From Betaproteobacteria bacterium (lineage in GTDB: Bacteria > Pseudomonadota > Gammaproteobacteria > Burkholderiales > JACQAP01), in NCBI GenBank assembly GCA_016194905.1, contig JACQAP010000026.1, positions 92,418 through 156,417 on the forward strand: a stretch of 64,000 nucleotides of DNA. Direction: 5' to 3'. Below, in pieces: positions 1 to 64,000 of the stretch. Under the pieces are notes generated by a model. The model ran no database searches. It saw only the letters and a list, made by a program, of their open reading frames with translations, and was not told the origin of the DNA. Within the stretch, counting starts at the first letter, position 1. Every line of letters begins with the position of its first letter. The position numbers were made by a program, and so were the translations under genes.

Positions 1-438
1 GTAGTGCAGCTGACGTGCGATTTCGTTCGGGTCTTTGCCGTTGAGCACCAGCTTGATGGCGTCCGACTGTCCGCCGACATACTGCTGATAGAGCAGCCGG
101 CCCAGCGTGGCCTGTTCGTCGGCGATATTGCTTTCCACGACACGAGTTCGCGATTGCAGACGGGACAAAGCGCTATTGACCTCGCGCCGCTGGCCGGAGA
201 TCTGATACAACTTGCGGCTGGTCTCGCTGACCGCGCGTTCCGAATCCTTCAGCGCATCGGCTACTTCGGCTTTCGACCCCTCGGACTCGGTGAGCTGCTT
301 CTGCAGGGCCTCGATGCGGCCGCGAAGGTCTTTCAGTTCGTCCTTGGGTCCGGCTTGCGCCCCGGCCGAAACGGCTAGCATGAACAGCGCCGCGACCGCA
401 GCCGGAAATAGCTGAAGGTTTTTCCGCTCCGTGCTCAA
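1..438 (-). CDS. envC: EnvC-like murein hydrolase activator (partial, N-terminal part)
   Basis: The first 146 residues of a periplasmic coiled-coil protein; the gene runs off the left edge. A hydrophobic signal segment (about residues 11-30, ending near AGAQAG) is followed by a long charged heptad-rich stretch and the [18 protein letters not shown] region typical of EnvC/NlpD-type activators, whose C-terminal M23-like (LytM) domain would lie outside the window. EnvC proteins activate cell-wall amidases at the division site. The likely start is TTG at 438, which overlaps the TGA of gpmA as TTGA, implying translational coupling; no clear Shine-Dalgarno is seen. A gpmA-envC pair is common in betaproteobacteria. 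The M23 domain itself is not visible, so the call rests on the N-terminal half and the neighbour. Confidence 0.75.
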
Positions 439-1184
439 GACTTGCCGCGCGCCTGCGCCGCCACGGCGGCCGCAGCCTGCTTTGCCTTCTCCTGGTCGCC
501 CAGGTAGTAGTTGCGCAGCGGCTTCAGCGCATCGTCCAGCTCATAAACCAGCGGGATGCCGGTGGGAATATTCAGCCCCACGATGTCCTGTTCCGATACG
601 TTGTCGAGATATTTCACCAGTGCGCGAATGGTATTGCCGTGCGCGACCACAATGACGCGCTTGCCGGCTTTGACTTGTGGTGCGATCACATCGTTCCAGT
701 GGGGTAGAAAGCGTGTCACCGTGTCCTTCAGACATTCAGTGAGAGGAATGTCCCGAGGCTGCATGTCGGCGTAGCGGCGATCGTTTCCGGGATAGCGAGC
801 GTCGCCAGGTTCGAGCGCTGGAGGGGGCGTGTCGTAACTGCGGCGCCAGACCAGAATCTGCTCTGCGCCATAGCGTTCGGCCATGTCGGTCTTGTTCAAA
901 CCCTGCAGCGTGCCGTAGTGACGTTCGTTCAGCCGCCACGAAAGCTGCTGGGGGATCCATGTGAGATCCAGTTCTTCGAGCGCAATCCACATCGTGCGGA
1001 TCGCGCGCTTGAGTACCGAACCATGGGCGAGATCGAAGGTGAAGCCTTCCTGTTTAAGCAACCGGCCGGCGTCGTGTGCTTCCCCGAGGCCTTTCTCCGA
1101 AAGATCGACATCGGTCCAGCCGGTGAACCGGTTTTCCTTGTTCCAGACGCTTTCACCGTGGCGCAGCAGTACGATTTTTTTCAT
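435..1184 (-). CDS. gpmA: 2,3-bisphosphoglycerate-dependent phosphoglycerate mutase
   Basis: Interconverts 3- and 2-phosphoglycerate in glycolysis and gluconeogenesis in the cytoplasm. The 249-residue product matches the usual length of about 250. The phosphohistidine motif LLRHGES lies at residues 6-12 (His9), and the second active-site histidine is in VVAHGNT near residue 182. [14 protein letters not shown] and [13 protein letters not shown] are family signatures. I chose ATG at 1184 because the conserved protein begins [10 protein letters not shown]; the open frame continues upstream without similarity. A small departure from family consensus is [12 protein letters not shown] where Y-T-S is more usual. 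It is divergent from pglL and overlaps the EnvC-like gene downstream by a few bases. Confidence 0.97.
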
Positions 1185-1316
1185 GGAAACATGCAATGAT
1201 CGCGAGGTTGGAGGGATGCGGGCGCTTTCGCGCCCAGCGGATAGAATTGTATTACCCGCATCGGCGAGTGTCCTGCCGACGTCGCTGGCGCTACTGCTGG
1301 CACCTTGCCCAGAACA

Positions 1317-3119
1317 ATGAAAAACCATCGCCAGGAAAGGCCCGCCTTGACGATCTCGAATCTCAGTGCCTTCGATGCGTGGCGGGCCAGGCTGGCCCTC
1401 ACATTGATCGGGCTCGCTTGGGTGTTGCCGTTCCAGAGTCCGAATTTTTTCGAGCCCATTTCCAGCTTCTATGGCGAAGCCGCAGCCGTCGTCCTTGGCC
1501 TCGCCGCCGTCACCTGCTTATACGGGCGTTTTGCATGGCCGGTGATTCAGCTGCCGCGTTCCAGCCTGGTGTTTCTCGGATTCGCGGCGCTGATTCTTCT
1601 GCACGTCGCGCTCGGCCGCACGGTTTATCCACAGCAGAACCTGCTGGCGATCCTCTACCTGATCTGGGCCATGGCGCTGGCCTCACTGGCGTGGCGTCTC
1701 CGGGAAATTTTCGGGTTGGAGAGGCTGGTTACCGTATTGTCGTGGTTCACCCTGGCCGGAGCGCTGGTAAGTGCCGCTATCGGGCTGGGGCAGCTGTGGG
1801 GGATTTCGTCGCTGCTGCAGCCTTTCATGCTTCCGCCCGTGACGGGACGCATCTACGCCAATACTGGCCAACCCAATCACCTCGCGAATTATCTTTGTAT
1901 GGGAATCGCATCGCTGATCTTCCTGTATGGCTCCGCTCGTGTTCGTCTGGCTATCGCACTTGTGGTCACTATGCCTCTGCTCATTGTGCTGATGGTATCC
2001 GGCTCGCGCAGCATCTGGCTCTTTCTCGCGGCGCTGGTGATCCTCGCGGGTCTGCATCGCGTTCTGCGGCCTTCACCTGGCGCGTCCCGCATTCTCCTGC
2101 TGAGCATTGCGGCTTTCGCGGGATTTCTGCTGGCGCAATGGTTTGCGGGCATTCTGGTGGATACTTCGTCTACTTCAGTGCAGGCGGTCGGCGCACGCAT
2201 GCGCAGTGAAGGCATGCTGTCCCCGGTCCGTTTTCGTCTGTGGCAGGAGGCCTGGCTGATGTTTTGCGACGCGCCGCTATTCGGGCAGGGATTCCGGCAA
2301 TTTCCGTGGCAGCACTTTCTGCTGAACGGGCAGTTGCCGCCGCCGCGCGCAGAGGACGTGATCAATGACAACGCTCACAACCTGCTGCTGCATACGATGG
2401 CCGAGTTCGGGGTTGCAGGGGTTGCCGTACTCCTAGCGGGAATTGCACTTTGGCTACGCAGCGTATTGCGGAACGAATTCTCGGCGTCGATGTGGTGGGT
2501 GCTGTCGCTCGCCGCGATTCTGAGCATTCACAGTATGCTAGAGTACCCGCTCTGGTACGCGTATTTCCTGGGTACCGCCGCGGTTGTCAGCGGCGCTTCT
2601 GAATCTGCTGCAACAACGATCGGCAAGCGGACCGGCGGAAGGATGGTGCCGGTACTGGTACTGCTGCTCGGGTGGATTGCCGTTGCCAATATCTATCAGG
2701 ACTACCGCACACTTCAGTCCGTGCATCGAGTTCCGCAGCGGGATGCCGCTGCGCAGACGCGAAGTCCGGCCGCTGTCCTGCTCGAGTTGCAGCAGCATTC
2801 GCTGTTTGCGCCTTTCGTGGAACTCGCCCTGGCGCGCACGATAGTGCTCGACCGGGAACAGATCGAGAGCAAGTTCACCTTGAACGATGCCGTTATGCAC
2901 TTCGCGCCCGCGCCGGACGTGGTCTATCGGCAGGCCGTTTTGCTTGCGCTCGACGGACAGGAGGATGCAGCGCGAACCCAATGGGATCTGGCCGTGGCGA
3001 ATTATCCGGGCGAACGCGCCAGAATAGCGAAGGTGCTGGAGAACGTGGCATCGCGCGAGTCAAATGCTGTGGGGCTCGCAGCCTATGTAAAAATGCAGAG
3101 GGTCAAGGAAACTAAATGA
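1317..3119 (+). CDS. pglL: PglL-type O-oligosaccharyltransferase (Wzy/WaaL superfamily)
   Basis: A 600-residue polytopic inner-membrane protein with about a dozen hydrophobic segments and a soluble C-terminal third. The motif [12 protein letters not shown] (near residues 183-194) is the signature of the PglL_A subgroup, and the large periplasmic loop with [16 protein letters not shown] followed by [13 protein letters not shown] fits the Wzy_C ligase fold. PglL enzymes move lipid-linked glycans en bloc onto serine or threonine of pilins and other exported proteins. A type IV pilus locus begins 3.2 kb downstream, which makes pilin a plausible substrate (inference). ATG at 1317 is preferred over an in-frame TTG 12 bases earlier. 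Its stop overlaps the next start (ATGA). A generic O-antigen ligase is the alternative. Confidence 0.82.
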
Positions 3120-3526
3120 AATTCGTACTGAACAACATATGGCTCGTGTTGGCAGCCGCGGTGAGCGGCGCGATTCTGCTATGGCCGCTCGTGAACCGGC
3201 GTCTCAGCGGCGTGCCCGAGGTCGGCGCGCTGCAGGCGGTGCAACTGCTCAATCGCAAGGATGCGGTGATGATCGACGTGCGCGAGCCGGCGGAATTCAG
3301 TGCCGGCCATGCACCGAACGCGAAGAATATTCCCCTTGCACAACTCGACAAGCGCATAGGGGAACTGGAAAAATTCAAGAATCGTCCTGCGGTCGTACTC
3401 TGCCAGACCGGGGGCCGGTCGCACGCGGCAACCGCGCTACTCAAGAAGGCCGGTTTTGCCGAGGTCGTCGTTCTGGCCGGAGGCATCAACGCCTGGCAGC
3501 AGGCCAACATGCCGGTAGAAAAATAA
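3116..3526 (+). CDS. Membrane-anchored rhodanese-like protein
   Basis: A 136-residue protein with one N-terminal membrane segment (about residues 7-25) and a single rhodanese domain. The catalytic cysteine lies in the loop LCQTGGRS (Cys96), after the DVREPAEFSAGHAPNAKNIP rhodanese signature. Rhodaneses carry persulfide sulfur; the physiological acceptor cannot be told from sequence. It overlaps pglL by 4 bases and its stop abuts the grxC start, so the four genes pglL-rhodanese-grxC-secB probably share a transcript. A rhodanese gene just before grxC and secB is a recurrent betaproteobacterial arrangement and suggests a redox or sulfur housekeeping role. Confidence 0.9.
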   Translation: MKFVLNNIWLVLAAAVSGAILLWPLVNRRLSGVPEVGALQAVQLLNRKDAVMIDVREPAEFSAGHAPNAKNIPLAQLDKRIGELEKFKNRPAVVLCQTGGRSHAATALLKKAGFAEVVVLAGGINAWQQANMPVEK

Positions 3527-3804
3527 TGCCGAGCATCAACATGTATTGCACGGCAGTCTGTCCTTATTGCGTGGCCGCCGAACGGTTGTTAACCAGCAAA
3601 GGCGTCGGGCACATCGAGAAGATTCGCGTCGATCTGCAGCCCGCACGACGCACCGAAATGATGGAACGCACCGGAAGGCGCACGGTTCCGCAGATCTACA
3701 TCGATGATCGGCATGTCGGCGGATTCGATGACCTCGCCGCGCTCGATGCCGCCGGCGGGCTCGATCCCCTTTTGCGCGATGAGACCAGGAAATCCGCGGC
3801 CTGA
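3526..3804 (+). CDS. grxC: Glutaredoxin 3
   Basis: A 92-residue cytoplasmic dithiol glutaredoxin that reduces protein and glutathione mixed disulfides using glutathione. The active site is CPYC at residues 12-15, with the TVPQIYIDDRHVGGFDDL segment supplying the cis-proline and the glutathione-binding GG-D motif. ATG at 3526 overlaps the rhodanese stop (TAATG). The following gene, secB, starts 29 bases after its stop. The length is slightly above the 83 residues of the E. coli protein because of a C-terminal tail. Confidence 0.96.
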   Translation: MPSINMYCTAVCPYCVAAERLLTSKGVGHIEKIRVDLQPARRTEMMERTGRRTVPQIYIDDRHVGGFDDLAALDAAGGLDPLLRDETRKSAA

Positions 3805-3833
3805 ACCCCCACTATCCAACGAGACCAGTCCAC

Positions 3834-4298
3834 ATGAGCCAGCAGCCCAACCAGCCGGTGTTTTCGATCGAGAAACTGTTCGTAAAGGATCTCTCGGTCG
3901 AAGTGCCTAACGCACCGAAAATATATCTCGAACGTGATACGCCGCAAGTCGAGATACAGATGAATACCAGCGCCAACCCGATCGATGAGGGTTACTTCGA
4001 GGTTGTGGTAAGCGTAACCGTGACGGCCAAGCTTGCGGAAAAGACGGTTTTTCTGGTTGAGGCGAGTCAAGGCGGCGTGTTCCAGATCCGCAATCTGCCG
4101 CAGGAAGACCTCGAACCGGTGCTGGGGATCACCTGCCCCAACATTCTTTATCCCTACGCGCGCGAGGTCGTCTCCGATGCGGTCGTGCGCGCCGGTTTTG
4201 CCCCGGTATTGCTGAACCCGGTCAACTTCGAAGCAATATTTCAGGCGCAGCGCGAAGCGAATGCTCAAAGCAAGGCTGGAGCGGGAGCGACGCATTAA
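3834..4298 (+). CDS. secB: Protein-export chaperone SecB
   Basis: A 154-residue acidic cytoplasmic chaperone that holds preproteins unfolded and hands them to SecA. Family features include the N-terminal FSIEKLFVKDLSVEVPNAP block, the central EGYFEVVVSVTVTAKL strand region and the LYPYAREVVSDAVVRAGF helix near the C-terminus. The length is almost identical to the E. coli protein (155). It sits between grxC and gpsA, the same neighbours as in many proteobacteria. The SH3 gene that follows starts 10 bases after the secB stop. Confidence 0.97.
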   Translation: MSQQPNQPVFSIEKLFVKDLSVEVPNAPKIYLERDTPQVEIQMNTSANPIDEGYFEVVVSVTVTAKLAEKTVFLVEASQGGVFQIRNLPQEDLEPVLGITCPNILYPYAREVVSDAVVRAGFAPVLLNPVNFEAIFQAQREANAQSKAGAGATH

Positions 4299-4308
4299 CA
4301 GGCTCAAT

Positions 4309-4752
4309 ATGAACGGCAGGCCGTGGTCTCTGGTCGTTCTTGCGGTACTGCTTGCCAGTACAAATGCGGCAGCACTGGAGTTTCGGTCCGTTGCCGAACC
4401 GGCGGCGATCCTTTACGACGCACCGTCGACCAAGGCGCAGAAGCTCTTCGTCCTATCCCGGGGTTACCCGGTGGAGGTTGTCGTCAAGATCGAGGCGTGG
4501 ACCAAGGTCCGTGACGATACCGGCGAGTTCGCCTGGATAGAGAACAGCCACCTGTCAGAACGTCATACCGTCATGGTGAAAGTGGCAAGTGCAGAGGCAC
4601 GCCAGGCAGCCAATGAGAGTTCCCCGGTGGTGTTCACCGCCGAAAAAAACGTTTTCCTGGAACTGGTCGATACTGCGGCGGGCTGGGCCAAAGTGCGCCA
4701 TAACGATGGCGCCACCGGATTCGTCAAAGTAAGCCAGCTCTGGGGCCTATGA
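4309..4752 (+). CDS. Periplasmic protein with bacterial SH3 repeats
   Basis: A 147-residue secreted protein: a cleavable-looking signal (residues 1-21, ending NAAA) followed by two SH3b-like repeats, the first around residues 22-85 and the second around 90-147. The fold signatures are AILYDAPSTKAQKLFVLSRG and GWAKVRHNDGATGFVKVSQL. Such domains often bind peptidoglycan, but the ligand here is unknown. I chose ATG at 4309 because the signal peptide begins there; the frame is open further upstream inside secB. Its stop overlaps gpsA by four bases (ATGA), so the two are probably co-translated. Confidence 0.85.
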   Translation: MNGRPWSLVVLAVLLASTNAAALEFRSVAEPAAILYDAPSTKAQKLFVLSRGYPVEVVVKIEAWTKVRDDTGEFAWIENSHLSERHTVMVKVASAEARQAANESSPVVFTAEKNVFLELVDTAAGWAKVRHNDGATGFVKVSQLWGL

Positions 4753-5741
4753 GGCTCGCCATTCTCGGCGCCGGGGCATGGGGCACGGCACTCGGCATTG
4801 CGCTGGCTTCTCACCATCAAATCTCGTTATGGGCCCGTGATCCGGTGCAAAGCCGGAAGCTGGCAGCCGACCGGATCAATGCACGCTATCTGCCCGACGT
4901 GGCGATACCCAAGCGCGTTCGGGTAACACCGGAGATGGAATCGGCCATCGAGGATAGCGAGTTGATCATTGTCGCCGTTCCTACATCGGCATTGCGCGAG
5001 ACCTTGAGGCGGGCTGCGTCAGCCGCAACGACAGCGGGGGTGGTCTGGCTGTGCAAGGGGTTCGAAACCGGTAGTGCGAAATTTCCGCACCAAGTGGCTG
5101 AAGAGGTACTGCCATCCGGACAGCCGCGCGCCGCACTATCCGGGCCGAGCTTTGCCAGCGAAGTTGCGCGCGGCTTGCCGGCCGCGGTAACGCTGGCCTC
5201 TCACGATTCGCAGTTTGCCGCCGCCGCCTCGCGGGAACTGCATACCGGCCGGTTGCGCGTCTACTCCAGCGACGATCTTGTCGGGGTGGAGACCGGCGGA
5301 GCCGTGAAAAATGTCATCGCCATTGCTGCCGGTGTTTGCGATGGCCTCAACCTGGGGGCTTCGGCGCGCGCGGCGCTGATTACACGTGGCCTGGCGGAAG
5401 TGACGAGGTTGGGAGTGCGCCTCGGCGGCCGTGCCGAGACCTTCATAGGCCTTGCCGGTGCCGGCGACCTGATGCTGACGTCAACGTCTGATTTGTCGAG
5501 AAATCGCCGGGTCGGACTGCAACTCGCGCTGGGACGACCGCTACCGGCGATCCTGGCAGAACTCGGCCACGTAGCCGAAGGGGTCTACACGGCACCGGAA
5601 GTATTGCGTATTTCGGAACAGCTTGCCATCGACATGCCGATCACATGGGCCGTCTCACAATTGCTCGACGGCACAACTTCGGCCCGCGACTTGGTCGAGA
5701 GCTTGTTGCAGCGCGAGCCAAAGTCAGAGAGCGTGCGCTAA
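4749..5741 (+). CDS. gpsA: NAD(P)-dependent glycerol-3-phosphate dehydrogenase
   Basis: Makes sn-glycerol 3-phosphate from dihydroxyacetone phosphate for phospholipid synthesis. The 330-residue protein opens with the Rossmann motif GAGAWGTALG (residues 7-16), has the ALSGPSFASEVARGLP substrate loop, and carries the catalytic lysine in GGAVKNVIAIAAG. The C-terminal VAEGVYTAPEVL segment is also typical. It ends a compact plus-strand run (rhodanese-grxC-secB-SH3-gpsA) and overlaps the end of the convergent trmL gene by a few bases, with no terminator between them. Confidence 0.97.
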   Translation: MRLAILGAGAWGTALGIALASHHQISLWARDPVQSRKLAADRINARYLPDVAIPKRVRVTPEMESAIEDSELIIVAVPTSALRETLRRAASAATTAGVVWLCKGFETGSAKFPHQVAEEVLPSGQPRAALSGPSFASEVARGLPAAVTLASHDSQFAAAASRELHTGRLRVYSSDDLVGVETGGAVKNVIAIAAGVCDGLNLGASARAALITRGLAEVTRLGVRLGGRAETFIGLAGAGDLMLTSTSDLSRNRRVGLQLALGRPLPAILAELGHVAEGVYTAPEVLRISEQLAIDMPITWAVSQLLDGTTSARDLVESLLQREPKSESVR

Positions 5742-6202
5742 CTCGCCATCCCGGCGAAGCCATTCTGTCGCCACGCTTCGTATACCACTACCGCCACCGC
5801 GTTGGACAGGTTGAGGCTTCGGCTTGCCGCTACCATCGGCAAGCAGAGACGAAGCTGCGGATCAAAGCTTGCTAAAAGCTCTCCTGGCAGACCCCGGGTT
5901 TCGGGCCCGAATATGAGCACGTCGCCGGGCAGGTATTTGACGCTATCAAAACGTCTTGTCGCCTTGGTGCTGAAAGCGAATCGCCGGCCTGGCAATGCCT
6001 GCAGCAGGGCAGGCCAGTCTTTGTGGACCTGCACTGAAGCGTATTCGTGGTAATCCAGCCCGGCGCGTTTCAGTTGGCGATCGCCGAGCTGAAATCCCAG
6101 AGGCTGGATCAAATGCAGCCTGCAGCCGGTATTGGCGCAGAGCCGGATGACGTTCCCTGTATTGGGAGGAATTTCGGGCTCGAAGAGGACGATATCGAAC
6201 AT
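5738..6202 (-). CDS. trmL: tRNA (cytidine(34)-2'-O)-methyltransferase TrmL
   Basis: A SPOUT-class methyltransferase of 154 residues that 2'-O-methylates the wobble base of certain leucine tRNAs. Diagnostic stretches are FEPEIPPNTGNVIRLCANTG near the N-terminus, the SAM-binding GPETRGLP, and LPMVAASRSLNLSNAVAVVVYE, which forms the trefoil knot. ATG at 6202 gives the canonical start MFDIVLFEPEIPP; an in-frame TTG lies 12 bases upstream. It is convergent with gpsA (stops overlap) and divergent from mshE across about 110 bases. Confidence 0.95.
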   Translation of the reverse strand: MFDIVLFEPEIPPNTGNVIRLCANTGCRLHLIQPLGFQLGDRQLKRAGLDYHEYASVQVHKDWPALLQALPGRRFAFSTKATRRFDSVKYLPGDVLIFGPETRGLPGELLASFDPQLRLCLPMVAASRSLNLSNAVAVVVYEAWRQNGFAGMAS

Positions 6203-6311
6203 TATTTGTTGCAATTTGCGAGACTTAGTAGTTTAATCTTGTAATTCAATGATCTGCAACTCAAACCTCAAGTTAGACGGAAAGAGACGCCTCTACACGT
6301 AAACCAGGCAG

Positions 6312-8015
6312 ATGGGCAGACCGGAAAAAATAAGGCTAGGCGAGATTCTTCTTCAGCAAAAATTGCTGACGGAGGACAAGCTCAAGACTGCACTCGACGA
6401 ACAGAAGCGCAGTGGGCGTAAGCTCGGCCGCATTTTCATCGATGCCGGGTTTGTTACAGAAGAACAGATCGGAAGCGCGCTTGCACGGCAGTTGCAGGTT
6501 CCCTTCATCAACCTCAAGCATTTCAATATTCGCCCCGAAGTCGCAACGCGCTTGCCGGAAACTCTGGCGCGCCGCTTTCGCGCGATCGTACTCGAGGATA
6601 CGGGCGTGTTCTATCGGGTTGGCATGTCCGATCCAACAGACTTGTTTGCCTATGACGAAATCAATCGTGTCCTGAAGCGCGAAATTCAACTCGCGGTAGT
6701 CGGTGAATCGCTGTTGTTGCAGACTATCGACCGGGTCTATCGCCGCACGGAGGAAATCAGCGGACTGGCGCTGGAGCTCGGAGAGGAACTTGGCGAAACC
6801 ACCGACTTTGCCGCGCTCGGATTGACGCCGGGCGCCGAAGATGCGCCCGTGGTGAAGTTGTTGCAATCCGTGTTCGAGGACGCCGTGCAAGTGCGCGCCT
6901 CGGATATTCATATCGAGCCCCAGGAACACAAGGTGCTGATCCGTTTCCGGATCGACGGCATGCTGCATGTACAGGCCGAAGCGGATTCGAAGATCGCCTC
7001 CGCACTCACGCTGCGGCTGAAACTCATGTCCGGCCTGGATATCTCGGAAAAGCGCCTGCCCCAGGACGGGCGTTTCAATGTCAAGGTCAGGAATGTTCAG
7101 ATCGACGTGCGCATTTCGACCATGCCTACGCAGCATGGAGAATCCGCCGTTGCGCGCTTGCTCAATCAGAGCGGCGGCATACTTGGCCTCGAGCGCATCG
7201 GATTGCCCACACGCATGCTCGACCGGTTGCGCTCAGTCATCCATCGGCCGAGCGGCATGGTACTGGTGACGGGGCCGACCGGCAGCGGCAAAACGACCAC
7301 TCTGTATGCCGCGCTCGAGGAATTGAATACACCGGAGCGCAAGATTATCACCGTGGAAGACCCGGTGGAATATCGCCTGCCCGGAATCAATCAGGTGCAG
7401 ATCCACGAAAAAATCGACCTGACGTTCAGCAGGGTGCTGCGCACCGCGCTGCGCCAGGATCCGGATGTGATCCTGGTCGGCGAAATGCGCGATCAGGACA
7501 CGGTCGAGACCGGATTGCGTGCGGCGATGACGGGTCACATGGTGTTCTCGACGCTGCATACCAATGACGCGGTCAGTACGCCGATCCGACTGCTGGACAT
7601 GGGCGCGCCGCGCTACATGGTTGCCATGTCGCTGCAGGTCGTAGTCGCGCAACGCCTGCTCCGGCTGGTTTGCGAGAGCTGCGCCGAAGAGAAGCCGCTC
7701 GATCCGGCTGAACACGAATGGATGCGAATGCAACTGGGTGGCACGGTGGATGACCGCAGCTTCATGAAGGGCAAGGGTTGCACCCAATGCAACGGCACCG
7801 GTTATCTGGGCCGCACCGGTGTATACGAAATGCTGGAAATGACCAGGCCGGTGGTGGAAGCGGCCAATCAGGCCGACCCGGCGGTATTCATCGGTGTGGC
7901 GCGCAAACAGATGGAGGGCGAGACCCTCAGGGACCACGCGGTCCAGCTTGTCGCCGGCGGTCGCACGACGGTGGAAGAGGCCATGCGCATCAGTAGCCAG
8001 GCCGACGACGCATGA
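6312..8015 (+). CDS. mshE: MSHA-type pilus assembly ATPase MshE (c-di-GMP-binding MshEN type)
   Basis: The motor ATPase for pilus polymerisation, a 567-residue hexameric GspE/PilB family protein. The N-terminal 65 residues match the MshEN c-di-GMP receptor pattern, with two RLG/KLG-type half-motifs (RLGEILL...Q, RKLGRIFIDAGFV, ending LQVPFINL). The ATPase core has Walker A GPTGSGKTT at 321-329, the Asp box ITVEDPVEY, Walker B DPDVILVGEMRD, the His box THTNDA-like STLHTNDA, and a zinc knuckle formed by CESC and CTQC. It opens the pilus locus and overlaps mshG by four bases. Control of extension by c-di-GMP is known for Vibrio MshE and is inferred here. Confidence 0.93.
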   Translation: MGRPEKIRLGEILLQQKLLTEDKLKTALDEQKRSGRKLGRIFIDAGFVTEEQIGSALARQLQVPFINLKHFNIRPEVATRLPETLARRFRAIVLEDTGVFYRVGMSDPTDLFAYDEINRVLKREIQLAVVGESLLLQTIDRVYRRTEEISGLALELGEELGETTDFAALGLTPGAEDAPVVKLLQSVFEDAVQVRASDIHIEPQEHKVLIRFRIDGMLHVQAEADSKIASALTLRLKLMSGLDISEKRLPQDGRFNVKVRNVQIDVRISTMPTQHGESAVARLLNQSGGILGLERIGLPTRMLDRLRSVIHRPSGMVLVTGPTGSGKTTTLYAALEELNTPERKIITVEDPVEYRLPGINQVQIHEKIDLTFSRVLRTALRQDPDVILVGEMRDQDTVETGLRAAMTGHMVFSTLHTNDAVSTPIRLLDMGAPRYMVAMSLQVVVAQRLLRLVCESCAEEKPLDPAEHEWMRMQLGGTVDDRSFMKGKGCTQCNGTGYLGRTGVYEMLEMTRPVVEAANQADPAVFIGVARKQMEGETLRDHAVQLVAGGRTTVEEAMRISSQADDA

Positions 8016-9241
8016 GTTTCTTCGCCTACAAAGGCCGAAATGCCGCCGGAGAGTTGGTGCGCGGCGTGATGGAGGGGACGGATAGCGGCGCCATTGCCGG
8101 CCAACTTTTCAGCGCCGGTATCACACCGGTCGAAATCGGCGAAACGAACCGCGGGCAGACTTCCCCGGTAAGCGAATATTTCTCGCGTCTGAAGCAGCAG
8201 CCCATAAGGACTGAGGATCTGCTGTTGTTCAGCCGTCAGATGTACGCGCTGCTGAAGGCTGGCGTGCCGATCATGCGTGCCCTCGGTGGCCTGCAGGAGT
8301 CGTCCGGCAATCCGACGTTCAGGGAAGTACTGCGCAGCCTGCGCGAGAATCTCGACAGCGGCCGACCGCTGTCGGTCGCCATGCAGCGGCAGAACGCGGT
8401 GTTTTCGCCTTTTTACGTTGCCATGGTGTACGTCGGCGAAACCACGGGGCAGCTCGAGGAGATCTTCCTGCGGATGTTCAACCATCTCGAGTTCCAGGAG
8501 GCCATGCGCAACCAGGTCAAATCGGCGTTGCGCTATCCGATCTTCGTCATCGCGGCCATGGCGGTCGCGATTGTCATTATCAATCTTTTCGTCATCCCCG
8601 AATTTGCCAAGGTCTACAAAGGCTTCAACGCGGAATTGCCGGCGATCACCAAGCTGCTGATCGGTTTTTCCAACTTGATGGTCGCTACCTGGCCCATTCT
8701 GCTCGCCGGGCTGATCGCCGCTGTCTTTGCGTTCCGCAGCTACACGCGGACTAAACACGGCAGATACGCCTGGGATCGGTTCAAGCTGCGCATCCCCATC
8801 GCCGGCAAGATCGTGCTCAAGGCCACGCTGGCTCGATTCTCGCGCAGCTTCTCGCTTTCCATGCGCAGCGGCGTGCCGGTGGTGCAAGGCCTGTCGCTGG
8901 TTGCGCAAACCGTGGACAACACTTTTGTTACGGAGAAAGTGGAGAAAATGCGGGAAGGCGTGGAGCGCGGCGAAAGCGTGTTGCGCACAGCCCTGCATGC
9001 TGGAATTTTTACGCCGGTGGTGATGCAGATGGTCATGGTGGGCGAGGAATCCGGCGCACTCGACGACATGATGGAAGAGATCGCCGAAATGTATCAACGC
9101 GAGGTCGAATACGAGCTGAAGACGCTGGGTTCGCAGATCGAACCGATCCTCATCGTCTGCCTGGGAATTCTGGTCCTGATCCTCGCACTGGGCGTGTTCC
9201 TTCCGATCTGGGATCTGGGCCAGGCGGCGTTGAAGAAGTGA
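8012..9241 (+). CDS. mshG: Type IV pilus inner-membrane platform protein MshG
   Basis: A 409-residue GspF/PilC family protein that couples the MshE motor to pilin addition. It has two tandem T2SSF domains (about residues 72-195 and 275-397), each with the GVP...ALxxL / S-GVPVVQGL motif, and three membrane segments near 170-190, 220-240 and 380-400. The C-terminus PIWDLGQAALKK is typical. The start overlaps the mshE stop (ATGA) and the next gene follows after three bases, so the set E-G-F is one transcription unit. Confidence 0.94.
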   Translation: MSFFAYKGRNAAGELVRGVMEGTDSGAIAGQLFSAGITPVEIGETNRGQTSPVSEYFSRLKQQPIRTEDLLLFSRQMYALLKAGVPIMRALGGLQESSGNPTFREVLRSLRENLDSGRPLSVAMQRQNAVFSPFYVAMVYVGETTGQLEEIFLRMFNHLEFQEAMRNQVKSALRYPIFVIAAMAVAIVIINLFVIPEFAKVYKGFNAELPAITKLLIGFSNLMVATWPILLAGLIAAVFAFRSYTRTKHGRYAWDRFKLRIPIAGKIVLKATLARFSRSFSLSMRSGVPVVQGLSLVAQTVDNTFVTEKVEKMREGVERGESVLRTALHAGIFTPVVMQMVMVGEESGALDDMMEEIAEMYQREVEYELKTLGSQIEPILIVCLGILVLILALGVFLPIWDLGQAALKK

Positions 9242-9244
9242 TCG

Positions 9245-9772
9245 ATGTACAAAGGACCGAGGCGCTGGCATCAGCGCGGTGCAAGCCAGTTGGAACTGGC
9301 CGTGAGCATCGTGCTGTTTGCGATCTTCCTGGCCGTGTTCCTGGAGCGGGCGTTCTACTACCAGGAGTACGCGGAAAAGACGGCGATGGAAATGACCGTG
9401 GCAAACATGCGTACCGGACTGAGGTACAAGATCGCCGACCTGATCATGAACAACCGGCTGTCGGAAATGCCGACACTCGCAGACGAAAATCCGGTGATTT
9501 GGCTTGCCGAGCCGCCGGAGAACTATCTCGGCGAATTCGATTCGCCGCCCCGAGATGGGACGGCGGGCAAGTGGTTCTACGACAAGCGCAACCGGGAACT
9601 GGTGTATACGGTGAACAATCGGCGCCACTTTATGCCCTACGGCGGCCGGGATTTCACCATTCGTTATCGGGCTGTGCGGATTCAGGGTCCGGCAACGACT
9701 TCATCGCAGGCTTCCCGTGCCCAGGTGTGGGTCGACCTGATGCAGCCACAGGGATACACATGGTTGCCGTGA
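9245..9772 (+). CDS. mshF: MshF-like pilin-fold protein
   Basis: A 175-residue protein with a pseudopilin-like N-terminus: a short basic leader ending QRG, then ASQLELAVSIVLFAIFLAVF, which keeps the glutamate five residues after the glycine. The rest is a soluble domain of unknown function. Position between the platform protein and the first pilin matches mshF of Vibrio, and the length is similar. It starts three bases after mshG. It may be a minor pilin or a pilus-biogenesis factor; the family has no assigned biochemical role. Confidence 0.75.
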   Translation: MYKGPRRWHQRGASQLELAVSIVLFAIFLAVFLERAFYYQEYAEKTAMEMTVANMRTGLRYKIADLIMNNRLSEMPTLADENPVIWLAEPPENYLGEFDSPPRDGTAGKWFYDKRNRELVYTVNNRRHFMPYGGRDFTIRYRAVRIQGPATTSSQASRAQVWVDLMQPQGYTWLP

Positions 9773-9829
9773 AAACAGGTACGGAACGTGCGGGAATAGC
9801 ACCGGAACGCCCCGGCAGGGGAAGATAGA

Positions 9830-10348
9830 GTGCGTTCAAAAGGAGAAATGCGATTGACATCCGGCGAGGCACACGGAACGAAGCAACGCAGCCGCGGCTT
9901 CACGTTGATCGAGTTGGTGGTTACCATCAGCATTATCGCGATTCTCGCAGCGGTGGCGCTCCCGCGCTTTATCGCATTGCAGACGCAGGCAAGAATCGCC
10001 AAGACGCAAGCGCTCTATGGTGGCCTGCGATCCGCGGCGGCGCTGGCCCATGCCCAGGTGATCGCCTCGAATACGCTTGCTTCGGGTCCGGTGACCATTC
10101 AGATGGAGGCGCAGAACGTGACGCTGGTCAACGGCTATCCAACCGCCGATCTCGCCGGCATTCAGACCGCCTTGCAAATATCGAACCTGGAAACTGACGT
10201 CAACATTACGCCCGGCGGCGCCGGAGCGGGCGCGACATTGACCGTGGATGTCAACGGCGGAACGGTGCCGAATTGCCGCGTGAGCTATACATCGCCGAAC
10301 GTTGGCAACGGGTCGCCGACCATCAGCGTGGCTGCGGGAGGTTGCTGA
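9830..10348 (+). CDS. mshB: MSHA-type minor pilin MshB-like
   Basis: A 172-residue type IVa-like prepilin. The leader is long (23 residues from GTG 9830) and ends SRG before [20 protein letters not shown], so prepilin peptidase would cut after Gly23, and Glu5 of the mature protein is kept. The mature C-terminal region has a cysteine pair (NCRVSY and the final GGC), suggesting a pilin disulfide loop. GTG at 9830 has AGGGGA seven bases upstream; an in-frame ATG at 9848 has AGGAG only two bases away, which is too close to work well. Either could be used. Confidence 0.82.
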
Positions 10349-10421
10349 ACAGATAGGGCCGATATTTTTCGGAAGCCCGGTGAATTTGCAAACGGTGTCA
10401 TTTCTTGAAGAGGAGAAGCAA

Positions 10422-10844
10422 ATGCAAGCGAAGCAAAACGGTTTTACCCTGATCGAACTGGTGGTCGTGATCATCATCCTGGGCATTCTGGCGGCGACCG
10501 CATTGCCGAAGTTCATCAACCTGTCCACCGAAGCCCGCAATGCGGCAGTCTTGGGCGTAGCCGCAGCGGGAACATCTGGTTTCGCCATCAACTACGGCGC
10601 GAGAAAAGCCAACAACGCCACTGCGGTTGCAGTCAATGGTACCCAGGCCGCGGTTTGCACTACCGGCGTTATTGGCGGTGTCATGACGGGAGGCGTGCCC
10701 AGTGGATACAACATAATCACGACAACAACAACCGCTATGGACTGCTCGGTGGTGGCCAATGACGGCAACGTCGGCACCTGCCGGGTCCAGGACGCTGCGT
10801 TGGCTACCGCGTCCGCACTGGTTACCTACATCTGCGCGCAGTAA
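10422..10844 (+). CDS. mshA: Putative major pilin, MshA-like
   Basis: A 140-residue prepilin with a seven-residue leader (MQAKQNG) and the mature start [20 protein letters not shown]. This short leader, small size and high alanine/threonine/glycine content are those of an MSHA major pilin. Cysteines in AAVCTTG, MDCSVV, GTCRVQ and near the end (YICAQ) could form two disulfides. A good Shine-Dalgarno (AGAGGAGA) lies about six bases before ATG 10422, the best in this stretch, which fits high expression. It is a candidate target for the nearby PglL-type ligase (inference). Confidence 0.85.
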
Positions 10845-10936
10845 TAACGTTGCCTGTACCGCAGTGCTTGGAGCTGCGCCGGATTCCTGAACGGTGTCCG
10901 GCGCAATCTGTTTGCAGGCGCTGCGGGCTAGAGCGG

Positions 10937-11425
10937 ATGCGAGCTCAACGCGGATTTACGCTGGTCGAACTGGTGGTCGTGATAATTCTGGTCGGCGTAC
11001 TGGCGGTGATCGCCATACCCAGGTTCCGCGGTGTGGCCAGCTTCAATACCAAGGGATTTGCCGATAGCGTGATGACGAGCCTGCGTTACGCGCAAAAACA
11101 GGCGATTGCCAAACGCCGCAATGTTTGTGTCGCCTTCACTTCCACGACGGCCAGTTTCACGTTCGCTTCCGCCGCCGGTTCCGCTTCGGCTTGCAACACC
11201 AGTCTGACCGGCCCTGCCGGGCAGAGCCCTTATTCCATCTCGCCCGATGCTAAATCCGTCGTGACGTTTGCGGCCGTTCCAGCCGGGCTGACTTTCGACG
11301 CACTCGGCCGCCCCCTCGCCACAGCGACGGGCTTGCCGCTCGCTTCCGTCCTGGTCATCACAATCAGCGGTGATATCTCCCGATCGTTCAGTGTCGAGCC
11401 GGAAACCGGCTATGTCCATACCTGA
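10937..11425 (+). CDS. mshC: MSHA-type minor pilin MshC-like
   Basis: A 162-residue prepilin beginning MRAQRG before FTLVELVVVIILVGVLAVIA, so the leader is six residues. The segment DSVMTSLRYAQKQAIAKRRNVCV resembles the GspH-type minor pseudopilin helix that follows the N-terminal helix. ATG at 10937 is chosen because it gives a standard leader; the frame is open back to 10850 but would add an odd 29-residue extension. The end overlaps the mshD start region. Confidence 0.82.
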   Translation: MRAQRGFTLVELVVVIILVGVLAVIAIPRFRGVASFNTKGFADSVMTSLRYAQKQAIAKRRNVCVAFTSTTASFTFASAAGSASACNTSLTGPAGQSPYSISPDAKSVVTFAAVPAGLTFDALGRPLATATGLPLASVLVITISGDISRSFSVEPETGYVHT

Positions 11426-12014
11426 TCCCGCCGCGCGTCCGGTCTCCCGGACGCGCGCGCCTTGCTTGATTCAGCCCGCCCGCCAGCGCGGCATTTCGCT
11501 GATCGAGATGATCATGTTTATCATCATCGTCAGCATCGGGGTTGTTGCCTTGCTGGTGGTGTTCAGCACGACATCGCGTAAAAGCGCGGACCCGATGATC
11601 CAGAAGCAGATGCTGGCGATCGCCGAGGCGTTGCTGGAAGAAGTCGAGAGTCAGCCCTTTACTTATTGCGACCCGACAGACCCCAATGCCAGGACCGCGG
11701 CCAGCGCGGCGGGCTGTACCCTGCCCGAAACGCCGGGACCGGAACCGGGCCAGACCCGTACCAGTGCCAGCACGCCGTTCAACAACGTGAATGACTACGC
11801 TGGTCTTGTCATCTCTCCGATCACCGATATTGCGGGCAATGCCATCAGCGGGTTGGGCGGGTACGCCGCGACCATTACGGTAGCCGCCTCGGCATTGAAC
11901 GGGATCGCCGCGACCGATGCGCTGCAGATCACCGTGACCGTTACGGGACCCGGTAACAAAAGCCTGACACTGCAGGGTCACCGCACCCAATACGCGCCGA
12001 ACGCTGTGCCATGA
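11412..12014 (+). CDS. mshD: MSHA-type minor pilin MshD-like
   Basis: A 200-residue prepilin with a leader of 27 residues ending RQRG and a mature start ISLIEMIMFIIIVSIGVVAL; isoleucine replaces the usual phenylalanine at +1, which is common in MshD, and Glu5 is kept. A coiled region (QKQMLAIAEALLEEVESQPF) follows. The cysteines in TYCDPT and AAGCTL are closely spaced. It starts 14 bases inside the end of mshC and overlaps mshO by four bases, so these minor pilin genes are tightly coupled. Confidence 0.82.
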   Translation: MSIPDPAARPVSRTRAPCLIQPARQRGISLIEMIMFIIIVSIGVVALLVVFSTTSRKSADPMIQKQMLAIAEALLEEVESQPFTYCDPTDPNARTAASAAGCTLPETPGPEPGQTRTSASTPFNNVNDYAGLVISPITDIAGNAISGLGGYAATITVAASALNGIAATDALQITVTVTGPGNKSLTLQGHRTQYAPNAVP

Positions 12015-12823
12015 CCCTCCCCCTATCAAGCAGGTGGCGCGCCCTTGGCTTTACGCTGGTGGAAGCCATCGTGACCATCGTGCTGACGGGCATATTAGCC
12101 GGGACGGTGGCCGTGTTCGTCGTGGCGCCCATCAAGGCCTACCAGGATGTCACGCGACGCGCCGAATTGACCGATATCGCCGATACGGCGCTGCGCCGCG
12201 TTGCTCGCGATGTCCGGGCGGCGCTGCCGAACAGTATCCGAACTACCGCAGCAACCTGCGACGGTACGCTGACCTGTTATATGGAATTCGTGCCGATCAA
12301 ATCCGCCGGCCGATACCGCGATGGTGGCCCCGGCAATTCGCTCGACTTCACGGCGGCAGCGGACACATTCGACGTGATCGGACCGGGCGTAGACGTTGCC
12401 TCGGGCGATTCGATCGTCATCTACAACCTCGGCATCACAGGTTCGGATGTTTACGCCGGGTCCGATCGTCGCACGGCCACAGCTCCGTTCGGAACAGCGT
12501 TGGCGACAACCGGATTCAGCGGGGGCGCCTTTCCGTTTTCATCGCCTGCGCGCCGTTTCCATGTAGTGGGTACGCCGGTCAGCTACGTTTGCAATGTCGG
12601 GACCGGCCAACTCCAGCGCTACGCAGGCTATGCGTTCAGCGTCGCGCAGCCGCAGCCACCGTCCGGAACGCCGGCTTTGCTCGCCACCAATGTTTCCCGC
12701 TGCCGGTTTGTCTATCAGACGCTGAACCAGCTCAACGCGCTGATTACGCTGGAGCTGGGGCTCACAAAAGGCGGCGAATCCGTCAGCCTCGTTTACCAGG
12801 TGCATGTCAACAATGTCCCGTAA
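12011..12823 (+). CDS. mshO: MSHA-type minor pilin MshO-like
   Basis: A 270-residue prepilin with leader MTLPLSSRWRALG and mature start FTLVEAIVTIVLTGILAGTV. The segment ELTDIADTALRRVARDVRAALPNSIR is the conserved helix found in MshO and GspJ-like minor pilins, which cap the growing tip. The large C-terminal domain has scattered cysteines (TCDGTLTCY, SYVCN, SRCRF). ATGA overlap with mshD. Confidence 0.83.
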   Translation: MTLPLSSRWRALGFTLVEAIVTIVLTGILAGTVAVFVVAPIKAYQDVTRRAELTDIADTALRRVARDVRAALPNSIRTTAATCDGTLTCYMEFVPIKSAGRYRDGGPGNSLDFTAAADTFDVIGPGVDVASGDSIVIYNLGITGSDVYAGSDRRTATAPFGTALATTGFSGGAFPFSSPARRFHVVGTPVSYVCNVGTGQLQRYAGYAFSVAQPQPPSGTPALLATNVSRCRFVYQTLNQLNALITLELGLTKGGESVSLVYQVHVNNVP

Positions 12824-13244
12824 ACGCGCGCGCGGCGTCTCCATGATCACCGCGATCTTCCTGATCCTGGTGATCGCGGTGCTAGGGGCGTATATCGCTA
12901 GTGTCGCTACGACACAGCATACGGCGGAGACACTGGACCTTCAGGGTGCGAAAGCCTATCAGGCGGCGTATGCCGGTATCCAGTGGGGGGTCTACCAAGC
13001 GTTGCGCAATGGCTCCTGTCCCGTCGCCAGCACTTCTTTCGCACTCACCGGCGCTCTCGGTGCGTTTGCGGTGACCGTGCTATGTACGAACACCACTCCA
13101 GGCGGCTATTCGGAGAACGGGGTGACCAAGAATATCTACCGCATCACTTCCACCGGATGCAGTCCGCCAAGCGGGACTTCGTGCCCCGGGGTTCAAGGCG
13201 GGTACTACGTCGAGCGCCAGCTCGAAGTGACGCTCGACAACTGA
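12804..13244 (+). CDS. mshP: MSHA biogenesis protein MshP-like
   Basis: A 146-residue protein with a basic leader (RKRARG) followed by VSMITAIFLILVIAVLGAYI. The glutamate at mature position five is missing, as is normal for MshP/PilX-type proteins, so this is not a sign of decay. ATG at 12804 has a weak AGG upstream; a second in-frame ATG at 12813 would give a tidier leader. It overlaps mshO by about 20 bases. Known MshP proteins are minor components of the pilus; the exact role is not established. Confidence 0.78.
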   Translation: MSTMSRKRARGVSMITAIFLILVIAVLGAYIASVATTQHTAETLDLQGAKAYQAAYAGIQWGVYQALRNGSCPVASTSFALTGALGAFAVTVLCTNTTPGGYSENGVTKNIYRITSTGCSPPSGTSCPGVQGGYYVERQLEVTLDN

Positions 13245-13448
13245 AGCCATGCATTGCCTAATTTGCTACTGCGAAACGCATCACGATGCCACTGGCTCAA
13301 TGGGCGCCAAGGGCCTGTTGCAGAATGAAGCAAGACCTGCGACAGGAAACAAATTGATTGAATCCCGGCCTTCTCATTGTGCGTAGCCACAAGGGACGGC
13401 ATTTGCAGCAAGATAACGACATGCAGACCCAATGAATCGATCGCAGCC

Positions 13449-16400
13449 ATGACACGTTTCCTCGTCTCTTTTTCCATCGGCCTTCGGCAAGCGCCAAGGC
13501 TGCTCGCTTTGAGCGGCATCGGGTTGCCGGCGCGGCACCGATGGTGGAAAAAATCCGCGCTGTACGGGTTTTGCGTCTGTGCGCTTCTTTCGGCCTGGGG
13601 CACCAATGCGGTTGCCGCAACCTGCAACTCCACTGGTGGCGGTACATGGAACACGATCGCGCGCTGGAGCTGTGGCCGCGTGCCGCTTGCAACCGACGAT
13701 GTCTTCGTCCTGAACGGCCACACCGTCACCATCGATACGGCCGCCGTGGCGCAGAACGTCACCGTGAATACCGGCGGCATCCTGCGGTTTGCAACGGCAG
13801 CCGCACGCTCACTTGCAGTCGGCAATGCCGGGACGCAGGGCAACGTCACCATCCAGACCGGCGCCACGCTCGATGTCGACACGGCATCGAACGTGACCCA
13901 TACCCTGTCGCTGGTCGGGAATCTCTCCAATAGCGGCACCCTGAACCTCGCTACGGATGCCAATAGCCTGTGCAATACCACATTCAGCCGCAACGGCAAT
14001 CAGACCGTCAGTGGCGCGGGGGCCTACACGTTCAACCGTATCACCCTGAATATGGGTGCAACGAACGCCAACATCCTGGACGTTCAATCGAACATGACGG
14101 TGCCGGCCAATTTCCTGACCATCACCAACGGCACCTATAAGCATTCCAACACGAGCAATATCACGCCCTGGACCGCAGACCCCGCCATCCCGGCGAGCGG
14201 GGGCTTCTGGCTGAACGCCGCCGCGACGGTGACCACCACCGGTTTCAACGTCACTCTAAACGGAGGGTCGCTGCGGATCAGCGCCGGCACGATGACCATC
14301 GGCAATGCGGATAACACGCTGCTGACGCTGGGCAACGCCGCTACGACTTTGTTCCAGATGGACGGCGGCGCGCTGACAGTGACCGGCGGAATCAACAGTT
14401 CCGCTAATAACGGCGCCGGTACCTTCACGATGAGCGGCGGGACCATTACCCTGCAGACCATCGACGCGGGGCCGGTCTATACCTTCCTGCTGGGAAGCGC
14501 CACCACCTTGAACTGGTCGGGAGGAACCATAATCGCGACCAACGGCAACGCCACCACGGACGACGTAGACATCCGTTCGGCGACGCAAAATATAACGGGC
14601 GGGACGCTGCAGTTCGGAAGCGCTACCACGACCTCGGCCAACGACATCTCTTACATCAATGGCGCGGGTGGGCAACTGAACGTGTGGAATCTTGTGCTCG
14701 CTTCGGGACCCGCGAGAAACATCCTGATGCGATCTTCGACCAATATTCTGAACGATCTGACGATTCAGACACTCAACAATCTGAACCCAAGCGCGGGCCT
14801 TGCCATCAACATTGGCGCGGGGAATGCGAGCGGCAACTGGACCAACAACGGCACCTTCACCCAAGGGTCCACCACCGTCACGTTCACCGGCACCAGCGCT
14901 GCGCCGGCGATAGGTGGCACAGCCGCGACAACCTTCAACAACTTCACCATCAACAAGGCATCGAACAATCTGGCTATCAATACCACCCCGACGGTGAACG
15001 GCACGCTGACTTTCACCAACGGGGATATCGTGACCGGCGCGAACCGGGTGATTCTCGGGACGGCCGCGACGATCGCCACCCCCAGTGCGAGCAGCTACGT
15101 GGCGGGATCCATTCAGAAAAACTACGCTGCCGGCGCCGCACTCAGCTATTTCGCCGGAAACGATTTTCCTGTTGGGGATGCCACCAACTTCACGCCTGTC
15201 AATGTCAGCGCCGGCACTACCACTACCGCGGGCAGTCTGACGGTATCGACGCTCACGCCGGATCACCCGCAAGTGACGACCCCGATTGCGTCAACCAGCA
15301 TCGACGCCAACAATAGCGTCAACCGCTACTGGAGGGTCAATAACTCCGGACTCACGGTCGGAACGGCCATTAGTGCGATCTTCACCTTTGTGGCGGGCGA
15401 TGTCGACGCCGGCGCCAACACGGCCAACTTCATCGTGCAGCGTTATGACGGCACAAACTGGAACCCCACCACATTGGTCGCGGCCAACCCGCTCAACACG
15501 CAAGTATCGAATATCACGCTTCTTGTCGCCGGCAATAATGACTTCGCCATCGGCGACCCCCTGGCGGGCTTCAATGGTGGGCCGGGCGCGTTTAACGCGT
15601 TTGAGACCACCACGCCGGCGGGTGCGGTATTGGGACGTCTGTATACCAAGCTGGTCGGCACTGCCTTCACTGTGTCCATTGTCGCCGTGAGCAACAATAC
15701 GGTGAACGCGGCTCCCCTCACTACGACGCTCACTGTGGATGTGATCGATGCCAGCCCCGTTGGTGGCACGCTGACCGCAGCCAGCAATTGCCGCACGACT
15801 TGGGTTACAGTGATTCAAACGCAGACGGTGCCGGCGGCGATTGCGTGGGCGAGCGGGCGCGTCAACGTGACCATCACGGCGCCGGTAAAGGCGGTGCGCA
15901 ACGCGCGTATCCGGGTGACCCAGGGAGCCAATGTCGGTTGCTCGACCGACAATTTCACGATCCGCCCGCAATCTTTCACCATAACATCCACGAACGCGAC
16001 CCAGAACAACACTTCGGGCGCTCCAGCCATCAAGACTGGGGCCAACTTCAACCTAACTGCCGCTTCGGTGATTGGCTATGACGGAGCGCCCGTGATCGAC
16101 AACACCAAGATCGTGGGTACGCCGACCGCCGGTACGATCGGCGGCAGCTTCAGTGCGGCGCCGGCAGCCACCGGAACCGCGTCCGGCGCAAGCTTTTTCT
16201 ACAGCGAGGTCGGCAATGTCGGCCTCCTAGCCAATGCCGTTTTCGACTCCGGCTTTACCAGCGTCGATCAGGCCAGTGACTGCACCGCCGATTTTTCCAA
16301 TTCCCTCGTCAGTGGAAAGTACGGCTGTTTGCTGGGCAGCACCGCTGTTGCCCAGACTCTCGGTGTAAGCGGCTTCGGACGTTTCATCCCTGACAACTTC

Positions 16401-17426
16401 AACGTGAGTTTGAATGCGCCTTCCTTTGCACCTGCATGTGGAACGTTCAGCTATGTCGGACAGACATTCGCGTATTCGACTCCGCCGGTAATCACGGTGA
16501 CCGCGAGAAATGGCACGACCAACGGGTTGACCAATGCGACCACCGCGAACTACGCCGGCTCGTACGCCAAGTTTTCCAATGTCGCGGGCACAAGCCTGAA
16601 TCAGGCGCCGTACAGCACACAATCGGGGCGTTATTCACGGTTCGACGCCCTGGGCGGCGGCACGACGCCTTTGCTCGACTACAGTTCGCTGCCGCTAACG
16701 ACCGCTGATCCTGCCATAGGGGCATTTGCCAGCGGCGTTGGCACGCTAACGTTCTCATCGGGTACGGGACTCGCGTTTACTCGCAGCACTACTACGCCGA
16801 ATTTGCCGTTCAATGCAGATATTGCCTTGGCACTCAACATAATCGACGGCGACTCCGTTGTCTTTGCCGGCAATCCGGCAGCGTTCAGCGCGGCGACCGC
16901 TGGCAACGGCATCGCGTTTTCGCCCGTGACCGCCAAGGAGATGCGCTTCGGGCGCATGCGTCTCGGCAACGCTTTCGGCAGCACACTGCTCGACCTGCCA
17001 TTGCCACTGACCGTCGAGTACTACAACAGCAGTGGTCTCTTCGTCACGAACAGCGCTGACAGTTGCACGACACTCTTGGCGAGTGACGTGAGCTTCAGTT
17101 TCGTCGCCGGAACGAACCTGGGCCCCACCTGCGAGACGCAGATGAGTCCAACCGGCACGCTCTCGTTCAGTTCCGGAGCGGCGACTGTGAAGCTCACCAA
17201 ACCCGGCAGTAGCAACGATGGCGCGGTGGATCTGACGGTAAATCTGGGGACAGCCTCGGGCAACACCTGCGTCGGGGCGAGTTCTACTCCGGCGACTGGC
17301 GCAAGTAAAATCTGGCTACAGGGTAACTGGGGAGCCGCGACCTATGACAAAAACCCGCAGGGGCGAGCGGCATTTGGCGTGTTCAAAAGCGCAGATCAAT
17401 TTCTCTATTTGCGTGAAGTTTATTAA
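13449..17426 (+). CDS. mshQ: Very large MshQ-like surface protein (DUF6701 type)
   Basis: A 1325-residue exported protein. A long basic N-region and hydrophobic segment (about 40-60) lead to VAATCNSTGGGTWNTIARWS, the start of a G8-like beta-helix domain. Many N/T/G-rich strand repeats follow to about residue 700, then a cysteine-containing C-terminal half of the DUF6701 kind that ends QGRAAFGVFKSADQFLYLREVY. The composition (asparagine, threonine, glycine, alanine) fits an extracellular beta-rich adhesin-like protein. Its place at the end of the pilin genes is that of mshQ. I take ATG 13449; the frame is open to 13377. The 204 bases before it, after mshP, show no gene or terminator. Confidence 0.85.
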   Translation: MTRFLVSFSIGLRQAPRLLALSGIGLPARHRWWKKSALYGFCVCALLSAWGTNAVAATCNSTGGGTWNTIARWSCGRVPLATDDVFVLNGHTVTIDTAAVAQNVTVNTGGILRFATAAARSLAVGNAGTQGNVTIQTGATLDVDTASNVTHTLSLVGNLSNSGTLNLATDANSLCNTTFSRNGNQTVSGAGAYTFNRITLNMGATNANILDVQSNMTVPANFLTITNGTYKHSNTSNITPWTADPAIPASGGFWLNAAATVTTTGFNVTLNGGSLRISAGTMTIGNADNTLLTLGNAATTLFQMDGGALTVTGGINSSANNGAGTFTMSGGTITLQTIDAGPVYTFLLGSATTLNWSGGTIIATNGNATTDDVDIRSATQNITGGTLQFGSATTTSANDISYINGAGGQLNVWNLVLASGPARNILMRSSTNILNDLTIQTLNNLNPSAGLAINIGAGNASGNWTNNGTFTQGSTTVTFTGTSAAPAIGGTAATTFNNFTINKASNNLAINTTPTVNGTLTFTNGDIVTGANRVILGTAATIATPSASSYVAGSIQKNYAAGAALSYFAGNDFPVGDATNFTPVNVSAGTTTTAGSLTVSTLTPDHPQVTTPIASTSIDANNSVNRYWRVNNSGLTVGTAISAIFTFVAGDVDAGANTANFIVQRYDGTNWNPTTLVAANPLNTQVSNITLLVAGNNDFAIGDPLAGFNGGPGAFNAFETTTPAGAVLGRLYTKLVGTAFTVSIVAVSNNTVNAAPLTTTLTVDVIDASPVGGTLTAASNCRTTWVTVIQTQTVPAAIAWASGRVNVTITAPVKAVRNARIRVTQGANVGCSTDNFTIRPQSFTITSTNATQNNTSGAPAIKTGANFNLTAASVIGYDGAPVIDNTKIVGTPTAGTIGGSFSAAPAATGTASGASFFYSEVGNVGLLANAVFDSGFTSVDQASDCTADFSNSLVSGKYGCLLGSTAVAQTLGVSGFGRFIPDNFNVSLNAPSFAPACGTFSYVGQTFAYSTPPVITVTARNGTTNGLTNATTANYAGSYAKFSNVAGTSLNQAPYSTQSGRYSRFDALGGGTTPLLDYSSLPLTTADPAIGAFASGVGTLTFSSGTGLAFTRSTTTPNLPFNADIALALNIIDGDSVVFAGNPAAFSAATAGNGIAFSPVTAKEMRFGRMRLGNAFGSTLLDLPLPLTVEYYNSSGLFVTNSADSCTTLLASDVSFSFVAGTNLGPTCETQMSPTGTLSFSSGAATVKLTKPGSSNDGAVDLTVNLGTASGNTCVGASSTPATGASKIWLQGNWGAATYDKNPQGRAAFGVFKSADQFLYLREVY

Positions 17427-17451
17427 ATCAATTGAAGTCTGAAATTCCGCA

Positions 17452-17479
17452 TTGACGACAATGGGTTATTGATATACCT
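17452..17479 (+). promoter_or_regulatory. Possible sigma-70 promoter before mshI
   Basis: A TTGACG hexamer at 17452-17457 is followed by an AT-rich GATATACCT stretch at 17471-17479. Spacing to the best -10-like hexamer is 15-16 bases, shorter than ideal. It lies in the only sizeable gap (70 bases) between the pilin half and the assembly half of the pilus locus, so a second transcript starting here would be sensible. Confidence 0.35.
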
Positions 17480-17496
17480 TCGAGCGCAAAATTAAG

Positions 17497-18444
17497 ATGA
17501 CATCGATGCGCCCTCTGTTTTCCCGACAACGGGCTGCCGAATTAGCGGCGGTAAACCTCTATGGCAATCGCGCAGAGGTCGGGCAGGTTCGTCGTAACGG
17601 TTCGGGGCGGCCAGTCGTAAATGTGTGCGCGCAATTCCCCAATGTGGGTGACGAAGTCGAGACGCTGCAGCGGCTACGCCGCGAAGCGCATCTGGATCGG
17701 TTCAGTTGTGCGACCCTGCTGCCGGCACGTCAATACCAGTTGCAATTGATCGATGCGCCGAACGTTCCCGAAGCGGAGATGAAGTCGGCCGTGCGCTGGC
17801 GGCTGAAGGACTTTCTCGAGTATCCGGTGGAGACCGCGACCGTCGATGTCGTGGCGATTCCCGCAGACCAGGCTGCTGCCAATCGCGGCCGATCGGTCTA
17901 CGCGGTGTCGGCGCGCAACCAGGACATTGAAGCGCGCATGAAAATGTTCGCGCAGGCCAAGATTCCGTTGCGCGTAATCGAGGTCGCCGAGATGGCGCAG
18001 CGTAATCTCGCCACCCTGTTCGAATCCGACCAGCGCGCCCTGGCTATGCTCAGCTTCAGCGAGGAAGGTGGACTGCTCACGTTCAGCGCCAGAGGCGAAC
18101 TTTATCTGTCACGCCGGATCGAGATCAGTCTCGATCAACTCGTCGATGTGCGGACGGAGGTGCGCGATCAATTGTTCGAACGCATTGCCCTGGAATTGCA
18201 GCGCTCGCTGGATCACTTCGATCGCCAGTTCAGCAACATTCCGCTTGCGCGTCTGCTGCTGGCGCCATTGCCGGAAGAACTGGGATTGTCCGCCTACCTT
18301 GCGGGAAATCTGTCAGCACCGGTGGAACCGGTGAATCTGGGCGATGTTCTCGATTTTCACGAGGTGCCGGAACTGCGCGAACCGACTGAACAGATGATGC
18401 GGTGGCAGACGCTCGGCACGGCGTTGCGTGTCGAATCGGCATAG
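17497..18444 (+). CDS. mshI: MSHA biogenesis protein MshI (PilM-like)
   Basis: A 315-residue cytoplasmic actin-fold protein of the PilM/MshI family, without a membrane segment. The family block PEAEMKSAVRWRLKDFLEYP and the ELYLSRRIEI plus ELQRSLDHFDRQF segments support the call. PilM-type proteins bind the N-terminal tail of the PilN partner and form the cytoplasmic ring of the alignment complex; a PilN-like gene follows 18 bases downstream. It is the first gene of the assembly half of the locus. Confidence 0.87.
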   Translation: MTSMRPLFSRQRAAELAAVNLYGNRAEVGQVRRNGSGRPVVNVCAQFPNVGDEVETLQRLRREAHLDRFSCATLLPARQYQLQLIDAPNVPEAEMKSAVRWRLKDFLEYPVETATVDVVAIPADQAAANRGRSVYAVSARNQDIEARMKMFAQAKIPLRVIEVAEMAQRNLATLFESDQRALAMLSFSEEGGLLTFSARGELYLSRRIEISLDQLVDVRTEVRDQLFERIALELQRSLDHFDRQFSNIPLARLLLAPLPEELGLSAYLAGNLSAPVEPVNLGDVLDFHEVPELREPTEQMMRWQTLGTALRVESA

Positions 18445-18462
18445 GACGGAGAAGAAACAGTC

Positions 18463-19113
18463 ATGCCGCAGCAGATCAACCTGTATAACCCGGCCTTCGA
18501 GGCGAAACGCGCGCTGATGTCCATGAAGGGCGCAGCCGCCGGATGGGTGGCGACTACAGCGTTGGTCGTCGCGATCGCCGGCTATCAGTCGATCAGCTTG
18601 CGTTCCGCTGAGCAACAGGAGCGCGAACTGGAGCGGCAGGTGGCTACCGCACAGGCCGACGCGCAACGATTGGGAAGTCAAATGGCATCGCGCCAGCACG
18701 ATCCGCGGATTACCGAGGAGGCTGCCAAGCTGGAGGGGGACGTCAAAGGTCGGCAGGAAGCCATGAACATGCTGCACTCTGGCGAACTCGGGGATACCCG
18801 TGGCTTTTCCGACCATTTCAGGGCGTTCGCGCGCCAGTCTTTCGAAGGCGTCTGGTTGACCGGATTGAGCATCGCGACTGCGGGACGCGACGTTTCGGTC
18901 GAAGGGCGCGCGCTGCAAGCCGCCTATGTCCCGAGTTATCTCAAGCGTTTGAACGGGGAAAATGCGATGCAGGGGCATCCCTTTTCGGAATTGGTAATCC
19001 AGGAGCCTGCGCCCGATCCCGCTGCCAAGAACCCGGTCCGTCCCAACTACGTGGAATTCAGGCTGGCTACCAAGCCGGATGCGACTGCCGTGCCCAGGGC
19101 TGGTACGCAATGA
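18463..19113 (+). CDS. PilN-like alignment protein (second MshI-type gene)
   Basis: A 216-residue bitopic protein. The N-terminus QQINLYNPAF is the conserved PilN tail that docks into PilM-type proteins; one membrane segment (about 25-42) is followed by a coiled coil (about 48-85) and a small ferredoxin-like domain. The sequence GVWLTGLSIATAGRDVSVEGRA is typical of the PilN periplasmic fold. ATG 18463 has GGAGAAG upstream. It overlaps mshJ by four bases. Confidence 0.85.
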   Translation: MPQQINLYNPAFEAKRALMSMKGAAAGWVATTALVVAIAGYQSISLRSAEQQERELERQVATAQADAQRLGSQMASRQHDPRITEEAAKLEGDVKGRQEAMNMLHSGELGDTRGFSDHFRAFARQSFEGVWLTGLSIATAGRDVSVEGRALQAAYVPSYLKRLNGENAMQGHPFSELVIQEPAPDPAAKNPVRPNYVEFRLATKPDATAVPRAGTQ

Positions 19114-19793
19114 GGCAGGCATGGGGAAAGCTGGCTCGCAGATTTGACGCCCTGAAGCCGCGCGAGCGCGTGATGGTGTTCGCGGCCGGGGTGGCAATCA
19201 TTGCCGGATTGGGCTTTGTCCTGGCGATCGATGGCGCGCTTGCCAAACATAAAATCCTGGCGGCCAATGCCGAGAAGCACCGCATCGATCTCGCCCAATT
19301 GCAGAAGCAGAACGCGGAAATGTCCCGCCTGCTCAACCAGGATGCGGATGCGGAAGGACGCAAGCGCATCGATGATCTGCGGCGTCAATTGGGGAGTTAT
19401 GACACCGAGCTGCGAAGCGTTCAGCAGGGGCTGGTGCCGCCCAACCGGATGGTCAGGGTTCTTGAAGACATGCTGAGCCGCGATTCACACGTGCGTCTGG
19501 TGAAACTGCGCACGCTTCCGGTCGCAGCCCTGATGGAACCGGCGGGCGCCCATGCCGACAACGCGGCGGCAAAATCAGCCGCGCCGTCGAAAAATCTGGT
19601 CTACAAACACGGCATAGAGTTGACGGTCGAAGGCAACTATCTTGACTTGCTGGAGTATCAGGCGCGACTGGAGAAACTTCCATGGCGCATGTTTTTCGCA
19701 CGCACCAGCGTGAACGCCGTCGACTACCCACGAGTGCTCATGACGATTACGCTGTATACCCTCAGTCTGGAGGAAGCGTGGCTGGTCGTTTGA
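19110..19793 (+). CDS. mshJ: MSHA biogenesis protein MshJ (PilO-like)
   Basis: A 227-residue bitopic inner-membrane protein: basic N-terminus with LKPRERVMVFAAG, one membrane helix (about 21-40), a coiled coil (about 45-100) and a periplasmic alpha/beta domain ending in LPWRMFFARTSVNAVDYPR. This is the PilO-type partner of the PilN-like protein, linking the inner-membrane platform with the secretin. Its start overlaps the previous gene and its end lies over the start region of mshK. Confidence 0.87.
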   Translation: MRQAWGKLARRFDALKPRERVMVFAAGVAIIAGLGFVLAIDGALAKHKILAANAEKHRIDLAQLQKQNAEMSRLLNQDADAEGRKRIDDLRRQLGSYDTELRSVQQGLVPPNRMVRVLEDMLSRDSHVRLVKLRTLPVAALMEPAGAHADNAAAKSAAPSKNLVYKHGIELTVEGNYLDLLEYQARLEKLPWRMFFARTSVNAVDYPRVLMTITLYTLSLEEAWLVV

Positions 19794-20221
19794 TGCGCTA
19801 TTCGCCGATCCTGGCCGCACTGATCTGCGTCGTGACCGCATCGACAGCAGCCGCACAGGCTTTGCGTGATCCGACCCGGCCTCCGCCGGCTGCGAGTGCC
19901 AAGGGAGCCGCAGGCAAGATCGAACAGTCGGGATGGGTTCTGCAGTCGGTACTCATTTCGCCCGAACGCCGTTACGCGATCATCAACGGTGAGGTCGTTC
20001 AGCTGGGCGGCTCGATTGCGGGTGCCGAACTGATTGCCGTTGCAGAGGAGCGCGTGACGCTGCGCACGCAGGAAGGATTGCGTGTTGTCCACCTGTTTCC
20101 CGATGTGATGAGGCTGGACGCCGCCGATGCAAGCCCCGGCATGGCTAAGCGCACGCACGCGCCGGATGTGGAAAAAAACACGAAAGCTGCGAGATCCAGT
20201 CACTCCGGAATGAAGAAATGA
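19778..20221 (+). CDS. mshK: MSHA biogenesis protein MshK (PilP/GspC-like)
   Basis: A periplasmic protein of 147 residues with a signal peptide and the ALRDPTRPPP motif seen in MshK, PilP and GspC-type proteins that contact the secretin. GTG at 19778 is preferred because GGAGGA sits about four bases before it; ATG at 19793, which overlaps the mshJ stop as TGATG, gives an equally good signal peptide. The homology region ERRYAIINGEVVQLGGSIAGAEL is typical. Overlaps mshL by four bases. Confidence 0.8.
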   Translation: MAGRLMRYSPILAALICVVTASTAAAQALRDPTRPPPAASAKGAAGKIEQSGWVLQSVLISPERRYAIINGEVVQLGGSIAGAELIAVAEERVTLRTQEGLRVVHLFPDVMRLDAADASPGMAKRTHAPDVEKNTKAARSSHSGMKK

Positions 20222-22005
20222 AAAATACAAGTGATGCCATGAGACGGACTCTCGCCGTGTTCCTGCTGAGTCTGCTGGGTGCGTGCGCGACGATGACGCC
20301 CACCGGCACGACTTACGACAGCGCGAAGAAAGAAATGTCCAATGCCTCGCGCCTCCGGCAATCCACCCCTCAGTCCGAGGACGTCGGCCGTGCGCTATTG
20401 CCCCCGCTGACGGTGGAAATGCCGAAGGTCGACGGTCGGCCGATCGAGCCGCGATTCGATCTGGCGGTCAACAATGCACCAGCGGGTCAGGTGTTCATGG
20501 CGATCGTTTCCGGCACCCGCTACAGCATGGTTGTGCATCCCGGAGTCAAGGATCAGATCTCGGTGAACCTGCGCGATGTGACGGTATTCGAAGCCTTGGA
20601 TACGATTCGCGAGGTCTACGGTTACGAATACAAAATGCAGGGCAATCGCATCCTGATCGAGCCTCTCAGCCTGCAAACGCGCGTGTACCAGGTGAACTAC
20701 CTGATGAGCCAGCGCAAGGGCAAGACCGAGGTAAGGGTGACATCCGGAGCCCTAACCGATTCCTCTTCCACTACCGGGGCTACCGCGCAGCCCGGCACCA
20801 CGAGCGGCACCGGCGCGTCGACAACGGCACTTGAGAGCAGCCGCATCAGCACCACTTCGAACAACGATTTCTGGGCAGAGATAGATGCCGCACTACGCGC
20901 CATCGTCGGCAAAGAAGGCGGACGCATCGTGGTGATGAGCCCCCAGGCCGGCGTGATCGTCGTACGCGCATTGCCTTCGGAATTGCGCGGTGTCGCCGAA
21001 TTTCTTAAGACCATGCAGGTGGTGATCGAGCGTCAAGTGATGCTGGAAGCCAAGATCATCGAAGTACAGCTGTCCGACAGTCATCAGACGGGGGTCAATT
21101 GGGCTGCATTCAGCCAGGGCGCGAACAGCCGGCTGGCCGGCGGCGTGCTCGGTCCCGGCGGGACGCTTACGCCTAGCGGGACCATCAGTGCCTTTACGTC
21201 GCGCAATCCGGACGGTACGGTATCCTCGAGTTCGCTGCTCTCTTCGGATCCGGCGGCGCCAGGCGTGATCAGCGCGGGTCTGGGCACGCCTGGATCCTTG
21301 TTCGGCCTCGCGTTCCAGACCAGTAACTTTGCCGCATTGATATCTTTTCTTGAAACCCAAGGCAATCTGCAGGTGTTATCCAGCCCGCGCATCGCCACTC
21401 TGAACAACCAGAAAGCGGTGCTGAAAGTCGGCACCGACGAGTTCTTCGTAACCAATATCACCACGACTACCACAAATGTTGGTACCTCCAGCACGCAGTC
21501 GCCGACCATTACCGTGTCGCCGTTCTTCTCCGGCGTGGCGCTCGATGTGACACCGCAAATCGACGAAAACAATCAGATCATCCTGCATATTCACCCGTCG
21601 GTTTCCAGTGTCATTGAAAAGACAAAGAATATCGATCTTGGCACGGCTGGCAGTTTCCGGCTGCCGCTGGCATCCAGCACGATCAGCGAGAGCGACACCA
21701 TCGTGCGGGTGTCCAACTCAAACATCGTCGCCATCGGTGGTCTGATGAAGGAAACGACTACGCGCGACAGCAGCGGCGTGCCAGTATTGGGAACCCTGCC
21801 CGTGGTCGGCAATCTTTTCAGTAGCAAGAGCCGCTCTGTTACAAAAAGCGAGCTGGTGATCCTGCTCAAACCAACCGTCATCGAAAACGACGCAACTTGG
21901 CGTCAGGATATACTGGATGCCAAAGAGCGCATCGATGCTTACGAACGCAGTGACCGCCCCACGTTCAGACCCAAGCCCGCAAATTCTGCTGTGCCGGCGC
22001 AGTAA
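20218..22005 (+). CDS. mshL: MSHA-type outer-membrane secretin MshL
   Basis: A 595-residue secretin that forms the outer-membrane channel for the pilus. It has a lipobox (LLGAC, Cys22 region) for outer-membrane targeting, N-domains with the FEALDTIREVYGYEYKMQGNR secretin/TonB-like fold, a Ser/Thr-rich linker (about 180-205), and the C-terminal secretin barrel with VLGTLPVVGNLF and SELVILLKPTVI signatures. It lies between the MshK and MshM genes, the usual order. No separate pilotin gene was seen here. Confidence 0.93.
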   Translation: MKNTSDAMRRTLAVFLLSLLGACATMTPTGTTYDSAKKEMSNASRLRQSTPQSEDVGRALLPPLTVEMPKVDGRPIEPRFDLAVNNAPAGQVFMAIVSGTRYSMVVHPGVKDQISVNLRDVTVFEALDTIREVYGYEYKMQGNRILIEPLSLQTRVYQVNYLMSQRKGKTEVRVTSGALTDSSSTTGATAQPGTTSGTGASTTALESSRISTTSNNDFWAEIDAALRAIVGKEGGRIVVMSPQAGVIVVRALPSELRGVAEFLKTMQVVIERQVMLEAKIIEVQLSDSHQTGVNWAAFSQGANSRLAGGVLGPGGTLTPSGTISAFTSRNPDGTVSSSSLLSSDPAAPGVISAGLGTPGSLFGLAFQTSNFAALISFLETQGNLQVLSSPRIATLNNQKAVLKVGTDEFFVTNITTTTTNVGTSSTQSPTITVSPFFSGVALDVTPQIDENNQIILHIHPSVSSVIEKTKNIDLGTAGSFRLPLASSTISESDTIVRVSNSNIVAIGGLMKETTTRDSSGVPVLGTLPVVGNLFSSKSRSVTKSELVILLKPTVIENDATWRQDILDAKERIDAYERSDRPTFRPKPANSAVPAQ

Positions 22006-22062
22006 TCATCCCGGCGCCGCGAAAAATCCGGCTGTCACGCCGATCCGGCGTCAGCGCTGACG

Positions 22063-22956
22063 ATGTACCGCACCCATTTCGCCCTGCGTGAGCCACCGTT
22101 CGGACTGACGCCTGATACGAGTTTCGCTTTTGCCTGCACTCCGCATCAGGAGGCACTCAATACGCTACTGGTCGCTGCGGTCAACGGCGAAGGGTTCATG
22201 AAGGTTACGGGCGAAGTCGGGACCGGCAAAACCTTGTTATGCCGCCGATTCCTGTCCCAGCTCGACGACGACAACGTTACGGCTTATATTCCCAATCCGC
22301 TGCTCGACCCGCACGGGTTGCTGTTGGCTCTGGCCGAAGAGCTGCGCGTGGATTTCGATCGCGATGACGACCAGCATGGCCTTCTGAAAGCCTTGAATCA
22401 TGTGCTGCTCGGGCACGCGCGGGCGGGCAAGCGCGTGGTGGTCTGCCTGGATGAAGCACAGGCAATGCCGCTGGAAACGCTGGAATCGTTGCGTCTGTTG
22501 TCCAATCTGGAAACCGAGAAGCGCAAGCTTTTCCAGGTGGTGTTGTTCGGACAACCCGAACTCGACGCGAAGCTGGCTCACGAGTCGGTCCGACAACTGC
22601 AGCAACGCATCACGTTCCAATATCATCTCTCGCCGCTCTCACGTCGCGAACTCGAGTACTACGTTTCGCATCGCCTCCGGATTGCCGGGTACATGGGCGA
22701 TCGCCTGTTCAACGCCGCGGCACTGGATGCGCTTTACAAGGCGAGTCGAGGCGTGCCGCGATTGATCAATGTGCTCGCGCACAAGGCGATGCTGGCGGCA
22801 TACGGAGAGGGCAATCACTATGTATCCTCAGCGCATGTTCGCAGCGCAGCGAAGGACACACCCTCCGCCCGACCAGTTTATTCTCCGATGGTCTGGGCCG
22901 GCGCCGTCGCGATGGGCGGCGTCGCAGCGTTGATTTACTGGTATCTGAATCAATGA
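22063..22956 (+). CDS. mshM: AAA ATPase MshM (ExeA-like)
   Basis: A 297-residue ATPase with Walker A GEVGTGKT (residues 50-57) and Walker B VVCLDEAQ, then a sensor region and the SRGVPRLINVLAHKAMLAAY signature of the ExeA/MshM family. A single membrane helix (about 275-292) lies at the extreme C-terminus. Family members act in secretin assembly, with a peptidoglycan link. The following gene mshN overlaps by four bases. No strong Shine-Dalgarno is visible before ATG 22063. Confidence 0.9.
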   Translation: MYRTHFALREPPFGLTPDTSFAFACTPHQEALNTLLVAAVNGEGFMKVTGEVGTGKTLLCRRFLSQLDDDNVTAYIPNPLLDPHGLLLALAEELRVDFDRDDDQHGLLKALNHVLLGHARAGKRVVVCLDEAQAMPLETLESLRLLSNLETEKRKLFQVVLFGQPELDAKLAHESVRQLQQRITFQYHLSPLSRRELEYYVSHRLRIAGYMGDRLFNAAALDALYKASRGVPRLINVLAHKAMLAAYGEGNHYVSSAHVRSAAKDTPSARPVYSPMVWAGAVAMGGVAALIYWYLNQ

Positions 22957-24149
22957 GTCTGATCAACGACGTTCTGCAGGACCTCGAAAAGCGTCATGCA
23001 TCCGAGTCCGAGCTGAAAACCCTGCCTCCTTACGTGCGTGCCGTCCCAGATCGACCGCAATCGCCCCTCCGGATGTACGTGGTCACCGCAGTACTCGTGG
23101 TCGTTCTTATCGCAGTGGCTTTTTTCATCTCTAGCGGCCGTCGAGCACCGGAGGACAACGCCCAGCAGATCGCTTCCAAGCCGACTGCGGTGCTTTTGCC
23201 GGCGCCTGTGCCAGCAGCGAAGGTGCCGGTGGCGGGGCCGCCTGCGCAAACGGCAACGTTCAACCCCGTCTCCAGGCGCTCGGATGAATTGAGCCTCATT
23301 GGTCCGCTGTCGGCGCGGCCGGAGAAACCGGCGGGTACCGGGCGCAATGTGAAGCCCGGCGTTGCAAGACCGGTCGTGGATGTCGTAGCTGCGCCCTTAT
23401 CTCGAGCTGAAAAACCGCAAGCACCGGATACCGTAGCCAAGATCGAAGCGGTAACCAAGCCAACTGCGACCACCCCCGAGCGAGTAGCGCCCCCGGCTGC
23501 GGGTCCGTTGGCCGTCGCGGAGAACGCACCGGGCGCGATCGACAAGCAGATGCGTGAGGTGACGCCACCAGAACGCGCCGAGATTGCATTCCGCAGGGGT
23601 GTAACGCAACTTCAGGAGGGCCGGGCGAATTCGGCCGAGTTGGATTTCCGCGACGCGCTGAAGCAGGATCCGTCGCATAGTGGTGCGCGCCAGGCGTTGC
23701 TCGGGCTGCTGCTGGACAACGGGCGCAACAACGAGGCGGAACAGCTCTTGCGCAAGGCGCTCGAGATCAATCCGCGGCAGCCGCGCCATGCCATGGTACT
23801 GGCGCGTCTGGAAGTGGAGCGCGGCGAGGTAGCCGGTGCGATCAATACGATGGTGGGCGCGCTACCCTATGTTCAATCCGATCCCGACTTCCATGCCTTC
23901 CTCGCGGCATTGTTGCAGCGGGAAGGACGGCACCGGGAGGCGGTGGACTATTATCGCGCCGCCCTGCGTGGTGTACCCGGCAACGGCGTTTGGATGATGG
24001 GTCTCGGAATATCCTTGCGCGCCGCGAATCAATCCGCGGAAGCGCGCGACGCGTTTCAGCACGCCATCGAGTCGAGGCAACTGACGCCGGAGCTGCAGGA
24101 ATTCGTCGAGCGACAGTTGCGCGAGCTTTCCGCCCAGAAGAAAAAATAG
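22953..24149 (+). CDS. mshN: TPR protein MshN
   Basis: A 398-residue bitopic protein: the short cytoplasmic tail MSLINDVLQDLEKR is diagnostic of MshN and GspB-like partners, a membrane helix follows (about 43-62), then a long Pro/Ala-rich linker (about 65-200) and TPR units from about 205 to the end (for example AEQLLRKALEINPRQPRHAMVLARLE broken into two helices). It probably works with MshM in secretin placement. It closes the pilus locus and converges on comF with only three bases between the stop codons. Confidence 0.88.
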   Translation: MSLINDVLQDLEKRHASESELKTLPPYVRAVPDRPQSPLRMYVVTAVLVVVLIAVAFFISSGRRAPEDNAQQIASKPTAVLLPAPVPAAKVPVAGPPAQTATFNPVSRRSDELSLIGPLSARPEKPAGTGRNVKPGVARPVVDVVAAPLSRAEKPQAPDTVAKIEAVTKPTATTPERVAPPAAGPLAVAENAPGAIDKQMREVTPPERAEIAFRRGVTQLQEGRANSAELDFRDALKQDPSHSGARQALLGLLLDNGRNNEAEQLLRKALEINPRQPRHAMVLARLEVERGEVAGAINTMVGALPYVQSDPDFHAFLAALLQREGRHREAVDYYRAALRGVPGNGVWMMGLGISLRAANQSAEARDAFQHAIESRQLTPELQEFVERQLRELSAQKKK

Positions 24150-24152
24150 TCG

Positions 24153-24875
24153 TCAGACTTCGCCCGGCGCGGGTGTTCGCGCCGCAATCCAGCCGATGAC
24201 TTCGCGCGCGCCGCGGCGTTTGAGCGTTAGCGCCAGTTCGTTGAGCGTCGCTCCGGTGGTCAGCACGTCATCTACGACGGCCACTGATTTTCTGCTCACA
24301 TCAACATCACACGCAAAGGCGTTGCGCACATTTGTCGCGCGTTGCTTCCATGGCAGGACTGCCTGCGGAGCGCTTTCGCGCAGCCGATGGCAGATGTCGA
24401 CGGAAATATCCAGGCCAAAGTCCGTTGCCAGCCGTCGCGAAATTTCCATCGCCTGATTGAATCCACGGCCCGCCAGTCGCGCGCGCGCCAGCGGCATTGG
24501 AATGATCAGATCCGGACCGGGCTCTTCGTCCAGCGCCTCGGCCAAACCCGCGGCCAGCGGTCGTGCGCAGGCAAGATTGCCGCGATACTTCAACCCCTGG
24601 ATCAGGACTGTGACGGGAAATTCATACATGAATGGCGCAACGACACGATCGAAATGCGGTGGCTTATTGAGGCAGCGTCCGCATAGTTCTCCGGTCGGAT
24701 CAGGTATCGCGCAGACCGGACAGCGCGTGCCTGCCAGCCTGGGCAAGCTGTTGCGGCAGCCTCCGCACAGGCCATCCCCATCGCCGCGCCCGCCGCACAG
24801 CAGGCAAACAGGAGACATCAGCCATTGGGCAATCGGCAGACAGTCGTCAAAAATGCGATAAATTGAATTTGACAC
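24153..24875 (-). CDS. comF: ComF family phosphoribosyltransferase-like protein
   Basis: A 240-residue cytoplasmic protein with an N-terminal zinc ribbon (CLLCGG, LCGGC, CPVC, LCGRC) and a C-terminal phosphoribosyltransferase fold with the PRPP loop [14 protein letters not shown]. ComF is needed for natural DNA uptake in several bacteria, although its reaction is unknown; the neighbouring pilus genes are of the MSHA rather than the competence type. GTG 24875 keeps the N-terminal amphipathic helix usual before the zinc ribbon; ATG 24818 is an alternative. It diverges from bioB with only 26 bases between the two start codons. Confidence 0.9.
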
Positions 24876-24901
24876 GGATCAGCGCTTCCCCGACCATCCC
24901 T

Positions 24902-25945
24902 ATGTCCAAATTCCAACCTGCAACGGATAGCATCATGCCCGACGTCGCGCAAACCATCATCCGAAATAAACCCGCCGCCAAACCCGCGGTCTGGACCGTT
25001 ATCCGAGTTGAAGCGCTGTTGTCCGCTCCGTTCAGTGATCTGATCTATCAAGCTCAGCAGATTCACAGGCAGCACTTTGCACCCAATGAAGTGCAGCTTT
25101 CCACCCTGCTGTCCATCAAGACCGGGGGTTGTCCCGAAGATTGCGGCTATTGTCCGCAGGCCGCGCGCTATCACACCGGCGTGGAAAACGAGGCGCTGAT
25201 GTCGGTCGATGCGGTCGTTCGGGCCGCGAGGGCAGCAAAGCACAATGGCGCTTCGCGATTCTGCATGGGCGCAGCCTGGCGTGGGCCGAAGCAACGCGAT
25301 CTGGAACAGGTGGCGAAGATGGTGCGAGAGATCAAAGCGCTTGGCCTGGAGACCTGCGCTACGCTGGGCATGCTCAAGGCAGGGCAGGCTGAACAGCTCA
25401 AGGATGCGGGACTCGACTACTACAATCACAATCTCGATACCGATCCCGCGTTGTACGGTGAAATCATCACCACCCGCGATCAGGACGACCGGCTCGACAC
25501 TCTGCAGAAAGTGCGGGAGGCCGGTATCCGCGTCTGTTGTGGCGGCATCGTCGGCATGGGCGAGACGCGTGCAAATCGCGCCGCGCTCATCGCCCAACTG
25601 TCCAACCTCGATCCTTATCCCGAAAGTGTTCCGATCAACAATCTGGTGCAAGTGAAGGGCACGCCATTGTACGGCACCCCTGAACTCGATCCTTTCGAGT
25701 TCATACGTACAATCGCCGCGGCGCGTATCACCATGCCGCAAGCCATGGTGCGCCTGTCCGCAGGCCGCGAAGACATGTCGGAAGAAACGCAGGCGCTGTG
25801 TTTTTTAGCCGGCGCCAATTCGGTCTTCTACGGCGAAAAGCTGCTGACCACGCCCAATCCCGTGGCCGATCGCGATCGCATGCTGTTCGACAAACTTGGC
25901 ATCAAGCCAATGGAAAGCCGCGAAGAAGGCGCGGGCACCAACTGA
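24902..25945 (+). CDS. bioB: Biotin synthase
   Basis: A radical-SAM enzyme that inserts sulfur into dethiobiotin. The CxxxCxxC cluster motif is CPEDCGYC (Cys77, 81, 84 from this start); [24 protein letters not shown] and the later YNHNLDT and RLSAGREDM segments provide the second cluster ligands. ATG 24902 gives 347 residues, close to E. coli BioB (346); ATG 24935 is a possible start. No recognisable biotin repressor operator is seen in the short gap to comF. It begins the bioB-F-C-D set. Confidence 0.96.
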
Positions 25946-25954
25946 GGGATTTCG

Positions 25955-27151
<1,197 letters not shown>

Positions 27152-27164
27152 GCGGACCCTATTC

Positions 27165-28031
27165 ATGAGCGAACCGGCAGCACTGGACAAACGCCAGATG
27201 CGGCGATCATTCGAACGGGCTGCATCGACTTACGATCAGGCCGCTGTTCTGCAGCGGGAAATCGGTGCGCGTGCGCTCGAGCGTCTGGATCTCGTCAAAC
27301 TCGATCCAGGAGCCATCGTTGATGCAGGTTGCGGCACCGGGTTTGCGGCTCAATCACTGCGTCAACGTTTCCCGCGGGCAATGTTGATCGAACTCGATAT
27401 CGCCCCGGCAATGCTGCATGCCGCTCGACTTCGGTGCCCGCGCTGGAAAAAATGGATTGGAGGGACCCGGGAGGTATTCGTCTGCGGCGACCATGAGCAG
27501 TTGCCGATACGATCCGGCTGCGTGGACATGGTTTGGTCCAATCTTGCCTTCCAGTGGACCGAGGACCTGCCAGCGGTATTCGCCGAGTGCCAGCGCATAT
27601 TGCGGCCTGGCGGCTTGCTGATGTTCACGACGTTTGGCCCGGATACGCTGAAGGAACTGCGCACGGCTTGCGCCGGCGACGGCAGGATCCACGTCAACCG
27701 CTTCATCGACATGCATGATATCGGCGACATGATGATCGGTGCCGGTTTTGCCGATCCGGTCATGGATATGGAATACCTGACCCTGACTTACGCCGACGTA
27801 CGAACCCTGATGCGGGAGCTCAAGGCAATCGGTGCGCACAATGTCGCCGCGGGCCGCAATCGCGGGTTGACCGGTAAACGCGCGCTGAAGGAAATCGAGC
27901 TGCGCTACGAATCTTTTCGGCGGGACGCGCGCCTGCCGGCGACTTTCGAAGTAATTTACGGACACGCCTGGAAACCGCAGCCGCGTCTCGGTCCGGGTGG
28001 CCGTCCGGTCATCGACATCAAGCCGCGTTGA
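27165..28031 (+). CDS. bioC: Malonyl-ACP O-methyltransferase BioC
   Basis: A 288-residue SAM-dependent methyltransferase that methylates malonyl-ACP to start pimelate formation through fatty acid synthesis. The N-terminal RRSFERAASTYDQAAVLQ is the BioC signature, IVDAGCGTGFAA is the SAM-binding loop, and WSNLAFQWTEDLP together with PGGLLMFTTFGPDTLKEL are strongly conserved. It starts 13 bases after bioF. A bioH gene, often placed between bioF and bioC, is absent, so the esterase that removes the methyl group must be elsewhere. Confidence 0.95.
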   Translation: MSEPAALDKRQMRRSFERAASTYDQAAVLQREIGARALERLDLVKLDPGAIVDAGCGTGFAAQSLRQRFPRAMLIELDIAPAMLHAARLRCPRWKKWIGGTREVFVCGDHEQLPIRSGCVDMVWSNLAFQWTEDLPAVFAECQRILRPGGLLMFTTFGPDTLKELRTACAGDGRIHVNRFIDMHDIGDMMIGAGFADPVMDMEYLTLTYADVRTLMRELKAIGAHNVAAGRNRGLTGKRALKEIELRYESFRRDARLPATFEVIYGHAWKPQPRLGPGGRPVIDIKPR

Positions 28032-28041
28032 GGGGTTTGAT

Positions 28042-28752
28042 TTGATCCCTCACCCCTCACCCCTCACCCCTCACGGCATTTTCGTCACCGGCACCGACAC
28101 CGGTGTGGGCAAGACGCGCGTCGCGTCCGCGCTGCTGCGGGCGTTCGCGCGCCGCGGGCTGCGCACGGTCGGTATGAAACCGGTGGCGGCCGGGTGCAAG
28201 CGAATTGACAGCGGTCTCGTGAGCGAAGATGTGGCGGCGCTGGCTGCGGTATCGAACGTGAATCTGCCGGTCGATCTGATCAATCCCTACCGCTTTCAAC
28301 CCGCGATCGCGCCGCATCTCGCCGCCGAACTGGCTGGCGAGACGATCTCCTTGCAACGGATCCGCGATGCTTACGTTGCGCTCGCGGCTCGCGCCGACCG
28401 GGTGGTTGTGGAGGGCGCCGGCGGCTTCCTGGTTCCGCTCAATGAACGCGAGGACTTCGGGGACCTGGCGCGATTGCTGGAACTACCGGTGCTGCTGGTG
28501 GTGGGCATGCGCCTGGGTTGCCTGAATCACGCGCTGCTTACCGCCGAGGCGGTGCAGCGCCGGGGGTTACAATTCGCCGGATGGGTGGCGAATCGGCTCG
28601 ATGCCACCACACCCGGTGTCGAGCGGAATGTGCAGACACTGTGTAAACGGCTCGACGCGCCGTTGCTGGGCATCGTCCCGTTCGCAGTCGGGACTACTGA
28701 GGCGGAGGCGTCTTGTCTCGACTTGCAGGTGCTGGAAAACAGCTTTCGCTGA
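28042..28752 (+). CDS. bioD: Dethiobiotin synthetase
   Basis: ATP-dependent ring closure giving dethiobiotin. The P-loop GTDTGVGKT lies at residues 17-25, followed by GMKPVAAG, the VVVEGAGGFLVPLN signature and GCLNHALLTAEA. No ATG exists in frame; TTG 28042 has GAGGGG six bases upstream, while GTG 27997 lies inside bioC. The protein therefore starts MIPHPSPLTPHG, about nine residues longer than usual at the N-terminus, because a 7-bp repeat (separate entry) sits between start codon and core. About 236 residues in all. It ends the biotin set with no terminator seen. Confidence 0.93.
   Translation: MIPHPSPLTPHGIFVTGTDTGVGKTRVASALLRAFARRGLRTVGMKPVAAGCKRIDSGLVSEDVAALAAVSNVNLPVDLINPYRFQPAIAPHLAAELAGETISLQRIRDAYVALAARADRVVVEGAGGFLVPLNEREDFGDLARLLELPVLLVVGMRLGCLNHALLTAEAVQRRGLQFAGWVANRLDATTPGVERNVQTLCKRLDAPLLGIVPFAVGTTEAEASCLDLQVLENSFR
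28047..28074 (+). repeat. Heptanucleotide tandem repeat in the bioD start region
   Basis: The unit CCCTCAC occurs four times in perfect tandem, beginning two bases after the TTG start codon of bioD. Because seven is not a multiple of three, gain or loss of one unit would move the start codon out of frame with the rest of bioD. No other start codon lies between the repeat and the ATP-binding loop. Confidence 0.95.
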
Positions 28753-28809
28753 GAGTCGTTCGCGCCGGGTGTATTGCCGTCTGAATTACATCCGGCATAG
28801 ACGAGCGTA

Positions 28810-29121
28810 GTGAAGCTGAACCATGTCGTCCGCCGCTGGACGCCGCCGCATTTCTGGTCGCTGGCCCTATACCGCGAGCAGGAATACGCGAAACTCGGCA
28901 TCCCCATGCTGCCGGTCACGCATGGCAGCAAATTCACGCGCCAATGTATTTTGTTCCATACGATTCTCCTTGCGGCGGTTGCGGTGCTGCCGTTCGTCAC
29001 AGCGATGAGCGGGTTGCTTTACCTGACCGGTGCTTTGGCGTTGAATGCGGAGTTCATCGCATATGCTCGGAAGCTTTACCGCATCGTGATCAACGAGGCG
29101 CTGCAATCCACCTTCCATTGA
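28810..29121 (+). pseudogene. Truncated heme o synthase (ctaB/cyoE) remnant
   Basis: The 103-codon frame matches the C-terminal half of protoheme IX farnesyltransferase from WTPPHFWSLALYREQEYAK (first match at 28837) through [10 protein letters not shown] and MSGLLYLTG to about YARKLYR. Upstream codons do not match, so the first half, including the allylic diphosphate-binding Asp motifs, is missing; the end also stops about 20 residues early (after STFH). A complete ctaB lies at 44794-45702 and shares the same motifs. It is best read as a decayed extra copy that belonged to the accessory oxidase block next to it. Catalytic activity is not expected. Confidence 0.85.
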
Positions 29122-29302
29122 GATGACTGTCTCCAAAGAGCTACAATCCCGGATGCTTGAATGCGCCAGAGCCGGTTTTCGGTGCACAAGCGGGTACGGG
29201 TGACGGCCGAGGACCGGCAAGGAAGAATGAAGCCAGCGGGCTACAAAAGCGGGCCTGAATCAGAGTCAGCTATGCCAGTTAATTAACTAGGTGGAGACGA
29301 CT

Positions 29303-29863
29303 ATGAACATGCTAAGGCATTATTTTATCAGCAACAACCTGGACGACCTGGAAGTCTTTGAAGAGCAGCTGGAAGCCGCCGGCGTTTCCACAGCGCAGAT
29401 CCACGTGCTCAGCCGCAACGACGCGGAGGTGGAGCATCATCATCATCTCCACGAGGTCCAGTCATTCATGAAGAACGATATTGTCCACTCAACGATACGA
29501 GGCGTCGTCATCGGGCTTTGCGCTTGCGTACTGGTTCTTGCCATCGCCTATTTCGCTGGCTGGACGAAATCCGCTGCCGGTTGGACTCCTGTCATTTTCC
29601 TCGCTGTCGTGCTGCTTGGCTTTTGCACGTGGGAAGGTGGATTGGTTGGAATCCAGAAACCCAACCACAACTTCGCCCGTTTCGAACAAGCGCTGCGCGA
29701 CGGAAAGCATATCTTCTTTATGGATCTCGAGCCCCAGCAAGAAGGGGTATTGGAGAATGTGCTGAAATCTCACCCGCGAGTGGAGCTGGCAGGAACGGGA
29801 ACATCCGCCCCGCACTGGATTATCGCTTTGCAGCAAAAGGGGGCGATGATTCGCCATTCGTGA
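29303..29863 (+). CDS. Conserved two-helix membrane protein with a His-rich loop (function unknown)
   Basis: A 186-residue protein. A soluble N-terminal part (1-60), resembling an alpha/beta small domain (RHYFISNNLDDLEVFEEQLE), contains EVEHHHHLHEV at residues 42-52, then two membrane helices (about 68-88 and 95-115, the second ending GFCTWEGG), then a soluble tail with GTGTSAPHW. I recall similar proteins in other proteobacteria without a proven function. ATG 29303 has GGAG six bases upstream. It lies between the ctaB remnant and copper chaperone genes; a role in metal handling is only a guess from the histidines. A 12-bp palindrome (29277-29288) precedes it. Confidence 0.75.
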   Translation: MNMLRHYFISNNLDDLEVFEEQLEAAGVSTAQIHVLSRNDAEVEHHHHLHEVQSFMKNDIVHSTIRGVVIGLCACVLVLAIAYFAGWTKSAAGWTPVIFLAVVLLGFCTWEGGLVGIQKPNHNFARFEQALRDGKHIFFMDLEPQQEGVLENVLKSHPRVELAGTGTSAPHWIIALQQKGAMIRHS

Positions 29864-30065
29864 CCCTGGAGAATCTTTTCCAATTATCCGGACACCTTAG
29901 GCTTGCTCTACACCTGAATCTCTCGGTTAGCGCCTACCGGTCTTGCGCCGCCGCCTTGGATCCTGCACTGAAGGAAACTTTTGGTGTTGTTCGGGTTCCA
30001 CCGGTTACTTCGACCGCGCCACGACGTAGTCGGCGGCGCACTCAGGATTTCCTCATTGCGCGGTC

Positions 30066-30728
30066 ATGAACAAAACAGCTCTCAAATTCAGCATCATGAT
30101 AACGAGCGTCACGCTGGCCGCGATGCTTGCCGGAGTGTGGCTCGCTGATATAGATCGCGAACACGATTCTCGAGCCATGTTACTGCCGGACAAGGTGATG
30201 ACATTGTTCCCCGATCCGAAGCCACTGACGGCCTTTGCGCTCACCGACGACAAGAATCGCGTGTTTGACCTTGCAAGCTTGAAGGGTAAATGGTCATTTC
30301 TCTTTTTCGGCTTCACCCATTGCCCGGACATCTGTCCGACGACCCTGGCGGTACTGGCCCGCGCGCGTGACAACATCGCCAAGAGTATGGTTGGCGCCGA
30401 AAATATCCAATTCGTCTTTATCTCGGTCGATCCAAATCGCGATACCGCCCGCAAGCTCAGGCAGTATGTGGACTATTTTGATTCGAGCTTTATCGGCGTG
30501 ACGGGCGACAACGCTCAGATCGGTAACCTGGCCGGTCAACTAGGCGCCGCATATCAGGTTGCGATCGCACCGGGTATGGAAAACTATCCCGTCACTCACA
30601 CTACGGCGGTATTTCTGGTGGATCCACGAGCCCGATATTATGCCGTGTTCACGCCGCCCCATGATGCGGAGGCGATCAGCAAGCGTTTCAAAGTGGCGCG
30701 GGAGCTTGAAGCAGGCAATGCGACATGA
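30066..30728 (+). CDS. SCO1/SenC family copper chaperone (accessory oxidase)
   Basis: A 220-residue membrane-anchored thioredoxin-fold protein that delivers copper to the CuA site of cytochrome c oxidase or reduces its cysteines. An N-terminal anchor (about 8-27) is followed by the copper motif THCPDICPTT (CxxxC) and the distal histidine in YPVTHTTAVFLVDP. It overlaps the PCuAC gene by four bases. A second SCO gene at 45743 serves the other oxidase cluster, so each cluster has its own. The roughly 200 bases upstream (29864-30065) show no gene. Confidence 0.93.
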   Translation: MNKTALKFSIMITSVTLAAMLAGVWLADIDREHDSRAMLLPDKVMTLFPDPKPLTAFALTDDKNRVFDLASLKGKWSFLFFGFTHCPDICPTTLAVLARARDNIAKSMVGAENIQFVFISVDPNRDTARKLRQYVDYFDSSFIGVTGDNAQIGNLAGQLGAAYQVAIAPGMENYPVTHTTAVFLVDPRARYYAVFTPPHDAEAISKRFKVARELEAGNAT

Positions 30729-31156
30729 GATGGCGGCATCCGGTTTTCGTCTGCCTGATATCGGCGCTGGCCCTCGTCTGCGCCGCGAGTGAAGAGGCGG
30801 GCGTTTCCGTACGCGATGCCTGGATCAGGGAAACGCCACCCGGCATGAGCGTGATGGCGGGATACATGGCGTTGCGAAACAACACGTCACGGGCACAAAT
30901 ACTCGTGGCCGCAAGCAGCTCCGGGTTCGAGAGCGCGATGATTCACCGCACTATCGTTAAGGACGGCATGGCGGGAATGGTGCACCTGTCGCAGGTCGGA
31001 CTGGCACCCAACGCGACTTTGATCTTTGCGCCGGGTGGTTATCATCTGATGCTGATGAATCCGAAGCGGACACTGCGCGCCGGCGACTCGGTCGTCATCA
31101 ACCTGGAATTCCGCGGCGGTCTCGTGTTACCCGTCGCCTTCGAGGTCCGCAAATGA
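30725..31156 (+). CDS. PCuAC-domain periplasmic copper chaperone
   Basis: A 143-residue exported protein with a signal peptide (1-20) and a PCuAC (DUF461) domain. The copper(I) ligands are visible as a Met/His set: AGYMALRN, ESAMIHRTI, GMAGMVHL and GGYHLMLM. PCuAC proteins deliver Cu(I) to the CuA site, working with SCO; the two genes overlap by four bases here. They converge on the accessory oxidase module, which needs CuA, supporting a joint role. Confidence 0.92.
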   Translation: MRWRHPVFVCLISALALVCAASEEAGVSVRDAWIRETPPGMSVMAGYMALRNNTSRAQILVAASSSGFESAMIHRTIVKDGMAGMVHLSQVGLAPNATLIFAPGGYHLMLMNPKRTLRAGDSVVINLEFRGGLVLPVAFEVRK

Positions 31157-31274
31157 GTGCTTGGTAGACCTGCTGTCCGTTGCGGCTGGGCGACAGCGCG
31201 GCCGCCGCGATTTTCACAGCCTGACGCTAAGTTTCCACCGAAGCAACGTCGACCTGGCGGACAGGCCTGATCCG

Positions 31275-31436
31275 CTAGGCCACACTTGAAACGATGGACA
31301 ACAGCGCGCTGCGATCCTGTTTGACTCGGTCGGGGACGTCGTGGTGATGGACCACAAGAAGGAAAATAAACAGCATCAGCACTACACCGATCCCAAGAAT
31401 GATCACAACGTTCGTCGTGTAGCGTTTTTTAGTCAT
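31275..31436 (-). CDS. Small single-span membrane protein at the end of the accessory oxidase module
   Basis: A 53-residue peptide: basic start MTKKRYTTN, one hydrophobic helix (residues 10-29, VVIILGIGVVLMLFIFLLVV), then HHHDVPDRVKQDRS and a short tail. It begins 69 bases after the stop of the subunit IV gene on the same strand. The pattern (positive-inside N-terminus, one helix) is that of small oxidase subunits or assembly peptides, but I do not recognise the family. ATG 31436; no strong Shine-Dalgarno was seen. The remaining 118 bases to the PCuAC stop (31157-31274) hold nothing evident. Confidence 0.6.
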   Translation of the reverse strand: MTKKRYTTNVVIILGIGVVLMLFIFLLVVHHHDVPDRVKQDRSALLSIVSSVA

Positions 31437-31504
31437 TGGCAGTCTTCGTAGTAAGGAACGGAATCCGAAAAAAGATGGGCACGCCTCAATTCGATCTAGC
31501 TACG

Positions 31505-31855
31505 CTAGAACAATCCCTTCACGAAATAGACGCTCCGCATAAAAAAGGTGTAGTCCGCTTCGAGCGCTCCGATGCCCAGAAGTACCATCAACAACAGCGT
31601 TGGGACCAAAATGGCATACATCAGGGCCAGCCGCTCCCACATCATGTGCATGAAGACGGAGACGATCAGACCTGCCTTCAACAACATGAACACGATGATC
31701 AGAAACCACCTGAGGTAACCGTGAAAGTGGAAGTAGTCGACAGAATAAGACAAGGCACTGAGAATGAAGAGCAACCCCCAGATCTTGAGATAAATGCCGA
31801 TCGGATGCTGTTGCCCTTGCGCGTGTGCATGTTGTTGCCCCTGCGCGTGTGCCAT
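31505..31855 (-). CDS. Cytochrome c oxidase subunit IV (bacterial COX4 family)
   Basis: A 116-residue protein with three membrane helices (about 20-36, 44-66 and 78-98), typical of prokaryotic subunit IV that packs beside subunits I and III. FHFHGYLRWFLIIVFMLLKAGLIV is the core, with MHMMWERLALMYAI after it. The N-terminus is unusual: a histidine-rich octapeptide AHAQGQQH is present twice in tandem, from a 24-bp duplication. ATG 31855 begins that repeat; the frame is open further upstream into the previous gene. It follows the subunit III gene by eight bases. Confidence 0.88.
   Translation of the reverse strand: MAHAQGQQHAHAQGQQHPIGIYLKIWGLLFILSALSYSVDYFHFHGYLRWFLIIVFMLLKAGLIVSVFMHMMWERLALMYAILVPTLLLMVLLGIGALEADYTFFMRSVYFVKGLF
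31805..31852 (-). repeat. 24-bp tandem duplication inside the subunit IV gene
   Basis: Two adjacent 24-base copies (31805-31828 and 31829-31852) differ at two bases and each encode AHAQGQQH. Both differences are silent (CAG/CAA pairs), suggesting that the duplication is old enough to have diverged yet the peptide is kept. Confidence 0.9.
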
Positions 31856-31863
31856 GATTTGCC

Positions 31864-32589
31864 TTACCAGAGATAGAAGAATGCGAAGATGAATACCCAC
31901 ACCAGATCGACGAAGTGCCAATACAGACCCAAGATTTCGACGATCTCGTAGTTTCCCTTCCTGCCGGTCAAAAAGCCTGGCCTTTGGTGATCCAGATCCC
32001 CCCGTATAACCTTTGTCGCCACGATGATCAGGAAGATCACGCCGATCGACACGTGCGTGCCATGGAAGCCCGTGATCATGAAAAAGGCCGAGCCAAACTG
32101 GGCGGCGCCCAAGGGATTGCCCCAGGGGCGTATTCCCTCATCCATTATCAGCTTGCTCCACTCGAAGGCCTGCATGCCGACGAATGAGGCGCCCAATGCC
32201 GCGGTGATCAGCAACAAGATAAAGGTGATCTTTCTATTTTTTTCATATCCGAACTTGACCGCCATGGCCATCGTCCCGCTACTGCTGATCAAGATGAACG
32301 TCATGATGGCGATCAGGATGAGCGGGATTTTGTTGCCGAAGAGCGTTAAAGCGAAAACCTCACTGGGGTTGGGCCAAGGGTCCGTGGTGGACATTCGCAC
32401 GGTCATGTACGAAATCAAAAAAGCACTGAAGATGAAGGTATCGCTGAGGAGGAAGATCCACATCATGGCCTTGCCCCACGGGACCTTCTTGAACGCCCGC
32501 TGGTCCGAGGACCAGTCGGCGACGATGCCTTGCACGCCCTCAGGCAGCGCGAGGGGTTCTATGGTATTTGCCGGAGTCGCTTGCATCAT
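31864..32589 (-). CDS. Heme-copper oxidase subunit III (second copy in the module)
   Basis: A 241-residue polytopic protein of the subunit III family with about five helices. FLLSDTFIFSAFLISYM, ITGFHGTHVSIGVIFLI and the C-terminal GLYWHFVDLVWVFIFAFFYLW are the diagnostic blocks (the last two carry conserved His and Trp/His). Subunit III holds lipids and protects the proton-uptake path of subunit I. The preceding gene is also subunit III-like, so the module has two. Start is ATG 32589 (a second ATG follows directly). Confidence 0.9.
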   Translation of the reverse strand: MMQATPANTIEPLALPEGVQGIVADWSSDQRAFKKVPWGKAMMWIFLLSDTFIFSAFLISYMTVRMSTTDPWPNPSEVFALTLFGNKIPLILIAIMTFILISSSGTMAMAVKFGYEKNRKITFILLLITAALGASFVGMQAFEWSKLIMDEGIRPWGNPLGAAQFGSAFFMITGFHGTHVSIGVIFLIIVATKVIRGDLDHQRPGFLTGRKGNYEIVEILGLYWHFVDLVWVFIFAFFYLW

Positions 32590-32603
32590 GTCCTTGGCCC
32601 TGT

Positions 32604-33260
32604 TTACCTAATCCCACAGAGTTTCAATAAAATGTCCAAATTATTCCCCGTAAACAGCAGACCAAAAAGGACCAACCAAACCAGAAGCAGGAAGTGCCAG
32701 TAAACGGTACACAACTCCACACTCTGCCTGACCTTCGCCACGTCAAAATTACCCCACACTTTTACGACGGTCCTGCCCCAGGCCACCAACCCGCCCAATA
32801 GGTGCAGCCCATGCAATCCTGTGATCAGATAAAAAAACGCGATTGCAGGGTTCGATACTTCAAAATAAACCATCGCGCCCAGTTGCCGCCAGGCCAACAC
32901 CTGCCCGAACAGAAAAACCACGGTGAAAGCCCCGCCAGCAAGCAGGCCGGCTCGCATGGCGTCCATTCGCCCACGACGTACCGAGTACTGCGCCCATTGC
33001 AAGGCGACACTGCTCAATATCAGCACTAACGTATTCGCCCACAACAAGCTTACTTGAGGCGCGGGACGCCAGTCCTCATATGCCATCCGGCCGCCATATG
33101 CGATAACCAAAAGCATGAACAGGACCGTGACTACTGCAAGGAATACCCTCAGAGCGAGTTTCTTCGCAAGCCCGGAAGATGCGCGTCCAGCGTAAAGGTC
33201 GTCGACCTTGCCCTGGTCCGTGGCCCAGGACTTGGCCGTCAATTCTTGAAAAATACTCAC
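32604..33260 (-). CDS. Heme-copper oxidase subunit III-like protein (first copy)
   Basis: A 218-residue membrane protein of the subunit III family: about five helices, TGLHGLHLLGGLVAWG and the C-terminal VYWHFLLLVWLVLFGLLF match the family, and the N-terminal helix pair is more divergent. GTG 33260 is chosen because GGAGG lies eight bases upstream; it overlaps the 3' end of the subunit I gene by about 20 bases. Compared with the other copy its loops are shorter. Pairs of III-like genes occur in some caa3-type clusters. Confidence 0.85.
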   Translation of the reverse strand: MSIFQELTAKSWATDQGKVDDLYAGRASSGLAKKLALRVFLAVVTVLFMLLVIAYGGRMAYEDWRPAPQVSLLWANTLVLILSSVALQWAQYSVRRGRMDAMRAGLLAGGAFTVVFLFGQVLAWRQLGAMVYFEVSNPAIAFFYLITGLHGLHLLGGLVAWGRTVVKVWGNFDVAKVRQSVELCTVYWHFLLLVWLVLFGLLFTGNNLDILLKLCGIR

Positions 33261-33280
33261 TTCCTTAGCCTCCGGATCGC

Positions 33281-35056
33281 CTACTTCTTGTTGCCAGTAC
33301 GGGCGATCTCTCGTGCCGGGACGTTTTGCGGTATGAAGTCCGCATCGGCGCCCGGCACGCTGTAATCGTACGCCCAGCGATAGACCACCGGTAGCGTGGG
33401 GCCAAAGTTGCCGTGCTTCGGCGGAGTATCGGCGGTTTGCCACTCCAGCGTGGTGGCGCCCCAGGGGTTGCCCCCCGATGGCTTGCCTTTGAAATAACTC
33501 CAGACCAGGTTGTACAAGAACACCAGTTGGACAGCGCCCACGATCAAGGCCGCGATGGTGATACCAGCGTTCAAGGACTGTGCCGATTCAGGAATAAAGT
33601 TCGTGCCTCCCACTGCATAATACCGGCGCGGCACGCCCAAAAAGCCCAGGTAATGCATGGGAAGGTAGATGGCATAGGTCCCGAGGAAGGTGACCCAGAA
33701 GTGGAATTTGCCCAGGGTGTCGTCCAGCATGCGCCCGGTGATCTTGGGGTACCAGTGATAGATCGCCCCGAACACAACCATGATGGGCGCCACGGCCATC
33801 ACCATATGGAAGTGCGCGACCACGAACATGGTGTCCGAAAGCGGTACGCTCACCGTCGGGTTACCGAGGAACAGGCCCGTTAACCCGCCGTGTATGAACG
33901 CGAAGATGAACCCGATGGCAAACAGCATGGGGACGTTGAGTCGGATATTACCGTGCCACAAAGTCAGCACCCAGTTGTAGACCTTTAGGGCCGTGGGGAT
34001 TGCAATGATCAGCGTGGTGGTGGCGAAAAAGAAGCCGAAGTACGGGTTCATTCCACTGACGTACATGTGGTGGGACCACACAAGGAAACTGAGGCCGCCG
34101 ATGGCCACAATCGCCCAGACCATCATCCGGTAGCCAAAAATGTTTTTCCGCGCATGTACACTGATCAGGTCGGAGACGATGCCGAAGGCCGGTAGGGCGA
34201 CGATGTAGACCTCGGGATGACCGAAAAACCAGAACAGGTGCTGAAACAACAACGGATTGCCTCCCGCGTGCTCACCCTGTTGTCCCATCGAGACGACGGC
34301 GGGCATGAAGAAACTCGTACCGAGAAGCAGGTCGAACAACATCATGATGGCGCTGACAAACAAGGCGGGGAAGGCCAGCAGTGCCAGGATAGTGGCGGTG
34401 AAAATGCCCCATACCGTCAAGGGCATCCGCATCAGCGTCATCCCCCGCGTGCGCGCCTGCAACACCGTCACCACATAGTTCAATCCACCCATGGTGAATC
34501 CAATGATGAAGAACGCCAGGGAAACGAGCATCAGGATGATTCCCCAAGTCGCCCCTGGCGTGCCCCGGAGGATAGCCTGTGGCGGGTACAGGGTCCAGCC
34601 GGCGCCCGTGGGCCCGCCTGTCACAAAGAAACTCGCGACCAGCAGCAACACGGCAAATAGATAGACCCAGTAACTCACCATGTTGACATAGGGGAAAACC
34701 ATATCGCGGGCGCCGACCATGAGCGGGATGAGGTAGTTGCCAAACCCCCCCAGGAACAACGCAGTGAGCAGGTAGACAACCATGATCATGCCGTGCAGGG
34801 TGACAAACTGAAGGTAGTTGCTTGGGTCGATAAAAGAGAAACTGTTCGGGAAACCCAGTTGCAGCCGCATCAACCACGACAACACCAACGCCACCAACCC
34901 TATCCCGATCGCGGTGATTGCGTACTGAATGGCGATGACTTTGGCGTCCTGGCTCCAGATGTACTTCCCCACGAAAGTTTTCGGATGGTAGAGTTCCATC
35001 TCCTCGACTTCGGCAGGTGGGGCAAAATCCGATGCGTCATGCGCAACGTATTCCAT
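33281..35056 (-). CDS. ctaD: Cytochrome c oxidase subunit I (accessory aa3 module)
   Basis: The catalytic subunit of a heme-copper oxygen reductase, 591 residues with about 12 helices. LHGMIMV holds a heme a ligand; WFFGHPEVYI carries CuB histidine, the proton-pathway glutamate and the cross-linked tyrosine, placing it in the A1 family; WSHHMYVSG has two CuB histidines; VVAHFHMVMA holds the heme a3 and heme a ligands. ATG 35056 has AGAGGAGA five bases upstream; an in-frame TTG precedes it. It differs in length and tails from the second coxA at 38606, so the two are not recent duplicates. Confidence 0.95.
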   Translation of the reverse strand: MEYVAHDASDFAPPAEVEEMELYHPKTFVGKYIWSQDAKVIAIQYAITAIGIGLVALVLSWLMRLQLGFPNSFSFIDPSNYLQFVTLHGMIMVVYLLTALFLGGFGNYLIPLMVGARDMVFPYVNMVSYWVYLFAVLLLVASFFVTGGPTGAGWTLYPPQAILRGTPGATWGIILMLVSLAFFIIGFTMGGLNYVVTVLQARTRGMTLMRMPLTVWGIFTATILALLAFPALFVSAIMMLFDLLLGTSFFMPAVVSMGQQGEHAGGNPLLFQHLFWFFGHPEVYIVALPAFGIVSDLISVHARKNIFGYRMMVWAIVAIGGLSFLVWSHHMYVSGMNPYFGFFFATTTLIIAIPTALKVYNWVLTLWHGNIRLNVPMLFAIGFIFAFIHGGLTGLFLGNPTVSVPLSDTMFVVAHFHMVMAVAPIMVVFGAIYHWYPKITGRMLDDTLGKFHFWVTFLGTYAIYLPMHYLGFLGVPRRYYAVGGTNFIPESAQSLNAGITIAALIVGAVQLVFLYNLVWSYFKGKPSGGNPWGATTLEWQTADTPPKHGNFGPTLPVVYRWAYDYSVPGADADFIPQNVPAREIARTGNKK

Positions 35057-35120
35057 CAAAATCTCCTCTTCGCTAAATCTTCATTTATGCTCTATCTCGC
35101 CCGAGTCCCATCAGCACATT

Positions 35121-35146
35121 AATAATATATGGCAATAATATATGGC
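35121..35146. repeat. 13-bp perfect tandem duplication
   Basis: AATAATATATGGC occurs twice head to tail (35121-35133, 35134-35146) in the 105-base gap between the cytochrome c reading frame and subunit I. The stretch is AT-rich compared with its surroundings. It may touch a promoter or mRNA leader for subunit I but no clear hexamers are present. Confidence 0.9.
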
Positions 35147-35161
35147 GCTCGAGCGGGCTGA

Positions 35162-35437
35162 TCATCGCAGGGTATTGATGTAGGCGACGAGGTCATTGGT
35201 TGCCTGGTCGCTGGTCAGCATTGCGGCGATGGATGCCATCTGCGGACCGTACATGTCTTTTGGATGGGCGCCGCGAATCCCCTGTTTGAAATTATTCAAT
35301 TGAGTGACCAAATACCAATCGCTCATACCCTTCAGCACGGGGGCATTCATCGACTGTGTGCCCCGCCCGCCAGGACCGTGACAGGCTGCGCAGGTCACAT
35401 AAGTCTTTTGACCGTTCTTCGCATTCCCCTTCACCAT
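35162..35437 (-). CDS. Cytochrome c domain split from subunit II by a frameshift
   Basis: A 91-residue frame with a single heme c motif (CAACHG), the methionine ligand region (MYGPQMASIAAML) and the closing NDLVAYINTLR helix. It has no signal peptide of its own, so as a separate protein it could not be exported or receive heme. Reading back across the start, the frame joins smoothly to the upstream subunit II gene if one A is added near 35466 (giving YIKTLPDNSAPGMVKG), which is the linker expected for a subunit II with two cytochrome c domains. It is therefore the second c domain of that protein, cut off by a one-base loss or by an assembly error. Confidence 0.8.
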   Translation of the reverse strand: MVKGNAKNGQKTYVTCAACHGPGGRGTQSMNAPVLKGMSDWYLVTQLNNFKQGIRGAHPKDMYGPQMASIAAMLTSDQATNDLVAYINTLR

Positions 35438-36516
35438 GCCCGGAGCAGAATTATCCGGCAGCGTCTTATATAGGCGACGACGTTATCGATGGCGGCGTTA
35501 TCACCAAGCGTCGCCGCCATTGGCGCCATCATTTTTCCAAAGACATCCTTGTCGTGTGTCCCCCGGGCGCCTTGCTGGAAGTATTTCAATTGCCGTTTCA
35601 GGTACCAGTCTCCTTGCCCACTCAATTTCGGCGCATGCAGCGCAGGATTACCCTCCGCCTGCAAGCCATGACAGGCGGAACACACTGCATAGAGCGGCTC
35701 ACCCGCGGAAGGATTGCCGGCGACTTGAGCCGAGGTTTGCGCGAACGTCGGATAGCTGCTTAACCACGCCTGAAACGCGCTCTCTTCTTCCACTACGACC
35801 TTGCCACGCATGGCGAAGTGCCCGACGCCACATAATTCGTTGCAGAGGAGGTCGAATTTCCCGGTCCGGGTGGGGGTAAACCAGATATAGGTGACCGAGC
35901 CCGGCACCATATCCATCTTGGCCCGGAACTGTGGTACAGCGAAATCGTGCAGGACGTCTATGGAGCGGAGCAGCGCCTTGACCGGTTTGTTGATGGGGAG
36001 ATGTAGCTCTGGGCTTGCTACCAGGACATCATCCTGTCCGTTTGGATCGTCGGGGTTCAAGCCGAACGGGTTTTTATCGCTGACGTACCGGGCATCGACG
36101 GTACCCAGCTTGCCGTCCGCCCCGGGGAAGCGAAAGCTCCAGTGCCACTGCTTGCCCACGACCTCAAACACCGCCGCGTCTTGCGGGACGTCGACGAATT
36201 TCGCCCATACCAACAAGCCGGGGGCCAACAGCGCAGCGATTCCCACCGCGGTCAATCCGACAAGCCACGTCTCCAGCTTATTGTTCTCGGGTTCGTACAC
36301 CGCCCGGCTCCCCTTCCGCTGACGGTAGCGGATCACACAATAAGCCACAAATAAATTGACGGCGATGAAGACAAACCCCGTGACCCAGAACGTGAGGCTG
36401 ATCGTGTCGTCCATCGCAACCCAGTTGGAGGCGATCGGCGTGAAGTACCACGGACTCAGGAAGTGGAACAGGACGGAGCCAACGACCAACAAAATGAATA
36501 CGATTGCCAAGATCAT
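35431..36516 (-). CDS. ctaC: Cytochrome c oxidase subunit II with C-terminal heme c (frameshifted at its end)
   Basis: A 361-residue electron-entry subunit. Three N-terminal hydrophobic segments (about 1-20, 32-55 and 78-100) precede the CuA domain, with KQWHWSFRFPG, the first CuA histidine in VLHDFAVPQF and the binuclear site CNELCGVGHFAM. A cytochrome c domain follows with CSACHG. The last residues after NVVAYI (RRCRIILLRAW) do not fit the family; a one-base loss at about 35466-35467 has moved the reading frame, separating the second c domain. ATG 36516 is the first sensible start. First gene of the accessory aa3 module. Confidence 0.88.
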   Translation of the reverse strand: MILAIVFILLVVGSVLFHFLSPWYFTPIASNWVAMDDTISLTFWVTGFVFIAVNLFVAYCVIRYRQRKGSRAVYEPENNKLETWLVGLTAVGIAALLAPGLLVWAKFVDVPQDAAVFEVVGKQWHWSFRFPGADGKLGTVDARYVSDKNPFGLNPDDPNGQDDVLVASPELHLPINKPVKALLRSIDVLHDFAVPQFRAKMDMVPGSVTYIWFTPTRTGKFDLLCNELCGVGHFAMRGKVVVEEESAFQAWLSSYPTFAQTSAQVAGNPSAGEPLYAVCSACHGLQAEGNPALHAPKLSGQGDWYLKRQLKYFQQGARGTHDKDVFGKMMAPMAATLGDNAAIDNVVAYIRRCRIILLRAW

Positions 36517-37003
36517 AATAGTGGTGGCCCCGGTTGATTGGGCAGAATTTCGTCGACGATAAGCGATGAACTGGAGGAGAGGTTGTCTACAGCACCGGGT
36601 GCGCCCCCGTGCAGGGACCGCGACGGATAGTGCGCCGAAGCGCGCGCGAGAATCGAGACATCCCAACGGCCCACGATTGGCATCCGGCCCACGATTGGCA
36701 TCTTCGTGTCCCGATCGATCATCGCTTTGCGCTCGCAGCTGGGAAGCATTCGAACGCGTTGGACAAAATCATTGAGTGTGCCATCGGCAGATCTCCGAAC
36801 CCAATTGGTCGGAACCTTATAAGGCATTGTGAACCTATTGTCCACAGGGCCCAGCCGGCCTGCTTCCTTGCTCTGGCTGGTGGCCATGTGCTACATTTCG
36901 GCCCGCGAAAAACGATGGTTTTCGTCTTGTCGGCCTTTCGCAGGGGATTAGGAAACGGGTCTTTGGCGTGCATTGCAACAGTAGGGAAACGGCGGCGAAA
37001 CTG
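36517..37003. other. 487-base region between the two oxidase clusters
   Basis: It separates the minus-strand accessory module from the plus-strand DUF2244/cox operon and should hold promoters for both. It contains an 18-bp tandem duplication and a minus-strand frame of about 100 codons with no recognisable similarity, which I do not call a gene. No strong promoter, terminator or RNA element was identified. Confidence 0.6.
36667..36702. repeat. 18-bp perfect tandem duplication
   Basis: The unit CGGCCCACGATTGGCATC is present twice without a mismatch (36667-36684 and 36685-36702) in the region between the two oxidase clusters. An exact copy suggests a recent slippage event; a paired binding site is possible but unsupported. 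Confidence 0.95.
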
Positions 37004-37426
37004 ATGCTCGTCGCCCGGCGCAATAACTCTCTCTCCTCGGGGAGCAGGTTCCTCGTTTTGGCTTCCCTTGCGCTGGTCGTTGTTGCGATTTCCGTGGGAT
37101 TTGCGTTCAACGGTGCATGGCTGGTTCTGCCTTTCGGCGGACTGGATCTTCTAGTGGTGGTTTTCGCAATCCGAAATGTGGAACGCCATGCCGGCGACTA
37201 CGAGTGCATGATCGTCCGTGGCGATCAGGTCGTGATTGAGCGTTGGGACAGGGGAAGCTTCAGCAGATTCGAACTCAATCGCACTTGGCGCAGGTGGTTT
37301 TCAGGGAGCCCCGGGGCGTGGAAAGCGGCAGGTTGGTATTGCGGTCCCCTGAAACGAAGTGGAGCTCGGCATCCATCTAGCCGACGGGCAGCGCGCCGCC
37401 TGAAAGAACACTTAAAAATCCGTTAA
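37004..37426 (+). CDS. DUF2244 membrane protein (3' part scrambled by three one-base losses)
   Basis: A small membrane protein of the DUF2244 family, commonly placed just before the coxB-coxA operon. RRNNSLSS at the N-terminus, two helices (about 17-38 and 42-62, with GAWLVLPFGGLDLL) and RHAGDYECMIV identify it. From about 37287 the reading frame no longer matches the family: the expected strand residues (ending RLVLRS) appear in another frame, NEVELGIHLADGQRAA in a third, and LKEHLKIR returns to the first. Three single-base losses, each in a run of the same base, explain this and leave the frame open. Either the gene is damaged or the assembly is wrong here. Confidence 0.8.
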   Translation: MLVARRNNSLSSGSRFLVLASLALVVVAISVGFAFNGAWLVLPFGGLDLLVVVFAIRNVERHAGDYECMIVRGDQVVIERWDRGSFSRFELNRTWRRWFSGSPGAWKAAGWYCGPLKRSGARHPSSRRAARRLKEHLKIR

Positions 37427-37451
37427 TACAAGGCACTCGTTTGGGGGAAGT

Positions 37452-38546
37452 ATGATCAAGACGTTGTTTCAGAAAATTGGCGCAGGTGCGTTGACGGTGC
37501 TGGTCCCGGGCCTGGTCTGGGCGCAGGACAAAGCCAAATGGAATCTGCAGGAGCCGCACACATCGGTAGCCCGCGAGATGTACGATCTCCACACCGTCGT
37601 CCTGATCATCTGTCTGATCATCTTCGTCGGCGTGTTCGGGGTGATGTTCTACTCTGTGATCAAGCACCGCAAGTCGGCAGGCCATAAAGCAGCGCACTTC
37701 CACGAAAACACCACTGTCGAGATTCTCTGGACCGTCATCCCGTTCTTCATCCTGATCGGCATGGCGTGGCCCGCTACCAAAAGCGTTCTGGCGATGCGCG
37801 ACACATCCTCGCCCGACATGACGATCAAGATCACCGGTTATCAGTGGAAATGGGGATATGAGTATTTGAAGGGAGAGGGCGAACTTTCCGGTGTTGCAGA
37901 CGGCGTTCAACTCTACAGCGTTCTAGCTACGCCGCATGACCAGATCTACGGCAATGCGCCGAAAGGCGAACACTATCTGCTGGAAGTGGACAACCCGCTT
38001 GTAGTGCCGGTAGGCAAGAAGGTGCGCGTGCTGATCACCGCCAACGACGTGCTGCACGCGTGGTATGTACCGGCCTTTGGCGTAAAGCAGGATGCCGTGC
38101 CCGGCTTCATTCGCGATACGTGGTTCAAGGTGGACAAACCCGGCACCTATCGCGGTCAGTGCGCCGAGCTCTGCGGCAAAGAGCATGGTTTCATGCCCAT
38201 CGTCGTGGAGGCGGTGAGCGCGAAAGACTTCGCCGACTGGGCAGGCAAGCACAAGACGGCAGCGGCACCGAATGCTGCGTCAGCCGCCGCCGCTGCCGCA
38301 GGCGGCGGTGACGGCAAAGGTACATACGACAAAACCTGTTCGGTTTGCCACGCTGCTGGCGTGGCCGGTGCGCCGAAATTCGGCGACAAGGCAGCATGGG
38401 CGCCGCGTATCGCCACCGGTGCGGACGCGCTGCATAACAGCGCGCTGAAAGGCAAGAACGCAATGCCCCCGAAGGGCGGCATGGTCACCCTGCCTGACGG
38501 CGACGTGGTGGCCGCGGTGGATTACATGGTGAAAGCAGCCAGGTAG
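37452..38546 (+). CDS. coxB: Cytochrome c oxidase subunit II with C-terminal cytochrome c domain (main aa3 operon)
   Basis: A 364-residue subunit: signal peptide (1-24, ending VWA), two helices (about 46-68 and 87-106), a CuA domain with YQWKWGYEY, histidine in DVLHAWYVPAFG and the site CAELCGKEHGFM, an Ala/Gly-rich linker and a cytochrome c domain with CSVCH and a methionine in NAMPPKGG. It accepts electrons from a soluble cytochrome and passes them to subunit I. First gene of the main cox operon, 59 bases before coxA. GGGGAAG precedes ATG 37452. Confidence 0.96.
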   Translation: MIKTLFQKIGAGALTVLVPGLVWAQDKAKWNLQEPHTSVAREMYDLHTVVLIICLIIFVGVFGVMFYSVIKHRKSAGHKAAHFHENTTVEILWTVIPFFILIGMAWPATKSVLAMRDTSSPDMTIKITGYQWKWGYEYLKGEGELSGVADGVQLYSVLATPHDQIYGNAPKGEHYLLEVDNPLVVPVGKKVRVLITANDVLHAWYVPAFGVKQDAVPGFIRDTWFKVDKPGTYRGQCAELCGKEHGFMPIVVEAVSAKDFADWAGKHKTAAAPNAASAAAAAAGGGDGKGTYDKTCSVCHAAGVAGAPKFGDKAAWAPRIATGADALHNSALKGKNAMPPKGGMVTLPDGDVVAAVDYMVKAAR

Positions 38547-38605
38547 TCGCCTATCCGATCCGTTTTTACGCAAAGAAATTCGCAGGCTATCGAGGAGAAA
38601 CAACC

Positions 38606-40195
38606 ATGAGCGCAGTCATCGGCCACGATCACGACCACGCACACGGGCATGATCATTATCCCGGCGGCATCATGCGCTGGGTCAAGACCACGAATCACAA
38701 GGACATCGGCACGATGTACCTGTGGTTCAGCTTCATCATGTTCCTGACCGGCGGCTTCATGGCGATGGTCATTCGGGCAGAATTGTTCATGCCGGGCATG
38801 CAGGTAGTGAACCCCGAAGTGTTCAACCAGATGACCACGTTGCACGGTCTGATCATGGTTTTCGGCGCGATCATGCCGGCCTTCGTCGGCTTCGCGAACT
38901 GGCTGATCCCGATGCAGATCGGTGCACCCGACATGGCTTTCCCGCGCATGAACAACTGGAGCTTCTGGTTGCTGCCGCCGGCTGCGCTGCTGCTGATCCT
39001 TTCGCTGTTCGTTCCCGGCGGTGCGCCCGGAGTGGGTTGGACCCTTTATGCCCCGCTCTCCGTCCAGCAGGGCATGGGGATGGACCTGACGATTTTCGCC
39101 ATCCACATTCTCGGCATGTCCTCGATCATGGGCTCGATCAACATTATCACCACCGTCCTCAACCTGAGGGCGCCGGGAATGACGTTGATGAAGATGCCGT
39201 TATTCGTGTGGACCTGGCTGATCACGGCTTACCTGTTGATCGCAGTGATGCCGGTGCTGGCCGGCGCGGTAACCATGACCCTGACCGATCGCCATTTCGG
39301 CACTCACTTCTTCAACGCGTCCGGTGGCGGCGACCCGGTTCTGTTCCAGCACATCTTCTGGTTCTTCGGTCATCCTGAGGTCTACATCATCGCGATTCCG
39401 GCTTTCGGCGTGGTTTCGCAGGTCATCCCGGCGTTCTCGCGCAAGCCGCTGTTCGGCTATACCTCGATGGTATACGCCCTTGCTTCGATTGCGATCCTGT
39501 CCTTCCTGGTGTGGGCGCATCATATGTACACCACCGGACTGCCGATGACCGGCCAGCTCTACTACATGTACGCGACCATGCTGATCGCAGTACCGACCGG
39601 GGTGAAGGTGTTCAACTGGGTGGCGACCATGTGGAAGGGTTCGTTGAGCTTCGAAACGCCGATGCTGTTCTCGATGGGCTTTCTGTTCCTGTTCACGCTG
39701 GGCGGTTTCAGCGGACTGGTCCTGTCCATCGTCCCGGTCGACATTCAGTTGCACGATACTTATTACGTTGTCGCCCACTTCCATTACGTGATGGTGGCGG
39801 GCGCACTGTTTTCGGCTTTCGCCGGTGTGTATTTCTGGTTGCCGAAATGGACCGGGCACATGTATGACGAGACGCTCGGCAAGTGGCACTTCTGGCTGTC
39901 GATGATCTTCTTCAACATGATCTTCTTCGTGCAGCACTTCCTCGGCCTGGCGGGCATGCCGCGCCGGATCCCGGATTATGCGCCGCAGTTCACCGATTTC
40001 AACATGATCTCGTCGATCGGCGCATTCGGCTTCGGTCTGGCGCAATTGCTGTTCCTGTACGTGGTGGTGAAATGCATACGCAGCGGCGAAAAGGCACCGC
40101 AGAAACCGTGGGAAGGTGCGGATTCGCTGGAGTGGACCCATCTGCCGACGCCGGCTCCATACCACAGTTTTGAGACGCCGCCGACGGTAAAGTGA
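38606..40195 (+). CDS. coxA: Cytochrome c oxidase subunit I (main aa3 operon)
   Basis: A 529-residue A1-family oxygen reductase subunit with 12 helices. Heme a ligand in TLHGLIMVFG, CuB/tyrosine/glutamate in WFFGHPEVYI, CuB histidines in WAHHMYTTG, heme ligands in VVAHFHYVMV. The N-terminus is histidine-rich (GHDHDHAHGHDH), a frequent trait of betaproteobacterial CoxA. GAGGAGAAA lies upstream of ATG 38606. Followed by a 37-residue assembly peptide and ctaG. Confidence 0.97.
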   Translation: MSAVIGHDHDHAHGHDHYPGGIMRWVKTTNHKDIGTMYLWFSFIMFLTGGFMAMVIRAELFMPGMQVVNPEVFNQMTTLHGLIMVFGAIMPAFVGFANWLIPMQIGAPDMAFPRMNNWSFWLLPPAALLLILSLFVPGGAPGVGWTLYAPLSVQQGMGMDLTIFAIHILGMSSIMGSINIITTVLNLRAPGMTLMKMPLFVWTWLITAYLLIAVMPVLAGAVTMTLTDRHFGTHFFNASGGGDPVLFQHIFWFFGHPEVYIIAIPAFGVVSQVIPAFSRKPLFGYTSMVYALASIAILSFLVWAHHMYTTGLPMTGQLYYMYATMLIAVPTGVKVFNWVATMWKGSLSFETPMLFSMGFLFLFTLGGFSGLVLSIVPVDIQLHDTYYVVAHFHYVMVAGALFSAFAGVYFWLPKWTGHMYDETLGKWHFWLSMIFFNMIFFVQHFLGLAGMPRRIPDYAPQFTDFNMISSIGAFGFGLAQLLFLYVVVKCIRSGEKAPQKPWEGADSLEWTHLPTPAPYHSFETPPTVK

Positions 40196-40229
40196 TCTAT
40201 GGACGGCATGCCGGCCATGTTTTTGAGCC

Positions 40230-40343
40230 ATGGATGAACTGCAGGCGAGGCGGCTGAAGGCCCGGAACCTCAGGACGGGGCTGATCCTGTTATCCGTGGC
40301 GCTGGCTTTTTTTGTGGGGATTATTTTGCATCGCGGGTCATGA
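40230..40343 (+). CDS. Cytochrome oxidase small assembly protein
   Basis: A 37-residue single-span peptide, MDELQARRLKARNLRTGL then a hydrophobic helix ILLSVALAFFVGIIL and HRGS. It sits between coxA and ctaG, as small CtaG-adjacent peptides do in betaproteobacteria, and its TGA overlaps the ctaG start. Size, charge pattern and position support the call; its molecular role is not established, probably in copper insertion with CtaG. Confidence 0.8.
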   Translation: MDELQARRLKARNLRTGLILLSVALAFFVGIILHRGS

Positions 40344-40903
40344 GCAGGATAGACGCGAATCGCGTGATCCTGGTCAAGTTGCTGGTCGTGACCATGGGAA
40401 TGTTCGGCTTCGGGTATGCGCTGGTGCCGCTGTACAAGAAGATCTGCGAAGTCACCGGCATTTATGAGGTCGAAAAAGCGAACGCACCGCTGGCGAATAC
40501 ACAGATCGACACCGGCCGTCTGGTGACACTGGAGTTCGATGCCAATGTGCGCGGCGATCTGCCTTGGAAGTTCCGGCCGATGCAGGTGAGCCTGAAAGTG
40601 CATCCCGGGCAGTTGGTGCAGGTCATGTACGAAGTGCGCAATGCGTCGAATCATCCGATTACCGGACAGGCGATCCCGAGCTATGGACCGCAGATTGCAG
40701 GGCAGTATTTCCGCAAACTGGATTGCTTCTGCTTCGCGAAGCAGAATTTTGCGCCGGGAGAAGTGCGGCGCATGCCGGTGGTGTTCGTGATCGAGCCCGG
40801 GCTGCCGAAGGATGTGACGACGGTTACGCTCTCCTACACCTTCTTCAATGTCGAAGGGGCGGCGCCAAGCGCGGCTACAACGAAAAATGGCAAAGCCGGC
40901 TGA
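40340..40903 (+). CDS. ctaG: Cytochrome c oxidase assembly protein CtaG (Cox11)
   Basis: A 187-residue copper chaperone for the CuB centre in subunit I. One N-terminal membrane anchor (about 10-28), then PLYKKICEVTG, a beta-sandwich domain and the copper-binding CFCF motif (KLDCFCFAKQ). VTLSYTFFNVEG closes the family region. The start overlaps the preceding small gene, and the following DUF2970 gene begins within its last codons, so the operon is tightly packed. Confidence 0.96.
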   Translation: MSRIDANRVILVKLLVVTMGMFGFGYALVPLYKKICEVTGIYEVEKANAPLANTQIDTGRLVTLEFDANVRGDLPWKFRPMQVSLKVHPGQLVQVMYEVRNASNHPITGQAIPSYGPQIAGQYFRKLDCFCFAKQNFAPGEVRRMPVVFVIEPGLPKDVTTVTLSYTFFNVEGAAPSAATTKNGKAG

Positions 40904-41111
40904 TCCGGTTGAAATGCAGCCAGTGCCGAAATCGTCGCCGCTGCGCGTGTTGAGAACCGTGTTCTGGTCGTTTTTTGGGGTGCGCAGGCGCACCGACAAT
41001 CAAGACGATTTTGCCGGCATTACGCCGGTACAGATAATCGTCGCGGGAGTGATCGGCGCGGTAATATTCGTCACCACGCTGATCATGCTGGTCAGGTTCA
41101 TTGTAAGGTGA
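40887..41111 (+). CDS. DUF2970 small membrane protein
   Basis: A 74-residue protein with a soluble N-terminus, the conserved RTVFWSFFGVRRR segment and one hydrophobic helix (about 48-70). DUF2970 genes lie between ctaG and coxC in many betaproteobacterial cox operons; the function is unknown, but the position suggests oxidase assembly or stability. ATG 40887 overlaps the end of ctaG by 17 bases. Confidence 0.88.
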   Translation: MAKPADPVEMQPVPKSSPLRVLRTVFWSFFGVRRRTDNQDDFAGITPVQIIVAGVIGAVIFVTTLIMLVRFIVR

Positions 41112-41166
41112 CTTTACGATAGAAATGAACCACGGAACAATGGCGATACTTGGGGAGAATCGATAA

Positions 41167-42018
41167 ATGCTTAGCCAATCTACACGCTATTACCTGCCGG
41201 AACCGTCGCACTGGCCGGTCGTTGGCTCCTGCGCGTTGTTCCTGCTGACATTCGGCGGCGTGCTGTGGATGAACGAGGTCGGAGCGGGTCCGTGGGTCGT
41301 TATCGCCGGCATGGTGGTCATGATCTACATGATGTTCGGCTGGTTCGGCACCGTGATCCGCGAAAGCGAGGGGGGCAAGTTCAACAAGCAGGTGGACCTC
41401 TCCTTCCGCTGGGGCATGAGTTGGTTCATCTTTTCCGAGGTCATGTTCTTTGCCGCATTCTTCGGCGCCCTGTTCTACATGCGCGTGCTGGCCGTTCCGG
41501 GACTCGCCAGCAGCGACACCATGGAGCAGATCTGGCCCGGTTTCGCCGCTCACTGGCCCATATCGGGCCCTGGCATCGAAGAAACCTTCACGCCGATGGG
41601 TGCATGGGGCATTCCTGCGCTCAATACGCTGATCCTGCTCTCTTCCGGCGTAACGGTGACCTGGGCGCACTGGGCACTCAAAAAGAACAATCGCACGCAG
41701 TTGATCGCAGGGCTGGTCGCCACGGTGGCGCTCGGTACCCTGTTCCTGACCCTGCAGGCCTATGAATATGTGCATGCCTATCACGAACTGAACCTGACGC
41801 TGGGAATGGGGGCGTACGGCGCCACTTTCTTCATGCTGACCGGATTCCACGGTTTTCACGTGACGGTCGGAACGATCATGCTGATCGTTATCCTCGTTCG
41901 ATCCCTCGCCGGCCATTTCACCGCCGAACATCATTTCGCGTTCGAAGGGGTATCCTGGTACTGGCACTTCGTGGACGTGGTCTGGTTGCTGCTGTTCGTG
42001 CTCGTATACTGGCTCTGA
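41167..42018 (+). CDS. coxC: Cytochrome c oxidase subunit III
   Basis: A 283-residue subunit III with seven helices. RWGMSWFIFSEVMFFAAFFGALFY, the LTGFHGFHVTVGTIML block and the closing YWHFVDVVWLLLFVLVYWL are typical. It does not take part in redox chemistry but supports subunit I turnover. GGGGAGAA is upstream of ATG 41167. A strong terminator follows 70 bases after the stop, ending the first transcription unit of the main oxidase cluster. Confidence 0.97.
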   Translation: MLSQSTRYYLPEPSHWPVVGSCALFLLTFGGVLWMNEVGAGPWVVIAGMVVMIYMMFGWFGTVIRESEGGKFNKQVDLSFRWGMSWFIFSEVMFFAAFFGALFYMRVLAVPGLASSDTMEQIWPGFAAHWPISGPGIEETFTPMGAWGIPALNTLILLSSGVTVTWAHWALKKNNRTQLIAGLVATVALGTLFLTLQAYEYVHAYHELNLTLGMGAYGATFFMLTGFHGFHVTVGTIMLIVILVRSLAGHFTAEHHFAFEGVSWYWHFVDVVWLLLFVLVYWL

Positions 42019-42086
42019 CGGCAAGAAGATAAGAGCATAAGAAGAACAACAGAGGAGGGCTCCCGCGCAATTGGCGGGGAACTAGG

Positions 42087-42113
42087 GCCGCACGGAAGTG
42101 CGGCTGTTTTTTT
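42087..42113 (+). terminator. Rho-independent terminator after coxC
   Basis: A perfect 7-bp stem GCCGCAC / GTGCGGC with a GGAA loop (42087-42104) is followed by TGTTTTTTT. It ends the coxB-coxA-ctaG-coxC transcript, just before the convergent DUF2909 gene stop. Confidence 0.9.
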
Positions 42114-42311
42114 CTAGAGGCCGGACTTGGGGATAATGCCGAAGTAATGACCGAGCATCAGAAGCAGAAACAGGGTGACGGAAAGGGCAACGCGCACCGT
42201 CAGCGCCTTGACGGTGCGGTCGGATTTTCCCTTGTCGCGGATCAGATAGAACATCGCCGAGCCGAGACTCATGACAATGATGACGAGAAAGGCGATGACG
42301 ACGAATCTCAT
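42114..42311 (-). CDS. Twin-transmembrane protein, DUF2909 family
   Basis: A 65-residue protein with two hydrophobic helices (about 3-22 and 40-58) joined by a basic loop (RDKGKSDRTVKAL). This minus-strand gene between coxC and the SURF1 gene is conserved in betaproteobacterial cox clusters. Function unknown; a role in oxidase assembly is inferred from its constant position. It diverges from the SURF1 gene across about 60 bases. Confidence 0.85.
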   Translation of the reverse strand: MRFVVIAFLVIIVMSLGSAMFYLIRDKGKSDRTVKALTVRVALSVTLFLLLMLGHYFGIIPKSGL

Positions 42312-42370
42312 GGCGGATGAAGAATGGAAAACTGCATTGCAGTGTAAAGGATAAGGCGGGCCGCTTCCAT

Positions 42371-43135
42371 ATGCGACCGGATACTATGCGTGCGAGTTTC
42401 CCGCGGCGACGGCCGCGTTGGTTGCCTCCGTTGGCGACGGTTTTCGGTATTGTATTGACTGCGGTGGCAGGAAACTGGCAGTTCGATCGGGCGCACGAAA
42501 AAGAACGCCTCCAGCAGGCCTACGACCGTGGCGTGTCCGATGCGCCCATTCGCTTGACGGCTGCGCTCGCCAGCGTAGAAGATCTACGCATGAGGCGGGT
42601 CGAGGTTGAAGGCGAATTTGTGCCGAACGGCATGGCGCTGCTCGACAACAAGACGCGCAACGGCGCGGCCGGCTACGAAGTCGTCATGCCGCTGAAAATC
42701 GGCGGATCTTCGATGCATGTGCTCATCAATCGCGGCTGGATAGCTGCGGGTCCCGAGCGCTCCCGGCTGCCTGTCTTCAGTACGCCTGGATACGTCGTCA
42801 AGGTGACTGGCATGGCGTCCGTACCCGGGCGATTTCTCGAGCTTGCGAAGGTCGAAGACAGCGGCCCGGTATGGCAGAACCTGACGGTCGAGCGTTACGT
42901 CGCCCGCACCGGCCTTCAGGTTCAGCCGATTGTGGTGCAGCAGCAGAATGATCTGAACGACGGGCTGTTGCGCGCGTGGGAGCGCCCGGATTTCGGCGTC
43001 GCTACGCACTATGGTTACGCGGTGCAATGGTTTTCTTTTTGCGGCCTGATTATTTTTCTTTACGTATTTTTTCATGTCAAATCTTCCCGATCGGAAAAAA
43101 ACCAGGAGGATGCTCCTCCTCCTGGGAGCGGTTAG
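42371..43135 (+). CDS. SURF1 family cytochrome oxidase assembly protein
   Basis: A 254-residue protein with two membrane helices (about 20-36 and 220-238) around a periplasmic domain. GNWQFDRAHEKERLQQAY after the first helix, LLDNKTRNGAAGYEVVMPL, LINRGWIAAG and HYGYAVQWFSF are the SURF1 family blocks. SURF1 proteins help place heme a in subunit I. ATG 42371 is chosen; ATG 42386 would serve equally well. It overlaps the next gene by about 60 bases. Confidence 0.92.
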   Translation: MRPDTMRASFPRRRPRWLPPLATVFGIVLTAVAGNWQFDRAHEKERLQQAYDRGVSDAPIRLTAALASVEDLRMRRVEVEGEFVPNGMALLDNKTRNGAAGYEVVMPLKIGGSSMHVLINRGWIAAGPERSRLPVFSTPGYVVKVTGMASVPGRFLELAKVEDSGPVWQNLTVERYVARTGLQVQPIVVQQQNDLNDGLLRAWERPDFGVATHYGYAVQWFSFCGLIIFLYVFFHVKSSRSEKNQEDAPPPGSG

Positions 43136-43667
43136 CCTGGCGCCATTCGTCGGCTCGCTGCTGTTTTACTATTTCTGGAAACCGCAGACTTTCACCAACT
43201 ACGGTGAACTTATTGCGGTCGCACCATTGACCGGAGTAACCATCCCCGCAAGGGATAACAAGCCATTTCGCTTCGATGACTTGCGCGGCAATTGGATATT
43301 CCTGATGGCAGACTCCGGCAACTGCGACGACTATTGCCAATCGAAGTTATACGTCATGCGCCAGATCCGGCTCACGCAGGGCAAGGACCAGGAACGCATC
43401 GAACGCGTCTGGCTGATTCCGGACGGCGAGCGGCCGCCACCGGCCATCGAAGCCGAGTATCAGGGTACGCGCACCATCCTGCCTGCCACTGACGATTTTC
43501 GCGCGCGCTTGCCGGCCTCCGGTTCGCCGCGCGACCACATTTACGTCATCGACCCGTTCGGCAATCTTATGATGCGTTTTCCCCGCAACGTCGATCCGCA
43601 ACGGATGAAAAAAGACGTCAACAAACTGATGAAGATTTCCGGCGGCTGGATTCAGACCGGAAAGTAG
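43074..43667 (+). CDS. Thioredoxin-fold membrane protein of cox cluster (SCO-like, divergent)
   Basis: A 197-residue protein with an N-terminal anchor (about 13-33) and a periplasmic thioredoxin-like domain with the motif SGNCDDYCQSKL, a CxxxC site like that of SCO proteins but in an otherwise distinct sequence. DHIYVIDPFGNLMMRFP supplies the later strand; the SCO-type distal histidine may be in RDHIYVI. Genes of this kind lie between SURF1 and ctaA in many betaproteobacteria. Likely role: copper or thiol handling in oxidase assembly. Confidence 0.8.
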   Translation: MSNLPDRKKTRRMLLLLGAVSLAPFVGSLLFYYFWKPQTFTNYGELIAVAPLTGVTIPARDNKPFRFDDLRGNWIFLMADSGNCDDYCQSKLYVMRQIRLTQGKDQERIERVWLIPDGERPPPAIEAEYQGTRTILPATDDFRARLPASGSPRDHIYVIDPFGNLMMRFPRNVDPQRMKKDVNKLMKISGGWIQTGK

Positions 43668-43680
43668 CGCAGGGTAAACG

Positions 43681-44793
43681 ATGAGCAATCCTGCGATCTG
43701 GCAATTCTCGTTGGACGCCTTGCACGCGGCGGCGTGGGGCGGTTCGCTGCTCGTCGCACTGATTGTGTTCTCACGCTTGGTGACGCTGCGTACGCTGGCT
43801 GTCGCCACTCTGCTCGCGACTCTGGCGCTGGTGATGCTAGGGGCCTATGTGCGCCTGACCAATGCCGGTCTCGGCTGTCCGGACTGGCCAGGGTGCTACG
43901 GAAAGCTTTCACCCAACCACGCCGCGGAGCAGATCCAGGCTATGGAAGTGGCGACACCTGACGGCCCCGTGTCGTTGCCGAAAGCGTGGCGCGAGATGGT
44001 CCATCGGTATTTCGCGTCTTTTGTCGGTGTAATGATTCTGGCAATTGCTATACGGGCGCTGAACGCTCGTCGCAAACGGACAGCGGCTCCGGACGATCCC
44101 GCGTGCAAATTCGGTTTGCCACTAGCGCTCGTGGTCGTCGTCGTGGTGCAGGGTCTGTTCGGAAAATGGACGGTGACGCTGCTGCTGAAGCCGGTAATCG
44201 TTACGCTGCACCTGCTTGGCGGCATGACGTTGGTTGCTTTGCTGGCCTGGCTGTCCGCGCGCCATCTGCAACTGACGGGCGGCCAACCTTCCGCTCTGCG
44301 CAGCATCCGTCAGTGGGCAGCGATCGGACTGATCGTTCTCGGAATACAGATCGCACTGGGTGGTTGGGTCAGCACGAACTATGCTGCCCTGGCCTGCGTG
44401 GATTTTCCGACCTGCCATGGAACCTGGAAGCCGACCACTGATTTCGCTCATGGGTTCCATTTTTTGCGTGAGCTGGGCATGACGGCCGACGGCGAGCCGT
44501 TGTCCAACGATGCGTTGAATGCAATTCACTGGGCCCATCGCATCGGTGCGCTGGTGAGCTTCCTCATCTTGGCGTATGTCGCTCATCGTGCGATGCGACT
44601 GCCGGCGTTGCGCAAATTGAGCGGCGTGGTGCTAGCGCTTCTATTCGTACAAGTAACGCTGGGAATAGCCAATGTTCTGGGCGGTCTGCCGCTGCCGGTT
44701 GCTGTCGCGCATAACGGCGTCGCCGCGCTGTTACTCGCTGCGCTGGTAATGCTAAACTTCGCCACTCGTTCGCCATCCCCGTTCGGCCGGTAA
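43681..44793 (+). CDS. ctaA: Heme A synthase (COX15/CtaA family)
   Basis: A 370-residue polytopic membrane enzyme that oxidises heme O to heme A for the aa3 oxidase. RLTNAGLGCPDWPGCYGKL and the repeat unit ACVDFPTCHGTW give the two conserved cysteine pairs; heme-ligand histidines occur in EMVHRYFAS, LHLLGGMTL, AIHWAHRIGAL and AVAHNGVAA. Its stop is directly followed by the ctaB ATG. Confidence 0.96.
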   Translation: MSNPAIWQFSLDALHAAAWGGSLLVALIVFSRLVTLRTLAVATLLATLALVMLGAYVRLTNAGLGCPDWPGCYGKLSPNHAAEQIQAMEVATPDGPVSLPKAWREMVHRYFASFVGVMILAIAIRALNARRKRTAAPDDPACKFGLPLALVVVVVVQGLFGKWTVTLLLKPVIVTLHLLGGMTLVALLAWLSARHLQLTGGQPSALRSIRQWAAIGLIVLGIQIALGGWVSTNYAALACVDFPTCHGTWKPTTDFAHGFHFLRELGMTADGEPLSNDALNAIHWAHRIGALVSFLILAYVAHRAMRLPALRKLSGVVLALLFVQVTLGIANVLGGLPLPVAVAHNGVAALLLAALVMLNFATRSPSPFGR

Positions 44794-45702
44794 ATGTCGG
44801 TTTCGCTTCCATCCAGAACTTACGTCTCGCGACTGCAACAATTCCTGCAGCTCACCAAGCCGCGCGTGGTTTCGCTGATTGTCTTTACCGCGGTAATCGG
44901 CATGTTTCTCGCGGTGCCAGGCGAGGAATTGTCGTCCCGCCATTTCTGGACGGCGGTTCTGTTTGCAACGTTGGGCATCGCGCTGGTTGCCGGCTCCGCC
45001 GCTGCCGTGAATTGCCTGGTGGAGCAGAAGATCGACGCCGTGATGGCGCGTACTCGTGCCAGGCCGCTGCCCATGGGTACAATCACCTCCCAGGAAACAG
45101 TGCTGTTTTCGGGAGCGGTCGGCGGTATGGGATTGACGCTACTCTATGTGCTGGTGAATCCGCTAACCATGTGGTTGACACTGGCAACGTTTGTTGGCTA
45201 TGCGGTGATCTACACGGTGTTGCTGAAGCCGCTCACCCCGCAGAACATCGTAATCGGCGGAGCCTCCGGCGCAATGCCACCGGTACTGGGCTGGGCGGCA
45301 GTCACTGGCGGAATTTCGCATGATGCGCTACTACTTTTCCTGATCATCTTCGCATGGACCCCACCACATTTCTGGGCGCTGGCGCTGTATCGCAAAAACG
45401 AATATGCGCGCGCCGGAATCCCGATGCTGCCGGTTACTCACGGCGATCGATTTACGCGCCTGCACGTCCTGTTGTACACCGTGATTCTGGTCGCGGTGAC
45501 GTTGCTGCCCTTTTCCACGCGCATGAGCGGACTGATTTACCTCGCCGCGGCGGCGGGGTTGGGGGGATTGTTCCTGATCTATGCAGTGCGCATTTGCCTG
45601 GCATACAGCGATGAATTGGCGAAGAAGACGTTCCGCTATTCGATCGTTTATCTTTCGCTGTTATTCGCCGCGCTTCTGGTCGATCATTACCTGCGGTTTT
45701 GA
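44794..45702 (+). CDS. ctaB: Protoheme IX farnesyltransferase (heme O synthase)
   Basis: A 302-residue UbiA-family membrane enzyme that adds a farnesyl group to heme B, the step before CtaA. It has the Asp-bearing [20 protein letters not shown] motif and the second motif [18 protein letters not shown], then [15 protein letters not shown]. It is complete, in contrast with the remnant at 28810. About nine helices. Adjacent to ctaA without spacing. Confidence 0.97.
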
Positions 45703-45742
45703 GCGAACCGGAAATCCGGTCCTCTTTCAATTCACCGTTCCC

Positions 45743-46330
45743 GTGGTCTCGTTTCTCCGCATTTTTGTCCTCGCTGTCGTATCCATCCTGGCTGGTTGCC
45801 ACACGGGACAACCGAGCTTCCAGTCCACGGATATCACCGGCGCGGATTTCGGCAAAGCATTTACCCTGACCGACCATAACGGCAAGCAGCGTTCGCTGGA
45901 GAATTTTCGCGGCCAGGTGGTGGTAATGTTCTTCGGCTTCACTCATTGCCCCGACGTATGTCCGACGACGCTGGCGGAACTTGCCGGCGCGGTAAAGAAA
46001 CTCGGGCCGGGAGGAGAAAAAGTTCAGGTGCTGCTGGTGACCATCGATCCCGAACGCGACACGCCTGAAGTGCTCGCGAACTATGTCACCGCTTTCAATC
46101 CGAAATTCCTGGCATTGCGTGGCAATGTCGACGAGACGGCGCGCGTGGCGAAGGAATTCAAGGTGATTTATCAGAAAGTGGCCGGCCCGCGTGCGGAAAA
46201 CTATGCGATGGATCATTCGGCCGGAAGTTACATCTTCGATCGACAAGGCCGGCTGCGTCTGTATGTGGGTTATGGACGGGGTGCGGACGTCTTCGCGCAC
46301 GACATCGACTTGCTGTTGAAGCCGCCTTGA
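45743..46330 (+). CDS. SCO1/SenC family copper chaperone (main oxidase)
   Basis: A 195-residue lipoprotein-like SCO protein: signal with lipobox LAGC (about residue 21), thioredoxin fold with THCPDVCPTTL (copper CxxxC) and distal histidine in MDHSAGSYIFD. No ATG is in a suitable place; GTG 45743 gives a good signal peptide, starting 40 bases after ctaB. It ends the main cluster, followed by a bidirectional terminator. Confidence 0.9.
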   Translation: MVSFLRIFVLAVVSILAGCHTGQPSFQSTDITGADFGKAFTLTDHNGKQRSLENFRGQVVVMFFGFTHCPDVCPTTLAELAGAVKKLGPGGEKVQVLLVTIDPERDTPEVLANYVTAFNPKFLALRGNVDETARVAKEFKVIYQKVAGPRAENYAMDHSAGSYIFDRQGRLRLYVGYGRGADVFAHDIDLLLKPP

Positions 46331-46338
46331 GTCTCGCC

Positions 46339-46366
46339 AAAAAAAGCCCCGCATTGCGGGGCTTTT
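46339..46366. terminator. Bidirectional terminator between the sco gene and rpoH
   Basis: The stem AGCCCCGC / GCGGGGCT with an ATT loop (46345-46363) is flanked by an A-run on the left and TTTT on the right, so it can end both the plus-strand cox transcript and the minus-strand rpoH transcript. Confidence 0.92.
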
Positions 46367-46389
46367 CCTGAAACAACCGCTGCCGACGC

Positions 46390-47250
<861 letters not shown>

Positions 47251-47272
47251 GGAATAAATCTCCTTTGCCGGA

Positions 47273-47302
47273 ATATTAGCACTCGTGACCTAGGAGTGCC
47301 AA
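47273..47302 (-). promoter_or_regulatory. rpoH promoter overlapped by a CIRCE (HrcA) operator
   Basis: At 47276-47302 the plus strand reads TTAGCACTC-N9-GAGTGCCAA, a CIRCE inverted repeat with one departure from the consensus TTAGCACTC-N9-GAGTGCTAA. On the minus strand the same stretch holds TTGGCA (47297-47302), an 18-base spacer, and TAATAT (47273-47278): a sigma-70-type promoter reading into rpoH. The operator covers both hexamers, so HrcA bound here should block initiation. The predicted transcript start lies about 16 bases before the rpoH ATG. Confidence 0.9.
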
Positions 47303-47341
47303 CCGTCCCGAAAGTTCTCTGCGATCGTGCTCAAAGATCCA

Positions 47342-48247
47342 CTACCGTGGCTCGATCAGCCATAAGTGACGACTCACTGATAGCCACGCTCCCAGCCATC
47401 CCAGCGCGGCTGAAAAAGCCAACAATGTCATCGTGTCACTGATGCCCGGCCATTCCAGTTTGAAGGCGGTGCCATACAGTCCGGTCAAGTCCGCAAGCTG
47501 AATATTCAGGACCAGGACCGCCAATGCGACGATCGCCCACGCAGCGAATCCGCCCGCCAGGCCCTGCAATGCGCCGAAATACAGAAACGGCCGGCGGATG
47601 AAAGGGTTCGTAGCGCCTATCAGCTTGGATACCTCGATTTCGTCACGGCGGGTGAGAATCTGCAGCCGTATGGTGTTGAAGGTCACGGCTACCAGCGCGA
47701 CCGCCAGCAGTACGGCCAGCAGGGTGACCAGCATTCTGCCGACGTTCAATGCCGCATCGAGCCGGCGTGCCCATTCTGCATCCAGCTGCACATGCTCGAC
47801 CTTTGGCCATTTCCGCGCTTGATCGCGCAGCGCTTCCAGGGTGGCGGGATCATTATTGCGCGCAGTCACGACGAACGCGTCCGGGAGGGGATTGCGGCCG
47901 AGATTCGCAAGGACATCGGCGAGACCGGCACTGCGCTTGAGGCGGGCGAAAGCCTGGTCTCGAGTGATGAACTCGACCCGGCCGATTTCGGCATTGGACT
48001 TCAATCGCTGTTCCACAGCCGCAACTTCGGCCGTGCCGGCATCGATAGTCATGAAGATGCTTACCTGAGGATCACTGGATAGCTGCCGCGAGAACGTTTG
48101 CAAATTGTTCAGCCCGAGATAGAAGCCGGCGGGCAACGACAGGGCAATGCCGATCACCGCTACGTTCAGCGCCGAGGCAACCGGCTGGCGCGCCAGTCTC
48201 GCCAGGCTTTCGCGCAGGGTGTCGAGATGAACCAGAAGCCAGTTCAT
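47342..48247 (-). CDS. ftsX: Cell division protein FtsX
   Basis: A 301-residue permease-like partner of FtsE. Four membrane helices (about 26-46, 170-195, 220-245, 270-290) and a periplasmic loop (about 50-165) that in other bacteria activates EnvC and amidases at the septum. TFNTIRLQILTRRDEIEVSKLIGAT and FIRRPFLYFGALQGLAGG are conserved. It overlaps ftsE by four bases. An EnvC-like protein is encoded at the left edge of the window. Confidence 0.95.
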   Translation of the reverse strand: MNWLLVHLDTLRESLARLARQPVASALNVAVIGIALSLPAGFYLGLNNLQTFSRQLSSDPQVSIFMTIDAGTAEVAAVEQRLKSNAEIGRVEFITRDQAFARLKRSAGLADVLANLGRNPLPDAFVVTARNNDPATLEALRDQARKWPKVEHVQLDAEWARRLDAALNVGRMLVTLLAVLLAVALVAVTFNTIRLQILTRRDEIEVSKLIGATNPFIRRPFLYFGALQGLAGGFAAWAIVALAVLVLNIQLADLTGLYGTAFKLEWPGISDTMTLLAFSAALGWLGAWLSVSRHLWLIEPR

Positions 48248-48897
48248 GTGGCAACCCTGCCGTGGTCGAGATGCAGAACGCGGGGACCGAGGCGCTCGAT
48301 CATGTCCTCATCATGCGTAGCAATGACCACGGTCACGCCGACTTGGTTGAATAACTTGAACATGCCGATGATTTCCTCGGCATAAGCCGTGTCGAGATTG
48401 CCGGTAGGTTCGTCGGCCAGCAGGATGGCGGGCCGATTGACGACGGCACGAGCTATGCACAGGCGTTGTTGCTCCCCGCCGGACAAAGTGATCGGTTTGG
48501 CCTTTTCGCGTCCAAGCAGACCGACTTTGTCGAGGGCAGCCCGGGTGCGTCTGGCGATCTCTCCGCGCGGAAAGCCGGTAATCGCCAGCGGCAATGCTAC
48601 ATTCTCGAACACGCTGCGGTCGAACAACAGCTTGTGATCCTGGAAAATCAGCCCGAAGTTGCGGCGGAAAAAGGGAATGATGCCCGGCTTCATTGCCGAC
48701 ACGTTCTGGCCATTGATGATGACGCCGCCCGCCGTCGGCATTTCGATGGCGGTGATCAGTTTCAGCAGTGTGCTTTTCCCCGCGCCGGAGTGGCCGGTGA
48801 TGAAGACCATCTCTCCGGATTCAACCGAGAAGGTCACGTCGCGCAACGCTTCAAAGCCGCCGGCATAGCGCTTGGAGACATGGCTGACCTGGATCAT
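48244..48897 (-). CDS. ftsE: Cell division ATP-binding protein FtsE
   Basis: A 217-residue ABC ATPase that energises FtsX. Walker A GHSGAGKST, the signature LSGGEQQRLCIARA and Walker B ILLADEPTGNLD are all present, with the FtsE-type sequence MIQVSHVSKRYAGG at the start. ATG 48897 is used since the family begins here. It follows ftsY by 23 bases. Confidence 0.96.
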   Translation of the reverse strand: MIQVSHVSKRYAGGFEALRDVTFSVESGEMVFITGHSGAGKSTLLKLITAIEMPTAGGVIINGQNVSAMKPGIIPFFRRNFGLIFQDHKLLFDRSVFENVALPLAITGFPRGEIARRTRAALDKVGLLGREKAKPITLSGGEQQRLCIARAVVNRPAILLADEPTGNLDTAYAEEIIGMFKLFNQVGVTVVIATHDEDMIERLGPRVLHLDHGRVAT

Positions 48898-48920
48898 CGA
48901 GCCGCGGGTTGCCGCTGAAC

Positions 48921-49880
48921 TCACTCGAACAAAGCCTCCACGAATTCTCCGGCAGAGAATGGACGCAGATCCTCGACGTCCTCGCCGACGCCGATGAAAC
49001 GCAAAGGAATCGGCTTGTGACGCGCAATGGCGGCTATTGCGCCGCCCTTGGCGGTGCCGTCCAGCTTCGTGAGTACGATGCCGGTAACGCCAAGCGCTGC
49101 ATCAAACGCCCTCACTTGGTTGACGGCGTTCTGCCCATTGTTGGCGTCGAGCACCAGCAGCACTTCATGCGGCGCATCGGGGATGGCCTTGGCGATCACT
49201 CGCTTGACCTTGCGAATCTCCTCCATCAGATGCAACTGCGTCGGCAGGCGCCCGGCCGTATCCGCGATGACCACATCGATTTCCTTCGCTTTTGCCGACT
49301 GGATTGCATCGAACACGACCGCGGCGGTATCGCCGCCTTCCTGTGCAATGACGGTGACGTTGTTGCGCTCGCCCCATACTTTCAACTGTTCGCGCGCGGC
49401 GGCGCGGAATGTATCTCCAGCTGCCAGAAGAACGGATTTGCCCTCCGCCTGGAATAGTCGCGTGAGCTTGCCGATCGAAGTCGTTTTTCCGGCGCCGTTT
49501 ACCCCTGCGATCAGGATAACGAATGGCGAGGCCCGGGAAATGTCGAGCGGTTGCTCCAGCGGCTTCAGCAACTCGAGCAACGTCTGTTTAAGAACTTCGT
49601 GAATTTGCGAAGCGTCCGTCAAACCTTGCGCCCGGACTTGGGCGCGCGCCGCGCCGAGCAGGTGCGCGGTTGCTTCGACGCCCACGTCGCAGGCAAGCAG
49701 GACTGACTCCATCTCCTCGAACAGCGCTTCGTCTATCCTGCGGCCGGCGCCGAACACAGCCGCGAGCTGCGCACCCAGTCGCGCCCGGGTGGCCGCCAGC
49801 CCCTGCCGTAATTTCGTCGCCCAGCCCGTACTGCCGGCTTGCGCGATTGCGCTCTTGTCACGCTTCAGGAAACTTAACAT
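48921..49880 (-). CDS. ftsY: Signal recognition particle receptor FtsY
   Basis: A 319-residue SRP GTPase that brings ribosomes to the membrane. The NG domain has the P-loop GVNGAGKTTSIGKL, DTFRAAAREQL, DTAGRLPTQ, TKLDGTAKGG and GVGEDVEDLRPF. The acidic A domain of enterobacterial FtsY is almost absent; the protein starts with a short basic segment (MLSFLKRDK), as is common outside gammaproteobacteria. It leads the ftsY-ftsE-ftsX unit, divergent from the M16 peptidase genes across 83 bases. Confidence 0.97.
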   Translation of the reverse strand: MLSFLKRDKSAIAQAGSTGWATKLRQGLAATRARLGAQLAAVFGAGRRIDEALFEEMESVLLACDVGVEATAHLLGAARAQVRAQGLTDASQIHEVLKQTLLELLKPLEQPLDISRASPFVILIAGVNGAGKTTSIGKLTRLFQAEGKSVLLAAGDTFRAAAREQLKVWGERNNVTVIAQEGGDTAAVVFDAIQSAKAKEIDVVIADTAGRLPTQLHLMEEIRKVKRVIAKAIPDAPHEVLLVLDANNGQNAVNQVRAFDAALGVTGIVLTKLDGTAKGGAIAAIARHKPIPLRFIGVGEDVEDLRPFSAGEFVEALFE

Positions 49881-49963
49881 ACTCTCACGCTGTCACACCG
49901 ATTCCAAAAATCGCCATCAACGTCGGCAATTCTATTCTGTTTGTTCCCGGTTCACCCATAAGC

Positions 49964-51355
49964 ATGTTGACAACGAATTCGCTGCTTCGATCCTGTATGG
50001 TTGCCCTGGCTCTGGTATGCACCGGGGCGAGCGCTTTTGCGGCTGCGATCCCACAACGCACGCTGGCCAACGGAATGAAGGTCATCGTCAAGGAAGACCA
50101 CCGCTCGCCAGTTGCGGTGTCGATGGTGTGGTATCGCGCCGGCAGCATGGACGAAGTGAGCGGCACTACCGGCGTCGCTCACATGCTCGAGCACATGATG
50201 TTCAAAGGCACGCAGAAGGTTCCCGCAGGAGAGTTCTCCCGTACCATCGCCCGTGCCGGCGGTCGTGAGAATGCATTTACGTCGCGCGACTACACCGCGT
50301 ACTACCAGCAATTGCACAAATCCAGGCTGCCGCTCGCGCTGGAGCTGGAAGCCGATCGCATGCTCAACCTGTCCTTTGCCGGGGATGAATTCGCCAAGGA
50401 GCTGAAGGTGGTCATGGAGGAGCGGCGTTCCCGCACGGACGACGATTCGCACTCGCAGTTGCACGAACAGCTGATGGCGACAGTCTACCTGTCGCACCCG
50501 TATCGCTCACCGGTAGTCGGCTGGATGAACGACCTGCAGAACATGCAACTTGCAGACGCGCGTGGCTGGTATGACAAATGGTACGCGCCGAACAACGCGA
50601 CGCTGGTTGTTGCCGGTGACGTCGACCCCGAAGAGGTTTTCCAGCTGGCAGAGAAGTTTTTTGGATCGATTCCGGCGCGTGTTTTGCCCGAACGCAAGAT
50701 GCAGATCGAACCGCACCAGTTTGGCATCAAGCGCATCACTGTCAAGGCTCCCGCCGAATTGCCCTATCTGGTGATGGCCTATCGCGTGCCGGTGTTGCAG
50801 TACGTCGAAAGCGACTGGGAGCCCTATGCGCTTTTTGTTCTGAACGGCATTCTCGACGGCAATGACGCGTCGCGACTCAATCGTGAACTGGTCAGAAGCA
50901 CGCGCGTGGCGAATTCAGCCAATTCCAGTTATGACCTGATCAATCGCGGCCCGGCACTGTTCTTTCTGGACGGGGTGCCCGCCGAGGGCAAGACGGTGGC
51001 CGACCTCGAAGCGGCGCTCCGGGATCAGATTCGGGTGTTGGTGGAGCAGGGCGTCAGCAACGACGAATTGCAGCGGGTGAAAGCGCAGGTCACCGCTGCC
51101 CAGGTCTACGCGCGCGACTCGGTCTACTACCAGGCGATGCGCATCGGCATGTTGCAGACCATCGGATTGCCGTACGATTCTTCGGATTTGCAGGTAAGGA
51201 AATTGCAAGAAGTGACCGCCGACCAGGTGCGTGAAGTAGCGCGGAAATATTTCATCGACGACAACCTCAGCGTCGCGGTGCTTGATCCGCAACCATTGCC
51301 CGGCGGCAAGCGCCCGCGTCCGAACCCGGAAGGAGGCGGACGTGACCAGCGCTAG
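49964..51355 (+). CDS. M16 zinc peptidase (active-site subunit)
   Basis: A 463-residue exported peptidase of the pitrilysin family. After a signal peptide (1-25) the zinc motif HMLEHMMFKG provides HxxEH, followed by RAGGRENAFTSRDYTAYY and the distal glutamate in LELEADRM. The two-gene arrangement with an inactive partner is like that of processing peptidases. Substrates are unknown; it is periplasmic. ATG 49964 lies at the signal peptide start. It is followed directly by the partner gene. Confidence 0.92.
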   Translation: MLTTNSLLRSCMVALALVCTGASAFAAAIPQRTLANGMKVIVKEDHRSPVAVSMVWYRAGSMDEVSGTTGVAHMLEHMMFKGTQKVPAGEFSRTIARAGGRENAFTSRDYTAYYQQLHKSRLPLALELEADRMLNLSFAGDEFAKELKVVMEERRSRTDDDSHSQLHEQLMATVYLSHPYRSPVVGWMNDLQNMQLADARGWYDKWYAPNNATLVVAGDVDPEEVFQLAEKFFGSIPARVLPERKMQIEPHQFGIKRITVKAPAELPYLVMAYRVPVLQYVESDWEPYALFVLNGILDGNDASRLNRELVRSTRVANSANSSYDLINRGPALFFLDGVPAEGKTVADLEAALRDQIRVLVEQGVSNDELQRVKAQVTAAQVYARDSVYYQAMRIGMLQTIGLPYDSSDLQVRKLQEVTADQVREVARKYFIDDNLSVAVLDPQPLPGGKRPRPNPEGGGRDQR

Positions 51356-52673
51356 TGTACGGCTTCTGAAAGGTTTGCTGACGCTTGCCTGCACGGTTGC
51401 GGCATCGGCAACGAACGCCACCTTGCCCATCCAGCAATGGCAGACGACGAGCGGTGCGCGGGTATTATTCGTCGAAACCCACGATCTGCCGATGCTGGAT
51501 CTCGCGGTGGATTTTCCGGCGGGTGCCAGTCGCGACGCAGCCGATAAATCCGGAGCGGCGTCACTGACGCTGGGCCTGATGCGCGCCGGTGCGGAAGCGC
51601 TCGGCGAAGACGAAATCTCGGAGCGGCTCGCAAGTGTCGGCGCTGACATGTCAGGCCGTTTCGACATGGACCGCGCAGGCTACGGTTTACGCACCTTGTC
51701 GAGCGCGCGAGAGCGCGACGAGGCGTTGGGTCTATTGGCGGCCGTGTTGCAGAAACCGACATTTCCGCAGCAGATTTTCGAACGCGAGCAGCAGCGCACG
51801 CTGGCCGGATTGAGGGAAGCCGAGACCAAGCCGGAGGTACTCGCCGATCGCGAATTCAGGCATCTGCTCTACGGCGGGCATCCCTATTCCCTGCGCGGTT
51901 CCGGCCAGATCGAGACGGTTGCGAAGTTACGTCGTGAGGACGTTGTGGTTTTTTATCGACAGCATTTCACTGCGGGCGATGCAGTGGTGTCGATCATCGG
52001 CGACCTTACGCGCAGCGAGGCCGGCGCGATTGCCGAACAATTGACCGCCGGCCTGGGTCGCAGATCCCTACCATTGCCGGCATTGCCGCCGATAGCTCAA
52101 CTCAAAACCGGACAGACGAGCCGGATAGTGCATCCGGCCACCCAGGCGCACATCCTCATCGGCCAGCCCGGCATCAAGCGCCTGGATCCCGACTACTTCC
52201 CGTTATGGCTGGGCAACTACGTACTCGGCGGCGGCGGCTTCTCTTCTCGGCTCAACGAAGAAATCCGGCAGAAGCGCGGTTACGCCTACAGCACCTATAG
52301 CTACTTCAATCCGCTGGCGCAGGAAGGGCCGTTCCAGATCGCGGTGCAGACCAAGAAGGAACAGGCGGAAGAGGCATTGAGGGTGGCGCAAGACACGCTG
52401 GCAAGATTCGTCGCCGAAGGACCGACGCAGCAGGAACTGGACGCCGCCAAGCTGAACATCATCGGCGGTTTTCCCCTGCGCATAGACAGCAACAAGAAAA
52501 TTCAGGATTACCTTTCAATCATCGGGTTCTATCGGCTGCCGCTGACCTACCTGGATGACTTTTCCGCTCAGATCGAACGAGTCACGCTGGAGCAGGTGAA
52601 GGAGGCCTGGCATCGGCGCATGCATCCGGAACGCATGGCCACGGTGATCGTCGCCGGAGCGGAATCGCGCTGA
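51342..52673 (+). CDS. M16 peptidase-like partner without the zinc motif
   Basis: A 443-residue exported M16-family protein. In place of HxxEH it has SGAASLTLGLMRAG, so it cannot bind zinc as a peptidase; SSRLNEEIRQKRGYAYSTYSYF is the well-kept C-terminal M16 signature. It probably forms a heterodimer with the upstream active subunit. GTG 51342 has GGAGG seven bases upstream and overlaps the previous stop by 14 bases. The absence of the motif is usual for this subunit and does not mean damage. Confidence 0.9.
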   Translation: MTSASVRLLKGLLTLACTVAASATNATLPIQQWQTTSGARVLFVETHDLPMLDLAVDFPAGASRDAADKSGAASLTLGLMRAGAEALGEDEISERLASVGADMSGRFDMDRAGYGLRTLSSARERDEALGLLAAVLQKPTFPQQIFEREQQRTLAGLREAETKPEVLADREFRHLLYGGHPYSLRGSGQIETVAKLRREDVVVFYRQHFTAGDAVVSIIGDLTRSEAGAIAEQLTAGLGRRSLPLPALPPIAQLKTGQTSRIVHPATQAHILIGQPGIKRLDPDYFPLWLGNYVLGGGGFSSRLNEEIRQKRGYAYSTYSYFNPLAQEGPFQIAVQTKKEQAEEALRVAQDTLARFVAEGPTQQELDAAKLNIIGGFPLRIDSNKKIQDYLSIIGFYRLPLTYLDDFSAQIERVTLEQVKEAWHRRMHPERMATVIVAGAESR

Positions 52674-52736
52674 CTGCGCGCTGGTCGTGCGCATGCTAGC
52701 CTGCGCCGCAACAATCACTTTGATCGGGTCCCGCGC

Positions 52737-54047
<1,311 letters not shown>

Positions 54048-54065
54048 CCACGCGCCCGGGGTTGT

Positions 54066-54866
54066 CTAGGGAAGGCGGTGCTCGACGCCGTATTTGGCGT
54101 AGATGCGGGCAAGCGTGCCGTCTGCGATCAGTTTTCCCAGTATCTCGTTGACGGCGTCCACCAGCGCGGCGTCGGACTTGCGCAGCCCCACGGCCACCTC
54201 CCATGAGAGTTGGGGCACGCCGTCGAACGCGTTCACCAGACGCAGCCCCGAGTCCGGGTGTTGAAGAATGTAGTAGCTCATGGTCGCCGCCGACACCGCA
54301 GCTCCGTACAACTCGCCCTTCTGCAGATCTTCCACCATGTCGGACTGGAAGGCATAGGGCGAAATGCTTTTTCCCGCCTTGCCGAGCACCATGCCGGCAT
54401 ACGAGCTGACCATCACGCCGATCTTCTGGCCCTTTTTCAGTTCCATGAAGTCGCTGATAGCTTCGGCGTCCTGGCGCAGCCCGAGGGCAAGCCCCGATTT
54501 CTGGTAAGGACGCGACAACCGCATCCGGCCCTCGTTGACTTCCGGGTCGTTGATGTTATCGAGCAACATGTCGCAGTTGACGACATTGGCGCGCCGGCGC
54601 GGGAAGATCCATTCAATGTTCAGGGGCACACCCAAGCCCTCGGCGATAGCGCGCCCGATCTCGATCTGGAATCCCGGCGTTTCCGGCTTGTTGCTGGCAT
54701 AAGGCAGAGCGTCGCGATTTGCGCACATGGAAATGGCGCCCAGCGATTTCACTTCGGCAAGAGTGCGGGCGCTGGCGTTCTCGGCAACCGGAAGCAGTAA
54801 CGCGGTGCACACGCAAGCCATTGCATACCCGGCGCGCATCCGGGACAGGTTCATGGAACGGTTCAT
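54066..54866 (-). CDS. xoxJ: XoxJ-like periplasmic binding protein (family 3)
   Basis: A 266-residue exported protein of the family 3 solute-binding fold. A signal peptide (about 1-34, ending NASA) precedes RTLAEVKSLGAISMCANRDALPYASN. In methylotroph gene sets XoxJ is encoded beside XoxF and XoxG and is thought to help mature the PQQ dehydrogenase. It overlaps the cytochrome gene upstream by four bases. ATG 54866 is used; ATG 54854 is an alternative. General family 3 binding proteins resemble it, so the XoxJ call relies on context. Confidence 0.85.
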   Translation of the reverse strand: MNRSMNLSRMRAGYAMACVCTALLLPVAENASARTLAEVKSLGAISMCANRDALPYASNKPETPGFQIEIGRAIAEGLGVPLNIEWIFPRRRANVVNCDMLLDNINDPEVNEGRMRLSRPYQKSGLALGLRQDAEAISDFMELKKGQKIGVMVSSYAGMVLGKAGKSISPYAFQSDMVEDLQKGELYGAAVSAATMSYYILQHPDSGLRLVNAFDGVPQLSWEVAVGLRKSDAALVDAVNEILGKLIADGTLARIYAKYGVEHRLP

Positions 54867-55198
54867 GGATTCTGGGGCTCCTCGTCCGGCTTGAGGTTGC
54901 GGATGAATTTCACGATCTGCCGGATTTGATCTTCCGTGAATGCGCTGCCGAAGGCCGCCATCCGGCCTGGCATCCCGTTTTTGATCCGGTTGAACAGGAA
55001 TTCGTCGGACCGCTCCGTGTTCATCAGTTGCGGTCCCTTGGCGGCCTTGCGGCCGTAGTTTTCGTGACAGAAACCGCAGATGTTTCGAAACGTGTTCTTC
55101 ACGTCCAGCGGCTTGGCGGGCGGTTTTTGCTCGTCGGCAAGCGCCGCGCAAGACAGGCCCAGGGCCAACACGGCACCGATCAGTAGGAGGCGTCGCAT
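54863..55198 (-). CDS. xoxG: XoxG-like cytochrome c (electron acceptor of PQQ dehydrogenase)
   Basis: A 111-residue exported class I cytochrome c: signal peptide MRRLLLIGAVLALGLSCAALA, heme motif CGFCH (41-45), and a methionine ligand in NGMPGRMAAFG. It probably takes electrons from the XoxF-like enzyme and passes them to the oxidases. It is smaller than methylotroph XoxG. ATG 55198 starts at the signal peptide, with AGGAAG upstream; ATG 55252 would add an unlikely basic extension. Its stop overlaps the XoxJ start (ATGA). Confidence 0.86.
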   Translation of the reverse strand: MRRLLLIGAVLALGLSCAALADEQKPPAKPLDVKNTFRNICGFCHENYGRKAAKGPQLMNTERSDEFLFNRIKNGMPGRMAAFGSAFTEDQIRQIVKFIRNLKPDEEPQNP

Positions 55199-55315
55199 TT
55201 GCGGGAAACTTCCTGTGGTTCTCAATGCAGTGATCCTTCTTTGAATTGACATGAACTCGCCGCGCGGTTCGCGCCACTTGTTCGCTTTAACGGTTTGAAT
55301 GCCGCCTGCGTGGAC

Positions 55316-55347
55316 AAAAAAGGGCGGGAACACCGTTCCCGCCCTTT
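55316..55347 (-). terminator. Rho-independent terminator after the PQQ dehydrogenase gene
   Basis: A 13-bp perfect stem (55319-55331 with 55335-55347) closes on a three-base loop; on the minus strand it is followed by TTTTTT. It lies between the dehydrogenase stop (55372) and the cytochrome start, so most transcripts from the dehydrogenase promoter should stop before the cytochrome and binding-protein genes. Confidence 0.92.
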
Positions 55348-55371
55348 AACCAAAGTATAACTGCTTGCCCT

Positions 55372-57117
55372 TTACTGCAACGCGAACACCTTCAGAACGC
55401 CGGAGTCCTTCGGCATGCTCTTCCACGGCTCGCCATACCAGTCGCCGTAGCCGTCGCCGACCAGCGAGCCCCAGCCGGTCATGACCGCGACATACTGCTT
55501 GCCCTTGGCCAGGTAGGTGATGATGCCGCCGTTATGGCCCTGGCCGTCGTTGTGCGTCCACAGCTTCTTGCCGTTGGCTGCGTCGTACGCGGCCAGCGTG
55601 CCATCGGCCTCGGGAACGAACAATACGCCGCCGCCAGTGCTCAGCAGGCTGGCGTGCGGGGTGGCGCCGACGTAGGGGATTTCGAACTTAACCTTGCCGG
55701 TGAGCGGATCGCGCGCACGGATGTGGCCGCCCATCGATTTTTGGCCCTTGGGCGGCACGAACGTGAAGTCCGCGCCGATGTTCAACTGCACCACCGGTTC
55801 GGTGATCGGCTCGGTCTTTACAACCGTAAAGTCGATGCACCACTCGTAGCCGACCCGGTAGAACAGGCCGGTCTTCGGATTGTAAGTCCCCGCGTTCCAG
55901 CTATACCCGCCCGCAATCGCCGGGCAGAGGTTCTCGTGCTTGCCTTCCGTGTAGTCGACGCGCCCGACCAGCGTGCCGTCGGGTTTGATGTCCTTGACGA
56001 AGGTGATGGCATCGACGCCCTTGTACACGTTGACGGGCTTGCCGGAACGGTCATAGACGAAGATGAAGCCGCCCTTGTTGGGGTGCACGACATACTTCTT
56101 GCCGTCGCGCTCCAGGAACACGAACTCGCCCATGGAAGAGTCGAAGTCCCAGGCGTCGTGCGGCAGTTCCTGATGATATGCCTTCAGGTTGCCGGTGTCC
56201 GGATCCAGCAGGAGGACCGACGTGATGTAGAGGTTGAGGCCGGGACGCGCACCTTCGGTCATCCACTTGTCACCCGACCAGTCGTACAGCGGCGCCGGGT
56301 TGGCGGTACCCCACCACACCGAGTTGGTCTCGGAATCATAAGCGCCAGCCATCCAGCCGCCGCCGCCACCCACCTTCCAGGAGTCGTTGCCCCAAGTGTC
56401 GCGCCGGTCGCTCGGCGTGCCTTCATTGCCGCCGACGGTGAAGAACTCCCATACCTTGTCACCGGTCTTGGCGTTGACGCCGAAGATCGGACCGCGGTAA
56501 GGCCACTCGCCGCCTTGCGAACCGATGATGATCTTGTCCTTGACCAGCAGCGGCGCGCCGGTGAAACCGACCGTCAGCTTCTCGGAGTCGATCAGCTTGG
56601 TTTCCCAGCTGAGTTTGCCCGTCTTCATGTCGATTGCAGCCAGCTTGCCGTCCAGGGTGCCGATGAAGATGTTGCCGTAGCCGGCGGCGATACCACGGTT
56701 GTAGGGGGAGTGGGTTTGCCGGGCGACCAGATCCTCGTTCAGCTTCTGCTTGTACGTCCAGATCATCTGACCCGTGGCGCCGTCCAGCGCGTAGACCTGG
56801 TTATACGGGCTCGAGTAGTACAGCACGCCGTCGATGGCCAGGGGGAAGCTCTGCAGACCCCGATTGGCGCGGGAAGCCGTATGCGACCAAGCTTCGCTCA
56901 GCTTGCCGACGTTGCCCGTGCTGATCTGCGTCAGCGGGCTGTAGTGCCAGGACTTGTACGAACCGTGATAAGTGATCCAGTTGCCTTTTTCGAGTTCTTT
57001 GTCTGCATTGAGCACACGGTTGCCATCGACATCCGCAGCGATGGAGCTTCCCGCGGCGAAGGCCACGGCAAGCGCCGCCGCCAGCGCGATGCGCAGGTAA
57101 CGTTTTTTGCTAGTCAT
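55372..57117 (-). CDS. xoxF: PQQ-dependent alcohol dehydrogenase with lanthanide-type motif (XoxF/ExaF-like)
   Basis: A 581-residue periplasmic quinoprotein with a signal peptide (1-28) and an eight-bladed beta-propeller with repeated W-docking motifs. Metal/PQQ residues: Glu204 in GGEWPYRG, Asn273 in GTANPAP, catalytic Asp324 and a second Asp326 in PHDAWDFDSS. The extra aspartate is what distinguishes lanthanide-using enzymes (DYD type) from calcium enzymes. The adjacent Cys-Cys pair usual before the NRG motif is missing (RQTHSPYNRG, Thr135-His136), and Lys348 stands where many have Arg (HPNKGG). It should oxidise methanol or other short alcohols. GAGAGGA precedes ATG 57117. Substrate cannot be told from sequence. 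Confidence 0.9.
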   Translation of the reverse strand: MTSKKRYLRIALAAALAVAFAAGSSIAADVDGNRVLNADKELEKGNWITYHGSYKSWHYSPLTQISTGNVGKLSEAWSHTASRANRGLQSFPLAIDGVLYYSSPYNQVYALDGATGQMIWTYKQKLNEDLVARQTHSPYNRGIAAGYGNIFIGTLDGKLAAIDMKTGKLSWETKLIDSEKLTVGFTGAPLLVKDKIIIGSQGGEWPYRGPIFGVNAKTGDKVWEFFTVGGNEGTPSDRRDTWGNDSWKVGGGGGWMAGAYDSETNSVWWGTANPAPLYDWSGDKWMTEGARPGLNLYITSVLLLDPDTGNLKAYHQELPHDAWDFDSSMGEFVFLERDGKKYVVHPNKGGFIFVYDRSGKPVNVYKGVDAITFVKDIKPDGTLVGRVDYTEGKHENLCPAIAGGYSWNAGTYNPKTGLFYRVGYEWCIDFTVVKTEPITEPVVQLNIGADFTFVPPKGQKSMGGHIRARDPLTGKVKFEIPYVGATPHASLLSTGGGVLFVPEADGTLAAYDAANGKKLWTHNDGQGHNGGIITYLAKGKQYVAVMTGWGSLVGDGYGDWYGEPWKSMPKDSGVLKVFALQ

Positions 57118-57307
57118 ATTGGATTCCTCTCCAGAATTATTCCCCAAGATATAGCCATGTCGCCGTGGGATAGTTTTTCGACAAGAAACGGCGGCCAGAC
57201 GACGCGTCCGCCATTCTTTTCCCTGATACAGAAACCGCAAACCGCGATGTTTGGACGCCTTCTCGACATGCTGAGGCCAGCCCGGTTCCGCATTTCGGTA
57301 TGCAGGG

Positions 57308-57336
57308 ATTCTCAGGATGTTTTCCCGACGAGTCAA
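57308..57336 (-). promoter_or_regulatory. Possible sigma-70 promoter of the PQQ dehydrogenase gene
   Basis: On the minus strand TTGACT (57331-57336) and GAGAAT (57308-57313) are separated by 17 bases, upstream of the dehydrogenase ATG by about 190 bases. The long untranslated leader between 57118 and 57300 could carry regulation. The -10 hexamer matches four of six consensus bases. Confidence 0.4.
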
Positions 57337-57394
57337 GGAAAAAACGAAAGCCTATGTTCGGAAAGAAAGAAGAGCCAGTCCGGGAATTATTTCC

Positions 57395-58213
57395 TCACCG
57401 GCGCTGGCAGACCGGGCAGAAGAAAGTCGAGCGCTGTCCCTGACGCAAGGCCTTGATGGTTGTGCCGCAGACCCGGCAAGGCTCACCCTGCCGACCATAG
57501 ACGAAATAGGTTTGCTGAAAGTAGCCTGGATCGCCTTCCGCGCCCACGTAATCGCGCAGGGTACTGCCGCCGGCGTCGATGGCGGCGGCGAGCGTTTCCT
57601 GGATGGCAGCGACCAGTTTTTCGCAACGCAGCAAGGAAACCCGGCCCGCGGCGAGGCCGGGATGGATGCCGGCGCGAAACAGCGATTCGCTTGCGTAAAT
57701 GTTGCCTACGCCGACCACAATGTGACTGTCCATCACGATGGTCTTGATTGCGGCGCTGCGTCCGCGGGTACGGGCATGCAGCCAGGCCGCATGGAATTCG
57801 GTTCCCAACGGTTCGGGGGCCAGCCGCGCCAGCAGCGGATGGCGAAGCGGATCGTCCGCCTCCCACAGCAATGCACCGAAGCGACGCGGGTCGGTGAGCC
57901 TGGCGATCATCCCGGAGCTCAGCACCAGATCTACATGATCATGTTTGCCGGCCGGCGTGCCGTTGGGGACGACCCGCAAGCTGCCGGACATGCCCAAGTG
58001 CAGGATCATCCAGCCCGTGCCGCAGTCGATCAAGAGATATTTGCCGCGCCGCTCGACGGCGCGCACGGTGCGGCCGCAGACCTGTTTGGCAAGATTGCGT
58101 GGTATCGGCCAGCGCAGTGCACGATTGCGCACGATCACGGTCTCCACGCGTTGGCCCTGCATGTGCGGCGCCAGGCCGCGGCGCGTGGTTTCGACCTCTG
58201 GCAGTTCCGGCAC
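57395..58213 (-). CDS. mutM: Formamidopyrimidine-DNA glycosylase (Fpg/MutM)
   Basis: A base-excision repair enzyme of 272 residues that removes 8-oxoguanine. After GTG 58213 the mature N-terminus is PELPEVETTRRGL (catalytic Pro2 and Glu3 numbering with Met1). GVGNIYASESLFRAGIHP is the conserved helix-two-turn-helix region, and the C-terminal zinc finger has CRVCGTTI and FFCPVCQ. It lies just upstream of the dehydrogenase gene on the same strand, with about 280 bases between. Confidence 0.97.
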   Translation of the reverse strand: MPELPEVETTRRGLAPHMQGQRVETVIVRNRALRWPIPRNLAKQVCGRTVRAVERRGKYLLIDCGTGWMILHLGMSGSLRVVPNGTPAGKHDHVDLVLSSGMIARLTDPRRFGALLWEADDPLRHPLLARLAPEPLGTEFHAAWLHARTRGRSAAIKTIVMDSHIVVGVGNIYASESLFRAGIHPGLAAGRVSLLRCEKLVAAIQETLAAAIDAGGSTLRDYVGAEGDPGYFQQTYFVYGRQGEPCRVCGTTIKALRQGQRSTFFCPVCQRR

Positions 58214-58222
58214 GTCCGCCTG

Positions 58223-59080
58223 CTATTTTCTTGCGACGACGCGTGGATCGAGCAGGCGACGCCCGACCTCCACACCGAAGTGATAACGCATCCCGTTGTC
58301 GCTGCGTACCAACTGGAAGTCCGGTTCTTTTTGCACGATGCGCATAGTCACCGCTCTGCCGCTTTTGAAGCGAACGTTTACCTGTTCGCGCGAACGGCTG
58401 CTTTTGTCCGGTTCGACGCTGAGTGCCGACGTGTATCGCCATTCGTCCGCCCAGCGGTTGAAATCGTCCTGGGGCAGCGGCTGATCCTTCGCTGCGGCAA
58501 ATTCACCGCTGGCGGTCCAGGTGCCTTTGTCGTCGCGTTCGATCCGGTAGCGGCCGAAATTGAACGACACCGGCACTTCGCCCTGGTCCAGCAGTCGCCG
58601 GCTCAGCAGCTTGCCGACCTCGGTGGAAATGCCGTAACCGTAGAGCGGGGGCACCAGATAGACCCCGTCCGCGGTTGCTACATATTGTTCGTAGGTGATG
58701 TCGTTGATGCGGCCGAAGGCGATGGCCTGATCGTTGAGCGTCACGCGCACCTGCGGCGGATTCAGATCGAACTGGCTGAGGTCGGCATTCGAAAGCTTTT
58801 GCTTGGCGTTGGCATTGACGATGTCGACCAGGCGGTCCACCTGCGTGGCTTCGGCCTGCGCCGTGAGCGGCGCGACGATCCGCCATGCGCCGTCGAGCTT
58901 TTCCAGTTTGATGGCCGCGGCACTACGCGGTTCGATGGCGATGCGGGTAATGTCGTCGCGCTTGAGCTGAGTAAGCCTGACCGACGGAGCGGCGTCCTGC
59001 CAGGGCTTGAAATAGGTGTACAACGACAGCGCGACCAGCGCCGCGATCAGCGTCAGGTTGAGCAGAATCCTGGACTTCAT
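58223..59080 (-). CDS. DUF4340 domain protein (ABC export module)
   Basis: A 285-residue protein with an N-terminal membrane segment (about 5-22) and a mostly soluble part with the DUF4340-type repeats (ITRIAIEP, VRVTLNDQAIAFGRIND). Such proteins follow the GldG-like gene in clusters with an ABC permease and ATPase. The exact role is unknown. ATG 59080 overlaps the GldG-like stop by four bases. It precedes mutM by nine bases. Confidence 0.83.
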   Translation of the reverse strand: MKSRILLNLTLIAALVALSLYTYFKPWQDAAPSVRLTQLKRDDITRIAIEPRSAAAIKLEKLDGAWRIVAPLTAQAEATQVDRLVDIVNANAKQKLSNADLSQFDLNPPQVRVTLNDQAIAFGRINDITYEQYVATADGVYLVPPLYGYGISTEVGKLLSRRLLDQGEVPVSFNFGRYRIERDDKGTWTASGEFAAAKDQPLPQDDFNRWADEWRYTSALSVEPDKSSRSREQVNVRFKSGRAVTMRIVQKEPDFQLVRSDNGMRYHFGVEVGRRLLDPRVVARK

Positions 59081-60426
59081 GCCTTGCGTCGCCGCCACCA
59101 GATGACGCCGCCGGAGACCAGCAAGGCGAGCGGCAGCACCAGCAGAAAACCGAAGCCCACGAGCGCCAGCCCGGAGCGCGTCAGTTCCAGCGTCAGGTCG
59201 GAGCGGGTGCGCGGCTGCACGGTGATCAGCGCGTCGTCACCGGCCAGCCAGTTGAGCATATTCACGCCCAGATCGAGATTGCCCAGTGTGCCGATGAACT
59301 GATTGGCGAGGAAATGCCCGCTTCCCGTCACGACGACGCGTTGCTTGCGCTCACCCACGGAGCGTTCCAGTGCCGCCGCAACAACGATCGGCCCGCGCAC
59401 ATCCTTGTTGCGGTCGAAGGCGACATTGTTGTCGATGGGACTGGTTTCCAGCCAGCCGTCCTGCGCAACCTCCACCAGCGGCGTAAAGCGCCATTTGCTT
59501 CCTTCGCTGGCCGCAATCCTGCGTGCGTACGGAAAGACGCTGGTGACCGTCGAATTCTCAGTGATGCGGTGCTGGCCGTAGCCGGTCGCAAGGGCGAAAG
59601 TCGCGGGCAGCTTGAGCCCACCGGCACGCGGATCGACTACCGTGCCCGACATAAGACTCAGTCCAAGGTCGTCGGCGAGCCCCTGCAAGCCGTGCAACGA
59701 ATCGTTGTCGATCAGCCACAGCAGGTTGCCGCCTTTCTCGATCCAGTGCTTGATCTTGATGACTTCGCCGGGGAGCAGATCGACCCGCGGACTGGCGATG
59801 ATCAGCACGGCGACGTTGTCCGGCACTTCCTGAGCAATTGCCAGGTTCAGGGACGCGGTCTTGAAACCCTTCACGCGCAGCTGTGCGCCGAAATCGCCGA
59901 GATCGTGATTGGCCCGGCCGTCGAGTTTGCGCTCGCCATGCCCGTCCAGGTAAATCACCTGGCGTTCCGCCGAACGCGCCAGCCGGAGCAGAAGATTGGT
60001 CAGATCCTGTTCGGTCAAGTTGGTGAGGTGCTCGCTGCGCCCGTTGTACTCGACCACCAGTTCACCGTTTGCGCGCACGCCCGCCGCCTGCGCCTTCTGC
60101 GGCTGCTCGCGCGGATCGACGAATGTCAGTACGAAATCCTTCTTCGCGCGCAGGTAACTGCCCAGGAAAGTCTCCACCGTTTTGCGCGCGTCGCCCTCGG
60201 CATCTTGCGCAGTCGCGTAGGCCGTCACCTTGACCGGTCCGATAACCTGCTTGAGCACGTCGATGGAAGCCTGCGACAAGGTGTTGCGTTGACCCTGGGT
60301 CAGATCCCATTGTGTCTTGATGTCTTTGGTGACCCACACGATCGCCATCGCGAAGCCGATCAGCAGTACGACGAACAGGCCGTTCTGGATCAGCAACTGC
60401 ATTCTAAGTTTTTGGTTCAGTTTCAT
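59077..60426 (-). CDS. GldG-family ABC-type uncharacterized transport protein
   Basis: A 449-residue protein with an N-terminal helix (about 14-32), a large periplasmic domain resembling the GldG/DUF4350 region (DVLKQVIGPVKVTAYATA, IYLDGHGER, LLWLIDNDSLHGL) and a C-terminal helix (about 423-444). The family acts with a GldA/GldF-like ABC pair. Gliding is not expected in this organism; the module is probably an exporter or cell-surface system of unknown substrate. ATG 60426 overlaps the permease stop by four bases. Confidence 0.85.
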   Translation of the reverse strand: MKLNQKLRMQLLIQNGLFVVLLIGFAMAIVWVTKDIKTQWDLTQGQRNTLSQASIDVLKQVIGPVKVTAYATAQDAEGDARKTVETFLGSYLRAKKDFVLTFVDPREQPQKAQAAGVRANGELVVEYNGRSEHLTNLTEQDLTNLLLRLARSAERQVIYLDGHGERKLDGRANHDLGDFGAQLRVKGFKTASLNLAIAQEVPDNVAVLIIASPRVDLLPGEVIKIKHWIEKGGNLLWLIDNDSLHGLQGLADDLGLSLMSGTVVDPRAGGLKLPATFALATGYGQHRITENSTVTSVFPYARRIAASEGSKWRFTPLVEVAQDGWLETSPIDNNVAFDRNKDVRGPIVVAAALERSVGERKQRVVVTGSGHFLANQFIGTLGNLDLGVNMLNWLAGDDALITVQPRTRSDLTLELTRSGLALVGFGFLLVLPLALLVSGGVIWWRRRKA

Positions 60427-61166
60427 GCGCGTAGCCGGTCGGCGTCGAGGCGCCGGATGGAAAGAATGAGGAACACCGCAGTCAGCAGTGCGAAATAAAT
60501 CAGATCGGTCACCGCAACGGCGCCGTTCATGAAGCCTTCGAAATGCTTGAGCAGCGAGAACAGGTGCACCGGGCTGCCCGGATCGGACGCGGCGATGTTG
60601 ATCAGCCACAGCACTAGGAAGGCGGCAAGTGCACCGATCGCCGCCACCACCGGGTGAGTGGTCAGGCACGACACGAACAGGCCAATGGCGGCAAAGCTGC
60701 CGGTCAGCAGCAATAGTCCGAGCAGATTTGCCACGAGCAGGCCGTAGTCGAGCTTGCCGCCCATCAGCAGCGACAAGGCCATCAGCGCGATGAGGCCGCC
60801 CATGATCGCGAGGAACAGAACGGTGGCGAGAAATTTACCGAGTACGATCTGCGTCATCGACACCGGTGCCGACATCAGCATGGTCATGGTCCTGTTGCGG
60901 CGTTCCTCGGCGATCAGCCGCATGGTGAGCAGCGGCACCGACATCAACAGCACGATCGATGCGATACCGAACATCGGCACCACGACGATCTCGGTCAGCC
61001 CCGGGGCGTTCGGCACGCGCGCCAGTTGTCCCTGGATGGTGAGGAAATAGTCCACACGGGTGAGGAAAATCCAGGCGAGGATGATCTGCAGGAAGGCCAG
61101 CACCACCCACGCCAGCGGCGAGGCGAACAACGTGCGCAATTCCTTCATGATGATGGTGCGAATCAT
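60423..61166 (-). CDS. ABC-2 type permease (GldF-like)
   Basis: A 247-residue membrane protein with six helices and the ABC-2 signature LLTMRLIAEERRNRTMTMLMSAP before the third helix. Helices lie at about 16-36, 62-80, 106-130, 140-162, 170-190 and 225-240. It works with the upstream ATPase, overlapping it by four bases, and with the GldG-like partner downstream. Confidence 0.9.
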   Translation of the reverse strand: MIRTIIMKELRTLFASPLAWVVLAFLQIILAWIFLTRVDYFLTIQGQLARVPNAPGLTEIVVVPMFGIASIVLLMSVPLLTMRLIAEERRNRTMTMLMSAPVSMTQIVLGKFLATVLFLAIMGGLIALMALSLLMGGKLDYGLLVANLLGLLLLTGSFAAIGLFVSCLTTHPVVAAIGALAAFLVLWLINIAASDPGSPVHLFSLLKHFEGFMNGAVAVTDLIYFALLTAVFLILSIRRLDADRLRA

Positions 61167-62116
61167 GCCGGTGCCTCCTCTTCGCGTTGGGTAAGCTGCA
61201 CGAACACCTCTTCCAGGCTGGCCTGGGCCGGCTGCAGTTGAAACAACCTCCAGCCGCGCTCGACCGATGCGCGCACCAGTTCGTCAGTAGGATCGGTTCC
61301 TGCGCGCGGATGCACGCGAAACAGATTGGCGTTGACGGCATCGACCGAGGCATCCCCTGCGACGCGGCCGATGTCTTCCGGCGTTGGCGGATTGCGCAGG
61401 CCGAGCTGCAGCGTATGGCCGCCGCGAAACTGCTTGAGACCCGCGATCGTGTCGTTGAATACGACTTCGCCGCGATGCAGGATCTGCACGCGATCGCATA
61501 CCGCTTCGACCTCCGGCAGGATGTGCGTGGACAGAATCACGCTGTGATCGCGGCCCAGGTCCTTGATCAGGGAGCGGATCTCGCGGATCTGATTGGGATC
61601 GAGGCCGATGGTGGGTTCGTCGAGGATGATCACGTCGGGTTCGTGGATGATCGCCTGGGCAATCCCGACGCGCTGCTGATACCCCTTGGAGAGCGAGCCG
61701 ATCAGTCGGCCGCCCATGTCGTTCAGGCCGCAACGGCTCCTGGCGCGCTGCACAGCCTGGTCGAGCGCACCCTTCTTGACTTTATGCAGGCGTCCGGCCA
61801 GGCGCAGGTATTCGTCGACCTTGAGTTCCCGATATAAAGGTGGCACCTCGGGCAGGTAACCGATGCGCGACTTCGCCTGGGTCGGCTGATCGATCAGGTC
61901 GATGCCGCAGATGCTCACCTCGCCGCCGGTGGGCGCGAGGTTGCCGGTAAGCATCTGCATGGTCGTGGTCTTGCCCGCGCCGTTCGGGCCGAGCAGACCC
62001 AGGACTTCACCGCGTTTGAGTTGCAGGGAAACTTCGCGCACCGCGCGATTGCTGCCGTATGACCGCGATAATGCCCGCGCGGAAACGGTCGATTCTGAGC
62101 TTGCCGTAATGGTCAT
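61163..62116 (-). CDS. ABC transporter ATP-binding protein (GldA-like)
   Basis: A 317-residue ATPase with Walker A GPNGAGKTTT, signature SKGYQQRVGIAQAI, Walker B VIILDEPTIGLD and the H-loop STHIL, in the ABC-2 exporter subclass. The C-terminal extension (about 220-317) is a regulatory region seen in GldA/CcmA-like proteins. ATG 62116 is used. It is the first gene of the module (ATPase-permease-GldG-DUF4340), divergent from the TPR gene across about 230 bases that show no feature. Confidence 0.92.
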   Translation of the reverse strand: MTITASSESTVSARALSRSYGSNRAVREVSLQLKRGEVLGLLGPNGAGKTTTMQMLTGNLAPTGGEVSICGIDLIDQPTQAKSRIGYLPEVPPLYRELKVDEYLRLAGRLHKVKKGALDQAVQRARSRCGLNDMGGRLIGSLSKGYQQRVGIAQAIIHEPDVIILDEPTIGLDPNQIREIRSLIKDLGRDHSVILSTHILPEVEAVCDRVQILHRGEVVFNDTIAGLKQFRGGHTLQLGLRNPPTPEDIGRVAGDASVDAVNANLFRVHPRAGTDPTDELVRASVERGWRLFQLQPAQASLEEVFVQLTQREEEAPA

Positions 62117-62350
62117 GCCCTCGCCTTGTCGGTTGAATGTCGGAAATCTGTCGTCGTTATTGCGACCCCTCATCCGGACGCCTCGACCTCCGGATCACAC
62201 CGGTGCAGAGTCCGGCGCATGGATACGGGATCACTTGTGATGGGCGCCAAATATACCTAAACTGTCCGCTGGATTGAAGAACTTCGCGCAGGATCGGATT
62301 CTCTAACGGTCACTCGATCAATTCTGCAATCTCATAACCTCCTCACATCC

Positions 62351-64000
62351 ATGCTAGGTCTCCCGCCAATCCTCGCCACGCCGGTTGTCGTTTTCTGCCT
62401 CGTGCTGGGCGCCTGCGCACACCCTGATGCCCGTGCCGGCCATGACGGCGGCGCCAGCCTCGCAGCCGCTGACGCGGCGCAATCCGATCCGGAAAACTTC
62501 GAAGCGCAAGCGCGCCAGGTTTTCGGTACGAAAGCGCTGTCGCGCACCGACTTGCCCGACCGATCCTTGGATTCGGACCTGCTGTATAAGTTTCTGCTTG
62601 CCGAAATCGCCGGCCAGCGCGGAAACTACCAGATCGCGGCGCAAGCCTATCTCGAAATGGCCAAGACGACACGCGATCCGCGCATTGCCCAGCGCGCCAC
62701 GGAAGTCGCGCTCTACGGTCGTTACAGCGACATCGCAGTGGAAGCGGCCAAGCTCTGGCTGGCAACCGAAAAGGACTCGGCGGCCGCGCGGCAGACGCTG
62801 GCGGCCCTCTTCGTCAACAGCAACGACCTGCAATCGGCAAAACCGTTGTTGCAGCAAATGTTGGCCGCCGATGGCGACAACATCGGCCAGTCGCTGACGC
62901 AACTGGTTCCGCTGCTGGCCAAGCACGCTGACAAGAATGCGGTATTGGCGCTCGTCAAGGAGTTGACCAGACCTTACCGTGAGCGCCCGGAGGCGCATCT
63001 CGCCGTGGCGGAAGCCGCGCTCGCCGCGAATAAATTCGATGCGGCGCTCACGGAGATCCGCGAAGCCATGCGGTCCCGTTCGGATTGGGAAACCGGCGCG
63101 CTGTTTCAGGCACAGCTCCTCAATCGAGAGTCGCGCGCCAAGGCCCTGGACTATCTGAAGACCTTTCTTGACGCCAACCCGAAAGCGCAGGAAGTCAGGC
63201 TCGGCTACGCCCGTCAACTGATCAGCGACAAGAAATTTCCGGAAGCTCGCGTCGAATTCCAGCGGTTGCTGGAAGACAACCCGCAAAACGGCGATATCGC
63301 CGTCACGGTGGCGCTGCTGTCGGTGCAGATGAACGATCTCGATCTTGCCGAGACTCAGCTGAAGCGCGTACTGGAGATGGACTACAAGGATCCGGACGCG
63401 GTGCGTTTCCACCTCGGGCAGGTCAATGAGGAACGCAAGCGCTACGACGAGGCCGCCAAATGGTATTTATCGGTGGAAGAGGGCGAACAATACGTTCTAG
63501 CCCATGCGCGTTACGCGTTCATGCTGGCAAAGCAGGACAAGCTCGCCGAGGCGCGTGCGCACCTACAGAACCTCGCCCCGCAGAATGACGCCCAGCGCGT
63601 GCAGATACTGCAGTCCGAGGCGCAATTGATGCGGGAAGCGAAGGACTTCAAGGAATCGTTCGACATTCTCAGAAAAGCACTCGATGTCCAGCCGGACCAG
63701 CCCGAGTTGCTCTACGACGTTGCGCTGGCCGCCGAGAAAATCGACCGCATCGATATCGTCGAGATCAACTTGCGGCGGTTGATTGTCCTCAAACCCGACC
63801 ATGCGCAGGCGTATAACGCGCTGGGTTACACCTTGGCCGATCGCACCGACCGGCTGGCCGAGGCGCGCGATTACATCGAGACGGCGCTCAAGCTGTCGCC
63901 GGAAGATCCCTTCATACTCGACAGCATGGGCTGGGTCGAGTATCGCCTGGGCCACGTTGCGCAGGGGCTTCAATATCTGGAACGCGCTTTCCGGCAACGT
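62351..64000 (+). CDS. TPR-repeat lipoprotein (partial, runs off right edge)
   Basis: The first 550 residues of an exported protein: lipobox LGAC (Cys22) then TPR units, for example ALVKELTRPYRERPEAHLAV and AYNALGYTLADRTDRLAEARD. These repeats are typical of the TPR protein that precedes lolB and ispE in many betaproteobacteria; the downstream genes are outside the window. ATG 62351 lies at the signal peptide start. Function: probably an outer-membrane-associated scaffold; not established. Confidence 0.9.
   Translation, partial: MLGLPPILATPVVVFCLVLGACAHPDARAGHDGGASLAAADAAQSDPENFEAQARQVFGTKALSRTDLPDRSLDSDLLYKFLLAEIAGQRGNYQIAAQAYLEMAKTTRDPRIAQRATEVALYGRYSDIAVEAAKLWLATEKDSAAARQTLAALFVNSNDLQSAKPLLQQMLAADGDNIGQSLTQLVPLLAKHADKNAVLALVKELTRPYRERPEAHLAVAEAALAANKFDAALTEIREAMRSRSDWETGALFQAQLLNRESRAKALDYLKTFLDANPKAQEVRLGYARQLISDKKFPEARVEFQRLLEDNPQNGDIAVTVALLSVQMNDLDLAETQLKRVLEMDYKDPDAVRFHLGQVNEERKRYDEAAKWYLSVEEGEQYVLAHARYAFMLAKQDKLAEARAHLQNLAPQNDAQRVQILQSEAQLMREAKDFKESFDILRKALDVQPDQPELLYDVALAAEKIDRIDIVEINLRRLIVLKPDHAQAYNALGYTLADRTDRLAEARDYIETALKLSPEDPFILDSMGWVEYRLGHVAQGLQYLERAFRQR

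Follow-up and report, generated by a model that had tools for sequence, protein, structure and literature searches.

Heat-shock control is usually taught as a matter of either sigma-32, as in E. coli, or the repressor HrcA, as in Bacillus. The region upstream of rpoH in the stretch of betaproteobacterial DNA analyzed here (64,000 nucleotides, hereafter the window) raises the question of whether HrcA controls the gene for sigma-32 itself and, if so, through which promoters. The preliminary description of this DNA had placed a CIRCE inverted repeat, one base off consensus, at the rpoH promoter, and both points were confirmed. The plus strand at 47276-47302 reads TTAGCACTC-GTGACCTAG-GAGTGCCAA, with a single mismatch to the consensus TTAGCACTC-N9-GAGTGCTAA, so that 17 of 18 positions match. 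Read in the sense of rpoH, from 47302 to 47276 on the minus strand, the order is TTGGCACTC-CTAGGTCAC-GAGTGCTAA, followed by TATTCCGGCAAAGGAGATTTATTCC-ATG, which puts the repeat 25 bp from the gene. It is the sole CIRCE in the window, and 100 dinucleotide shuffles of the window contained no match at up to three mismatches. All features of the locus are listed in the table.

Features of the rpoH locus in the window (positions count from the first nucleotide of the window)
Feature	Position	Strand	Remark
rpoH, sigma-32, 286 aa	46390..47250	-	TIGR02392 equivalog, E 8e-123; sole rpoH of the genome
rpoH Shine-Dalgarno sequence AAGGAG	47260..47265	-	within the 25 bp between CIRCE and ATG
Extended -10 TG-C-TAATAT	47273..47281	-	TGCTAA comes from the right arm of CIRCE; TAT is outside it
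CIRCE operator (predicted HrcA site)	47276..47302	-	TTGGCACTC-N9-GAGTGCTAA in rpoH sense, 17/18
Sigma-E-type -10 TCCTA	47291..47295	-	N16 after GAACTT; overlaps CIRCE left arm and spacer
Sigma-70-type -35 TTGGCA	47297..47302	-	inside the CIRCE left arm
Sigma-E-type -35 GAACTT	47312..47317	-	exact match; enriched in relatives
ftsX	47342..48247	-	upstream of rpoH, same orientation
ftsE	48244..48924	-	upstream of rpoH, same orientation

A scan of the assembly (4.75 Mb in 36 contigs) revealed a single hrcA gene (TIGR00331, E 1e-99), and the genome thus encodes the repressor that the proposed control would need. Near-consensus CIRCE sites occur twice in the genome, at rpoH and 45 bp before the ATG of groES. 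As they were found only there, the predicted HrcA regulon consists of rpoH and groESL. A third CIRCE-like match (C19:84538), with three mismatches and no heat-shock gene among the listed ORFs around it, was judged to be due to chance. Autoregulation of hrcA was also considered and rejected, there being no CIRCE near this gene at up to three mismatches. The genome furthermore contains rpoE-rseA-rseB. Upstream of rpoE (L149:1740-2339) only a weak candidate promoter, GAACTA-N18-TCTGA, was found, which makes sigma-E autoregulation uncertain.

The geometry at rpoH had been called unusually clean. This does not hold, as the same layout is the norm in the group: a CIRCE matching at least 15 of 18 positions precedes rpoH at 105 of 110 betaproteobacterial loci (80 from a scan of named genomes, 29 from a search for relatives, and the window), while composition-shuffled sequences reached at most 14/18. 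One of the five loci scoring below 15 (L117) comes from a genome without hrcA. The site is also kept in all three congeners, at 17, 17, and 15 of 18 positions, with changed spacer and flanks. Laboratory betaproteobacteria such as Comamonas testosteroni share the layout. Across the GTDB class, the site was compared with the presence of hrcA in two samples. In a hand-picked one, 56 genomes had hrcA, and 53 of these carried a CIRCE before rpoH, vs. none of the seven genomes without hrcA. Because this sample was hand-picked, a second one was taken from 79 consecutive, unselected genomes (G142-G221 less G198), of which 76 yielded an rpoH. Here, the site was present in 51 of 55 genomes with hrcA and in two of 21 without (Fisher p 4e-12, a value that ignores kinship, though most of these genomes belong to different families; related genomes do not count as independent observations). 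Four genomes with hrcA lacking the site and two without hrcA carrying it are the exceptions, although absence of hrcA from a draft genome can reflect an assembly gap. As judged from these sequence comparisons, the link between HrcA and rpoH is ordinary in betaproteobacteria, and CIRCE tracks hrcA throughout the class. The proposal of HrcA control of rpoH is hence supported by the presence of hrcA, by conservation, and by co-loss, with the qualification that this layout is far more widespread than the preliminary description suggested.

Several individual loci deserve mention. In two genomes in which hrcA was not detected, L185 (G067) and L250 (G181), a decayed rpoH CIRCE lies beside an intact GAACTT-N16/17-TCTTA (N16 in L185). 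These appear to be relics after loss of hrcA, and the decayed site of L185 is as expected if the operator decays once its repressor is lost. L286 (G196) has a 17/18 site and no hrcA in its draft genome, and represents either an exception or a gap in the draft assembly. Upstream of rpoH in L208 (G008), two CIRCE-like repeats are arranged in tandem (TTAGCAGTC...GAGTGCTAA-AATTT-TTAGCACTC...GAGTGCTAA), and two genomes, G159 (L249, L273) and G030 (L193, L205), possess two rpoH-like genes with a CIRCE-like site at one copy only.

The preliminary description had the repeat covering both hexamers of a sigma-70-type promoter. The hexamers are present, TTGGCA (47302-47297) and TAATAT (47278-47273) being separated by N18 and the latter preceded by TG at 47281-47280. 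The -35 element lies entirely within the repeat; of the -10 element, just the TAA half does, with TAT immediately outside. The promoter scores 9/12 in addition to the TG extension, and is the only sigma-70-like match within 2 kb (0.6 expected), although TAATAT agrees with TATAAT at only four of six positions. Comparison with groES helps to judge it. Directly after the CIRCE, N-A-T is found at 92 of 102 distinct betaproteobacterial rpoH sites vs. three of 29 groES sites (p 4e-16). Together with the TGC-TAA of the operator it forms a TGC-TAANAT -10 element, in which TAA is common to both. In the relatives, this extended -10 takes the form TGCTAANAT, N18 from a left-arm TTRGCA. Departures by one base are likewise distributed differently, with 57 in the left arm (to G) and four in the right arm (to C) at rpoH (n = 207), and two and seven, respectively, at groES (n = 29). 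As they are one-sided, the TAA of the right arm appears to be fixed at rpoH, where it would serve as part of the -10 element. The A-to-G departure in the left arm turns TTAGCA into TTGGCA, which is nearer to TTGACA, and the lone departure of the window is this same change. The -35 side may be under selection, or may merely be free to vary.

That one base departs from consensus could also be read as a sign that the rpoH CIRCE is a leftover that no longer functions. This reading seems very improbable to us, given that hrcA is intact, that the three congeners keep the site despite changed spacer and flanks, and that the departure is of a common type on the side favorable to the -35 element; moreover, the relics in L185 and L250 are more decayed, although L286 retains 17/18.

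The preliminary description assumed one promoter under the CIRCE. It recognized the sigma-70-type hexamers but missed a second, candidate promoter of the sigma-E type, which overlaps the left arm. Many rpoH loci have GAACTT upstream of the CIRCE, followed at N16 by TCNNA. Pairs of GAACTT and a TCTNA -10 at a distance of N16 were scored and counted at 9 of 10 or better. The GAACTT-N16-TCCTA of the window, with an exact -35 and a -10 one base off, reaches 9. Such pairs were found at 35 of 102 betaproteobacterial rpoH sites (0.6 in shuffled flanks, maximum 3), at 29 of 51 sites of other class members (0.5, maximum 3), and at 32 of 53 sites of the unselected sample (0.55, maximum 3), and at none of the 29 groES CIRCE sites of relatives. 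The strongest point for a sigma-E promoter is that its -10 element shifts along the operator in register with the -35, thereby keeping the 16-nt spacing. When GAACTT starts 15 nt before the CIRCE, spacer position 3 is A in 38 of 46 cases; at 13 nt the spacer begins with TC in 6/6, and at 11 nt position 7 is A in 8/9.

Nevertheless, HrcA might control the sigma-70 promoter only, with GAACTT in this genome being a chance occurrence or a decayed site. The weaker -10 of the window, TCCTA rather than TCTNA, would fit such an explanation, as would some Burkholderiales relatives without a recognizable GAACTT (e.g., L041, L053, and L067). However, the window has an exact GAACTT, as do two of the three congeners (G371 and G372), in which the -10 reads TCTTA. 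The register coupling, the class-wide enrichment of the pair, and the presence of rpoE in the genome also speak against this explanation, which we regard as rather unlikely.

The operator before groES resembles that of rpoH in overlapping or abutting a promoter, yet the promoter is of another type. In most relatives, a sigma-32-like promoter (CTTGAA...CCCYATTA) precedes and abuts the groES CIRCE, a TTGAA/TTGCA/TTGTA core being present before 25 of 29 sites, whereas N-A-T is rare and GAACTT absent. Given these different promoter types, the sigma factor gated by HrcA would be sigma-32 at groESL, but both sigma-70 and sigma-E at rpoH.

A further possibility is that the CIRCE functions chiefly at the RNA level, as a hairpin within a longer transcript, arising by read-through from ftsX or from an upstream promoter, and affects message stability and not initiation. 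The 91-bp gap between ftsX and rpoH contains no terminator-like site, so read-through into rpoH is possible, and the palindromic CIRCE would be part of any such message. Still, we consider this improbable, since the conserved N-A-T and the GAACTT register are explained by promoters and not by a hairpin, the departures are one-sided and promoter-favoring, the site tracks hrcA, and no Rfam family came near its gathering score around rpoH. An RNA thermometer of the E. coli type was likewise set aside: over its first 236 nt, the shorter of the predicted transcripts folds only mildly more stably than shuffled sequences (z -1.8).

All these observations make it probable that the region is a composite promoter-operator, at which HrcA gates the sigma-70 and the sigma-E promoter of rpoH, with the sigma-32-driven groESL being gated by its own CIRCE. 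HrcA bound to the CIRCE would cover the whole -35 and the TAA half of the extended sigma-70 -10 (TGCTAATAT), and also the sigma-E -10 (GAACTT-N16-TCCTA). Transcripts are predicted to start at about 47266 and at 47284-47286, the sigma-E start, near 47285, falling inside the CIRCE spacer. With both promoters covered, rpoH would be held low whichever holoenzyme is available. Titration of HrcA by GroEL is the mechanism of the Bacillus type: heat or misfolded protein would pull GroEL off HrcA and lift repression, whereupon sigma-70 would transcribe rpoH, and envelope stress would bring in further transcription by sigma-E. Sigma-32 would then drive groESL, and rising GroEL would restore HrcA. Steric repression of both promoters, relieved by GroEL titration, is the best supported reading of the locus. 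The sequence elements, their conservation, the positional coupling, and the co-occurrence with hrcA were observed directly; HrcA binding, promoter use, the direction of the effect, and chaperone titration are what we infer from sequence.

Control of rpoH by HrcA and CIRCE is not new, having been proposed previously from comparative genomics. In Geobacter sulfurreducens, whose genome likewise contains hrcA, a CIRCE just upstream of rpoH was predicted in this way (PMC545781), in a report that cites Permina and Gelfand (2003) on the HrcA regulons of beta-, gamma-, and epsilon-proteobacteria. To this site prediction, the present analysis adds the overlap with two predicted promoters, the contrast with groES, and the co-loss with hrcA. 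SigE of Bordetella bronchiseptica transcribes in vitro from the region before rpoH (fam) (PMC3490749), which parallels the candidate sigma-E promoter seen here, except that here the -10 lies inside the CIRCE; HrcA is mentioned neither in that study nor in PMC5343134. No joint description of CIRCE and sigma-E control of rpoH was found in the literature searched, which covered few subscription journals. In most members of the class that possess HrcA, the repressor of one heat-shock system apparently sits on the promoter of the other's master regulator, where it appears to gate the access of the envelope-stress sigma factor to rpoH.

Control of rpoH by sigma-E is itself already known, and the P3 promoter of E. 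coli rpoH has the same layout, with a GAACTT-type -35 and 16-nt spacing; in the window, however, the -10 lies inside a CIRCE, and E. coli, to our knowledge, has no hrcA. We lean slightly towards the view that the composite element is ancestral in the GTDB class Gammaproteobacteria (including betaproteobacteria), with an HrcA operator built from sigma-E (left) and sigma-70 (right) promoter parts and gating both inputs, and that P3 is what remained after loss of hrcA and CIRCE. If so, E. coli would be the derived case, and the circuit could be tested directly in ordinary laboratory betaproteobacteria.
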